A stretch of DNA of 49,637 bases from Deltaproteobacteria bacterium (GCA_016792665.1 JAEUKJ010000512.1:1-49637); one strand, 5' to 3'; shown: positions 1 to 49,637, numbered from the stretch's first letter. The notes: generated by a model not told the origin, from the letters alone. Made by a program: numbers and translations.

Positions 1-134
1 TTGACGTTGAGCACGTAGAATGCGCTGGCGCTGACGAGCTGGCGTCGGGACGCGAGCGCATCTCCCGCGCACACTACGGCGAGAGCGACAATGGTGAGCG
101 CGAATAGGCGTGCCTGAGTTGTGCAAGTGCTCAT
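1..134 (-). CDS. Partial secreted protein (signal peptide only in window)
   Basis: This gene runs off the left edge. From an ATG read on the minus strand (132-134) the frame stays open to base 1, giving about 44 residues. They look like a Sec signal peptide: short polar start MSTCTTQARL, hydrophobic core FALTIVALAVVCAG, then a small-residue cleavage region ending near DALAS. A weak purine-rich ribosome site (GGAAAC) lies just upstream. The mature part is outside the window, so no function can be given. It is divergent from the TetR gene, and the unusually AT-rich stretch 135-265 would be the shared upstream region. A plus-strand frame opening at GTG 110 overlaps this signal peptide and is the weaker reading. 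Confidence 0.55.
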   Translation of the reverse strand, partial: MSTCTTQARLFALTIVALAVVCAGDALASRRQLVSASAFYVLNV

Positions 135-265
135 CTAAAGTTTCCGTCGCAATGGTCAATACGACCTTAGCCGCATATCAGCAGGTGGGCAACCTGGAGA
201 CAATCTATTTTTGCAGACAGTCACAAGGACGGGGCGTTAGCGAGGGCTTGCTAGCAGCGCTACTC

Positions 266-1015
266 GTGCGCGACTGTCTGGCCGTGGCGCGCAGCGAATC
301 CAACGATGACGAGGGCGACGCCCGTCAGCGCATCCTGACGGCGACGCGTGCGCTCATCGCCGAGGGGGGCGTGGACGCCGCGACGACGCGCGCCATCGCG
401 AGCGAGGCGGCGGTGCAGGCGCCGACGATCTACCGACTCTTCGGCGACAAGCAGGGGCTCCTCGACGCGGCGGCCCACGAGACGCTGGCGGCGTATGTTG
501 CCGAGAAGTCGCGGCGGGCGCGCCACCGCGATCCGTTGCAGGACTTTCGCGACGGCTGGGACCAGCACATCGCCTTCGGGCTTGCCCATCCCGAGGTCTT
601 CCGCCTGCTCGCGGACAGCCGCTCAGCAGCGACCGAGGCCGGGCACGAGGTGCTGCGCGAGCGCATCCGCAACATCGCGCGTGCCGGGCGCCTCGGGGTG
701 AGCGAGGAGCGCGCGCTCGGCCTTGTCATCGCGATGGGCACCGGCACCGTCCTCCGGCTGCTCGCGGCCGGGGACCCGCGCGATGAGGACCTCGCGACGG
801 CGGCGCGCGAGTCGGTGCTGGCGGCGATCACCACGGCCGAGGCCGTCGCACCCGCCGATTCGGCCGTGACCGCGGCGGCCATCACGCTGCGCGCGTCGCT
901 CGATCAGGTCGCGCTGAGCGAGGGGGAGCGTGCGCTGCTCGGCGAGTGGCTCGAGCGCATCGCGAGCGCCCCGCAGGAACGAACGAGCGAACGACGTCGC
1001 CGACGCCCAGCGTAG
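266..1015 (+). CDS. TetR/AcrR-family transcriptional regulator
   Basis: A one-component repressor-type regulator. The N-terminal TetR helix-turn-helix spans about residues 20-66 (DARQRILTATRALI, then TTRAIASEAAV, then TIYRLFGDKQGLLDAA, with the usual recognition helix and YRLF motif). The rest is an Ala-rich helical ligand-binding and dimerisation domain typical of a protein of about 190-250 aa. The start is uncertain. The frame is open back to GTG 110, but 110-265 is AT-rich and carries a signal-peptide start on the other strand, so I chose GTG 266; GTG 284 is equally possible and neither has a clear ribosome site. It is convergent with a fatty-acid desaturase 17 bases downstream. TetR regulators of unsaturated fatty-acid genes are known (DesT, FabR), but a regulatory link here is only a guess. 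Confidence 0.85.
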   Translation: MRDCLAVARSESNDDEGDARQRILTATRALIAEGGVDAATTRAIASEAAVQAPTIYRLFGDKQGLLDAAAHETLAAYVAEKSRRARHRDPLQDFRDGWDQHIAFGLAHPEVFRLLADSRSAATEAGHEVLRERIRNIARAGRLGVSEERALGLVIAMGTGTVLRLLAAGDPRDEDLATAARESVLAAITTAEAVAPADSAVTAAAITLRASLDQVALSEGERALLGEWLERIASAPQERTSERRRRRPA

Positions 1016-1032
1016 CCGCGCGTGCCCGGCAA

Positions 1033-2067
1033 TCAGGCGGCCATGGCGGTGCGCGTGGCAGGGCGATCGAGTTCCGAATAGGTGAGCATCCGGTCCTGCT
1101 CGGGGTCCCACACCGCGAGGCGCAGGTTGGCGGCGATGTCGGCCGGCTTCCAGGAGGTGCGCCCGGGGGACTGCAGCTCGGGAATGGCGGCCATCGCCTC
1201 GGGCAGGCGGTAGAACGGGATGCGGTGGTTCAGGTGGTGGATGTGGTGGTAGCCGATGTTGCCCGTGAACCAGTGCAGGACGGGCGACATCTCGAACATG
1301 CTCGAGCTCGAGAGCGCCGCGAAGGTGTAGTCCCACGAGCGGCGGTCCTTGAGCTTCATCGCCGGGAAGTTGTGCTGGGCGAAGAAGAGATAGGAGCCGA
1401 GGCCGAGCGCGACGAAGGACGGCAGGGCGACCATGCAGATGGCGTCCGTCCAGCCCAGCGTGAGGCCGAGCGTCACGAGCAGCGTCACGTGGATGACGAT
1501 GGCGAGAGGGCCGCCCCAGTGCTGCTTCGGGTCACGCTTGAAGGGCGAGACGGTCATGCCGACCAGGAACACCGTGAGGTAGCCCATGAAGATCGTGACC
1601 GGGTGGCGCAGGACCCGATAGAGGGTGCGCTGCTTCGGGGTCATCGAGTTCCACATGCCGACGGTCACGACCGGGAAGCTGCCGATGGCCGAGCCGATGA
1701 GCTTGGCGTTGTTCTTGTGATGGTAGTTGTGGGTCTCGCGCCAGACCGAGCGGACCGCGAGCATGTAGTAGCCCGTGACCGACATGATGACGCTGGCGGC
1801 CTTGCTCTCGTGGAAGATCGCGCCGTGCAAGTAGTCGTGATAGAAGATGAAAAGGCGAATCTGCATCAGCCCCACGAAGACGCCCAGGGCGATCTTGGCC
1901 GGCCACGCGGCGGCCGGGAGCAGGGCGATGCCTGCGAGACCCGCCATGAGGATGAGCAGCGTCGTGATGAGGAGGGACCAGCTCTTCTTGCGGTCTTCCT
2001 CCTGGAAAGGCTTCACGGCCTGGTTGAGCTCGGAGCCGGTGCGCGCGGTTCGTGTCGAGTTCGTCAT
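1033..2067 (-). CDS. Membrane fatty-acid desaturase (type 1)
   Basis: An integral membrane di-iron desaturase of 344 aa. It would introduce a double bond into acyl chains using O2 and an electron donor. Three histidine boxes are present: HDYLH (77-81), HNYHH (113-117) and HHIHH (274-278), with a further QHNFP at 231-235 before the last box, as in the DesA-like fatty acid desaturase family. Hydrophobic segments lie at about 31-52, 57-76, 91-105, 156-173 and 187-232. Length and box spacing are complete, so the enzyme should be active. The regiospecificity (delta-9, delta-12 or other) and the substrate cannot be read from the sequence. It is divergent from the glycosyltransferase gene across a 317-base gap and convergent with the TetR gene. 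Confidence 0.9.
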   Translation of the reverse strand: MTNSTRTARTGSELNQAVKPFQEEDRKKSWSLLITTLLILMAGLAGIALLPAAAWPAKIALGVFVGLMQIRLFIFYHDYLHGAIFHESKAASVIMSVTGYYMLAVRSVWRETHNYHHKNNAKLIGSAIGSFPVVTVGMWNSMTPKQRTLYRVLRHPVTIFMGYLTVFLVGMTVSPFKRDPKQHWGGPLAIVIHVTLLVTLGLTLGWTDAICMVALPSFVALGLGSYLFFAQHNFPAMKLKDRRSWDYTFAALSSSSMFEMSPVLHWFTGNIGYHHIHHLNHRIPFYRLPEAMAAIPELQSPGRTSWKPADIAANLRLAVWDPEQDRMLTYSELDRPATRTAMAA

Positions 2068-2384
2068 GCCCGCGCTGATAGACCCGCGAGGCCGCGTCCG
2101 GCAAGAATGAGGTGGAGGTTGACGCGAGTTTGACCCGCAAGCGAACGCTCGCTCATCGGCTCCGAGCGACGGCTCGGTGATCCACGGACGCGGAGTAGCC
2201 TTACTCCAAGCCGGGCACGAGGGCTCCGCGACGCGTTCCTTTACAAAGTCGCTGGGCGGCCTGGCACGCGGGGATCACCGGGGCGGGTACGATCGCACGC
2301 GAAAAGTTTGCCGACGGTTCGAGCCTTGCACTACGGAGCCGCTGTCGCGCGCGTGTCTCGTGATGGCGTGCGGCCGGAGTTACC
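2068..2384. promoter_or_regulatory. Divergent intergenic region with an inverted repeat
   Basis: This 317-base gap lies between the divergent desaturase and glycosyltransferase genes and should hold both promoters. I see one perfect inverted repeat, GGAGTA-GCCT-TACTCC at 2192-2207 (6-bp arms, 4-base centre), which could be an operator or a small hairpin. Open frames crossing the gap (for example from 2177) lack protein-like composition and overlap the start of the glycosyltransferase, so I do not call a gene. The glycosyltransferase ribosome site is probably GGAG at 2376-2379. Confidence 0.35.
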
Positions 2385-3845
2385 GTGAAGGTCGGCATCC
2401 TCTCGCAGTTCCCCTCGCAGGCGATCCAGTCCGGACCTGCCATCCACACCCGCTTCCTGCACGACGGCCTCGAGCGCCGCGGGCACGACGTGGTCATGAT
2501 GGGCCCCGACACCGGAGACCAGGCGCCCGTCGACGGCACCCACGACTTCCTGTTCCCGTCGGTCAGCTACGCGACCCACCCCGACGTGCGCGTGGCGCTG
2601 CCCGGCTCGCCGCTGACGCTGTTCGGCAAGCGCCCCGACGTGGACGTCATCCATGGCCAGGCCAACTGCCACATGATGCACTACGGCGTGTGGGCGCGTG
2701 AGATGTGGGGCATCCCCTACCTCAACACGCACATCATCCACCTGCCGACGCACAGCCACTTCATCCTGTCGGACAGCCTCTTCAAGAACGACCGCGTCCG
2801 CGATTGGACGCGCGAGCGCGCCTACGACATGGAGCGGAACTTCGCCGAGCACATCTACAACCGCGGCGACGGCTTCATCGTGCAGTCGCGGCACATGGTG
2901 AAGTACTGGCGCGAGCGCGGCGTGACGGTGCCCATCGAGGTCGTCGGGCGCCCCGTGAACCCCGGCGTGTTCTCGCGTCCGGCGAGCTGCGATCCCTTCC
3001 CCGCGGGCTTCGCGCCCGGCAAGCGCCTCCTGGTCGTGTGCAGGCATGACCGCGAGAAGTCGCTCGACCGACTCATCGACATCTTCGCCAAAGAGATCGC
3101 GCCGCGCGCGAAAGACGTGACGCTGACGCTGGTCGGCGACGGTCACGACCACACCAACCTCGTGCAGCGCGCGCTGGCGTCGGGCTTCGGCGACCGCATC
3201 CACTTCCCGGGCGAGGTCAGCCACAAGGCGCTGGTCGACTGGTACGCGCACGCCGATCTGTTCGTGTACACCTCGGTGTCGGAGACCTTCGGCAACGTCG
3301 TGAACGAGGCCCTCTGGTGCGGGGTGCCGGTCGTGGCCTTCGACGACAAGATGGGCGTCGCGGGGCAGGTCGTCGATCGCGTCAACGGCGCGCTCATCGA
3401 CCCGAACGTCGACGACGCGGACGCGCGCTTCGGCGCCACCACGCTGGCGCTGCTCAAGAACCAGGGCCTGCGCGCGCAGCTGGGTGGTGAGGCCGCGAAC
3501 CTCGCGCGGCGCACGGCGCACCCGGACGTGGTGCTCTCGCGCTTCGAGCAGATCTACAAAGACGCCATCCGCCACCGGAAGGACACCTTGCCCGTGCCGC
3601 TCGTGAAGCGGAATCGCCTCGTGCAGCTCGCGGCGTTCGCGCGCCAGTACTCGGCGTGGGCTTTCTGGAATGGCGCGGTGGTGGCGCTCGGGCACACGGC
3701 GGCGGGCCTCGGTCAGTCGCGCGGTGGGGCGACCCAGCACGCGGCCGGTCAGGTGCTGGTGCAGGCCGCGGCCACCGAGCAGGCGCGTGCAGACGCCGCT
3801 GGCGAGCGCGTCCTCGACGAGACGGCGAGCCGCCCCGCGGCGTGA
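2385..3845 (+). CDS. GT-B glycosyltransferase, family GT4-like
   Basis: A cytoplasmic or membrane-associated retaining glycosyltransferase of 486 aa that would transfer a sugar from a nucleotide donor. The N-terminal Rossmann half opens with GILSQFPSQAIQSGPAIHTR, with an early glycine-rich segment and LERRGHDVVMMGP. The C-terminal GT4 half has RLLVVCRHDREKSLDRLI (about 215-232), LTLVGDGHDHTNL and the EX7E motif ETFGNVVNE at about 305-313, followed by CGVPVVAFD. Residues after about 420 form an extra tail with no recognised domain. The GTG start at 2385 is supported by GGAG about 6 bases upstream. The neighbours are lipid-modifying enzymes, so a glycolipid or lipid-linked acceptor is a reasonable guess; GT4 acceptors cannot be predicted from sequence alone. 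Confidence 0.88.
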   Translation: MKVGILSQFPSQAIQSGPAIHTRFLHDGLERRGHDVVMMGPDTGDQAPVDGTHDFLFPSVSYATHPDVRVALPGSPLTLFGKRPDVDVIHGQANCHMMHYGVWAREMWGIPYLNTHIIHLPTHSHFILSDSLFKNDRVRDWTRERAYDMERNFAEHIYNRGDGFIVQSRHMVKYWRERGVTVPIEVVGRPVNPGVFSRPASCDPFPAGFAPGKRLLVVCRHDREKSLDRLIDIFAKEIAPRAKDVTLTLVGDGHDHTNLVQRALASGFGDRIHFPGEVSHKALVDWYAHADLFVYTSVSETFGNVVNEALWCGVPVVAFDDKMGVAGQVVDRVNGALIDPNVDDADARFGATTLALLKNQGLRAQLGGEAANLARRTAHPDVVLSRFEQIYKDAIRHRKDTLPVPLVKRNRLVQLAAFARQYSAWAFWNGAVVALGHTAAGLGQSRGGATQHAAGQVLVQAAATEQARADAAGERVLDETASRPAA

Positions 3846-3903
3846 TGCGCCAGGCCCGATAGAGCGACGGCCCGATCGAACGGCGGCCGAGGTGGACGAC
3901 GTT

Positions 3904-3930
3904 CCGAGCGTCCGCTCGGCTCGTAGAGCC
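3904..3930 (+). terminator. Possible terminator or hairpin pair
   Basis: Two adjacent short inverted repeats lie 58 bases after the glycosyltransferase stop: CCGAGCG-TC-CGCTCGG (3904-3919) and the overlapping GGCTC-GTA-GAGCC (3918-3930), followed by GGTTT. Only one can form at a time and the T-tract is poor, so this may be a weak terminator or a regulatory fold ahead of the hydroxylase gene. Confidence 0.25.
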
Positions 3931-4067
3931 GGTTTGCGGTCATAGAGATCGGCCCTGGCGACGACCCAGTCCTTGCCAAGGACCGGCCTCACCCGATATT
4001 GCGCCCACGTTGCGCGGTCGGCGCGCGGCCCGAACCATCGGCCGCACCGCACCGCCCGGAGGCGATG

Positions 4068-4730
4068 ATGACGCAAGCGACCGGCAATTTCACCAAGCGC
4101 GTCGGCGACTACGACATCGATGTGCGCGGCAAGGGGCGCCAGTTCAAGAGCGACTTCCTGGAGAAGTTCAGCCACTGCCACGGCCTCGTCCCGCTGTTTC
4201 TGTACTCGCCGATTGCCGTGCTGTGCTTCGTCCTCGCAGTGACGGCGCACGCGCTGCCGTTCGCGACCATCTTCGGCCTCTCGGCGGCGGGCCTCTTCTT
4301 CTGGACCTTCTTCGAGTACTGGATGCACCGCGAGGTGTTCCACTGGAAGGGGATCCCCAAGGTCCACTACTTCCTCCACGGCATCCATCACATGTACCCC
4401 AATGACAAGGGGCGCCAGGTGATGCCGCCCAGCGCGTCGCTGTTCGTGGCCGTGCCGATGTGGTTCCTGTTCCAGGGGCTCTTTGGTACGGCGACGGCGC
4501 TGCCGCTCTTCGCGGGCTTCGTCGGCGGCTACGTCTGGTACGACACGACCCACTTCTGGACGCACGTCGGCAAGGCGCGGAGCCGCTGGGGCAAGTACCT
4601 GAAGAAGCACCACATGCTGCACCACTTCAAGTCGCACCATCACGGCTTCGGCGTCTCGACGCCGCTCTGGGATTGGGTCTTCCGCACGATGCCTGAGCCC
4701 GATGGCGACGGGGCGACGCGGGGCGAGTGA
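4068..4730 (+). CDS. Fatty-acid 2-hydroxylase-like membrane di-iron enzyme
   Basis: A 220-aa member of the fatty acid hydroxylase (sterol desaturase) superfamily, closest by motif layout to the FA2H/Scs7 alpha-hydroxylases that make 2-hydroxy acyl chains of ceramides. The histidine clusters are in order: HREVFH (87-92), H100 with HGIHH (104-108), H162 and H166 in THFWTH, HHMLHH (181-186) and HHH (190-192). Hydrophobic segments lie at about 41-60, 64-84 and 122-157. The start is set by GGAGG at 4058-4062: ATG 4068 is 5 bases away, ATG 4065 only 2. The frame opens earlier at 3999, but that extension is unsupported. The substrate (free, ceramide or phospholipid acyl chain) is unknown. The gene shares a base with the next start (TGATG), so the two are translationally coupled. 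Confidence 0.85.
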   Translation: MTQATGNFTKRVGDYDIDVRGKGRQFKSDFLEKFSHCHGLVPLFLYSPIAVLCFVLAVTAHALPFATIFGLSAAGLFFWTFFEYWMHREVFHWKGIPKVHYFLHGIHHMYPNDKGRQVMPPSASLFVAVPMWFLFQGLFGTATALPLFAGFVGGYVWYDTTHFWTHVGKARSRWGKYLKKHHMLHHFKSHHHGFGVSTPLWDWVFRTMPEPDGDGATRGE

Positions 4731-6292
4731 TGCGGTTCGCGACGTGGGGTTGGGTCGGAGCGCTCGCGCTGTTCGCGTGTGACGAGGCCGTCAAAGACGG
4801 TGACGACACGCTGCGCGAGGACACGTTGGTGCTCCTCGACACCGCGCCGCTGGACGACACCGAGAGCCCGGACACGTTGACGCCCGACACGGCCGAGGCC
4901 GACACGTTGGTGCGCGACACGTGGGTCGACACGCACGACACGGCGATCGCCGACACCACTCCCGAGGTCGTCGACACCGCGCCGGATGCGACCGCGGACA
5001 CCGCGCAGGATACCGCGCCCGACACCATCGCGGACACGTCGCCGGCCGACACCAGCACGACCGACACCACCGTCGAGACCGACACCGGCCCGACCGCGCC
5101 GCCGGTCGACAACGGGCTCAACAAGACGTGGATCGGTGGGGCCTGCGCGAGCCCCGCGGACTGCTCGCACGCGGCCTTCAACGAGGCCAAGCTGTGCCAG
5201 ACCGACGGGTTCCCCAACGGCTTCTGCACGCAGGCCTGTCGTCAGAACGCCGGCTCGGGCGCGTGGGTCTGCCCCGACGCGGACACGGCGCAGGCGACGC
5301 CCTACACGACCACGCGCTGCATCAGCGCGAACGGGACGCCGCGCTGCGCGGCCGAGTGCGACTTCGGCAAGGACGTGACGGGCTGTAGGCCGGGCTACAC
5401 GTGTGTTCTGCGCTCGCGCCATGGGCAGCCCGACAAGGTCTTCCCGGTGTGCCTGCCGGAGCCGATCCAGCGCTGGCCCGGCGAGCCCGCGTTGGTCGAC
5501 GACATCGGCAAGGCGTGCAACGTGCCGTCGGACTGCGCGAGTCGGAGCTGCATGGGACTGCCCGGCGGGTACTGCACGAAGATGCACTGTGACCTCGCGG
5601 GGTGCCCGGACACGGCGACGTGCTTTGGGTTCTCGGGCGGCGAGTCGATGTGTCTCCGCGACTGCGGCGAGGACAGCGAGTGCCGCGAAGGCGAAGGCTA
5701 CGAGTGCGATGGGGACGGGTCGTGCTGGCCCAAGCAGCGACCTATCGGGTGGGACTCGACCGTCGGGCAGGCGGACTGCGCGAGCGCGTGGGGCAATGCG
5801 GGCAGCGGGCTCTCGACCTGTGACACGACCAAGGACAACTACGTGGTCCTGCGGAAGTCGGCGCGCAACGTGGCCCTGTGCAAGAACGGCACGCTGGTCG
5901 CGAACTACCGCATGGGGCTCGGCTTCGCGCCGCTCGGCGACAAGCAGGTGGAAGGCGACGGCAAGACGCCCGAGGGGGTCTTCTACGTCGCGTCTCTGCT
6001 GCCCGACTCCGACTACTACAAGGCGTTTTTGATCTCGTACCCCGACAAGGCCGACGCGCAGCGCGGGCTCACGGCGGGGATCATCACGCAGGCCCAGAAG
6101 AACGCCATCGACACGGCGCAGACGCAGTGCGCGACGCCGCCGCAGACGACGGCGCTGGGCGGCTATGTCGAGATCCATGGCATGGGCGGCGACAGCGACT
6201 GGACGCTCGGCTGCGCGGCGCTGGACAACATCGCGGTCGACGCGCTCTGGGCCAAGCTGAAGGTCCGCGACACGATCGTCATCCTGCCTTGA
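4730..6292 (+). CDS. Lipoprotein with Asp/Thr linker, Cys-rich region and L,D-transpeptidase domain
   Basis: A probable lipoprotein of 520 aa ending in a YkuD-type L,D-transpeptidase. Such enzymes form 3-3 peptidoglycan cross-links or attach proteins to peptidoglycan. The N-terminus has a signal sequence and a lipobox-like LALFAC. A linker of about 100 residues follows, built of DT repeats. Residues about 125-360 are rich in paired cysteines (CASPADC, CRPGYTC, CNVPSDC). The transpeptidase domain (about 370-520) carries GDGKTPEGVFYV, HGMGGDSDW and the catalytic cysteine in LGCAAL. The chosen ATG overlaps the previous stop (TGATG); a GTG one codon earlier is possible. The long linker could span from membrane to wall. 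The Cys-rich middle resembles the N-terminal part of the MopE-like proteins further along. The transpeptidase call is firm; the role of the middle is unknown. Confidence 0.85.
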   Translation: MRFATWGWVGALALFACDEAVKDGDDTLREDTLVLLDTAPLDDTESPDTLTPDTAEADTLVRDTWVDTHDTAIADTTPEVVDTAPDATADTAQDTAPDTIADTSPADTSTTDTTVETDTGPTAPPVDNGLNKTWIGGACASPADCSHAAFNEAKLCQTDGFPNGFCTQACRQNAGSGAWVCPDADTAQATPYTTTRCISANGTPRCAAECDFGKDVTGCRPGYTCVLRSRHGQPDKVFPVCLPEPIQRWPGEPALVDDIGKACNVPSDCASRSCMGLPGGYCTKMHCDLAGCPDTATCFGFSGGESMCLRDCGEDSECREGEGYECDGDGSCWPKQRPIGWDSTVGQADCASAWGNAGSGLSTCDTTKDNYVVLRKSARNVALCKNGTLVANYRMGLGFAPLGDKQVEGDGKTPEGVFYVASLLPDSDYYKAFLISYPDKADAQRGLTAGIITQAQKNAIDTAQTQCATPPQTTALGGYVEIHGMGGDSDWTLGCAALDNIAVDALWAKLKVRDTIVILP

Positions 6293-6362
6293 GCGACTTC
6301 TGCAGCCCGTTTGGAGCGGCTGCGGTCGCGCTGGTCCTCGGGACGGTGCGGATCGGGTGAGG

Positions 6363-6398
6363 GAGCGCCGGCCGTCTGAAGAGCGACGGCCGACGCTC
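6363..6398. terminator. Strong bidirectional hairpin between convergent genes
   Basis: The arms GAGCG (6363-6367) and CGGCCGTC (6369-6376) pair with GACGGCCG (6385-6392) and CGCTC (6394-6398), with one C/A mismatch and the 8-base loop TGAAGAGC. This is a 13-bp GC-rich stem placed exactly between the stop codons of two convergent genes (6292 and 6407). There is no T-tract, so it is terminator-like by position and stability only. Confidence 0.55.
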
Positions 6399-6406
6399 GC
6401 GAGAGA

Positions 6407-8881
6407 CTACTGCGGGAACTCGCAGACGTAGCCGCTGCCGTCGGTGTAGGGCAGGTCGTTCCACGTGCCGTCGAGGTTCATCATGATCCAGTCCTCGGTG
6501 AGGAAGACCCCGTAGCGGTTGACGCCGCGGCTGTTGGGCTCGCCCGCGGACCAGTTCGTGTAGGTGAGCGGTGAGCCGTCGAGCCACGCGAAGCTGTTCA
6601 CCGCGCGACCCTCGTCGCTGCCGAAGAGCATGACGCCCTTGGTGGGCGGCACGAGGCCGCGCACGAAGGTGTTCTCGGCCGCGTCGGCGATGGTGGCGAG
6701 GCGAGCACCGGGCCAGCGGCTGTTGCAGTCGGCGTCGGCCCAGCGCCAGTAGTTGAACGGGCTCGACGAGGCCGGGAGCTCCGTGAAGGCCTGGTAGCAG
6801 TGGCCGGCGAACGCCGTGGTGCCAGCCGGGCAGGCGGGCGGAGGCGGCTCGCAGCCTGCGGGCACGATGAGCTGGAGCTCGCGCACGTCGAGCCAGGTCG
6901 AGGCGTCGGACGACACGTACGGCGCCGACAGGTGCACGGCCACCGACACGATGTCCTGATAGCCGCTCGGCGAGAAGCCGAGGTCCACGCCGTTGTTCGT
7001 GTCGTTGGGGCGCATGTCGTAGATGGTCGCCGTGCGCGGGGCGAGTGTGGTCGTCGCGCCGCTCTGGTTGGTCAGCGTCACGGTGAAGGTGATGTCGTCG
7101 GTCGGCCACAGCTGCGAGATGACGTGCAGGCCGTTGAACGACTGCGGTGCACCGAACGTGAGCGTCAGCGTGAACCCGCCACCGAAGTCCCAGGTGCCCG
7201 AGTTCCATCCCGTCGCGCGCACGTCGTCGATCGCGCCGGCCGCAGGGCCGAGGCCCACGCCGCACGACCACGCCTGGCACTCGTTCGGGGAGGAGGCCGT
7301 GGCGTTCGTGGGCGTGCTGTAGACGTAGCCGTTGGGCGCGACCACGTCGCCGAGGTTGGCGACCACGGTCGCGGCGTGCGAGCCGGTGCAGACGGTCCCG
7401 CAGTTCGTGCCCTGGTAGCCGGCCAAACACGCGCAGGTGTAGCTCGCGTCGCCATCGACGCACACGCCGCTGTTCTGGCAGGGGTGGCCCGCGCAGTCGT
7501 CGATGTTGACCTGGCACTGGGCGCCGACGAAGCCGGTCGGGCAGCTGCAGACGTAGCTCGTCACGCCGTCCTGGCAGGTGCCGCCGTTCAGGCAGGGAGC
7601 CGACGCGCAGTCGTCGATGTTCGTCTCGCAGTCGGGGCCGGTGTAGCCCGCGGCGCAGTTGCAGTCGTAGTCGTTGATGCCATCGACGCACGCGCCGCCG
7701 TTCATGCACGGCGCGCCCGCGCAGTCGTCGACGTCGACCTCACAATGGGTGCCGGCGAACCCTGCGGCGCACGTGCACGTGTAGGTGCCGACACCGTTCT
7801 GGCAGGTGCCGCCGTTCTGGCAGGGGCCGGCGGCGCAGTTGTCGACGATGGTGGCGCACGTCGCGCCGCTGTAGCCGAGGGTGCAAGCGCACGTGAACGC
7901 GTTGACGCCGTCGCTGCACACGCCGCCGTTCTGGCAGGGGTTCGGCGCGCAGTCGTTGATGTTCGTCTGGCACTGTGCACCGGAGAAGCCCGCGGGGCAC
8001 GCGCAGGTGTAGGTGCCGAGGCCGTCGGTGCAGGCGCCGCCGTTCAGGCACGGCGTGCCCGCGCAGTCGTCGATGTTCATCTGGCACTGAGCGCCGGTCC
8101 AGCCTGGCGCGCACTCGCAGGTATAGGCGGTCCAGCTGTTGGTGCACGAGCCGCCGTGCTGGCAGGGGTTCGGCGCGCAGTGGTTGTCGGGGGTCGAGTA
8201 GCTGATGGTGAGCGACGGACGCAGCGCGACGCGCGAGTTCTCGCTGGACGCGAACCCCCAGCGCTTGCGCGAGTTGGTCATGAGCACGACGCCGTAGTTC
8301 GCACGTTGGCCTCCCACCCACTGCTGCACGGTCGCCTTGAGGTCGAGCGACTTGTAGGTGTTCTTGCCCGCGGGGACGAGGATGCCGACGATGCCGGGGG
8401 CGAAGTCCTGGTCGAAGCTTCGGTAGGTCACCTGGCGCTCGGCCCACGGCGAGGTCGCGAGCTTGATGTCGATCGGTACGGCCTGGTAGCCGCGGCGATC
8501 GTCGTCGCGGTCGCGGTCGCAGTCGTGGTCGTCGTCGTCGTCGTGGCCGTGCATGTAGAGCGTGAGCGTCGCGCTGTTGATGACCGCGTTCGACGGGATG
8601 CTCGCCAGGTCGAAGCGCAGGAGCACCTCGTTGCGCTTGCTGACGACGAGCCTCGCGTCGTCGCCGTTGTTCTGGCGCATCTGGACCGCGTTGATGGTCG
8701 TGTCGGCGACCGTGCTGGGGCCGCTCTTGGGGCGCTGGATGGTCGTCGACGCGGTGAGCGCGGCTTCGCGGACGCTGACGGGGAGGTCGGGTGGGGTGGT
8801 CGTGTCGGCGACGTCGGAACATGCGGCTGCGGTCGCGAGCAGCAGCAAGAGGGGGCGCAATCGAATCGGCTTCGACTTCAT
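6407..8881 (-). CDS. Surface lipoprotein: DNRLRE, seven EGF repeats, beta domain, C-type lectin domain
   Basis: An exported multidomain protein of 824 aa, probably an adhesin or glycan-binding surface protein. The start at 8881 follows GAGGTG and gives a lipoprotein signal (LLLLLATAAAC). Residues about 45-225 match a DNRLRE-type beta domain (TTINAVQMRQNNG, LLRFDLASIP, LTLYMHG), interrupted at about 110-130 by an acidic His/Asp insert (HGHDDDDDHD). Seven EGF-like repeats follow (about 230-497), each with six cysteines and the pattern NIDDCA..PC.NGG.C. Residues 498-680 are a beta-rich region resembling discoidin/F5-8C folds. The C-terminal 145 residues are C-type-lectin-like: WADADCNSRWPGARLATI, GEPNS, WNDLP and YVCEF. 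The ligand is unknown. The GEPNS position corresponds to the EPN/QPD sugar-specificity site in lectins, so mannose-type binding is conceivable but unproven. Confidence 0.85.
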   Translation of the reverse strand: MKSKPIRLRPLLLLLATAAACSDVADTTTPPDLPVSVREAALTASTTIQRPKSGPSTVADTTINAVQMRQNNGDDARLVVSKRNEVLLRFDLASIPSNAVINSATLTLYMHGHDDDDDHDCDRDRDDDRRGYQAVPIDIKLATSPWAERQVTYRSFDQDFAPGIVGILVPAGKNTYKSLDLKATVQQWVGGQRANYGVVLMTNSRKRWGFASSENSRVALRPSLTISYSTPDNHCAPNPCQHGGSCTNSWTAYTCECAPGWTGAQCQMNIDDCAGTPCLNGGACTDGLGTYTCACPAGFSGAQCQTNINDCAPNPCQNGGVCSDGVNAFTCACTLGYSGATCATIVDNCAAGPCQNGGTCQNGVGTYTCTCAAGFAGTHCEVDVDDCAGAPCMNGGACVDGINDYDCNCAAGYTGPDCETNIDDCASAPCLNGGTCQDGVTSYVCSCPTGFVGAQCQVNIDDCAGHPCQNSGVCVDGDASYTCACLAGYQGTNCGTVCTGSHAATVVANLGDVVAPNGYVYSTPTNATASSPNECQAWSCGVGLGPAAGAIDDVRATGWNSGTWDFGGGFTLTLTFGAPQSFNGLHVISQLWPTDDITFTVTLTNQSGATTTLAPRTATIYDMRPNDTNNGVDLGFSPSGYQDIVSVAVHLSAPYVSSDASTWLDVRELQLIVPAGCEPPPPACPAGTTAFAGHCYQAFTELPASSSPFNYWRWADADCNSRWPGARLATIADAAENTFVRGLVPPTKGVMLFGSDEGRAVNSFAWLDGSPLTYTNWSAGEPNSRGVNRYGVFLTEDWIMMNLDGTWNDLPYTDGSGYVCEFPQ
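7395..8192 (-). repeat. Seven tandem 114-bp EGF-module repeats
   Basis: Seven consecutive units of 38 codons (about 114 bp) encode the EGF repeats of the lectin lipoprotein. Spacing is constant and the copies are diverged at the DNA level, so they are old and under protein-level selection. The coordinates are approximate unit borders. Confidence 0.8.
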
Positions 8882-9010
8882 GGGGGCACCTCGGCGGGCG
8901 GGGATGTGGCGGGAGGCCGCGAGACGGACTGCGGCATGAGGCACCTGAGCAAGGGCCGATCCAGCGCATCAGCGCCGCGCCAGGCGGGTCTCGCGCCGGC
9001 CACCGAGGGT

Positions 9011-9049
9011 TGGGTTCTGGGCTCCGAGAATCGCGTTTCTGAGAACCCA
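9011..9049. promoter_or_regulatory. Inverted repeat in the lipoprotein/regulator divergent region
   Basis: TGGGTTCT (9011-9018) and AGAACCCA (9042-9049) are a perfect 8-bp inverted pair 23 bases apart, with additional TTCT/AGAA half sites between them. They lie in the 315-base gap 8882-9196 between the divergent EGF/lectin lipoprotein and the NtrC-type regulator. The position fits an operator or enhancer-like site, possibly for the response regulator itself. Apart from this and the sigma-54 element I see nothing else in the gap. Confidence 0.35.
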
Positions 9050-9104
9050 GACTCGTGCGTGGGTGCGGGCGTGTATCGGCCGCCTCGCTCGCGCTCGGGA
9101 TGTC

Positions 9105-9120
9105 TGGTGGCGCGCTTGCA
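9105..9120 (+). promoter_or_regulatory. Candidate sigma-54 promoter
   Basis: TGGTGGCGCGCTTGCA has the -24 GG and -12 GC elements at the canonical spacing, including the full TTGCA of the -12 box. Transcription would begin near 9132, giving a 65-base leader to the NtrC-type regulator. The -24 box deviates from TGGCAC, and GG-N10-GC is common in GC-rich DNA, so this is a candidate only. It would allow the sigma-54 activator to drive its own operon. Confidence 0.4.
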
Positions 9121-9196
9121 TGGTTGTGGGTCGATGGTCGCCTTTCGACAGCCGTGGTACGAGGGCTCACTCGAACGTGGGCAGGGGAGTTGTGTG

Positions 9197-10539
<1,343 letters not shown>

Positions 10540-10543
<4 letters not shown>

Positions 10544-12174
10544 CGACGTTGCGGCGGGGTCGCGAGCCGTGGGCCTCGATCCTGCTCACGCTCGCCTGGT
10601 CGGTCGTGGTGTTCTTCGCGTCGGCGATCGAGATCCAGCTCCCCGGCACGCGCTCGGTCGCGACCGAGGTGGCGCAGATCTTCCTCATCGGGGCGGCGTT
10701 CTCGCTGCGCCGCTGGTGGCTCACGCTGTTGCCGGCGCTCGCACACGGGCTCAGCATCTTCTCGGGCGACACGCTCGAGGTCGGGCTCGAGACGACCTTC
10801 GTCATGGACGCACTGTCGTTGCCGCTGGTCTGGGTCGCCCATCGCTGGCTCAAGGCGAGGGAGCTCGACTATCTCCGCCTCGGGCTCGCCTGGGTCCTGG
10901 TCGTCGCCATCTACTACTACGTCCTGCAGCTGCCGCTCATGATGGCGACCAACATGGTCTTCCGCGACTACCCGTGGGCCAAGGTGCCGGCGGCGTATGC
11001 GATGGTCGCCGAGGCGTTCGTGTGGGAGGCGCTGCTCACGACGGGGGTCACGACCCTGGCCTTTGTCGCCAAGGAGGAGATCGCGCGTCGACGTGCGGCG
11101 GAAGAGCGGCTGCGCGCAGCCCTCGCGGCGCAGCGAGCGCTGGTCGCGTCGGCGCCGGTGGCGGTCATCGCGACCACGCCGACAGGCCTCGTGTCCGACT
11201 GGAATCCCGCGGCGGAGCGACTCTTCGCGCGGAGCGCTGCCGAGGCGATTGGTCAGCCGTTGCCGCGCGTGTGCGGCGATCCGACGGACGTGAGGCAGGC
11301 CTCGATCCTGGACGCGGTGCTGGCCGGTGCGGCGCTCGCGCGCACCGAGGCGAAGGCGCAGGCGACCGGGGGAGCGGTGATCCCGATCGCGGTGTCGGGC
11401 GCGCCGCTCGTGGATGCCGGCGCAGGTGCCGTGCTCGTGATGGAGGACCTGCGCGCGGAGCTCGCGCTGCGCGCCGCCGTGGAGCGCAGCGCACGGATGA
11501 GTGAGCTCGGGCAGCTCCTCGGTCGGGTCGCGCACGAGCTCAGGAACCCGCTCTTCGGGATCACCGCGACGCTCGATGCGTTCGGCGGGCAGCTCGTCGG
11601 GCACGCGCGCCTCGAGCTCATGGGGCGTACGCTGCGAGGGCAGGTTCAGCAGCTGAGCGACCTCATGCTGGACCTCCTCGACTACGGCAAGGCCGGTGTC
11701 GGCGAACGCGTCGCGACCAGCCCGGCGCTGCCCGTGCGGCTCGCCATCGATGACTGTGTGGCCGACGCAGCCGCGCGCGAGGTCCGCCTCGAGGTCGCGC
11801 TGCCACCCCATCTCCCGATGGTCGCCGTCAACGTCGCGCAGCTGCATCAGGTCTTCCGGAACCTCGTACAGAATGCGGTCGCGTTCTCGCCGCGCGGTAG
11901 CACGGTGCAGGTCGAGGGCACGAGCGAGGTCATCGGGGGGCGCGCGCAGGTGCAGGTCGCGGTCCTCGATCGGGGCGTCGGCTTCACGCCGGCCGATCTC
12001 GAGTCGCTCTTCGAGCCCTTCTTCAGCCGACGTAAGGGCGGCACGGGGCTCGGGCTGTCGCTGGTGCAGCGCATCGTCGAGCAGCACGGCGGTACCGTCG
12101 CGGCGAGCAACCGACCCGAAGGTGGGGCGCGTCTCGTCGTGCGCCTGCCGGCCGAGGTTCCTGAGCCCGCGTGA
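10540..12174 (+). CDS. Membrane-bound PAS-containing histidine kinase
   Basis: The cognate kinase of the NtrC-type regulator, 544 aa. About five hydrophobic segments lie in the first 175 residues (around 12-30, 45-75, 88-101, 113-137, 150-176) and may form a membrane sensor. A short coiled linker (178-200) leads to a PAS domain (about 200-305). The dimerisation and phospho-acceptor domain has GRVAHELRNPLFG with H332. The ATPase domain has the N-box NLVQNAVAF, G1 DRGVGF and G2 GGTGLGLSL. The start overlaps the regulator stop by four bases (ATGA). Sensor family and stimulus cannot be named; the kinase core is complete. Downstream, 12175-12280 separates it from a convergent gene and holds only a weak CTGCC-GGG-GGCAG hairpin (12241-12253). 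Confidence 0.93.
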
Positions 12175-12280
12175 GCACTGCCCACACAGGTCGTTAGTGT
12201 CGGAGTCGGTCCGAAGGCTCCTCGCGTCGCTGTGATGGCACTGCCGGGGGCAGCGCGCACGAGCGCATGAGCGACGCGGC

Positions 12281-15262
<2,982 letters not shown>

Positions 15263-15355
15263 GGCTCACCTGTGCGGGATGACGGGTAAGCTGCAGCTTC
15301 GTCGGAGGAACTGCGAGATGGCAATATAGAAAGATTTCGACGGCCTCCGACCCGC

Positions 15356-16027
15356 TCAGGGGGCGGGCGCGATGACCAGGCCGAGCGCCAGCGCGTGACC
15401 GAGGGCGTCGTCATCGGGCATGGCTCCGGCGGCGAGGGCTTCGATGGCGCGGGCCGAGAGGGGGTCGAGGACGCGGAAGGAAACCGTGTGGTCCTGCTTG
15501 CGAAAGACCACGACGACCTGCGGGACCTCGAGGCGCGCGGGGCGCGGGGTGTCGGCAGACAGCGACGCATCGTCGTGGGTAGCGAGGAGCTGCACCGCGG
15601 GGTGGTGTTGTTCGAACAGGGTCAAGGTCGGGTTCAGGGTCGGGGCGTCGCTCGAGGTCAGCACGGCGGGGTGCACCGCGGTGGCGAAGAGCTCCCACTC
15701 GAGCTGGGCGAGCGCGGCCTCGAAGGCGTGTCCGCGGGCATCGAGGAGGCGCGGCAGCGGCTCGCCAGCGAGGTTCAGATCGCGGAAGCGCGGCGGGTGC
15801 GCGGCGAGGAGGTCGGTGGTGACGACGTCCCACTGCGGGGCGAGCAGCGCGTGCGTCGCCGGGTAGAGCTTGGCGAGGACCGAGGTGACGTGGTCGCGCA
15901 CGAAGCTACGATAGATCCCGAGGCGCTGGGGCGAGGCGCCGAGGGCCTTGGCGTGGGCGTCGAGCGAGGTGTCGGGGGCGGCGCGGACGGCCGCGAGGAG
16001 GGTCGCGGTGTAGGTGGCGAGGGTCAT
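15356..16027 (-). CDS. bufC: DUF2063 RiPP maturation partner (HvfC/BufC-like)
   Basis: A 223-aa protein of the DUF2063 family, which accompanies DUF692 oxidases in Hvf/bufferin loci and is thought to recruit or position the precursor peptide. The N-terminal helical domain has the family pattern LGIYRSFVRDHVTSVLAKLYPATHALL. The C-terminal half is beta-rich (LEVPQVVVVFRKQDHTVSFRVL), as expected for the precursor-binding part. The start overlaps the oxidase stop by four bases (ATGA), so the two are translationally coupled. It is the last gene of the three-gene operon. The gene name is given by homologous layout; the family call is firm, the function is by analogy. Confidence 0.85.
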   Translation of the reverse strand: MTLATYTATLLAAVRAAPDTSLDAHAKALGASPQRLGIYRSFVRDHVTSVLAKLYPATHALLAPQWDVVTTDLLAAHPPRFRDLNLAGEPLPRLLDARGHAFEAALAQLEWELFATAVHPAVLTSSDAPTLNPTLTLFEQHHPAVQLLATHDDASLSADTPRPARLEVPQVVVVFRKQDHTVSFRVLDPLSARAIEALAAGAMPDDDALGHALALGLVIAPAP

Positions 16028-16992
16028 GGGCGCGTGACCCCCGTGACCCCGGTGACGCGCTGCATGATGGCGCGGATGGGGACGAGCTCGTCGATCATGC
16101 GGTCGAGATCGGGGATGTCGTGGTCCCACTCGAGGAGCGTCGAGACCGGGCCGGTGCGCTCGAGGACGTGGGCGTAGAGGTCGAGGACCGGGGTCGCGAC
16201 CGGGCGGCTGTGGGTGTCGATGAGCAGCGTCTCGGTCGCTCCGGAGGCGGTCGTGAACGACTCCGAGAGGTGGCCCGCGAGGTGGATCTGGGCGACGCGT
16301 TCGAGCGGCAGCGCGTCGATGAAGCGACGCGGGTCGTAGCCGTGGTTGGTCGCGTTCACGTAGACGTTGTTGACGTCGAGGAGGAGGCCGCAGTCGCTGT
16401 CCTCGAGGATTCGGGCGAGGAAGGTCGCCTCGTCCATCTCGCGATGATGGGGGTGCCAGGCGTCGAGGTAGTAGCTCGGATTCTCGAGCAGGAACGGGAG
16501 CTTGGCGTGCGCCTGGAGCTGGCGGATGCGGGCCGAGACGTGGGCCACGGCCTCGTCGGTGAAGGGGAGGGGCAGGAGATCGTGGAGCTCGATCCCGTGT
16601 GCGGCGCTCATGCACAGGTGGTCCGAGAACCAGCGTGCGCGTAGCGCTTCGCCGAGCGCGTCGGTGGCCTCGACGAAGGGGAGGTCGAGCGGGTCGAGGC
16701 CGCCCACCGACAGCGACACCCCATGGAGGACCGTGGGGAGGGCGCGCGCGGCGCGGTCGAGGGCAAGGGCGGTACGCCCCCCGAAGGGGACGAAGCCCGC
16801 GCGCTGGCCGTCTGCGTCGAGCGACTCGCGCAGGGCGTTCTCGGTCAGGACCTCGACGAAGTCGATGGCGCCCGCAGACCGACGCGCCACGGCACTTCCG
16901 GGCTGCTCGTCGATGTGCGACCAGAGCGTCTCGAAGTGCTCGCGGCGCAGGCCGAGGCCGACCCCGAGGAAGTCCTGACCGAAGCGACTCAC
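16024..16992 (-). CDS. bufB: DUF692 multinuclear non-haem iron oxidase (HvfB/BufB-like)
   Basis: A 322-aa TIM-barrel enzyme of the DUF692 family. Members (MbnB, HvfB, BufB, TglH) oxidise cysteines of a precursor peptide into metal-binding heterocycles. Expected metal ligands and signature segments are present: H90 in VLHGVSLS, D124-H125 in SDHLCMS, E170-N171 in LLENPS, D206 and N208-209 in DVNNVYVN, H237 and H241 in IHLAGH, D259 and H261 in DTHS, and E288 and D290 in LEWD. I chose GTG 16992 because the protein then starts MSRFGQDFLGVGLGLR, as family members do, and the GTG overlaps the precursor stop (GTGA). The frame stays open upstream to 18150 but only as antisense. The exact modification (oxazolone/thioamide versus thiooxazole) cannot be told from sequence. 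Confidence 0.92.
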   Translation of the reverse strand: MSRFGQDFLGVGLGLRREHFETLWSHIDEQPGSAVARRSAGAIDFVEVLTENALRESLDADGQRAGFVPFGGRTALALDRAARALPTVLHGVSLSVGGLDPLDLPFVEATDALGEALRARWFSDHLCMSAAHGIELHDLLPLPFTDEAVAHVSARIRQLQAHAKLPFLLENPSYYLDAWHPHHREMDEATFLARILEDSDCGLLLDVNNVYVNATNHGYDPRRFIDALPLERVAQIHLAGHLSESFTTASGATETLLIDTHSRPVATPVLDLYAHVLERTGPVSTLLEWDHDIPDLDRMIDELVPIRAIMQRVTGVTGVTRP

Positions 16993-17234
16993 TTCGAGCA
17001 GCTCTTGGCGCCGCACGAGGCCGCGCCGCCGGCGTCCTTCTTGTCGGCGCCGCACGACTTCTCGCCGCCCTCGGCCTTCTTCTTGTCGGCGCCGCACGAG
17101 CCCGCGCCACACGCCGTCTGAGCGCCCGCCTTCTGGGCCGGCTGGGTCGAGCCGCAGCCCGCGCCGAGGGTGAGGGTGCCCATCGAGAGTCCGAGCGCCA
17201 TCGCGCCGAGGGAGAGCTTCTTTCCGAGGTTCAT
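16989..17234 (-). CDS. bufA: Cysteine-rich RiPP metallophore precursor (HvfA/BufA-like)
   Basis: An 81-residue candidate precursor. Residues 1-26 are an export signal (MNLGKK, hydrophobic core, GAG). Cysteines sit at 27, 42, 47, 61, 74 and 79, most followed by glycine. The core is a loose repeat: SCGADKK at 46-52 and 60-66, then SCGAKSCSK at the end. Its place directly before overlapping DUF692 and DUF2063 genes, and the repeated CG motif, match HvfA/bufferin precursors, which are modified on cysteine by the oxidase, exported and bind copper or other metals. C27 could be a lipidated cysteine, but the lipobox (LGAGC) is poor. GGAG lies 6 bases before the ATG. It lacks the DUF2282 pattern of class 1 bufferins, so it is closer to Hvf-type low-complexity precursors. 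The modification is inferred. Confidence 0.82.
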   Translation of the reverse strand: MNLGKKLSLGAMALGLSMGTLTLGAGCGSTQPAQKAGAQTACGAGSCGADKKKAEGGEKSCGADKKDAGGAASCGAKSCSK

Positions 17235-17360
17235 GATGTCTCCGAGGTCCGAGTCGTGGAGGTTCGGCGCGAGGTCGGCAACGTGCCGCGCTGTGCGCCA
17301 TCGGGGGTACGGTCTTCGGAGCGGGTCGGATGTTACGCCGAGGTCGTTTTTTTCTCGTGC

Positions 17361-17448
17361 GGTCGGCGCTCGGTCGGCGCTCGGTCGGTGATCGATCTGT
17401 GCTCGGCCTGTGATCGATCGATGGTCGATCGATGATCGATCGCTCGGT
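17361..17448. promoter_or_regulatory. Tandem 11-bp repeat array in the bufA/sigma-factor divergent region
   Basis: Eight consecutive 11-bp units begin at 17361, 17372, 17383, 17394, 17405, 17416, 17427 and 17438. The first two are identical (GGTCGGCGCTC), later ones drift to GATCGATGATC, and the last is degenerate. The consensus is about GRTCGRYGMTC, and the GATC-containing copies are nearly palindromic. The period equals about one DNA turn, so all units face one side of the helix. The array is 127 bases upstream of the precursor gene and 85 bases upstream of the ECF sigma gene, in a 298-base gap. It may be a cooperative operator or a replication-slippage product. A run of seven T lies just to its left (17347-17353). 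Confidence 0.6.
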
Positions 17449-17476
17449 TGCGGCGCCGGTCGGTTGCGCGAGGACG

Positions 17477-17504
17477 GGAACTTGGCTAAGGGGCCGTGAC
17501 GGTC
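17477..17504 (+). promoter_or_regulatory. Candidate ECF-type promoter of the sigma-factor gene
   Basis: GGAACTT at 17477-17483 matches the AAC-type -35 element of ECF promoters. A GGTC at 17501-17504 could serve as -10 with a 17-base spacer. Transcription would start near 17510, giving a short leader to the sigma-factor ATG at 17533. Autoregulation by the encoded sigma factor is the usual arrangement, but the -10 match is weak. I could not find an equally good copy facing the precursor gene. Confidence 0.3.
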
Positions 17505-17532
17505 GGCATGCCGTCAGCGAGGTGCCGCGGTG

Positions 17533-18159
17533 ATGAACGGTTCGGAACGCGTGCGCGCAGACGACGGCGCTCTGGTGGCGCGCCTCATCGCAGGCGAGGC
17601 CCGCGCGTTCGGCGAGCTCGTCGACCGCTTCCATGCGCGCATGGTCCGACTGGCGATGGGCTTCGTGGCCGATCGCGGTGCGGCCGAGGAGGTCGTCCAG
17701 GACACGTGGCTCGTGGTGATGACCGGCCTCGAGGGCTTCGAGGGGCGGAGCTCGCTCGGGACCTGGATCTTCCGGATCCTCGCGAACCGGGCGCGGACCC
17801 GGGCCGTCCGCGAGCGACGCACGGTCCCGTTCTCGGCCCTGGGCGACGGCGCGGAGGACGGTGACAGCGGGCTGGGCGCTCGTTTCGACGGCGTCGGACA
17901 TTGGAGCACCCCACCGCGCGCGTGGAGCGAGGAAGACCCCGAGCGGGTGTGCCTGCGGCGCGAGGCGATGGAGGTCCTGGGGCGAGCCATGGACGCGCTG
18001 CCCGCGAACCAGCGCCTGGTCGTGATGCTGCGCGATGTCGAGGGGCTCGAGTCGGACGAGGTGTGTAACATCCTCGAGGTGTCGGAGACCAACCAACGCG
18101 TGCTCTTGCACCGGGCGCGCACCAAGCTGAGGACGGCGCTCGAGGAGCACCTGGGGTGA
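17533..18159 (+). CDS. ECF-family RNA polymerase sigma factor
   Basis: An extracytoplasmic-function sigma factor of 208 aa. Region 2 (about 10-85) has ARAFGELVDRFHARMVRLA, the core-binding EEVVQDTWLVV and the -10-reading FRILANRARTR. A variable acidic linker (about 95-135) follows. Region 4 (about 140-205) has RAMDALPANQRLVVMLRDVEG and the helix-turn-helix SDEVCNILEVSETNQRVLLHRARTKLR. ATG 17533 is supported by GAGGTG at 17519-17524; GTG 17530 is one codon earlier. It is followed after four bases by its anti-sigma factor and is divergent from the RiPP operon. In other bacteria ECF factors control DUF692/DUF2063 metallophore operons, so the same control is plausible here. Confidence 0.93.
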   Translation: MNGSERVRADDGALVARLIAGEARAFGELVDRFHARMVRLAMGFVADRGAAEEVVQDTWLVVMTGLEGFEGRSSLGTWIFRILANRARTRAVRERRTVPFSALGDGAEDGDSGLGARFDGVGHWSTPPRAWSEEDPERVCLRREAMEVLGRAMDALPANQRLVVMLRDVEGLESDEVCNILEVSETNQRVLLHRARTKLRTALEEHLG

Positions 18160-18163
18160 GGCG

Positions 18164-18403
18164 ATGCTGACCTGCGCGGAAGTGACCGAGCTCGTGACGA
18201 GCTACCTCGAGGGGCAGATGGCCTGGCGGCGGCGCATGGCGTTTCGACTGCACCTCGGGATGTGCAAGCACTGCCGGGCCTACCTGCGGCAGATGAAGAG
18301 CACGGTGAAGGTGCTCGGGCGGGTGCCGGCCGATCCGATCCCGCCCGAGCTGCGCGACGACCTGGCGCGTCGCCTCGTGGCGATGCGGAAGAAGGACGGT
18401 TGA
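18164..18403 (+). CDS. Zinc-finger (zf-HC2) anti-sigma factor, short
   Basis: A 79-aa protein with the anti-sigma zinc-finger signature: C4 and HLGMCKHCRAYLRQM (His-x3-Cys-x2-Cys, about 30-37). It starts four bases after the sigma-factor stop and is certainly co-transcribed. There is no transmembrane segment, unlike most ECF anti-sigmas, so it is a soluble binder; soluble zinc anti-sigmas often sense redox state or metals. A metal- or thiol-linked trigger would suit the adjacent metallophore operon, but that is inference. Confidence 0.87.
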   Translation: MLTCAEVTELVTSYLEGQMAWRRRMAFRLHLGMCKHCRAYLRQMKSTVKVLGRVPADPIPPELRDDLARRLVAMRKKDG

Positions 18404-18422
18404 ACGCGGCGTCGGGAACTTG

Positions 18423-18437
18423 TGAGAGTGACTCTCA
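18423..18437. terminator. Short hairpin at convergent gene ends
   Basis: TGAGAG-TGA-CTCTCA is a perfect 6-bp stem with a 3-base loop, 19 bases after the anti-sigma stop, and it contains the stop codon of the convergent minus-strand gene. It is weak as a terminator and has no T-tract, but it is placed where one is expected. Confidence 0.3.
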
Positions 18438-18677
18438 GAAGTCCTTGCCGAGGGCGTCGTCGAGCGCTTTCTGGGTGTCCTTGGCGCGGGCCTGGTCGGC
18501 GGCGAAGGTCGGGTCGTCGATGCGGAAGAGGACCCACCAGGCGGCGAAGATCGAGGCCCCGATGGCGAGGGTGGACGCGACCACGAGCAGCGTGCGGCGG
18601 CGCGGGTAGCGACGCCAGAGGGCGATGAAGGTGACGAGGCCGAGGACAGCGGGCACGATGAGGAGCCAGGTCGGCAT
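18435..18677 (-). CDS. Small two-helix membrane protein
   Basis: An 80-aa hypothetical protein. The first hydrophobic helix is WLLIVPAVLGLVTFIAL (4-20), then a basic loop RRYPRRRT, a second helix LLVVASTLAIGASIFAAWWVLF (30-51), and a charged soluble tail ending LDDALGKDF. The positive loop suggests both termini are periplasmic, leaving the tail outside the membrane. It begins two bases after the YceI gene stop, so it is an operon partner and may be functionally tied to it. No family recognised. Confidence 0.75.
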   Translation of the reverse strand: MPTWLLIVPAVLGLVTFIALWRRYPRRRTLLVVASTLAIGASIFAAWWVLFRIDDPTFAADQARAKDTQKALDDALGKDF

Positions 18678-18679
18678 GG

Positions 18680-19318
18680 TCACTTCTCCACGGCGGTGAG
18701 GGCGAAGCGGACCGAGACCTGGTCGGCGACCTTCACCCCGGCCAGGTGGTCGGGGGGCATGACGCCGAAGTCGGCGAGGCGCAGCGTGAGCTCGCCCTTG
18801 ATGCGCAGCGCGTTGCCGTCGATGTAGACCTTCTTCAGCTTGTCCGAGGCGGCGAGGTAGGCGACCTTGATGGGGACGGTCACGCGCTTGGTCTTGCCCT
18901 TGATGGTGAAGGTGCCGGTGACGCGGCCGGTGGCGGTGGCGCCGAGCTCGAGGGGGCCGGTGAGGTCGAGGGCGACCGCGTCGAGGGCGAAGGCGAGCTC
19001 GGGGAAGGCCTTGGCGTCGAGCCACTCGGGCTGTTGCAGGTGGCCGTCGCGGGTGGTGTTGCCGGTGCGGAGGCTGGCGACCGGGACGGTGATGCGACCG
19101 GTGGCGGCGTTGGGGTTGCGCGGGTCGAGAGCGATCTGACCCTTGGCCTCGGTCGAGAGGCCGCGGATGTTCTCGATGGGGGCGTCGGACTCGAACTCGA
19201 CGAGCTGGATGGCGCCGGGGACGACCTCGAAGGGGGCGGCCTGGGCGGTGGCCGGCGGCATGAGTGCGGACAACGATGTGAGCGAGGCGGTGAGCAGCGT
19301 CAGGGCGAGACGAGACAT
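18680..19318 (-). CDS. YceI-family periplasmic lipid-binding-like protein
   Basis: A 212-aa exported protein. A signal peptide (1-28, ending ATAQAA) is followed by a YceI lipocalin-like beta-barrel. Family features seen are FEVVPGAIQLVEFESDAPIE, GQIALDPRNPNAATGRITV, LRTGNTTRDGHLQ, FPELAFAL, VTGTFTIKGKTKRV and the C-terminal VSVRFALTAVEK. Members bind isoprenoid or amide-type ligands in the periplasm; the ligand here is unknown. It starts its own short operon, with the small membrane protein downstream, 112 bases from the end of the large thrombospondin-repeat gene. Confidence 0.88.
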   Translation of the reverse strand: MSRLALTLLTASLTSLSALMPPATAQAAPFEVVPGAIQLVEFESDAPIENIRGLSTEAKGQIALDPRNPNAATGRITVPVASLRTGNTTRDGHLQQPEWLDAKAFPELAFALDAVALDLTGPLELGATATGRVTGTFTIKGKTKRVTVPIKVAYLAASDKLKKVYIDGNALRIKGELTLRLADFGVMPPDHLAGVKVADQVSVRFALTAVEK

Positions 19319-19430
19319 GAGGCGTCCTTTGCGCGCGAGGCGCGGATGAGTCGCGAGGCGCGCGCCCGGGCCGCGTGCCTCTTGGTGGACTCGTCTCGCG
19401 AGCGGCGCGGACGTTACAGGTGTCGCCGGA

Positions 19431-22400
19431 CTACTTGCAGAACCTGTGCTGCGAGAGGTCTGCCCTGGGACCGACGGTGCTGACGATGCGGATGGTCTGG
19501 TCCTTGGGCCAGAACTCGTCCTCGCTGACGCGCCCGAGGATGCCGACGCCGTTGCCTTGCCCTTCGAAGGACAGGTTCTTGTCGCCGCCGCGGTTGCCGG
19601 CGACGACCTTGATGGTCGCGTCGTAGGCGACGTTCAGGCCCGTGGCGAAGTAGCCCTTCACGCCCGCGACCACCGTGCCGCCGCCGCGACGCAGGACGAG
19701 CAGCGCGCCCTTCGGGATGATGCTGGCCTGGATACCCGAGGGGTCGAGGGAGTCCACGATGACGCGGCTGTTCTGCCCGACGAGCGGGATGAGGTACTGG
19801 CCCTGGGCGTTGGCCGTGATGGCGGTCGTGCCGGCGTAGACCTTCGGGGCGGTCGGGGTGGCGGCGCCCGTGCGCTGGAAGGCGGCGATGGTGATCTGGA
19901 GATAGGGCGCGTTGCTCGGCGACTGGTTGCCGAGCGTCTTGCCCTTGCAGAGATCCTTGCCGCACTCGGAGCTGGAGGCGGCGTTGACGATGGTGCCCTT
20001 CTCGGCTGCCGTGATGATGCGGCGGCGCAGGAAGGCCGTCGCCGCGTCGGACACACACGAAACGTACTCGCCGTGGTTCTTCCACTCGACGCCCTGATCG
20101 CGGGGGCCGTCGCAGGGGCAGAGCTGGTCGATGCTGCAGCCGCTGGCGAGGTCGACTTTGGCGCGGTTGCGGTGGCTGTCGCGAGGGCGGTGCGGCGCGT
20201 CCACGGAGCCGAGGACCGAGGCGTCGAGCGGGGTGTCGGGGCAGGCGTCCTGCGCGTCGGCCACGTCGTCGTCGTCGTCGTCGCTGTCGCACGCGTCGCC
20301 GAGGCTGTCGTCGTCGAAGTCGCTCTGCTCGGGGTCGGCCACGAGCGGGCAGTCGTCGTTCGTGTCGGCCACGCCGTCGTTGTCGTCGTCGTCGTCGCAG
20401 TCGTTGCCGAGGCCGTCGCGATCGGTGTCGACCTGGCCCGCATTGGCGAGGCGGGGGCAGTTGTCTTGCGCGTCGGAGGCGCCGTCGCCGTCGTCGTCCG
20501 GGTCGCAGGCGTCGCCGAGGCCGTCGCTGTCGAGGTCGACCTGCGAGCCGTTGGCGAGCCAGGGGCAGTTGTCGAGTGCGTCGGGCACGCCATCGCCATC
20601 GAGGTCGAAGTCGCACGCGTCGCCGATCCCATCGCCGTCGAAGTCGGCCTGGGTCGGGTTGGCGACGACCGGGCAGTTGTCGCTGCCGTCAGCGAAGCCG
20701 TCGTTGTCGTCGTCGGGGTCGCAGGCGTCACCGATGAGGTCGCCGTCGTTGTCGGCCTGGCCGACGTTGGACAGCGCGGGGCAGTTGTCGACGAGGTCGC
20801 CGACCCCATCGCCGTCATCGTCGTCGTCGCAGGCATCGCCGAGGGCGTCGTGGTCGAGGTTGGACTGGCTCGGGTTGGGGGTCAGGGGGCAGTTGTCGCC
20901 ATCGTCGGCGACGCCGTCGTTGTCGTCATCGGCGTCGCAGGCGTCGCCGAAGGCGTCGGCGTCGGCGTTGCTCTGCGTGGAGTTCGGGATGCCGCGGCAG
21001 TTGTCGATGGCGTCGTCGATACCGTCGCCGTCCTGGTCGGGGTCGCAGGCGTCGCCGACGAGATCGCCGTCGAGGTCGAGCTGGTTCGCGTTCACCGTGA
21101 GGGGGCAGTTGTCCTCGCCGTCCAGGACGCCGTCGTTGTCGTCGTCGCGATCGCAGGCGTCGCCGAGGTGGTCGCCGTCGTTGTCTTCCTGAAGCGCGTT
21201 GGGGACGGTCGGGCAGTTGTCGAGGTCGTCCAGGACACCGTCGTTGTCGTCATCGCCGTCGCAGACATCGCCCTGGCCGTCGTGGTCCTGGTCGCTCTGG
21301 TCGGTGTTCGCGCCGAAGGGGCAGTTGTCGGCGAGGTCGATGATGCCGTCGTTGTCGTCGTCGGCATCGCAGGCGTCACCGAGGCTGTCGTGGTCGTTGT
21401 TGGCTTGATCGCCATTGGCCACGCGCGAGCAGTTGTCGACCGCATCGAGGATGCCGTCGTCGTCGTCGTCGAGGTCACACGCGTCGCCCTCGCCGTCGAG
21501 GTCGTTGTCCTGCTGCAGCGGGTTCTGGACCGTCGGGCAGTTGTCGTCGTCATCGCCCACGCCGTCGCCGTCATCGTCGCCGTCGCAGGCATCGCCGAGG
21601 CCGTCGTCATCGGTGTCGACCTGGTCGGCGTCGGCGACGAGGGGGCAGTCGTCGGCGTCGTCGCGCACGGTGTCGTTGTCGTCGTCGTCGTCGCAGGCGT
21701 CGCCGAGGCTGTCGTGGTCGGTGTTCACCTGGTCGAGGTTCGCGACCAGGGCGCAGTTGTCGTCGAGGTCGAGGACGCCGTCGTTGTCGTCATCGGCGTC
21801 GCAGGCGTCGCCGAAGGCGTCGGCGTCGGTGTCGGTCTGGCCGGGGTCGTAGGCCGTCGGGCACAGGTCGTCGCAGTCGCCGAGGCCGTCGAGATCGGTG
21901 TCCAGGGTGCAGGCCGGGGCCTCGACGTCGACGAGGAGGGACGCGGTCGCCGTGGCGCCGGTGGCGGACGTGCCGGTGGCCGTGATGGCGAAGGGCCCGG
22001 CGCGCGTGAAGACGACGGTGACGATGGCGCCTTCGGCCGGGCCGAGATCGGCCAGGTCCCAGGCGACCGCCATCGGGGTCGAGGCGCTGGCCGTGAAGAG
22101 GTAGGGCACGCCGACCAGGTAGGGGCCAGGGGCCGCGGTGATCGACAACGTCGCGACCTGCGCGGCGGGGCGCGGGCGCACCGTGACGAGGCGGGTGTCG
22201 CGCGTCGTGACCGTGCGCTTGGTGGCGACGAGCGTCAGGACATGGGCGCCGGCGTTGTTGAACGCGAGCGGTCCTGGGTTGGCGCCGGTGGCGACGGGCT
22301 GGTCGTCGAGGAGCCAGGTGAGCCTGGTGCTGGGGCCGGGGTCGAGACCGGCAGCGGTGAGGGCGGCCTGGAGGTCGAGGCGATCGCCGACGAAGAGGTT

Positions 22401-24551
22401 CGCGTTGGTGGCGGGCCGCTCGATGGTGGCGAGGCCTTCGCACGCGTCACCGATGCCGTTCAGGTCAGCGTCGGCCTGGTCGGCGTTGGCGACGTTCGGG
22501 CAGTTGTCAGCGGCGTTCGCGATGCCGTCTTGATCGTCGTCGCGGGCGGCGGCGAGCGCGGGCCAGCAGGCGTCGTTGGGGTCGAGGGCGCAGGGGTCCT
22601 CGCCGTCGTTCGAGCCATCGCCGTCGCTGTCGCCGACGGTCGGATCGGTGGTGCGGGCGAACGGGCCGGCGAGCTCGACGCCGTTCGCGAGGCCGTCCTG
22701 ATCGGTGTCGGCGGCCGGGTCGGCCAACGAGGTGAGGGCCTGGGCGCCGAGCAGATCGAAGCGTGCGTCGCCGATCTTCTGGCGCGTGCGCAGGTGCTCG
22801 CGGGCCGCGATGCCGGCCGCCAGTCCGGGGCCGGGGGTGAGGGCCTGGAGGGCGTCGGCGAGGGCTTCGTGAAGGGTCGGCGCGGCGTCGCTGGCCCAGG
22901 TCGCCCGCGTGCGCGAGGCGAGCTCGAGGGTGTCGGCCAGCGCGCAGAAGGAGGCCAGGGCGCCGTCGCACGCGTGCTGATCGAGGGAGGCCACGAAGGC
23001 GTCGAGGTCGAGGTCGGTGCCGTTGGCGGCGTTCCAGGTGTCGAGGGCGTCGAGGATGGCGCCGCGGCGTGCGGGGCCGTCGGCCGTCGAGGCGGCGGTG
23101 ATGAAGAAGCGACCGGCGTCGTCCTCGGCACGCTGCCACTGGGCGAGGGCCGCGAGCTGGTCGAGGCCGAGGCCGCTGCGCGGGCTCACCACGTGTGTGA
23201 TGGGGCGCACGAGCTTGGACGCGAGGTTCTGGCGCACGGCCGTGACCCACTCCTCGACGGTCTGCCACGGCGTGTCGGAGAGCTCGGTGAAGGTCACGTC
23301 GCCAATCCCACCGAAGTAGGATTTCGCGGACCAGGCGACGCGCTCGGGCAGCGGGGTGGCCGCGACGTCGATGCGCGAGACCTGGGCGAGGGTGGCGTCG
23401 AAGGCGTCGAAGCGGAGGGCGAGGGTCGTGGCGAGCGAGAACGCGGGGGTCGCGTCCGAGGGCTCGTCGTTGATGGCGATGTCCGGTGCGGCGCCATCGG
23501 CGAGGCGGGTCGAGACGAGCTGGCCGTCGAGGCGACGCAGGACGATGAAGCCGTCGTCGCTCGGGGTCGAGAGGGTGGTGACGCCCTGCTTGAACGAGAG
23601 ATTGGCGAGCCACTCGACCGCGAGGGGGCGGGTGACCGAGGGCCTCGACGCAGCGTCGTAGGGGTCGGTGCCGCGGGCCTGCTCGAAGAGGTCGGGCGTG
23701 CCGTCGGTGTCGCTGTCACGCGGGCCGCACACGACCCAGAACCCGTCGCCCGTGCAAGGGCAGAGGTCGGCGTCGTAGGCCTGGTAGTTGCAGCCGAGCA
23801 CGAGCTGCATGACCTGATCGGTGCTGTAGGCGTCGGTGCTGGGGCTGAAGGGGTCGAGGCCGAGGAGGTTCTCGATGAAGTCGGGGATGCCGTCGTGATC
23901 GTTGTCGAGGCCGGGCTCGGGCGCCGCGATGGTGTAGGTCGCGGTGAAGGGGCCGGCGACGATCTCGCCGTTGCCGCGATAGAGGCCGTATTGGAGCTCG
24001 TGCTCGCCGACCCAGCTCGCGTCGAGGGTGGCCGTGTCGGCCCCGAGGGGAGCGCCGCCCAACTGCCAGTGATAGTACCAGCCGATTTGCAGGTCGCCGG
24101 CCAGGTCGTTCACCTTCTGGAGGGTGACGCGCACGGGGCCGGGGTAGGTCCCGGGCGGCGGCGAGAGGCGCACACCCGCGACGGGTGGGGTGTTCGGGTC
24201 GTCGACGGTCGGGGCCGCGGTGCCGGCGACGCTCATCGCGGGGAGGCCGGGGCCGGGCGCGGGGTTGCTGCCCGCGACGTTCTCGACCAGGACCGGCGCG
24301 TCCGCGGGGATGCCGCCCAAGAGTTGTGACCCACCGGAGAACCAGCCGATGCGCAGCGCGGAGCCATCGGGGGTGGCACTCATCGTGCGTGAGCCGTCGC
24401 CGACGCGCCAGCTCAAGATCTGGCCGCGGAGGTCCAGCCAGACGTTGGCAGGAGCGGGGGCGGGTTCGGGCGTCGCGGGTTGGGCGGAGGCGGTCCCGGC
24501 GGAGGCGAGCACGAGGCCGAACGCGATGGAGCGGAGCAGGGTCGACTTCAT
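19431..24551 (-). CDS. Giant secreted protein with thrombospondin type 3 calcium repeats and PKD-like domain
   Basis: A 1706-aa exported protein. A signal peptide (1-23, ending TASA) is followed by a low-complexity Pro/Ala stretch and beta-rich N-terminal domains. Calcium-loop segments appear at about 215-230 (DNDHDGIPDFIENLLGLDPF) and 640-715. A PKD/Ig-like domain spans about 804-884. Then come about 15 thrombospondin type 3 repeats of 36 residues (about 894-1434, core GDACDxDDDNDGVLD). After the repeats, about 1470-1535 is a Cys module (CPCDG, WKNHGEYVSCV, SSECGK), followed by a beta-rich C-terminus. Each repeat should bind calcium, making a rigid Ca-dependent stalk. The start overlaps the upstream gene's stop (ATGA), so it is the third gene of the operon. 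No enzymatic motif seen. Confidence 0.88.
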   Translation of the reverse strand: MKSTLLRSIAFGLVLASAGTASAQPATPEPAPAPANVWLDLRGQILSWRVGDGSRTMSATPDGSALRIGWFSGGSQLLGGIPADAPVLVENVAGSNPAPGPGLPAMSVAGTAAPTVDDPNTPPVAGVRLSPPPGTYPGPVRVTLQKVNDLAGDLQIGWYYHWQLGGAPLGADTATLDASWVGEHELQYGLYRGNGEIVAGPFTATYTIAAPEPGLDNDHDGIPDFIENLLGLDPFSPSTDAYSTDQVMQLVLGCNYQAYDADLCPCTGDGFWVVCGPRDSDTDGTPDLFEQARGTDPYDAASRPSVTRPLAVEWLANLSFKQGVTTLSTPSDDGFIVLRRLDGQLVSTRLADGAAPDIAINDEPSDATPAFSLATTLALRFDAFDATLAQVSRIDVAATPLPERVAWSAKSYFGGIGDVTFTELSDTPWQTVEEWVTAVRQNLASKLVRPITHVVSPRSGLGLDQLAALAQWQRAEDDAGRFFITAASTADGPARRGAILDALDTWNAANGTDLDLDAFVASLDQHACDGALASFCALADTLELASRTRATWASDAAPTLHEALADALQALTPGPGLAAGIAAREHLRTRQKIGDARFDLLGAQALTSLADPAADTDQDGLANGVELAGPFARTTDPTVGDSDGDGSNDGEDPCALDPNDACWPALAAARDDDQDGIANAADNCPNVANADQADADLNGIGDACEGLATIERPATNANLFVGDRLDLQAALTAAGLDPGPSTRLTWLLDDQPVATGANPGPLAFNNAGAHVLTLVATKRTVTTRDTRLVTVRPRPAAQVATLSITAAPGPYLVGVPYLFTASASTPMAVAWDLADLGPAEGAIVTVVFTRAGPFAITATGTSATGATATASLLVDVEAPACTLDTDLDGLGDCDDLCPTAYDPGQTDTDADAFGDACDADDDNDGVLDLDDNCALVANLDQVNTDHDSLGDACDDDDDNDTVRDDADDCPLVADADQVDTDDDGLGDACDGDDDGDGVGDDDDNCPTVQNPLQQDNDLDGEGDACDLDDDDDGILDAVDNCSRVANGDQANNDHDSLGDACDADDDNDGIIDLADNCPFGANTDQSDQDHDGQGDVCDGDDDNDGVLDDLDNCPTVPNALQEDNDGDHLGDACDRDDDNDGVLDGEDNCPLTVNANQLDLDGDLVGDACDPDQDGDGIDDAIDNCRGIPNSTQSNADADAFGDACDADDDNDGVADDGDNCPLTPNPSQSNLDHDALGDACDDDDDGDGVGDLVDNCPALSNVGQADNDGDLIGDACDPDDDNDGFADGSDNCPVVANPTQADFDGDGIGDACDFDLDGDGVPDALDNCPWLANGSQVDLDSDGLGDACDPDDDGDGASDAQDNCPRLANAGQVDTDRDGLGNDCDDDDDNDGVADTNDDCPLVADPEQSDFDDDSLGDACDSDDDDDDVADAQDACPDTPLDASVLGSVDAPHRPRDSHRNRAKVDLASGCSIDQLCPCDGPRDQGVEWKNHGEYVSCVSDAATAFLRRRIITAAEKGTIVNAASSSECGKDLCKGKTLGNQSPSNAPYLQITIAAFQRTGAATPTAPKVYAGTTAITANAQGQYLIPLVGQNSRVIVDSLDPSGIQASIIPKGALLVLRRGGGTVVAGVKGYFATGLNVAYDATIKVVAGNRGGDKNLSFEGQGNGVGILGRVSEDEFWPKDQTIRIVSTVGPRADLSQHRFCK
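20250..21870 (-). repeat. About 15 tandem 108-bp thrombospondin type 3 units
   Basis: Regular units of 36 codons encode NCPxxxNxxQxDxDxDGxGDACDxDDDNDGVxD. Aspartate codons and Cys codons recur in register, so the plus strand reads as long GTC/GTCGTC tracts. Copies differ in the variable half but share the acidic core, making recombination or slippage between units likely. The borders are approximate. Confidence 0.88.
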
Positions 24552-27500
24552 GGGGCGTCCTCGGCGGGGATCTGGAGCTCGGTGGAGAACTGCGTCTCGA
24601 CGATCTGGCCCTCGGGTCCGAAGCGGACGAAGGCGTAGCGGATCTTGGTGCCGGGCTCATGCGGGTAGCGGTCGACGAAGGCGAGCTCGTAGGTTGCGGG
24701 CGCGTTGGGCTCGGTCGCGAAGCGCGCGGCGATGAAGCTCGGGTCCATGAGGCCGAACTTCTGTCGACCCGAGGCGAACTCGTTGCCGAAGAAGCAGAAG
24801 GGGCCGCCGAGCACGGGGGTCACCTGGATGAAGGGGCCCCAGGTCGCGAGCGCGGCGTCCCAGACCTGGCGGTAGCCCATGAAGTTCGTGAGGCCTCCGG
24901 CGGCCTTGTTGAGGACGCCGCAGATATCGATGCAGCGCGCGTGCGCATTGCGGTGCGGCGCGATGCAGGAGTCGGTCGGCACATTGTCTGGCGGGTTCAG
25001 GTAGCAGTCGGGCAGCGTCTCCGGACCGCACACGCCGACCTCGGCGTCGGGATCCGTGGAGTCGGGCCAGATCTCCTTCGGGTCGAAGGTGCCGACCTTC
25101 ACGACCGGCACGCCTTCGCGCGGGAGGTAGCTCGCCGTGAGCGTCGCGCCGACACCCGGGGCGGGCATCGCGGGCCAGGGCAGGTAGCTCGGCAAGGACG
25201 TCCCGGCCGGGACGCGCGATCCGCAGAGCGGGCCGACCCAGTCCGAGGTCATGCCACCGGTGTCCCCGGTCGAGGCCGCCGAGAGCGAGCGCGCCTTCAC
25301 GCACCACTGCTGGGTCGTGCCCGCGGGGAGCAGACCGCCGAGCTCGATATCCCCCGTGAAAGTGTCGTTGGGGCCGAGCGCAGACGGCGTGAGGAAGGCG
25401 GTCTTGAAGGCGCCGGTGGTGGTCTCCTCGACCTGGACGATGATGCCTGCGATGGCCGAGCCGGGCGGCTTCCAGGACAGCGTGCCGGTCGCCTGGTCGG
25501 GCGGGAGGTCGAGCTTCCAGAGCGACGGCGGACCGGGCGGGATGGTGGTCTTGGCCTTCACGCACGGCAAGTACAGCGGCATGCCCAGGACCTTGTTCGG
25601 ACCCGTGACGGTGAGCGCGTAGCACTGGAGCTCACCACCGAGATCGGGGAGCTTCAGGGTGTACTGATCGCTGCCGCAGATGGTGCCGAGCTTGAAGAGC
25701 TGGCCGTCGCTCTCGAAGGAGATGTCGCCGCAGACTTCGGCCGGTGTGCCGACGGGGAGGCCGATCTTGATCGGGGCGTCGATGACCGCGCCGGGCTGGA
25801 TGGGCGAGGGCGGTCCCGCGGTGCAGCCGTCGATGAGGTTCAGGCCGATGCGGCCGTCGCGGTTCTCGATGGCGAGGTCGGTGAGCGGGTCGCTCGTGGC
25901 GACGACGCGGCCGTTGACGTCGACGACCTCGGCATAGACCAGGCAGGGATCCTGGGCACGGAGGCGCGAGGTCCAGAGGAGGGCGAGGGTGTCCAGCAGG
26001 GCGCTGTTGTTCTCTTCGTCGCTGCGCACGTAGGGGCGCAGGGTGTTGTACTTGTCGAGCGTGAACCGGGCGGCCCCGAGGTAGCCCGAGACCATCCGTG
26101 CGATGGGATCGTAGGGACCTCTCGGAAGGTCGAGGCAGTAGAGGCGGAGCGTGCCATCCTTGGCGCGGGCGTCATCGGTGAGGTCGCGCGCGACGACGAC
26201 CGAGTTGTAGAACGGATCGAAGGGCACGACCGTCGGCTCGCAGCTCCCGTAGGTGATCGACTCGAGGGCCGGTCTCGGGGCTGGGCGCTTGTCGTGGAAG
26301 ACGCCGCGCACCGGGGCGCCTGGGGCACCGACCCAGCCGTTCTTGCCGCGCGACGCGATGGCGTACCAGAAGACCTCGTCCTTCGACGCGGCGGGCGTCG
26401 GGTCCTGGAAGCGGAGGATGCGGCGGTTCGAGCCGACCTCGAACTCGACCCGGCTCGCGGGGATGCGCGCCAGGAGACGTGACACGGCGTCGGGTCCCGA
26501 GGGAGTCGCGCTCTCGGTGCATGCGGTCCCGGGGTCGAGGTCGGAGGTGCGCTCGGTCGCGTCAGCGAAGCCGTCACCGTCGGTGTCGAAGAAGCCGTTG
26601 ACCTCGCGCGGCGAGGTGAAGCGGTAGACGAGGTACTCCTCGACATCGAGGTTGATGCGGGTCTCCTTGTCGGGCTTGCCGCAGTCGGTGGCCTCCGAGG
26701 CCAGCACCAGACGCTGGGTCGAGGACGCTTCGTTCGGATTGCAGGCGACGCTGCCGTCACGCGCGAGGGTGGTCTGGACCTCGACCGGCTCCCACACGAG
26801 CGCGAAGGTGTCCTCGATCACGTAGCCGTTGCCGTTCCAGGTGCTCGAGGTCTCGGCCTCGACCTGCACGTCCCACGGGGCGGGTGGCTTCTCGAAGTCG
26901 GCGACGCGGGTCGCGACGGCCGCGGTGCTGCCGATCTGCCCGGCGCGATCCACGGGCGCGACATAGACACAGACGCGCTGCGCTGGCTTCAAGCCGCGCG
27001 CCGTGACGACCTCGGCGCTGGCCAGGAGGCTCGCATAGGTCGCGCGCCAGGTGGACGCCTGCGCGTCGGTGGGGAAGCCCGGCGGGTTCCACCCGACCGA
27101 GCCCGCGGGCGGCAGGGCATCGTTGAAGTCGGCCGGGGCGAGGCGACGGCCGGCGGCGGAATCGATCGCGGGGCGACGACCGGCCTGGATGAGCGTGTCG
27201 GCGAGCGACACGAAGCCGGGGATGACGGGGCGGCCGGCCGTGTCGAGGCTCGCGGTGCGCGCGAGGGTTGCCAGATCGACCGCGGGAGGCGTGCCCTCGC
27301 ACGGCCCGGTGGAGGCCAGGACGAGGTAGCCCGCGAGGTTGTGCGAGAGCAGCGGGGCCTCGGTCGGGATGGGATCCGGCGACCCCGGGGCGGGCTTGGG
27401 TGGGACGAAGGGCGAGTCCCACGCGAGGGCCAGGACGCCGCTCTGCTTCAAGCCCGGGACGTCGCAGCGCTGCTGCTGGCTCGAGACGTCCTCGAGGCCG

Positions 27501-28183
27501 ACCGGGGCGGCGATGCGCGACGCGGCGGTCGCGGGGTCGACGATGAGGGTGCCGAGGACCTTGGTCTCGGTGTCCTTGGTGGCGCGCAAGACGTAGGTAG
27601 TCGACGCGGTCGGCGCGACGTCGCGATAGCCCTCGTGCACCGCGAAGGCGACGTTCGCATCGACCCGCGCGCGGCCTTCGGAGAACGACTTCTGGCGCTG
27701 CGCGCAGAGCGCCGCGGGGAGGATGTTCGTGCTCGGGCAGGGGGCGGTCGCGGTCAGGGTCGCGCGGAGGCGCTGCGCGAAGGTGGCCTGGGTGACGACG
27801 GGATCGTAGTCCTCGAAGAGGCCGTTGAGCGCGTCGAGGGTCTCGAGCAGGCGCTGCGTCTCGGTCGGGGCGGCGTAGCGCGCCTGGATCTCTGCGACGC
27901 TGCGGACCTCCCCGAAGCGGAAGGGGCCGTCGATGACCTGGCCGTTCCGCTCGAGGGTGATGTCCCACCCGGGGAGGAAGCCGGCGAGGCTCTCGTCGTT
28001 CTTGCCCCAGAAGAGGTAGTAGGCGTCGGTCGGGGTCAGGCCCGTCACCTGCGCCGCCTCGGGCGCGGTGTAGCCGTAGAAGAAGAAGCGCGGGTCCTTG
28101 GTGTCGGCGTGCGCGGAGGTGCCGCACACGAGGGTGGCGAACAAGAGCGCGAGGGTGCCAGTGCGTGTCGTTCGGTGGGTCAT
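24548..28183 (-). CDS. Large secreted protein of unknown function (fibronectin-like beta domains)
   Basis: A 1211-aa exported protein. The N-terminal signal (MTHRTTRTGTLALLFATLVC, ending SAHA) leads to a mature region starting DTKDPRFFFYGYTAPEAAQV. The body is beta-rich with paired cysteines and repeated Ig or fibronectin III-like stretches (for example PPAPWDVQVEAETSSTW and TGTLSWKPPGSAIAGIIVQV). A single calcium-type loop, DTDGDGFADATE, lies near residue 545. I recognise no enzyme family. I chose ATG 28183 because GAGG lies 8 bases before it; ATG 28189 is only 2 bases from it. It follows the 1929-aa gene by 10 bases and overlaps the next gene by four, so the three large proteins are made together. 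Confidence 0.83.
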   Translation of the reverse strand: MTHRTTRTGTLALLFATLVCGTSAHADTKDPRFFFYGYTAPEAAQVTGLTPTDAYYLFWGKNDESLAGFLPGWDITLERNGQVIDGPFRFGEVRSVAEIQARYAAPTETQRLLETLDALNGLFEDYDPVVTQATFAQRLRATLTATAPCPSTNILPAALCAQRQKSFSEGRARVDANVAFAVHEGYRDVAPTASTTYVLRATKDTETKVLGTLIVDPATAASRIAAPVGLEDVSSQQQRCDVPGLKQSGVLALAWDSPFVPPKPAPGSPDPIPTEAPLLSHNLAGYLVLASTGPCEGTPPAVDLATLARTASLDTAGRPVIPGFVSLADTLIQAGRRPAIDSAAGRRLAPADFNDALPPAGSVGWNPPGFPTDAQASTWRATYASLLASAEVVTARGLKPAQRVCVYVAPVDRAGQIGSTAAVATRVADFEKPPAPWDVQVEAETSSTWNGNGYVIEDTFALVWEPVEVQTTLARDGSVACNPNEASSTQRLVLASEATDCGKPDKETRINLDVEEYLVYRFTSPREVNGFFDTDGDGFADATERTSDLDPGTACTESATPSGPDAVSRLLARIPASRVEFEVGSNRRILRFQDPTPAASKDEVFWYAIASRGKNGWVGAPGAPVRGVFHDKRPAPRPALESITYGSCEPTVVPFDPFYNSVVVARDLTDDARAKDGTLRLYCLDLPRGPYDPIARMVSGYLGAARFTLDKYNTLRPYVRSDEENNSALLDTLALLWTSRLRAQDPCLVYAEVVDVNGRVVATSDPLTDLAIENRDGRIGLNLIDGCTAGPPSPIQPGAVIDAPIKIGLPVGTPAEVCGDISFESDGQLFKLGTICGSDQYTLKLPDLGGELQCYALTVTGPNKVLGMPLYLPCVKAKTTIPPGPPSLWKLDLPPDQATGTLSWKPPGSAIAGIIVQVEETTTGAFKTAFLTPSALGPNDTFTGDIELGGLLPAGTTQQWCVKARSLSAASTGDTGGMTSDWVGPLCGSRVPAGTSLPSYLPWPAMPAPGVGATLTASYLPREGVPVVKVGTFDPKEIWPDSTDPDAEVGVCGPETLPDCYLNPPDNVPTDSCIAPHRNAHARCIDICGVLNKAAGGLTNFMGYRQVWDAALATWGPFIQVTPVLGGPFCFFGNEFASGRQKFGLMDPSFIAARFATEPNAPATYELAFVDRYPHEPGTKIRYAFVRFGPEGQIVETQFSTELQIPAEDAP

Positions 28184-28193
28184 GCTCATGTCC

Positions 28194-31100
28194 TCAGTCG
28201 ATCCCGCTGGTGCTGACGCCGTCGACCTTCAGGCTGCCCTTCACGAGCCGCGCGGTGGCGCTGACGTCGACGGTGGCGCAGCCGCTGTCGTTGCGGATGT
28301 TCTGGACCGAGGTCCAGGTGTCCTCGTCGCAGGAGAAGCCGATGCCGCCGCCGGCGAAGAACTCGCCGGTGCCGTTGAACTCGCCCTGGCCGTCGCTGGA
28401 CTCGGTGTACTCGGCGCCGACGCGCACGGCGCCGCGGATGGCGACGAAGCACAGCGCCTTGCCGGTGACGGAGCCGCCGAACATGCCACCGAGCTTCGTC
28501 TGGCTCTCGGAGCGGAAGAACCAGAGCGCGGCCTCGGCGCCGAACGCGATCTTCAGCATGCAGCCGGCCGAGATGAAGGGGATCTGCACGCTGCCGTGGG
28601 CGAAGGCGCCGAGGAAGGACGAGGTCGGGTTGGTCGGGATGGAGATGAACTTGCCGGCCTCGGGGTCCAACGACTTCAGCACGTTGAAGTTGCAGGTACG
28701 CCCGGCGAAGAAGGCGACCTCGGCGTTGACGCTCTCGAAGACGGCCTGGGCGCGTGCGCCGATGTAGGTCTCCTCGGCGCCGGCGCCGGCCGCGAAAGCG
28801 ATGTTCCTCAGCTTGAAGCTGCCGACCTCGAGCGCGCCGGTCGTGTTGATGCCGCCGAAGAGGCCGATGGGCGTGCCGTCGTCGATCGCGAAGCCGAGGG
28901 TGAGCTTGCTGATCTTGAGCCCGCCCGTGCCGAACTCGAAGGGCAGGTTCGAGGCACTGATGGAGACGTCGAAGGCGTTCGAGAGATCATTCTCGGTGCT
29001 GCCACACGCGGCCGCCTTGCCGTTGGCAAGCCACGACTCGACCTTCATCTGGGCGTCGAACGCGAAGCTCGACTTCTTGTTCTCGGTCTTCTTGGCGTCG
29101 GCCTCGGTGTCGTTCTTGCCCTTGTTCATGTCGAAGTGGGCGTCGACCTGGAGGCCCATGATCTGGTTGCCGAGGATGTCGGCGAAGCCCTTGATGGATG
29201 CGGCCTTGATCGGGAAGTCGCCGAAGGCGGCAGTAACGCCGTTCAAGAGACCGGAGAGCTGCGAGTGGACCGCGTCGAAGGCCGCCTGGATGACGCGCGA
29301 GAGCTGATCGAGCAGCATGTTGATGAGCGCGTTGGCCTTGTCCTCGAGGAAGGACAGGTTGTCGGTCACGAGCTTGATGACCTCGTCGACGACCTCGCTG
29401 TTCACCACGAGGGTCGTGATGTGCTTGAGCAGCTCCTCCTTCTTGGGCAGCGGGACGAGCGCGAAGGCCTTGGCGAGCTCGGCACCGACCGCGGTCTCGA
29501 TGGAGCCGATGAGGGCGTGGACCGGGTCGGCGAGCTTCTGACCGACGGCGTAGAGGAAGCTCTTGTTGCCGACGCGCCAGGTGCTCTGGCCGACGCCGAG
29601 CAGCGCGCTCGCCGCTTTGGCGACGTTGTCCATTTCGGCCTGGAGGTCGACCTGCGGGAGGACGGGTACGTCGCTGGCGGCGTCGTTGACCTGCTTGCCG
29701 AGCTCGCCGAGCTTGTCACCCAACGCCTTCAAGACGGCCTTGGTCTGCTCGAGCTTGGTCTGGAACTTGGCGATCGGCCCTGAGGGATCGGTGAGGCTCG
29801 TGACGGCGCTTTCGAGCGCGCTCTTGGCGCTGCCGATGGCGACGCTGATCTTGTCGATGAACTCGGTCGCCTTCTTGGCGAGCTTGACGAGCTTCTCGCT
29901 CGTAGGACCGAGGGTCTTCGCGCAGAAGGACAGCTCGTTGGGCTTCGTGGGGTCGCCGCTGATGAGCTTCTTGTAGACGTTGTCGACCTTCTCTTTGACG
30001 AACTTGCCAAGCACCTCGAGGTCGATGAAGAGCTTGGCCAGGTCCTTCGTGTCGACCTTGTTGCCCATGAGGGTCGGGTTGCCGAGCAGCGACTGGACGG
30101 CGTTGCCTATCGCACCGTTGCCCGTCTTGGCGAGGGTGTCGGCGACCGCATAGATCTTCGTCTTGAGGCCCTCGAGCTGGATGAGGATGGGGTTGACCTT
30201 CGTGTCGCACTTGAAGAGCGGTGAGTCCGAGATGTTCAGCGCGGTCTTCAGGTTGGCGAGCGCCGACTGAGCGGTGGTGATCTTGCTGTCGATCGAGATC
30301 TTGAGCTCACCGATCTTGGCGGAAGCCGTCTTGGTCGTGGCTCCCAGGTCGGTGAGGAAGGTGTTCGCGCTGTTGATCGCATTGGTCGCGTTGGTGAGGA
30401 CGGCGGAGACGCCGTTGTCGGCCAACGACTTCAGCGTGTTCTTCGCTTCGATGGTCCCACCGCGGGCCGCGGAGTAGATGCCTGGCAGGACATCATAGAG
30501 AGCGTAGAGCGCCTGGTCGGGGCCTGCGAGGACGGCGCCGACCGCCTTGTCGACGAGGCCCGAGAGCGGCGCGAAGACGGCGGAGATCGCCTGCTGAGCC
30601 AAGGTCTGGACCTGCGTCACTGCGCTGGCCGCGAGGTCGAGGAGGCTACCGACCTGGAGGCCGTTGAACAGCGCCTCGATGGCGGAGGTGAGGGCGTCCT
30701 TCAGCGCGGGCCCGAAAGCCCCCTTGGCAACCGCCGCGAGGTCCTTCACCGCTCCCCGCAGCCCGTTGAGCCCGGTGTTCATCGGCCTTCCCGTGATGCC
30801 GACATTGACGAGGAAGTCGTCGATGCGGTCGAGCGTCGCGGGGTCGTTGAGGTCGATCTTGATCGACGGGATGCTGGGAATGCTGATCTTGCGAAGGTCG
30901 GCGTCGACCCCCATCGAGAAGCGGGTCGCATCGGAGGTGACGAAGGGCACCGCGCTCTTGAGCGACGCGACCTTGAGGTCGGTCTCGCCGTCCTTCGGGT
31001 CGGGCTCGCCGTTGAGCGGCAAGCGCTTCGAGGCGACGAAGCGGCCCGAGGTCTGGCCGTCCCGCGGTTGCCACTTCACGCTGCCGCCGAGCTCGAAGAC

Positions 31101-33983
31101 CCACTGCGTCTTGGCGCGAACGATGAGGCTATTGACGATGGCCTTCTGCACCTCGCTGGCGTTGGCCTCGTGCGAGGTCACGGCGAACATCGGGAGGAGC
31201 GTGCTGTTGTCGGCGCTGTTCCACCGGGCTGCCCATGAGGCCTCGGGCGTGAAGCCCTTGGGAACGACCAGGCTCGGGGCACCGACCAACGCCGTGCCGG
31301 ACTGGACGTTCTGGAGACGGAGGCGCACGTCGGCGGCCTCCCAGAAGGGAAGGAGGAGTTGGGCGCCGAAGTCGAACCAGCCGCGGTTGGTCTCGGCCGG
31401 GTCGAAGCCGAGCTTCAGATCGTCCGCGCTCGTGTGGACGCGGAACCCGGGGTCGGTGTCGGTCTTCTCGAGGCGCGACAGGATCGGCGCGAGCTTCGCG
31501 CCGGTCGGGGTGCCGGCGGGCGTCCAGGTCGCCGCGAGCTCGACGTCTTTGGCGAGGCTCGCGATGGTGACGCCGCCGCCGGCCTGGAGCTCTCGCGGGT
31601 TGGTGCTGCACTGGGTGTCGCCGCCCTTCGGGACGAAGCCGATCGACGTGATGCCGAACGGCGTCTTCCAGGCCTTCAACGACTGCGGCGTCAGCTTGCC
31701 GAAGTCGACGAGGCCGCCCGCGAGCTGCCCCGTGCAGGTGAGGCCGAGGCTCACAAACGGAACGGAGAACTCGCCGTGACCATGCACGGTCACGCCGCCA
31801 TCGATCCAGGTCGTGGGCGCCAGCGTGTTGTCGACGAGGCCGAAGGCGAAGCGGCTGAACGCGAGGGCGTAGCCGTAGACCTGCGGCTGCGGGGCGGTGG
31901 CGACGTCGGTGTTGAAGACGCCGGTGACCGTGCTGCGCACGACGAACTTGGCGCCATTGTTCGCGGGGATGTTCTGCACGTCGTACTGGCCGGCCGTCCC
32001 GGTCGGGAACGCGATGGACAGGCGCGACGCGGCGAGCAAGCGGCCGAGCCCGGGGTCGGGTTGGTTCTGGGCGTCGGCGTAGACCTCGGGCCCGAGGTTC
32101 AGGCCGGCGAAGAAGCCGTTGCCGCGCTTGACCTCGGGATCGGTGAGGGGCGCTGCCCGCACGGGGACGCCGATGGTCTCGCCCTCGCTTGCCACGGTCT
32201 CGGCGCGCCACGATCCGAGGAGCGCCAACGCGGGGTTTCCGGACGCGGCGTCGAGCGCGAAGCCCGGCAGGACGAGCGTGTTGCTGGCGTTGATGTCGCC
32301 AGCGCGCAGAAAGGTCGGGCGCTGGACGTTGTCGGCGGTGACGGTCGGGCCCCAGCCGATCTCGGCCGCGGACTGCTGGACGTCGGCCAGCACCGCGCCG
32401 TCAGCGCCGACGCCGACGTTGTAGCGGCCGCGGACCGTGCGCGTCTCGATCTTGCGGATCGCCCCCGAGCCCGAGCCGCAGCCGGGGCAGGCCGTCTTCT
32501 GCTCGAGGTCGAAGCCCACGATCGGAAGGACCTGAGCGTCCAGGCGGCCGTGCTCGATCTTGATGCGCGTGTCGTCGCCCCACTGGAGATCGCCGCGCGG
32601 AAACGCGGTGGCGCCGTGACCACCGAAGGACCGATAGGCGAGGTCGGCGCTGAGCCCGTCCGCCGTCACCGTGATGGCCTGGTCTGGGACGCCGGCGCCC
32701 GCGAGGAAGACGTCGTTCGAGCGCGGGCCGTCCTTCGCGTAGTGCCGCGTATCGAGCAGATGGACCGGCGAGCGACGCAGGTAGCGCGTGTCGACCGGGA
32801 CGCCGCCGACACCGAACCGGCCCGAGACGAAGAGCTGGTCGAAGCGGAAGCCGAGAGGGACCTCGCGCGTGATGATCTGGTAGTAGGTGCCGGCGGGGGT
32901 GGCGGCGGTGATCGCGTCGATGCCGGCGACCGGGGTGGGGTCGACCACCGGGAACTGAATCCACGACTGACCGCGTGGGTTGGCGAGGTAGGTGTCGCGG
33001 TCGCGGCCGGGCTCGCCGACATAGGTCTCGATGTCGAGGCTCGCCTCGCGGTGCGCGGTGACGCCGGCCGGCAGCTTCACCCACGCCTCCTGCGCGACGA
33101 TGCCGCCCGAGCCGACCTTGAAGGTCAGCTTGCTCGGCAGGCCGCCGGCCCAGTCGGTGTAGATGGTCTTGACGGGCTGGTTCCGGACCCCGCTCACGAC
33201 GAGGTCGTACTCGCCCGTGAACGGGTCGAGGGTCGGGGTCGCGCACACGCGGCCGAACGCGCTTGATTCGATGATCGTCGAAGCTTCGCCGAGGCGGTCG
33301 CCGAAGTCGTAGCGCACCCCGATGAGCTCGTAGTCGTCGCCGCAGAGGGTGCTCGTGACGGCAGCGCCGACCCCGTAGACCGCCTGGGCCGCGAGGCCGC
33401 CGAACGCGACCTTGCCGGAGAGCACGCCGTAGAGCTTCGAGGCGGCGAACGTCCGGGTCGCCGTGTTGTTGTCGACCTCGCTGTAGGTCGCGCCACCTTC
33501 GTCGATGCTGCCGAACGGCGCGGCGTCTCCGACGGGGTCGATGACGACCGTGGCGGTGAAGTTGCCGCGCTTGGCCGCGCGCGTGAGCGCCGCCAGGGTG
33601 TTGCCCTGGGGCGTGACGGGGACCGAGACCCGGATGGTGTTCGGGGCTCGCGAGTTCGGGCTCTGCAGGTAGTTGCAGCCCACGTCCCACACGCCGAAGG
33701 CGCCGGCCCCGGCAGCGAAAAAGGCGAGGTCTCCGACCGTCGCGGCGACCTCGACCGAGGCGTAGCTCGCCTCTTCGCAGTAGAGGCTCTGGTCGACTTC
33801 CAGGTCGACGACCTGCGTGCCCGTCTGCCAGCGGAAGAGGTACGGATCGCCCGACAGGATGCTGTCCGTGATCCCTCGCACGCTGAGGTCGAGGCCGTCC
33901 CAGGCGTGGGCCGCCTGAGCCGCACCGACGACCCCGACGAGGGTCGCGATGAGCGGCCCGACCGTCCGATACATTGCTCGCAT
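28194..33983 (-). CDS. Giant secreted protein: beta head, long helical middle, beta C-terminus
   Basis: A 1929-aa protein that I cannot place in a family. The start at 33983 is supported by GAGGAA; the frame opens earlier at 34061 without support. A signal peptide of about 28 residues ends QAAHA. Residues about 30-1050 are beta-rich, with a CPGCGSGSG cysteine pair near 505. Residues about 1050-1580 are mostly helical and heptad-like with many Ala, Leu and Lys (ALTSAIEALFNGLQVGSLLD, TAQSALANLKTALN), suggesting a coiled coil or helical bundle. The last 330 residues are again beta-rich and resemble a barrel or sheet domain (LGGMFGGSVTGKALCF). It is first of a three-gene exoprotein operon. The layout suits a surface fibre or a large secreted complex subunit; no direct evidence of function. 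Confidence 0.83.
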   Translation of the reverse strand: MRAMYRTVGPLIATLVGVVGAAQAAHAWDGLDLSVRGITDSILSGDPYLFRWQTGTQVVDLEVDQSLYCEEASYASVEVAATVGDLAFFAAGAGAFGVWDVGCNYLQSPNSRAPNTIRVSVPVTPQGNTLAALTRAAKRGNFTATVVIDPVGDAAPFGSIDEGGATYSEVDNNTATRTFAASKLYGVLSGKVAFGGLAAQAVYGVGAAVTSTLCGDDYELIGVRYDFGDRLGEASTIIESSAFGRVCATPTLDPFTGEYDLVVSGVRNQPVKTIYTDWAGGLPSKLTFKVGSGGIVAQEAWVKLPAGVTAHREASLDIETYVGEPGRDRDTYLANPRGQSWIQFPVVDPTPVAGIDAITAATPAGTYYQIITREVPLGFRFDQLFVSGRFGVGGVPVDTRYLRRSPVHLLDTRHYAKDGPRSNDVFLAGAGVPDQAITVTADGLSADLAYRSFGGHGATAFPRGDLQWGDDTRIKIEHGRLDAQVLPIVGFDLEQKTACPGCGSGSGAIRKIETRTVRGRYNVGVGADGAVLADVQQSAAEIGWGPTVTADNVQRPTFLRAGDINASNTLVLPGFALDAASGNPALALLGSWRAETVASEGETIGVPVRAAPLTDPEVKRGNGFFAGLNLGPEVYADAQNQPDPGLGRLLAASRLSIAFPTGTAGQYDVQNIPANNGAKFVVRSTVTGVFNTDVATAPQPQVYGYALAFSRFAFGLVDNTLAPTTWIDGGVTVHGHGEFSVPFVSLGLTCTGQLAGGLVDFGKLTPQSLKAWKTPFGITSIGFVPKGGDTQCSTNPRELQAGGGVTIASLAKDVELAATWTPAGTPTGAKLAPILSRLEKTDTDPGFRVHTSADDLKLGFDPAETNRGWFDFGAQLLLPFWEAADVRLRLQNVQSGTALVGAPSLVVPKGFTPEASWAARWNSADNSTLLPMFAVTSHEANASEVQKAIVNSLIVRAKTQWVFELGGSVKWQPRDGQTSGRFVASKRLPLNGEPDPKDGETDLKVASLKSAVPFVTSDATRFSMGVDADLRKISIPSIPSIKIDLNDPATLDRIDDFLVNVGITGRPMNTGLNGLRGAVKDLAAVAKGAFGPALKDALTSAIEALFNGLQVGSLLDLAASAVTQVQTLAQQAISAVFAPLSGLVDKAVGAVLAGPDQALYALYDVLPGIYSAARGGTIEAKNTLKSLADNGVSAVLTNATNAINSANTFLTDLGATTKTASAKIGELKISIDSKITTAQSALANLKTALNISDSPLFKCDTKVNPILIQLEGLKTKIYAVADTLAKTGNGAIGNAVQSLLGNPTLMGNKVDTKDLAKLFIDLEVLGKFVKEKVDNVYKKLISGDPTKPNELSFCAKTLGPTSEKLVKLAKKATEFIDKISVAIGSAKSALESAVTSLTDPSGPIAKFQTKLEQTKAVLKALGDKLGELGKQVNDAASDVPVLPQVDLQAEMDNVAKAASALLGVGQSTWRVGNKSFLYAVGQKLADPVHALIGSIETAVGAELAKAFALVPLPKKEELLKHITTLVVNSEVVDEVIKLVTDNLSFLEDKANALINMLLDQLSRVIQAAFDAVHSQLSGLLNGVTAAFGDFPIKAASIKGFADILGNQIMGLQVDAHFDMNKGKNDTEADAKKTENKKSSFAFDAQMKVESWLANGKAAACGSTENDLSNAFDVSISASNLPFEFGTGGLKISKLTLGFAIDDGTPIGLFGGINTTGALEVGSFKLRNIAFAAGAGAEETYIGARAQAVFESVNAEVAFFAGRTCNFNVLKSLDPEAGKFISIPTNPTSSFLGAFAHGSVQIPFISAGCMLKIAFGAEAALWFFRSESQTKLGGMFGGSVTGKALCFVAIRGAVRVGAEYTESSDGQGEFNGTGEFFAGGGIGFSCDEDTWTSVQNIRNDSGCATVDVSATARLVKGSLKVDGVSTSGID

Positions 33984-34219
33984 GTCGCGTTCCTCGCGGG
34001 TCTTGCGCCCGGCACTGGTGTGATGGTCCGTGCGAGTCAACCGGAACGCGGAGACCTTCACAATACGCGTCGGGGCGAGCGCGGGGTGTCCGCAAATGGT
34101 CGCTTTATCAATGGCTTGCGAGCGCCATACGCACTTCGACGAGCCCGCGACCGGAGCGGCGACGAAGCGGGTCCGCGATAGGGAATTGGCGTGCGACGAA
34201 CCCTCAGGTCGCGGGGCGA

Positions 34220-35314
34220 CTACCCCTGCTCGAGGCTGCCTCGGACGATGCGAATCAACGCCGTGCGCGAGGGGGCGCCGAGCTTCGCGCAGGCCGACTT
34301 CAGGTGCGAGGCCACGGTCGATGCCGGAATGCCGAGCTCATACGCGATGAGCTTGTTCGAGTGCCCGTGCGACGCGGCGCGTGCGACGGCTGCCTCGCGC
34401 TCGGTGAGCTTGGCCACGGGCGTGCTCGGCACGTTGGCGCGCGCGAGGTAGAAGCGGCGGCCGTCGCGATCGAACTGATCGACCAGCGACCAGCGTCCCT
34501 CTGCGAGGCCGGTCCAGACCTCGGTCGCGACGCGACCATCGCTGCGCTGCTTGGCGCGGGCGTTGTCGATGGCGACGACCCGCTCGCGCAGGCTCTCGAG
34601 GGCGACCTTGTCGCGCACGACTGGGTCGACGTGCTGGAGGCGCCCCTGGGGATCGACGATGACCTCGGCACCGTCCGATCCGACGCGCCCGCGCAGCCTC
34701 CTCAAGAGGCGATGGCCGGCCGCGATGTGGGCCCCGAGACGGCTCCAGAGGCCGGCTTCGGCCGGGGGAACGTCGCCGGCGGCGACCTCGGGCATGTTGG
34801 CCAGCAGCACCGCGCCGCGCCCCTCGGCGTCGATCCCCCCGACGTTGAACGAGTCCGGATAGAGGAATCGCTCTCCGCCCGGGGGGAGGCTCTTGACCTG
34901 CCGGTCGCCGAGGCGGCGCAGGTGGAACTGCGAGTAGCCGCGCTCGGCGCACGATGCGACGTAGTCGCTGTAGGTGGCACTCTTCGAGGCGGCCGCGGCC
35001 CACACCTCGGTCGCGTAGCAGACCGACGTCAGCGAGTGGAGGAGCCGCTTGTGCTCGTCGTCCATGGGGTCCATGAACGTGTCCCACCAATCGCGACGCC
35101 AGCGCTCTTCCCACGCGTCGACCCCGCCGACCAACATCGGGCGTTCGAGCAGGGGACCATCATCGCGATGGAGGTCGACGAAGTACGCGTGCACTCCCTG
35201 GCCAAAGGGCATGAGTGGCACGGCGGCCTCGGCCACCCCGCGGAGCCAGCTCACCTCGTCCTGTTCGACCCGGTAACAGGCTTCGATGAAGGCGACGTAG
35301 TCACGATCGGACAT
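34220..35314 (-). CDS. LuxR-type (GerE helix-turn-helix) transcriptional regulator
   Basis: A 364-aa regulator. The C-terminal 60 residues are a LuxR/GerE domain: LTEREAAVARAASHGHSNKLI, then YELGIPASTVASHLKSACAKL. The N-terminal 280 residues are a sensory region with no recognised family; there is no receiver aspartate pattern, so it is not a standard response regulator. The start overlaps the end of the small LuxR gene upstream by 14 bases. It lies directly upstream of the three-gene giant exoprotein operon and shares its strand. The gap of 236 bases to that operon may contain its target promoter, but I see no clear operator. Confidence 0.88.
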   Translation of the reverse strand: MSDRDYVAFIEACYRVEQDEVSWLRGVAEAAVPLMPFGQGVHAYFVDLHRDDGPLLERPMLVGGVDAWEERWRRDWWDTFMDPMDDEHKRLLHSLTSVCYATEVWAAAASKSATYSDYVASCAERGYSQFHLRRLGDRQVKSLPPGGERFLYPDSFNVGGIDAEGRGAVLLANMPEVAAGDVPPAEAGLWSRLGAHIAAGHRLLRRLRGRVGSDGAEVIVDPQGRLQHVDPVVRDKVALESLRERVVAIDNARAKQRSDGRVATEVWTGLAEGRWSLVDQFDRDGRRFYLARANVPSTPVAKLTEREAAVARAASHGHSNKLIAYELGIPASTVASHLKSACAKLGAPSRTALIRIVRGSLEQG

Positions 35315-35690
35315 CGGGATCCTCGCGCCGCGACGGGACGGCGAGCTCTGACCGGGTGAGGAGCGCCACGAGCTCGGCGCGGGAGCTGACGCCCAGGCGG
35401 CGGTAGATCCCTTCGACCTGCTTGGCGACGGTGCGCGGGGAGGTGCCGCGGCGCACAGCGATCTCGCGGTAGCTCAGGTCCGCCAGCAGGCCGCGCGCGA
35501 TGTCCTGCTGCGCGCTCGAGAGCGGCTCGAGGAGGGGCGCGATGTCGAGCGGGTGGCTCAGGACGACGTACTCGACACCATCGATGACGCAGGTCGCGGC
35601 CGAGAGGTCCGGTGGGGGGCCGGAGACCGGGACGCGTGCCGCCGACGGCTCGGCCACGAGGGTCGTGAGGGGGACTCGACGCTTGTTCAT
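35301..35690 (-). CDS. Small LuxR-type helix-turn-helix regulator
   Basis: A 129-aa protein that is little more than a DNA-binding domain. The LuxR/GerE part is LSSAQQDIARGLLADLSYREI, then VRRGTSPRTVAKQVEGIYRRL and LVALLTR (about 58-118), preceded by about 55 residues containing a short beta segment. I chose ATG 35690; the frame extends to 35756 but lacks support there. It overlaps the larger LuxR gene by 14 bases, so the two are coupled and may act together. It is divergent from the first MopE-like lipoprotein gene. Confidence 0.83.
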   Translation of the reverse strand: MNKRRVPLTTLVAEPSAARVPVSGPPPDLSAATCVIDGVEYVVLSHPLDIAPLLEPLSSAQQDIARGLLADLSYREIAVRRGTSPRTVAKQVEGIYRRLGVSSRAELVALLTRSELAVPSRREDPDVRS

Positions 35691-35998
35691 GCCTGCCCGA
35701 GAGCTGACGTTTGCCTTGGATGCTCGGACGTTACGACGGTCCTGCGGGGTGTGCAAGGCCCCACCCTACGAAGGAAGGACGGCCCAGGAAAAGTTGCGCT
35801 CGCGCTGCTTTTTTGGTCAGACTTTCCTTGTCCAGCAACCGATGTCGACCGATGTCGACTCGCCCCCACTCGAGCTCGCCCTCTCGGGCTCGCCTCCGGT
35901 TCGTGACCGGCCCTCCCCCGTGGCCCTCGGTCCGACCGCCCACATCACGCTCGCAAGCCTCTGGGACGCCCGCCTTCGCAGTCCCTGACGGAGCCTCC
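35691..35998. promoter_or_regulatory. Divergent region between LuxR pair and MopE-like gene
   Basis: This 308-base gap should hold promoters for both directions. It contains a 10-bp direct repeat, CGATGTCGAC twice in tandem (35840-35859), each copy including the palindrome GTCGAC, and a run of six T (35809-35814) in an AT-richer stretch. These are reasonable binding sites for one of the LuxR proteins. The ribosome site ACGGAG precedes the plus-strand ATG at 35999. Frames crossing the gap are antisense or unsupported. Confidence 0.35.
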
Positions 35999-38900
35999 AT
36001 GGATCCGACCCCACGCGTTCTCCTCACCTTCATCGCCGTGCTCGCCCTCGCCGCGTGCAGTGATTCCGACAAGACCGGAACCACCGACACCGGCGACACC
36101 GCGAACGAGGTCGTCGACACCAGCGACACGCCCGATACAACCGATACGACCGACACCGACGTCGGCGGCGACACCCGCGACACCAGCGGCGACGACGCCG
36201 ACGCGGCCGACTCGGGTGATGGTGAGGCACCGCTGCCGGGCGAGTTCGGGGCCCCTTGCACCGAGAACAAGGACTGTAACAGCGGCTGGTGCGTGTCCTC
36301 GAACCTCGGCCCGCTCTGCTCGCGCACCTGCGTCGAGGACTGTCCCGGCGGCTGGAACTGCCTCGGCGTGACCGACCAGGCCGACGTGACCTTCCTCTGC
36401 GTCCCGGGCAACAACCGCCTCTGCCAGCCGTGCACCGTCGATACGCAGTGCGGCTCGGGCTACTGCCTCGAGCGCCAGGAAGGCCAGCGCTGCTCGGGCT
36501 CGTGCCAGACCGACCGCGACTGCCCCAACGGCTACGAATGCAAGATGACCGACAGCGAGGTCGTCACCGACAAGCGCAGCCTCCAGTGCATCCCGAAGAA
36601 CGACTCGTGCGAGTGCCTGCCGGGCCAGGAAGGGCTCGAGCGCCCGTGCAACAACCAGAACGCCAGCGGCACCTGCTGGGGCCTCGAGACGTGCCTTGGC
36701 CTGCCCGGGTGGAGCGAGTGCGACGCCCCCGTGCCGACCGCCGAGGTCTGCGACGGCGTCGACAACAACTGCAACCTGTTCGTCGACGAGGGCATCGTGG
36801 CCGAGACCTGCGAGGTCTCGAACACGTTCGGGACCTGCGTCGGGCGCCGCGTCTGTCAGGGCGAGGCGGGCTTCACGTGCATCGCTGCGACGCCCGCGGC
36901 CGAGGCCTGCAACTACCAGGACGACGACTGCGACGGCCTCACCGACGAGGACTTCGCCGACGTCGCGAGCGGCCTCTACGTGAGCGACACCAACTGCGGC
37001 GTGTGCGGCAACGACTGCACCGGCTTCTTCCCGAACGCGACCTCGGGGTGTGTCGCCGAGGGCGGCTCGGCCCGCTGCGTCGTGACCTCGTGCGCCGCCG
37101 GTTTCTACCAGGCCGGCCCGACGACCTGCCTGCCGGTCGTCGCCGCGGGGTGTCTGCCCTGCACGGCGGACGCGAACTGCATCGTGCCGGGCAACGCGTG
37201 TGTCCCTCTGGATGGTGGCAGCGCGTGCGCCGAGGACTGCGGTCCGGGCAACCTCAATGGAAGGCCGGCAGGCGTCTGCGCCAGCGGCTACTCGTGCGAG
37301 CCGGTCGGCGACGGGCGCCAGGTGTGCGTGCCCGACACCGGGTCGTGCGCGTGCCTGGCGTCCAACGACGCTGGCCGCACGCGCGCCTGCACCGCCAGCA
37401 ACGCGTTCGGCACATGTGCCGGCTCGCAGACCTGCAACCCCGAGGCGGGCGGCTTCACCGAGTGCACCGCGCGCGTGCCGTCGGCCGAGACCTGCAACGG
37501 AGTCGACGACGACTGCGACGGGCTCGTCGACGAGGACGCGCCGGTTCCGACCGAGGCCTGCCAGAAGCAGAACGCGTCGGGCACGTGCACCGGGGCATGG
37601 CGCTGCACCGGGCTCGGCGGCTGGTCGTGCAACGCGCTGACGCCCGCGCCCGAGAGCTGCAACCGCCAGGACGACGACTGCGACGGCAAGACCGACGAGG
37701 ACTTCACGGACCTGACGAGCGGCCTCTACGTGGCCGACCAGAACTGCGGCGTGTGCGGCAACGACTGCACCGGCTTCTTCCCGAACGCGCTGTCGGGCTG
37801 CATCTCGGACGGGAGCAGCGCGCGCTGCGGCGTCATGGAGTGCGAGGCCGGGTACTACCAGGCGAGCTCGACGACCTGCTTGCCGGTCATCGCGACCGGC
37901 TGCGCGCCGTGCACCGCGGACGCCAACTGCGTCGTGCCGGGCAACGCGTGCGTGCCCTTGGATGGGGGCAACGCGTGCGCCGAGGACTGCGGCCCGGGCA
38001 ACCTCAATGGGCGACCCGAGGGGGTCTGTGCCGCGGGCTTCAGCTGCACCGCCATCGACGCGAGCCGACGCGTGTGCGTGCCCGACACCGGATCCTGCGG
38101 GTGCCTCACGGCGCAAGACTCGGGCAAGACGCGCGCCTGCACCGAGGCCAACGCGTTCGGGACGTGCGCGGGGACCCAGACCTGCAGCCCACAGAGCGGC
38201 GGCTTCTCGGCGTGCTCGGCGCGTGTGCCCGCGGCCGAGACCTGCAATGGCCAGGACGACGACTGCGACGGCCTGGTCGACGAGGACGTGAGCGAGCCGG
38301 TCGAGGCCTGCCAGCGGACCAACGCGTCGGGCACCTGCGGCGGGAGCTGGCGCTGCTCGGGCCCGAGTGGCTGGGTGTGCAGCGCGCTCGTGCCGGCGGA
38401 CGAGACGTGCAACGGGCTGGATGACGACTGCGACGGGCAGACCGACGAGGACTATCGCGACGCGGCGGGCCTCTATGTGAGTGAGGCGCACTGCGGGATC
38501 TGCAACCGCGACTGCGACAGCGTGGTCTTGTTCTCGAGTGCCACCGAGTGCCGCGTCGAGGGCGGGGTCGCCGTGTGCGTCGCGACCGCGTGCGACGACG
38601 GCTTCTTCATCCCGCCCGACACCAACCGCGTGTGCGTGCCGACCTCGGGCGCGTCCGCGTGCTCGCCGTGCGCGGACGACGCGCAGTGCGCCGAGCTGTC
38701 CAACGGGCGCTGCTCGACCATCGATGGGGGGCGCTTCTGCACCGCCGGGTGTGGGCCGGGTGGAACATGTGATAGTGGCTATCAGTGCACTGCCGGCCGC
38801 TGCCTGCCGACCACGGCGTCGTGTACGTGTCGCGCCGGCTTCGAGGGGACGCTGCGGCCGTGCGTCAACCAGAACGGGGCGGGCGCCTGCACCGGCACGC

Positions 38901-41900
38901 AGACCTGTGACCCGACGGCGTCGCCCGGGTGGAGCACGTGCTCGGCCAAGGTGCCAGCGGCCGAGACCTGCAACGGGCAGGACGACGACTGCAACGGTCG
39001 CGTCGACGAGGACGTCACGCACGCGCCGGCGGGTTGCGCAGCGCAGAACCAGTTCGGCACCTGCACCGCGACCTATCGCTGCGAAGGGGTCAACGGCTGG
39101 CAGTGCCCGGTCTCGAACCCGCAGGTCGAGCTCTGCAACTTCCAGGACGACAACTGCGACGGCCGCGTCGACGAGACCTTCCGGAACGCGAGCGGCACCT
39201 ACGTCGACGACCGCAACTGCGGCAACTGCGGGACCTCGTGCGTGGGGCTCATCCCGAACGCGACCTCGCAGTGCGTCGACCTCGGCAACGCCGCGCGCTG
39301 CGAGGTCAAGACGTGCAGCCCCGGCTACTACCAGGCCGGGCCGCTGACCTGCCTGCCCGCCATCGACGCGGCCTGCGCGCCGTGTGTGACCGATGCGAAC
39401 TGCCCGACGCCCGGCGACCGCTGCTTGAACCTCGACGGCGGGCGCTTCTGCGGCCGCGACTGCAGCGCGACCAACAAGCACGGAAACCCGGTCGGCGCGT
39501 GCGCGAGTGGCTACGAGTGCGTGGCCTTCGCGGGTGGCGCGGACCAGTGCGTGCCGACCTCGCGGAGCTGCTCGTGTCTGGCGGACGACGGCGGCGACGT
39601 GCGGACCTGCCAACGCCAGGGCGCGGCCGGGACCTGCTACGGCACCGAGAGCTGCGCGCCCGAGAGCGGCTGGGGCGGCTGCACGGCGGCGACGCCGGTG
39701 GCCGAGACGTGCAACGGCAAGGACGACGACTGCAACGGTCGCGTCGACGAGGGCGTGAGCGCGCCGGTGGCCCCGTGCCAGGTGCAGAACGGGTTCGGCA
39801 CGTGCAGCGCGGCGTGGAGCTGTGGCGGCGAGGCGGGCTGGGTGTGCAACGCGAAGACGCCGGTCGCCGAGGCGTGCAACGGGCAGGACGACGACTGCGA
39901 TGGGTCGATCGACGAGGACTTCAAGAACGCCTCGGGCGTGTACAACGCGCTGACGAGCTGCGGCGCGTGCGGCATCACGTGTGTCGGTGCCATCCCGAAC
40001 GCGAGCGCTACGTGCCAGGTCGCCGGGCAGACCGCGCGCTGCGAGGTCGCGAGCTGTGACGCCGGATACTACAAGGCGAGCGCGACGACATGTCTGCCGG
40101 CCGCGAGCTCGCAGTGCCTGGCGTGCTCGACGGACGCGAACTGCCCGACCCCGGGCGACAAGTGCCTCACCCTGGATGGGGCCAAGGTGTGCGGGCGCGA
40201 CTGCGCGGCGGGCAACGTGTACGGGACGCCGGCCGGGCAGTGCACGGCGGGCAACGTGTGCCAGGACTTCGGCAACGGGGTGCGCCAGTGCGTGCCGACC
40301 TCGGGGAGCTGCACGTGCCTCGCCGGGGACGCTGGCAAGACGCGGAGCTGCTTCGCGAACAACGTGAACGGCACCTGCTTTGGGACCTCGGCCTGCAACC
40401 CGGCCAGCGGCTGGGGTGCGTGTGACGCGCGCGTGCCGGCGGCCGAGTCGTGCAACACGGTCGACGATGATTGCAACGCGCAGATCGACGACGTGAGCGG
40501 GCGCGGGCAGAGCTGCAACATCAGCAACGCGTTTGGGACGTGCTCGGGTATCCGAGACTGCGTCGCGGGCCAGGGGGCGCTCACGTGCGTTGGCAAGACG
40601 CCGGGGGCCGAGGTCTGCAACTACCTCGACGACGACTGCGACGGGACCACCGACGAGGGCTTCCCGACGCTGAACCAGAGTTGTTCGAACGGGGTCGGCG
40701 CGTGCCAGCGCTTCGGCTTCAACGTGTGCACGGCCAACGGGGCCGGGGTGCAGTGCAACGCGGTCGCGGGCGCGTCGTCGGCCGAGGTCTGCGACGGCAT
40801 CGACAACAACTGCAACGGGCAGACCGACGAGGGCGCGGCGTTTACGCAGAAGGGGCAGCCCTGCACGCTGGGACAGGGCGTCTGCCAGGTCACGGGCGTC
40901 TATCAGTGCGCGGCCAACGGGGCCTCGGTGGCCTGCAGCCAGACCCCGCCCGCGGCTGCGGTCCAGACCGAGGCCGGCCTGTGCAATAACCTCGACGATG
41001 ACTGCGATGGGTCGATCGACGAGGACTTCGCGAACAAGGGACAGGTGTGCTCGGTCGGTACCGGCGTGTGCCGGGCGTTCGGCAACTTCGTGTGCGCCGC
41101 CAATGGTGCCAGCACCACGTGCAACGCGGTCGCGGGGGCCTCGTCCGCCGAGACGTGCGATCTGTTGGACAACAACTGCGATGGCCAGACCGACGAGTCC
41201 TTCAAGAACGGGCAGGGCAAGTACAGCCTCGATACGACCTGCGGGAACTGCTTCACCGACTGCCGCACCATCTTGAACAAGCCCAAGGGCTACGGCGTGT
41301 GCGACGCGGTCCCGGCGGTCCCGGGGTGCAAGCTGCAGTGCTGCCGCGCGGGGGATGCGAACGCGGCGTGCGATGGCGGCAACTGGTACGACCTCAACGC
41401 GGTGCCGGATGACGGCTGCGAGCTGCGGCTCGACCCGGATGCGATCTACGTGTCGACCTCGGATGTGGGGGCGTTGAACCAGCAGGGGTGCGGTCTCGGG
41501 CCGCGCGGCACGGGCACCAACGGCGCGAACTATCCGTGCAAGACCATCACTTACGGACTCAGCGAAGCGGTGCGTTTGAACCGCGGCAAGGTGCTGGTCG
41601 CCGACGGTCTGTATGTCGAGTCGGTCACGCTCATCGCGGGCAAGCAGCTGCTCGGTGGCTATCGCGCCGACACCTGGGAGCGCAACGTCGCGGCGACCAA
41701 CACCAGCGTGCGCGGTCCGACGGTGGTGGTCGGGCACTCGAAGACCATCATCGCGGACGGCATCACGACCGCGACCGTCTTCGAGGGCTTCATCGTGTAC
41801 GGCGGCACGACCTTCGCGGCGGGTCAGAACAGCTACGCGTTCTGGCTGCGCGGCTCGAACCAGAACCTGCAGGTCAAGAACAACATCGTCTTCGGCGGCA

Positions 41901-43012
41901 ACGGCGGCGACGGCGCGGCGGGTGCGGCGGGCAGCGGCGGCACTGATGGCGGGGCGGCCCAGCCGGGCGAGCGCGCGGTCCTGACGTCGAGCCACGACCA
42001 GTGCACGAACCAGCCGAACCAGCCGGGCAACGTCGCCGACTGCTTCAACGGAGCGGGAGTCCTCGTGTCGACCTTCTGCGGCAACGGCGGCACCAACTCG
42101 TGCGGGGGCGAGTCGGTCAGCGGCGGCAACGGCCGAGGCGCGGCGTGCCCTTCGAACACCTCGCAACAGGGCACCGGCAACAACGGATCGGCTGCCACCA
42201 ACGGCGGCGTGGCCGGGACCGGTGGGATCGGGGGCAAGGACCGGTACAGCAACGACTGCGGCACGTTCTTCGCGAGCGGGACGGCGACCGCGAGTGCTGG
42301 CACCGACGGTGCGCGTGGTGTCGATCGCGCGGGCGGCAACGGATGCTCGGTGGCGGTCGGCAGCGTGACGAGCAACGAGTGGATCGGCACCGACGGCGAC
42401 GCTGGCCTGGGTGGGCGTCACGGCGGCGGCGGCGGTGGCGGCGGAGCCGGTGGTGGCGCGGATGTCACGACCGCCTGCACCAGCGGCACCGACACGACGC
42501 GTGACTCGCTGGGCGGATCGGGCGGTGGCGGTGGCGCAGGCGGCTGCGGCGGCACGGCGGGCGGCGGCGGCAAGGCCGGTGGCGGTGCCTTCGTCTTCTT
42601 CATCACGAACAACGCGACGACGGCGGCGGCCAACCTGCCGACCCTCACGGGCAACACGGTGACGCGCGGCACGGGAGGCAAGGGCGGCAACGGTGGCATC
42701 GGCGGCAAGGGTGGGCGTGGCGGCGATGGTGGCGCGGGTGGCGCGGTCGCGGGGCGCTGGGACTACGCCATGGGCCAGGGCGGGCGTGGCGGGCAGGGCG
42801 GTGACGGAGGGCACGGTGGCGGCGGCGGCGGTGGCTGCGGCGGCGTGAGCTACGGTGTGTACGTCCACAACTTCAGCGGCGCGCCGACCTATCACACCGG
42901 CAACAGCTTCGTGGTCTCGGGTGCGGGTGGGGCGGGTGGCGGCGGTGGTGCGTCGCCCGGCAGCACGGGCGGGAGCGGGTCGGCGGGGACCTCGGCCGAC
43001 CGCAACTACTGA
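35999..43012 (+). CDS. MopE-type Cys-rich surface lipoprotein with beta-helix and Gly-rich C-terminus (long paralogue)
   Basis: A 2337-aa probable lipoprotein (signal with ALAAC lipobox). A DT-rich linker covers about 22-75. Cys-rich modules from about 80 to 1800 contain many copies of the MopE-type metal-binding motif, such as CDGVDNNCNLFVDEG and CNYQDDDCDGLTDEDF, whose Asp/Asn pattern resembles calcium loops. Five long modules of about 247 residues occur in tandem, each also holding NCGVCGNDC, GNACVPLDGG and CVPDTGSC. At about 1810-1970 a predicted right-handed beta-helix (DUF1565-like) begins DAIYVSTSDVG. The last 370 residues are very glycine-rich (GGNGGDG, GGGGGG) with scattered Cys, and end SADRNY. 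ATG 35999 follows ACGGAG; the open frame upstream to 35711 is not supported. Likely a surface metal- or calcium-binding fibre; the ligand is unproven. Confidence 0.9.
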   Translation: MDPTPRVLLTFIAVLALAACSDSDKTGTTDTGDTANEVVDTSDTPDTTDTTDTDVGGDTRDTSGDDADAADSGDGEAPLPGEFGAPCTENKDCNSGWCVSSNLGPLCSRTCVEDCPGGWNCLGVTDQADVTFLCVPGNNRLCQPCTVDTQCGSGYCLERQEGQRCSGSCQTDRDCPNGYECKMTDSEVVTDKRSLQCIPKNDSCECLPGQEGLERPCNNQNASGTCWGLETCLGLPGWSECDAPVPTAEVCDGVDNNCNLFVDEGIVAETCEVSNTFGTCVGRRVCQGEAGFTCIAATPAAEACNYQDDDCDGLTDEDFADVASGLYVSDTNCGVCGNDCTGFFPNATSGCVAEGGSARCVVTSCAAGFYQAGPTTCLPVVAAGCLPCTADANCIVPGNACVPLDGGSACAEDCGPGNLNGRPAGVCASGYSCEPVGDGRQVCVPDTGSCACLASNDAGRTRACTASNAFGTCAGSQTCNPEAGGFTECTARVPSAETCNGVDDDCDGLVDEDAPVPTEACQKQNASGTCTGAWRCTGLGGWSCNALTPAPESCNRQDDDCDGKTDEDFTDLTSGLYVADQNCGVCGNDCTGFFPNALSGCISDGSSARCGVMECEAGYYQASSTTCLPVIATGCAPCTADANCVVPGNACVPLDGGNACAEDCGPGNLNGRPEGVCAAGFSCTAIDASRRVCVPDTGSCGCLTAQDSGKTRACTEANAFGTCAGTQTCSPQSGGFSACSARVPAAETCNGQDDDCDGLVDEDVSEPVEACQRTNASGTCGGSWRCSGPSGWVCSALVPADETCNGLDDDCDGQTDEDYRDAAGLYVSEAHCGICNRDCDSVVLFSSATECRVEGGVAVCVATACDDGFFIPPDTNRVCVPTSGASACSPCADDAQCAELSNGRCSTIDGGRFCTAGCGPGGTCDSGYQCTAGRCLPTTASCTCRAGFEGTLRPCVNQNGAGACTGTQTCDPTASPGWSTCSAKVPAAETCNGQDDDCNGRVDEDVTHAPAGCAAQNQFGTCTATYRCEGVNGWQCPVSNPQVELCNFQDDNCDGRVDETFRNASGTYVDDRNCGNCGTSCVGLIPNATSQCVDLGNAARCEVKTCSPGYYQAGPLTCLPAIDAACAPCVTDANCPTPGDRCLNLDGGRFCGRDCSATNKHGNPVGACASGYECVAFAGGADQCVPTSRSCSCLADDGGDVRTCQRQGAAGTCYGTESCAPESGWGGCTAATPVAETCNGKDDDCNGRVDEGVSAPVAPCQVQNGFGTCSAAWSCGGEAGWVCNAKTPVAEACNGQDDDCDGSIDEDFKNASGVYNALTSCGACGITCVGAIPNASATCQVAGQTARCEVASCDAGYYKASATTCLPAASSQCLACSTDANCPTPGDKCLTLDGAKVCGRDCAAGNVYGTPAGQCTAGNVCQDFGNGVRQCVPTSGSCTCLAGDAGKTRSCFANNVNGTCFGTSACNPASGWGACDARVPAAESCNTVDDDCNAQIDDVSGRGQSCNISNAFGTCSGIRDCVAGQGALTCVGKTPGAEVCNYLDDDCDGTTDEGFPTLNQSCSNGVGACQRFGFNVCTANGAGVQCNAVAGASSAEVCDGIDNNCNGQTDEGAAFTQKGQPCTLGQGVCQVTGVYQCAANGASVACSQTPPAAAVQTEAGLCNNLDDDCDGSIDEDFANKGQVCSVGTGVCRAFGNFVCAANGASTTCNAVAGASSAETCDLLDNNCDGQTDESFKNGQGKYSLDTTCGNCFTDCRTILNKPKGYGVCDAVPAVPGCKLQCCRAGDANAACDGGNWYDLNAVPDDGCELRLDPDAIYVSTSDVGALNQQGCGLGPRGTGTNGANYPCKTITYGLSEAVRLNRGKVLVADGLYVESVTLIAGKQLLGGYRADTWERNVAATNTSVRGPTVVVGHSKTIIADGITTATVFEGFIVYGGTTFAAGQNSYAFWLRGSNQNLQVKNNIVFGGNGGDGAAGAAGSGGTDGGAAQPGERAVLTSSHDQCTNQPNQPGNVADCFNGAGVLVSTFCGNGGTNSCGGESVSGGNGRGAACPSNTSQQGTGNNGSAATNGGVAGTGGIGGKDRYSNDCGTFFASGTATASAGTDGARGVDRAGGNGCSVAVGSVTSNEWIGTDGDAGLGGRHGGGGGGGGAGGGADVTTACTSGTDTTRDSLGGSGGGGGAGGCGGTAGGGGKAGGGAFVFFITNNATTAAANLPTLTGNTVTRGTGGKGGNGGIGGKGGRGGDGGAGGAVAGRWDYAMGQGGRGGQGGDGGHGGGGGGGCGGVSYGVYVHNFSGAPTYHTGNSFVVSGAGGAGGGGGASPGSTGGSGSAGTSADRNY
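36748..41190 (+). repeat. Tandem super-modules of about 740 bp
   Basis: Motif anchors of the form CNGxDDDC recur at about 36748, 37492, 38241, 38968, 39709 and 40449, giving steps of about 744, 749, 727, 741 and 740 bases, that is five modules of about 247 codons. The short paralogue at 43177 has the same flanks but only one such step (about 43905 to 44647). After the last module a shorter repeat series continues to about 41190. Confidence 0.85.
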
Positions 43013-43176
43013 CGTCGCCGGAGTGCGTGGGCGAGGTGGTTCGACGCGGAGCGCGGCGTCGCCTCGGCCACCAAAGCGCGTGCTTCGGGCGGCATACGCT
43101 GGTAGGCTGCGCGCCGGCGTGGGGACCCGCCGAAGAGGCTTTCGAGTCCCCATGTTCTCAATGAGGGGAGTCGAAG

Positions 43177-46100
43177 ATGCGTCGAGGATCTCTGGTGCGG
43201 GTCGGATGGTTGGGTGTCGCGGCGCTCGCAGTGCTCGCTGGTGCGTGCAGCGACAGCGACAAGACGGGGACCGACGACGTCGCCGACAGCGTGGATGCCG
43301 ACGTCGAGGACACGACCGTCGACACCGTCGACACGACACCCGACACGGATGTCGTAGATTCGACGACCCCCGATGCGGACACGACGCCCGAGCCCGGGGC
43401 CTTCGGGGCGCCCTGCACGGAGAACAAGGACTGCAACTCGGGGTGGTGTGTCTCGTCGACGCTCGGGCCGCTGTGCTCGCGCACGTGCGAGGAGGACTGT
43501 CCGACGGGGTGGAGCTGCCTCGGCATCACGGACCAGATCGACGTCACCTTCCTGTGCGTGCCGTCGAACAATCGCCTGTGCCAGCCGTGCACGGTCGATA
43601 CGCAGTGCGGCTCGGGCTATTGCCTGACGCGCCAGGATGGGCTGCGCTGCTCGACCGCGTGCCGCAGCAACACCGATTGTCCGAGCGGCTATAGCTGCAA
43701 GACCACCGAGTCCGAGGGGGTCACCGACAAGCGCAGCTCGCAGTGCATCCCCGACAACGACTCGTGCGAGTGCCTGCCGGGGCAGGAGGGTCTCCAGCGG
43801 CCGTGCAAGAACGAGAACGAGTCGGGCACGTGCTGGGGGCTCGAGACCTGTGGCGGCATCACCGGGTGGAGCACGTGTGACGCGCAGGTGCCCTCGGCCG
43901 AGGTGTGTGACGGCGTCGACAACAACTGCAACCTGTTGGTCGACGAGGGCGTGTCGGAGCCCGCGGCGGCGTGCGCCGTGACGAACGAGACCGGGACGTG
44001 CGCGGCGCCGTGGACGTGCCAGGGCGCGACGGGCTGGGTGTGTCTCGCGCGGACGCCGGTGGCCGAGAGCTGCAACGGCGTCGACGACGACTGCGACCAG
44101 GCCATCGACGAGGACTTCAAGGACGAGGCCGGGCGCTACGCCTCGGCCGACAACTGCGGGGCCTGCGGGCTCTCGTGCGTCGGGGCGATCCCCAACGCGA
44201 CCGCGGCCTGCCGCATCGCCGGCGCGAACGCGCGCTGCGAGGTCGGTGAGTGCGACGCGGGCTACTACCCGGCGAGCGTCCTGACCTGCCTGCCGGCGAC
44301 GAGCTCGCTGTGCCTCGCGTGCTCGGCGGACGCGAACTGCCCGACCCCGGGCGACAAGTGCGTGCCGTTGGACGGGACCCAGATCTGCGGACAGGACTGC
44401 TCCGAGGGCAATGCCTATGGCACGGCCGCTGGGGTGTGCCCGGCGGGCAACACGTGCCGCGACTTCGGCGGTGGCGTGCGCCAGTGCGTGCCGACCTCGG
44501 GGAGCTGCAGCTGCCAGGACGGCGACGCCGGCAAGACGCGCAACTGCGTCGCGACCAACGCGGCGGGGACGTGCTTTGGCACGGCGACCTGCGACCCGGT
44601 GAGCGGCTGGGGGCAGTGCAATGCGCGCGTGCCGACGGCCGAGATCTGCAACGGCGCGGACGACGACTGCAACGCGCTGACCGATGACGTGCCGGGGCGC
44701 GGGGCGGTGTGCGCGATCGCGAATGGGTTCGGGTCGTGCCCGGGGGTCGAGGACTGCGCGGTCGGGTCGCAGGGGCTGACCTGCGTGGGTAAGACGCCCG
44801 CGGCCGAGGTCTGCAACTACGTGGACGACGACTGCGACGGGGCGACCGACGAGGGCTTCGCGAACCTGAACCAGAGCTGCTCGAGCGGGGTTGGCGCGTG
44901 CCAGCGCTTCGGCTTCAACGTGTGCACGGCGAACGGTCAGGGGACGCAGTGCAACGCGGTGGCGGGCGCGACCGCGACCGAGATCTGCGACAACATCGAC
45001 AACGACTGCGACGGGCAGACCGACGAGGGGGCGGCGTTCGCGCAGAAGGGGCAGCCGTGCACGCTCGGACAGGGCGTGTGCCAGGTGACCGGTGTCTTCC
45101 AGTGCGCGGGCAATGGGCAGTCGGTGGCCTGCAGCCAGACGCCGCCAGCGGCCGCGGTGTCGACCGAGGCGGGGCTGTGCAACAACCTCGACGATGACTG
45201 CGACGGGTCGGTCGACGAGGACTTCCCGAACAAGGGACAGGTGTGCTCGGTCGGCACGGGTGTGTGCCGGGCGTTCGGCAACTTCGCGTGCGCGGCCAAC
45301 GGGGGCAGCACGGTGTGCAACGCGGTCGCGGGGGCGTCGTCGGCCGAGAGCTGCGACCTCCTGGACAACAACTGCGATGGGCAGACCGACGAGACCTTCA
45401 AGAACGGGCAGGGCAAGTACGCCCTCGACACGACGTGCGGCAACTGCTTCACCGACTGCCGCGCGATCTTGAACAAGCCGCACAGCTACGGCGTGTGCGA
45501 CGCGACGCCGGCCACCCCGGGGTGCAAGCTGCAGTGCTGCCGCGCGGGCGACACGAACGCGGCGTGCGACGGGAGCGACTGGTACGATCTCAACGGGGTC
45601 CCCGACGACGGCTGCGAGCTGAAGCTGGACCCTGACGCGATCTACGTGTCGACCTCGGACGTCGGGGCCCTCAACCAGCAGGGGTGCGGCCGCGGGCCGC
45701 GCGGCACGGGCGCCAACGGTGCCAATTATCCTTGCAAGACCATTACTTACGGCCTGGGTGAGGCGGCCCGTCAGGGTGTGAACCGCGGCAAGGTGCTGGT
45801 CGCCGATGGTCTGTATGTCGAGTCGCTGACGCTGGTCGCGGGCAAGCAGGTGCTGGGCGGCTATCGCGCGGACACGTGGGAGCGCAACGTCGCGGCGACC
45901 AACACGAGTGTGCGCGGACCGACGGTCGTGGCCGGGCACTCGAAGACGATCATCGCCGACGCGATCACGACCGCAACGGTGTTCGAGGGCTTCATCGTCT
46001 ATGGCGGCACGACCTTCGCGGCCGGGCAGAACAGCTATGCGTTCTGGCTGCGCGGCTCGAACCAGAACCTGCAGGTGAAGAACAACATCGTCTTCGGAGG

Positions 46101-47214
46101 CAATGGTGGCGACGGCCAGGCGGGTGCGGCCGGGGCCGGCGGGGCTAACGGTGGCAGCGGCCAGGTCGGCGAGCGCGCGGTCCTGACGACGAGCTTCGAC
46201 AGCTGCACGACGCAGGCGAACCAGCCGGGCAACGTGCCGCAGTGCTTCGATGGCACGGGCACCCTGGTCGCGGGGGCGTGCGGCGCGGGGGGCACCAACA
46301 CGTGCGGGGGTGAGGCAGTCTCGGGCGGGGCGGGGCGTGGCGCGATCTGCCCGGCCTTCAACACGCAGCAGAGCACGGGCACGGCGGGCTCGGCGGCGGC
46401 CAACGGCGGCGCGGCAGGTGCCGGTGGGGCAGGTGGCTACGACCGCGTGAGCCTGGACTGCGGCGCGTTCGGGACCGGCGGCTTCAATGCGACCGCGGCG
46501 GCTGGCACCGACGGCGGGCGTGGCGACGATCGCGACGGAGGCACGGGGTGCAGCGCGGTGGCGGGCTCGGTCACGAGCAACGAGTGGCTCGGCAACAGCG
46601 GGGGTGACGGCTCGACCGGGCGTCACGGTGGTGGCGGTGGTGGCGGCGGCGCGGGCGGCGGGGCCGATGTGACGATCGACTGCCCGAGCGGAGAGACGAC
46701 GCGTGACTCGCTCGGCGGTTCGGGCGGTGGCGGCGGTGCAGGCGGGTGCGGCGGGACGGCCGGGGCCGGTGGCAAGGCGGGCGGTGGCGCCTTCGTGTTC
46801 TTCGTTACCAACAACGCGCAGGTCGCGGCGGCCAACCTGCCGACCATCACGGGCAACACCGTCACGCGCGGCACCGGTGGCAAGGGCGGCAACGGCGGCG
46901 TCGGTGGCAAGGGTGGCACGGGCGGTGACGGCGGGGCCGGTGGGGCGATCGCGGGGCGCTTCGGCTACGCGATGGGTCAGGGCGGGCGCGGCGGTCAGGG
47001 CGGCGATGGCGGGCACGGTGGCGGCGGCGGTGGCGGCTGCGGCGGCGTGAGCTACGGCGTCTACGTGCACAACTTCAGCGGTGCTCCGACCTATCACACC
47101 GGCAACACCTTCGTGGTGTCGGGCGCGGGCGGGGTGGGCGGTGGCGGCGGTGCGTCGCCGGGCACGTCCGGTGGCAACGGCACGGCGGGCACCTCGGCCG
47201 ATCGCAACTACTGA
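43177..47214 (+). CDS. MopE-type Cys-rich surface lipoprotein with beta-helix and Gly-rich C-terminus (short paralogue)
   Basis: A 1345-aa paralogue of the preceding gene, 164 bases downstream and in the same direction. The lipoprotein signal ends VLAGAC, followed directly by SDSDKTG as in the long copy, then a DT-rich linker. The Cys/MopE region (about 75-800) has one long module instead of five. The beta-helix part (about 821-970, DAIYVSTSDVGALNQQGCG) and the glycine-rich C-terminus (ending SADRNY) are almost residue-for-residue like the long copy. GAGGGGAG precedes the ATG. The two probably arose by tandem duplication and then changed module number by unequal recombination. Shared surface role inferred; the 164-base gap shows no clear terminator. 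Confidence 0.9.
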   Translation: MRRGSLVRVGWLGVAALAVLAGACSDSDKTGTDDVADSVDADVEDTTVDTVDTTPDTDVVDSTTPDADTTPEPGAFGAPCTENKDCNSGWCVSSTLGPLCSRTCEEDCPTGWSCLGITDQIDVTFLCVPSNNRLCQPCTVDTQCGSGYCLTRQDGLRCSTACRSNTDCPSGYSCKTTESEGVTDKRSSQCIPDNDSCECLPGQEGLQRPCKNENESGTCWGLETCGGITGWSTCDAQVPSAEVCDGVDNNCNLLVDEGVSEPAAACAVTNETGTCAAPWTCQGATGWVCLARTPVAESCNGVDDDCDQAIDEDFKDEAGRYASADNCGACGLSCVGAIPNATAACRIAGANARCEVGECDAGYYPASVLTCLPATSSLCLACSADANCPTPGDKCVPLDGTQICGQDCSEGNAYGTAAGVCPAGNTCRDFGGGVRQCVPTSGSCSCQDGDAGKTRNCVATNAAGTCFGTATCDPVSGWGQCNARVPTAEICNGADDDCNALTDDVPGRGAVCAIANGFGSCPGVEDCAVGSQGLTCVGKTPAAEVCNYVDDDCDGATDEGFANLNQSCSSGVGACQRFGFNVCTANGQGTQCNAVAGATATEICDNIDNDCDGQTDEGAAFAQKGQPCTLGQGVCQVTGVFQCAGNGQSVACSQTPPAAAVSTEAGLCNNLDDDCDGSVDEDFPNKGQVCSVGTGVCRAFGNFACAANGGSTVCNAVAGASSAESCDLLDNNCDGQTDETFKNGQGKYALDTTCGNCFTDCRAILNKPHSYGVCDATPATPGCKLQCCRAGDTNAACDGSDWYDLNGVPDDGCELKLDPDAIYVSTSDVGALNQQGCGRGPRGTGANGANYPCKTITYGLGEAARQGVNRGKVLVADGLYVESLTLVAGKQVLGGYRADTWERNVAATNTSVRGPTVVAGHSKTIIADAITTATVFEGFIVYGGTTFAAGQNSYAFWLRGSNQNLQVKNNIVFGGNGGDGQAGAAGAGGANGGSGQVGERAVLTTSFDSCTTQANQPGNVPQCFDGTGTLVAGACGAGGTNTCGGEAVSGGAGRGAICPAFNTQQSTGTAGSAAANGGAAGAGGAGGYDRVSLDCGAFGTGGFNATAAAGTDGGRGDDRDGGTGCSAVAGSVTSNEWLGNSGGDGSTGRHGGGGGGGGAGGGADVTIDCPSGETTRDSLGGSGGGGGAGGCGGTAGAGGKAGGGAFVFFVTNNAQVAAANLPTITGNTVTRGTGGKGGNGGVGGKGGTGGDGGAGGAIAGRFGYAMGQGGRGGQGGDGGHGGGGGGGCGGVSYGVYVHNFSGAPTYHTGNTFVVSGAGGVGGGGGASPGTSGGNGTAGTSADRNY
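44810..47214 (+). repeat. Paralogous segment nearly matching 40610-43012
   Basis: The 3' 2.4 kb of the two MopE-like genes are close copies at both protein and DNA level (for example both contain the codons for NSYAFWLRGSNQNLQVKNN and GTGGKGGNGG in the same order). This is a direct repeat 4.2 kb apart, long enough to support homologous recombination that would delete or duplicate one gene. Confidence 0.82.
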
Positions 47215-47337
47215 GACACAGGGCGATTCGGGTCCGCTTCGGCTGGAGTCGCGCCGGCCGTTGCGGTTAGACTCGTGCGGTCGTCGATGGACGACGGGCG
47301 CGGGGCGGTGGACGCCGCGGCCGGTGGCGAGGGGACC

Positions 47338-48168
47338 ATGGCACGACGAGCCGCGCAGCGTTCCGGTGTGAGACCGAGGGGGCCGACTCCATGGCGTGGG
47401 GCCTGGTCGGGCGTGGTCGGTCTCGTGCTGGTGCTGGGGTGCGGGGCCTGCGGCGATGAGGCCAAGCGGCCGATCGGCGGGCTCTGCGAGGCGAGCGCGG
47501 AGTGCGTGACGAGCCTCTGTATGGACGGGGTCTGTGTCGATCCGGATGGGGACGAGGATCGCGACGGGCTGACGAATGGGTTCGAGGCGGGGATCGGATC
47601 GAACGGGTTCGCGGCCGACACCGACGAGGATGGGGTCGGAGATCGGGACGAGGTCGGGGCCGATCTGTCCGTCACCGACAGCGATGGGGACGGCAAGGGC
47701 GACATCGTCGAGAGCCTGCTGCGCGACGCGGATGGCGACTGCATCACCGACCAGCGCGACGCCGAGGACGGCGTCATGAACGGAGACCTCGCGCCGATGG
47801 TTGCGGTCGTGTGCCCGGGCGTCGGGGTGTGCGGGGCCGAAGGGGCCGTGCTGGCGGCGAGCTGCGTCGGGGGCACCGCGGTATGCGACTTCTCGCGGGT
47901 GCCCGGGTATGCGGCGGTCGAGGCGTGCAATGCGCTGGACGACGACTGCGACGGCGAGACCGATGAAGGGTTCGTGGCGGGGTGCGTGGCGCGGAGCGAT
48001 CGGCCGTGGCTCGTGCCTGCGACCAGCGGGACGCAGGTGCAGTCGGCGAAGTATCGCGGGGTGTTGGTGCTCGGGTCGCCGACGGTCCAGGTGATGTCGA
48101 GTGCGCGGCACAAGGCGTGGGTCGGCTTGACGCCGAACCTCGGGGCAGAGTCGGGAGGGGCGCCGTGA
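47338..48168 (+). CDS. Small lipoprotein with calcium-type loops and one MopE motif
   Basis: A 276-aa probable lipoprotein. The ATG at 47338 follows GAGGGG. After a long basic N-region the signal core [10 protein letters not shown] ends at a good lipobox (VLGC). A short Cys module ([20 protein letters not shown]) is followed by acidic calcium-type loops ([37 protein letters not shown]) of thrombospondin type 3 or dockerin-like style, then one MopE motif, [17 protein letters not shown] (about 203-219). The C-terminal 50 residues are neutral. It overlaps the collagen-like gene start (GTGA), so the two are coupled. It may be a periplasmic or surface anchor partner for the collagen-like protein; function unknown. 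Confidence 0.82.
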
Positions 48169-49637
48169 AGCGATGGTGCATGCGGATGTGGCTCGCGTTG
48201 GCAGCGAGCCTGGTCGTGGGTGTGGCGCGTGCCGAGGTGCCCGAGCTGGTGCCGATCCAGGGACTCTTGACGGACGCCGAGGGCGTGCCGCTGGAGGGGC
48301 CGGTGACCCTGCACTTCGCGCTTTACGATCGCGAGACCGGGGCCACGCCACTGTGGGAGGAAGTGCGCGACGGGACCGAGCAGGTCACGATCGAAGGTGG
48401 GTACTTCTCGGTGTTCCTGGGCGAGGTCGAGCCGCTGGAGGCGTTGCTCGCGGGGTCGCCGTCGGAGCTGTGGCTCGGGCTCGCGGTGGGTGACGACACC
48501 GAGATGTCGCGGGTGCGCTTCGGGTCGGTGCCGTATGCGCTCTATGCGCGGAACGTGCTGGGGTCGATCACGCCGCGCAGCGTGAGTGTCGGGGGAACCC
48601 TGGTGATCGACGAGGCCGGTCAGTGGGTCGGGCCCAGCACCGGGCTGGTCGGGCCGCGCGGGGAGGTGGGGCTCCAGGGGCCGCAGGGCGTGCAGGGGCC
48701 GCCGGGGCCGACGGGGCCGCAAGGCGAGGTGGGTGCGCAGGGGGCGATAGGGCCTGCGGGACCGCAGGGCGAGCGCGGAGCGGACGGGGTGGCGGGGCCG
48801 CGCGGGCCGGAGGGGCCGGCGGGGGCCAAGGGGATCGACGGCGAGCCGGGGCCGAGTGGGGGGCCTGGGCCGAGCGGCGACGATGGCGAGTCGGTGGTGG
48901 CGCTGAGCCTCGATGTGGGGAGCGCGGCGTGCCCGTGGGGCGGGGCCGAGTTCTCGGTCGGTGGGGTCACGACATACGCGTGCAACGGCGTGCCTGGGGA
49001 CGTGAGCTCGCAGGGGCCGGTGGGGCCGGTGGGGCCGCGCGGCGAGTCGGTCACGGCGACGAGCGTGGCGCCGGGGCAGGCGTGCCTCTACGGAGGGAGC
49101 GCGTTCAGTGTGGGCGGGGTCACGACGTATGCGTGCAACGGCGTCCCGGGTGCGCGGGGCGAGCGCGGGGCGGATGGGCCCGAAGGACCCGAGGGTCTTC
49201 CGGGGCCGCGCGGCGACAAGGGCGACAAGGGTGATAAGGGCGACACCGGGCTGGCCGGGCCGCGTGGTGCGGAGGGACCCGAGGGGCCCGAGGGTCTGCC
49301 CGGGCCGCGTGGTGACAAGGGCGACAAGGGCGACGCCGGACCGCAGGGAGCGACGGGCCCTGCAGGAGCGACTGGCCCTCAAGGAAGCACCGGCCCAGCC
49401 GGTCCGAAGGGCGACAACGGCGACCCCGGCAGCACGGGTCCTCAAGGTCCGCAAGGTCCGATCGGTCTCACCGGACCTGCGGGCCCGACCGGCCCGACGG
49501 GTCCGAAGGGTGACAACGGCGACCCCGGCAGCACGGGTCCTCAAGGCCCGCAAGGTCCGATCGGCCTCACCGGACCTGCGGGCCCGACCGGGTGCACTGG
49601 ACCTCAAGGTCAGATCGGCCTGACTGGTCGCGCTGGC
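48165..49637 (+). CDS. Collagen-like secreted protein (partial, right edge)
   Basis: 491 residues are visible and the frame is still open at the window end. GTG 48165 overlaps the previous stop, with GGGAGGGG at good distance. A signal peptide ([16 protein letters not shown]) is followed by a domain (about 28-130) with [30 protein letters not shown] and VPYALYA, a head module often found before repeat regions in bacterial surface proteins. Gly-X-Y collagen triplets begin near residue 159. They are interrupted by two short non-collagen modules, each with two cysteines and [16 protein letters not shown] (about 245-282 and 301-328). Triplets are rich in [11 protein letters not shown] and [19 protein letters not shown], so a triple-helical fibre is likely. 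The C-terminal anchor or trimerisation domain is outside the window. Confidence 0.88.
49401..49591 (+). repeat. 99-bp near-identical collagen repeat, two copies
   Basis: A 99-bp unit (11 Gly-X-Y triplets) starting GGTCCGAAGGG is present at 49401-49499 and again from 49500 to about 49591, with only a few synonymous differences. Such recent duplication shows the collagen tract is still changing length; more copies may follow beyond the edge. Confidence 0.85.

Follow-up and report, generated by a model that had tools for sequence, protein, structure and literature searches.

The window analysed here is a stretch of 49,637 nucleotides from a Deltaproteobacteria bacterium, probably a myxobacterium (GCA_016792665.1 JAEUKJ010000512.1:1-49637), and its relevant features are collected in Table 1. 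Three overlapping minus-strand genes encode a RiPP precursor, an MNIO and a PME1 partner. Their coordinates, strands and lengths agree with the first-pass annotation, as do the two four-nucleotide overlaps, GTGA between precursor and MNIO (16989-16992) and ATGA between MNIO and partner (16024-16027). The sequence CGGAGAC is a plausible ribosome site 5' of the peptide ATG. The annotation had seen in these genes the order of HvfABC and BufABC, and the locus is indeed an MNIO-PME1 RiPP operon. The functional unit appears to go beyond these three genes, taking in a YceI gene and an ECF sigma/anti-sigma pair. On either side lie genes for two large proteins, a 993-aa Ala/Gly-rich protein with no family match directly after the operon (12281-15262, minus strand) and a 1706-aa protein whose many Asp-rich repeats of the DxDxDG type give it a calcium-binding look (19431-24551, minus strand).

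Table 1. Features of the operon and its neighbourhood, numbered from the first nucleotide of the window
Feature	Position	Strand	Details
PME1 partner gene (DUF2063 + C-terminal RRE-like domain)	15356..16027	-	223 aa; PF09836, PF22106
MNIO gene (DUF692/PF05114)	16024..16992	-	322 aa, GTG start; PF05114 290 bits; aligned to 3BWW
RiPP precursor gene	16989..17234	-	81 aa; ORF and homologues preceding MNIO genes in relatives
Core/repeat region, aa 42-81	16992..17111	-	sequence; DNA tandem repeat 17007-17108
Signal peptide aa 1-26 and Cys27, probable lipidation site (LGAG-C)	17154..17234	-	sequence; aligned Cys in relatives
Putative ECF-type promoter of operon, GTAACATCCGACCCGCTCCGAAGAC	17312..17336	-	102 nt before precursor ATG
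22-bp imperfect tandem repeat, 3.8 copies, rich in GATCGATC	17360..17442		between sigma and precursor genes
ECF sigma factor gene	17530..18159	+	divergent from precursor; Sigma70_r2 and r4_2
zf-HC2 anti-sigma factor gene	18164..18403	+	79 aa; PF13490 38.1 bits; NF052368 57.7 bits, over cut-off
Small predicted membrane protein	18435..18677	-	~80 aa; directly after YceI; no family match
YceI-family protein, signal peptide	18680..19318	-	212 aa; PF04264 99.6 bits
Putative ECF-type promoter of YceI gene, GTAACGTCCGCGCCGCTCGCGAGAC	19393..19417	-	99 nt before YceI ATG

The assignment of the second gene as a DUF692 oxidase with all its ligand segments held up: every metal-site segment is kept, with residues H90, D124, H125, E170, N171, D206, N208/N209, H237, H241, D259 and H261 present. 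The first-pass annotation had named a DUF692 protein lacking these residues as what would speak against its reading, which does not apply to an enzyme with an intact metal site. The proposed catalytic Asp, D290, is also present and is followed by a His (H291). Among solved structures the enzyme is best matched by 3BWW (E 1e-47), itself an MNIO 72% identical to HvfB (PMC13419390). Scored against the NCBIfam equivalogs, the window MNIO missed the cut-offs for both BufB (259.8 of 310 bits) and HvfB (238.5 of 360 bits), and it is therefore a captophorin-type MNIO outside both named subfamilies. The same genome holds a second, distant MNIO (G000:C117:6481-7158; L002, L053), which scores 78.5 bits to PF05114.

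The third gene had been called a DUF2063 protein, and its product passed the cut-offs of both PF09836 (37.4 bits) and PF22106, NGO1945_C (31.1 bits); the assembly has no other DUF2063 match. An AF2 model of this partner (pLDDT 95.3) matched 3dee/NGO1945 best in the PDB (E 1.3e-5), followed by chain A of the TglHI entries 8hci/8hi7; in the gonophorin system it is NGO1945 that acts as partner protein (PMC13097082). In three other loci (L013, L058 and L059) the MNIO and the DUF2063 partner are fused in one open frame of ~550 aa.

The precursor is the Cys-rich peptide previously described as exported, with Cys 27, 42, 47, 61, 74 and 79 at the positions given and a Sec signal which, as for all precursors here, was judged by eye. 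That it is a real gene follows from a close sister peptide, L055, and from a profile match. L055 comes from another genus of the same family, is 62% identical (E 4e-26, for a single comparison) and lies directly 5' of an MNIO gene; a profile built from such precursors, the window peptide included, recovers the window peptide in the genome at E 1e-24. The core cysteines stand in the contexts TACG (42), GSCG (47), KSCG (61), ASCG (74) and KSCS (79), and at the DNA level the repeat is a 42-bp tandem in 2.5 copies (17007-17108). A core of repeated SCGADKK had been proposed; two exact copies are there, while the rest consists of SCGAK/SCSK and not of further exact copies.

The comparison with HvfA/BufA and DUF2282 profiles suggested earlier was carried out. 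The peptide reached 7.5 bits against the HvfA model NF050137 (KCGExKCG), below its 19.5 cut-off, and Pfam gave it no DUF2282 match, in keeping with the claim that it is unlike the DUF2282 precursors; across the DUF2282, HvfA and PHROG comparisons nothing was over cut-off or significant. The peptide contains no EGKCG repeats or any Lys-Cys, and no Cys-Lys. Since each of these possibilities was tested and failed, the system is not a member of the HvfA, DUF2282-bufferin or Cys-Lys types.

Where the system does belong was sought among its relatives. MNIO loci were gathered from GTDB contigs, then from the class and then from the phylum, and the Cys-rich exported open reading frame before each MNIO was read. 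The window MNIO is matched in 230 of 379 genomes of the phylum. In a tree of 94 MNIOs it falls in a 12-member clade (support 100/99) of seven 'SC' and five 'KC' systems, drawn from Myxococcota and a single planctomycete. Almost all precursors in this clade resemble lipoproteins and carry SCG or KCG[AGE] repeats. The clade is separate both from the EGKCG clade of Pseudomonadota and from a large CK clade. The sister peptides of the nearest enzymes include L055, with SCGAGSCGGEKK repeats; L084, L085 and L086, with EKSCGGEK repeats; L090 and L091; L087, L089 and L096, the last two of which mix SCG or ACG with KCG; and L012 of Candidatus Uabimicrobium, with GEHSCGGDK. The more distant L144 carries EGSCGADK/EGSCGAEK repeats and the Corallococcus precursor NCSAK/SCGAGSCS. 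At least two further lineages of Myxococcota have SCG-type precursors as well, so that the motif recurs. The Ser-Cys-Gly core seems not to have been described before; it is not peculiar to the window peptide, as SCG[AG][DE]K-type repeats are present in many Myxococcota and in Uabimicrobium. The main text of PMC12452194 does not describe SCG-type peptides as a family; they probably fall among the small Cys-containing ORFs, left unclassified in its Table S2, that precede mega-cluster MNIOs. Three further MNIO-linked, lipoprotein-like precursors (L082 at G001:C148, L110 in G365 and L125 in G363) have GCPTDAAGGCPAG or AGCPGTS repeats and up to 17-18 Cys, most of them followed by Pro; FonBC does not tolerate Pro in its substrates (PMC13097082), and these Cys-Pro precursors may therefore need different enzyme behaviour.

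Each feature of the captophorins (bufferins), a class named only recently, that can be read from sequence was found at the locus: an MNIO with an intact site, a PME1 partner (DUF2063 + RRE) and a Cys-rich precursor with a Sec signal before the MNIO. The window shares with HvfABC (oxazolin), FonABC (fontiphorin) and NgoABC (gonophorin) a Sec-exported repeat precursor, an MNIO and a PME1 in the same order. With the EGKCG captophorins it shares a Cys followed by Gly, in a 5-mer-like xxSCG unit as against EGKCG; it differs from them in having Ser (or Ala) and not Lys before the Cys, in failing the NF050137 and HvfB cut-offs and in the separate clade of its MNIO. We consider it probable that the three genes form a RiPP operon of the captophorin type and that it makes a metal buffer held in the periplasm by a lipid anchor.

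The anchor concerns Cys27, which the first-pass annotation had listed together with the other cysteines and which is probably the lipobox Cys of a lipoprotein signal and not part of the core. A Cys stands exactly at the end of the signal peptide in 11 of the 12 clade precursors (ASGC, ATGC, MVGC, LAGC, LTGC, LAAC and others, several of them strict lipoboxes), whereas in the paralogues L185 (G001) and L187 (G013), which lack it, the signal closes in an ordinary A-x-A site. From these two observations Cys27 is probably lipidated and not a modification site, which most likely leaves five core Cys (42, 47, 61, 74 and 79). Lipidation of MNIO RiPPs has been shown experimentally, including for the EGKCG peptide NedA (PMC12636315). 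The window peptide resembles these DAG-RiPPs (DybA and the lipidated oxazolin NedA; PMC12636315) in being MNIO-modified, as predicted, with a probable lipoprotein signal, and differs in its SCG core and off-consensus predicted lipobox. The window lipobox, LGAG-C, has Gly at -3, off the strict [LVI][ASTVI][GAS]C consensus, so that lipidation of Cys27 stays a probability. This poor lipobox, together with the soluble paralogues in relatives and with L014, whose signal does not end in a Cys, favours a much less probable reading in which the same modified peptide is cut by signal peptidase I, with Cys27 unlipidated, and is a free periplasmic or released captophorin; the Cys conserved in 11 of the 12 clade members argues against it. 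Three orphan SCG precursor copies were seen with no MNIO on their stretch (L185 at G001:C415, L186 at G150:C370 and L187 at G013:C369), of which two are without the Cys at the signal end. Such copies suggest that modification takes place in trans and that lipidated and soluble forms are paired.

The modification had been called undescribed, but the chemistry is very probably already known: the characterised MNIO-PME1 systems all install 5-thiooxazole on Cys and bind copper (PMC13097082). FonBC takes Ala, Arg or Thr before Cys and favours a small residue after it (PMC13097082), a rule matched by the core sites ACG, SCG, SCG, SCG and SCS; Ser before Cys is not among the FonBC variants reported in the available part of that paper. 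FonB R15/R16, the two Arg on which substrate position 1 depends, also have their counterpart in R16/R17 of the window MNIO. A difference lies in the residue after the catalytic Asp, where Phe250 of FonB and Asp251 of BufB2 are replaced by His; an Asp would likewise be expected there in a Cys-Lys (Buf2-like) captophorin, as against H291 in the window. In 15 of the 18 SC systems this residue is Q, H, N or S. Most KC systems have F or N, with F in the Pseudomonadota KCG systems, and 27 of the 28 CK systems have D, A or E. The SC, KC and CK classes were set by thresholds of our own choosing and related sequences are not independent, so the pattern is a lead and not proof.

Because the pocket thus differs, with His after the catalytic Asp and Ser before the substrate Cys, it is conceivable, though unlikely, that the same architecture makes another Cys modification or serves a metal other than copper. 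MNIO chemistry does differ between subfamilies (PMC12452194). On the other side, FonB F250 variants still yielded 5-thiooxazole (PMC13097082), from which we take the site after the catalytic Asp to tune substrate choice, and every characterised PME1-dependent case gave the same product. We therefore keep to a 5-thiooxazole captophorin as the preferred reading.

The promoters bear on what such a captophorin would be for. The elements before the operon and before YceI are near-identical, the sigma/anti-sigma pair sits between them, and in a pattern search of the 7.25-Mb assembly GTAAC-N-TCCG-N11-AGAC (GTAACNTCCG-N11-AGAC) had exactly two matches, these two. We suggest that the divergent sigma factor reads both. 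Its anti-sigma carries an H-x3-C-x2-C zinc motif. A further GTAAC-N16-AGAC (18065-18089, plus strand) falls inside the sigma gene. Like the YceI element it stands 99 nt ahead of a start codon, here that of the anti-sigma gene; it was not counted. It is also present in G150, on conserved codons (C-N-I...E-T-N), and may therefore be coincidence. A scan for sigma-70 promoters and terminators gave nothing above chance, and an Rfam search of 14-20 kb gave no RNA element.

Related elements are found in other genomes. GTAAC-N16/17-CGTA precedes 17 of 76 Myxococcota MNIO precursors, where 0.05 would be expected (first-order Markov); the controls gave one match on the reverse strand and none in 126 kb of MNIO coding sequence. 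Both G150 promoters, of the operon and of an orphan precursor, have GTAACA-N16-CGAC, and an A-tract a little upstream of GTAAC is common to them and the window; a third promoter-like match in G150 (C50) has no convincing gene downstream. The sigma orthologue in G150 is 54% identical, and among the 14 genomes searched only G150 has a close sigma/anti-sigma orthologue pair, divergent from an orphan SCG precursor without MNIO. Conservation of the pair with all SCG systems accordingly failed; a more distant pair lies directly 5' of the MNIO gene in G013.

The ECF16 promoter consensus is tGTAACc-N16-CGAA (PMC3420878), and in Caulobacter two DUF2282-DUF692-DUF2063 operons are transcribed by sigma-F from GTAACC-N16-CGAA in response to chromium and cadmium (PMC3511200). 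The related Myxococcota promoter resembles this ECF16 promoter of the Caulobacter bufferin operons, to judge by its sequence, whereas the window operon itself has GTAAC-N16-AGAC as against the ECF16/SigF-type GTAAC-N16-CG[AT]A. The window and the Bufferin 1 (DUF2282)/Caulobacter sigma-F systems also have in common the MNIO and DUF2063 partner, a GTAAC-N16- ECF-type promoter, putative in the window, a sigma/anti-sigma pair in the same neighbourhood and the presumed logic of a stress response. They differ in that the window precursor has no DUF2282 match, its MNIO is under the BufB cut-off, its anti-sigma is zf-HC2 and not NrsF/DUF1109, and the neighbourhood has YceI and showed no DoxX gene. The copper sigma factor CorE of Myxococcus was considered as the known owner of the promoter and set aside, as the text of the CorE paper has no GTAAC motif.

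YceI probably shares the regulon of the operon. YceI genes adjoin MNIO operons in Corallococcus, in the order YceI-precursor-MNIO-partner, and at five other loci; at two Corallococcus loci in which YceI is the first gene of the row, the GTAAC-N16/17-CGTA element precedes it. At L115, L122, L136, L139 and L143 the MNIO operons that have YceI close by carry precursors of other kinds, chiefly CK, and the link is therefore not limited to SCG systems.

An uptake metallophore resembling the chalkophore methanobactin, and not a stress buffer, seems to us improbable: although chalkophores are among MNIO products and proteolysis could release the peptide, MbnB matches the window MNIO only weakly (38 bits), no MbnC, TonB-dependent transporter or exporter was recognised in the neighbouring ORFs, and the ECF16-like promoter points toward metal-excess stress. 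Least credible is an unmodified metallothionein-like lipoprotein beside an unrelated oxidase operon, for while the peptide is Cys-rich, Lys-rich and of low complexity and orphan copies occur without a nearby MNIO (L185, L186), the GTGA translational coupling and the precursor-MNIO order, conserved across tens of loci, speak against it.

The product is most likely a stress-induced, membrane-tethered thiooxazole peptide which sequesters a soft metal in the envelope, with copper favoured. In the sequence of events we propose, metal or redox stress would free the ECF sigma from its zinc-finger anti-sigma, as the gene pair and promoter suggest, and the sigma would then transcribe the operon and YceI through the GTAAC-N16-AGAC promoters, a pair seen in the sequence whose link to this sigma we infer. 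By homology, the RRE domain of the partner would offer the precursor, still in the cytoplasm, to the iron oxidase, which would convert as many as five core Cys, all with a small residue after them, to 5-thiooxazole (-4 Da each). Following the signal-peptide pattern, Sec export and lipidation of Cys27 would tether the peptide to the membrane, where its thiooxazoles may bind Cu(I) or a different soft metal; YceI may assist them in the periplasm.

Few RiPP classes are as numerous as the captophorins, with >20,000 in RefSeq (PMC13097082). Published accounts of them deal mainly with Pseudomonadota and with three kinds of precursor, DUF2282, Lys-Cys and Cys-Lys. The window and its relatives define a further recurrent core type, Ser-Cys-Gly, on mostly lipoprotein-like Myxococcota precursors; this lineage and its regulon are the points of interest that remain. 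More tentatively, and with less assurance than for the operon itself, we envisage a Ser-Cys-Gly captophorin lineage in Myxococcota in which a tethered thiooxazole peptide would buffer metal at the membrane surface, YceI would act as a dedicated periplasmic carrier or helper, an own ECF sigma/zinc-finger anti-sigma regulon would work through GTAAC-N16-AGAC, and the MNIO pocket, with His, Gln or Asn after the catalytic Asp, would be re-tuned for Ser-Cys. The promoters suggest that MNIO operons are under ECF-type control in more than one phylum, and the concrete regulon of promoter pair, sigma/anti-sigma and YceI makes the role of this captophorin, and the signal to which it would respond, directly testable.
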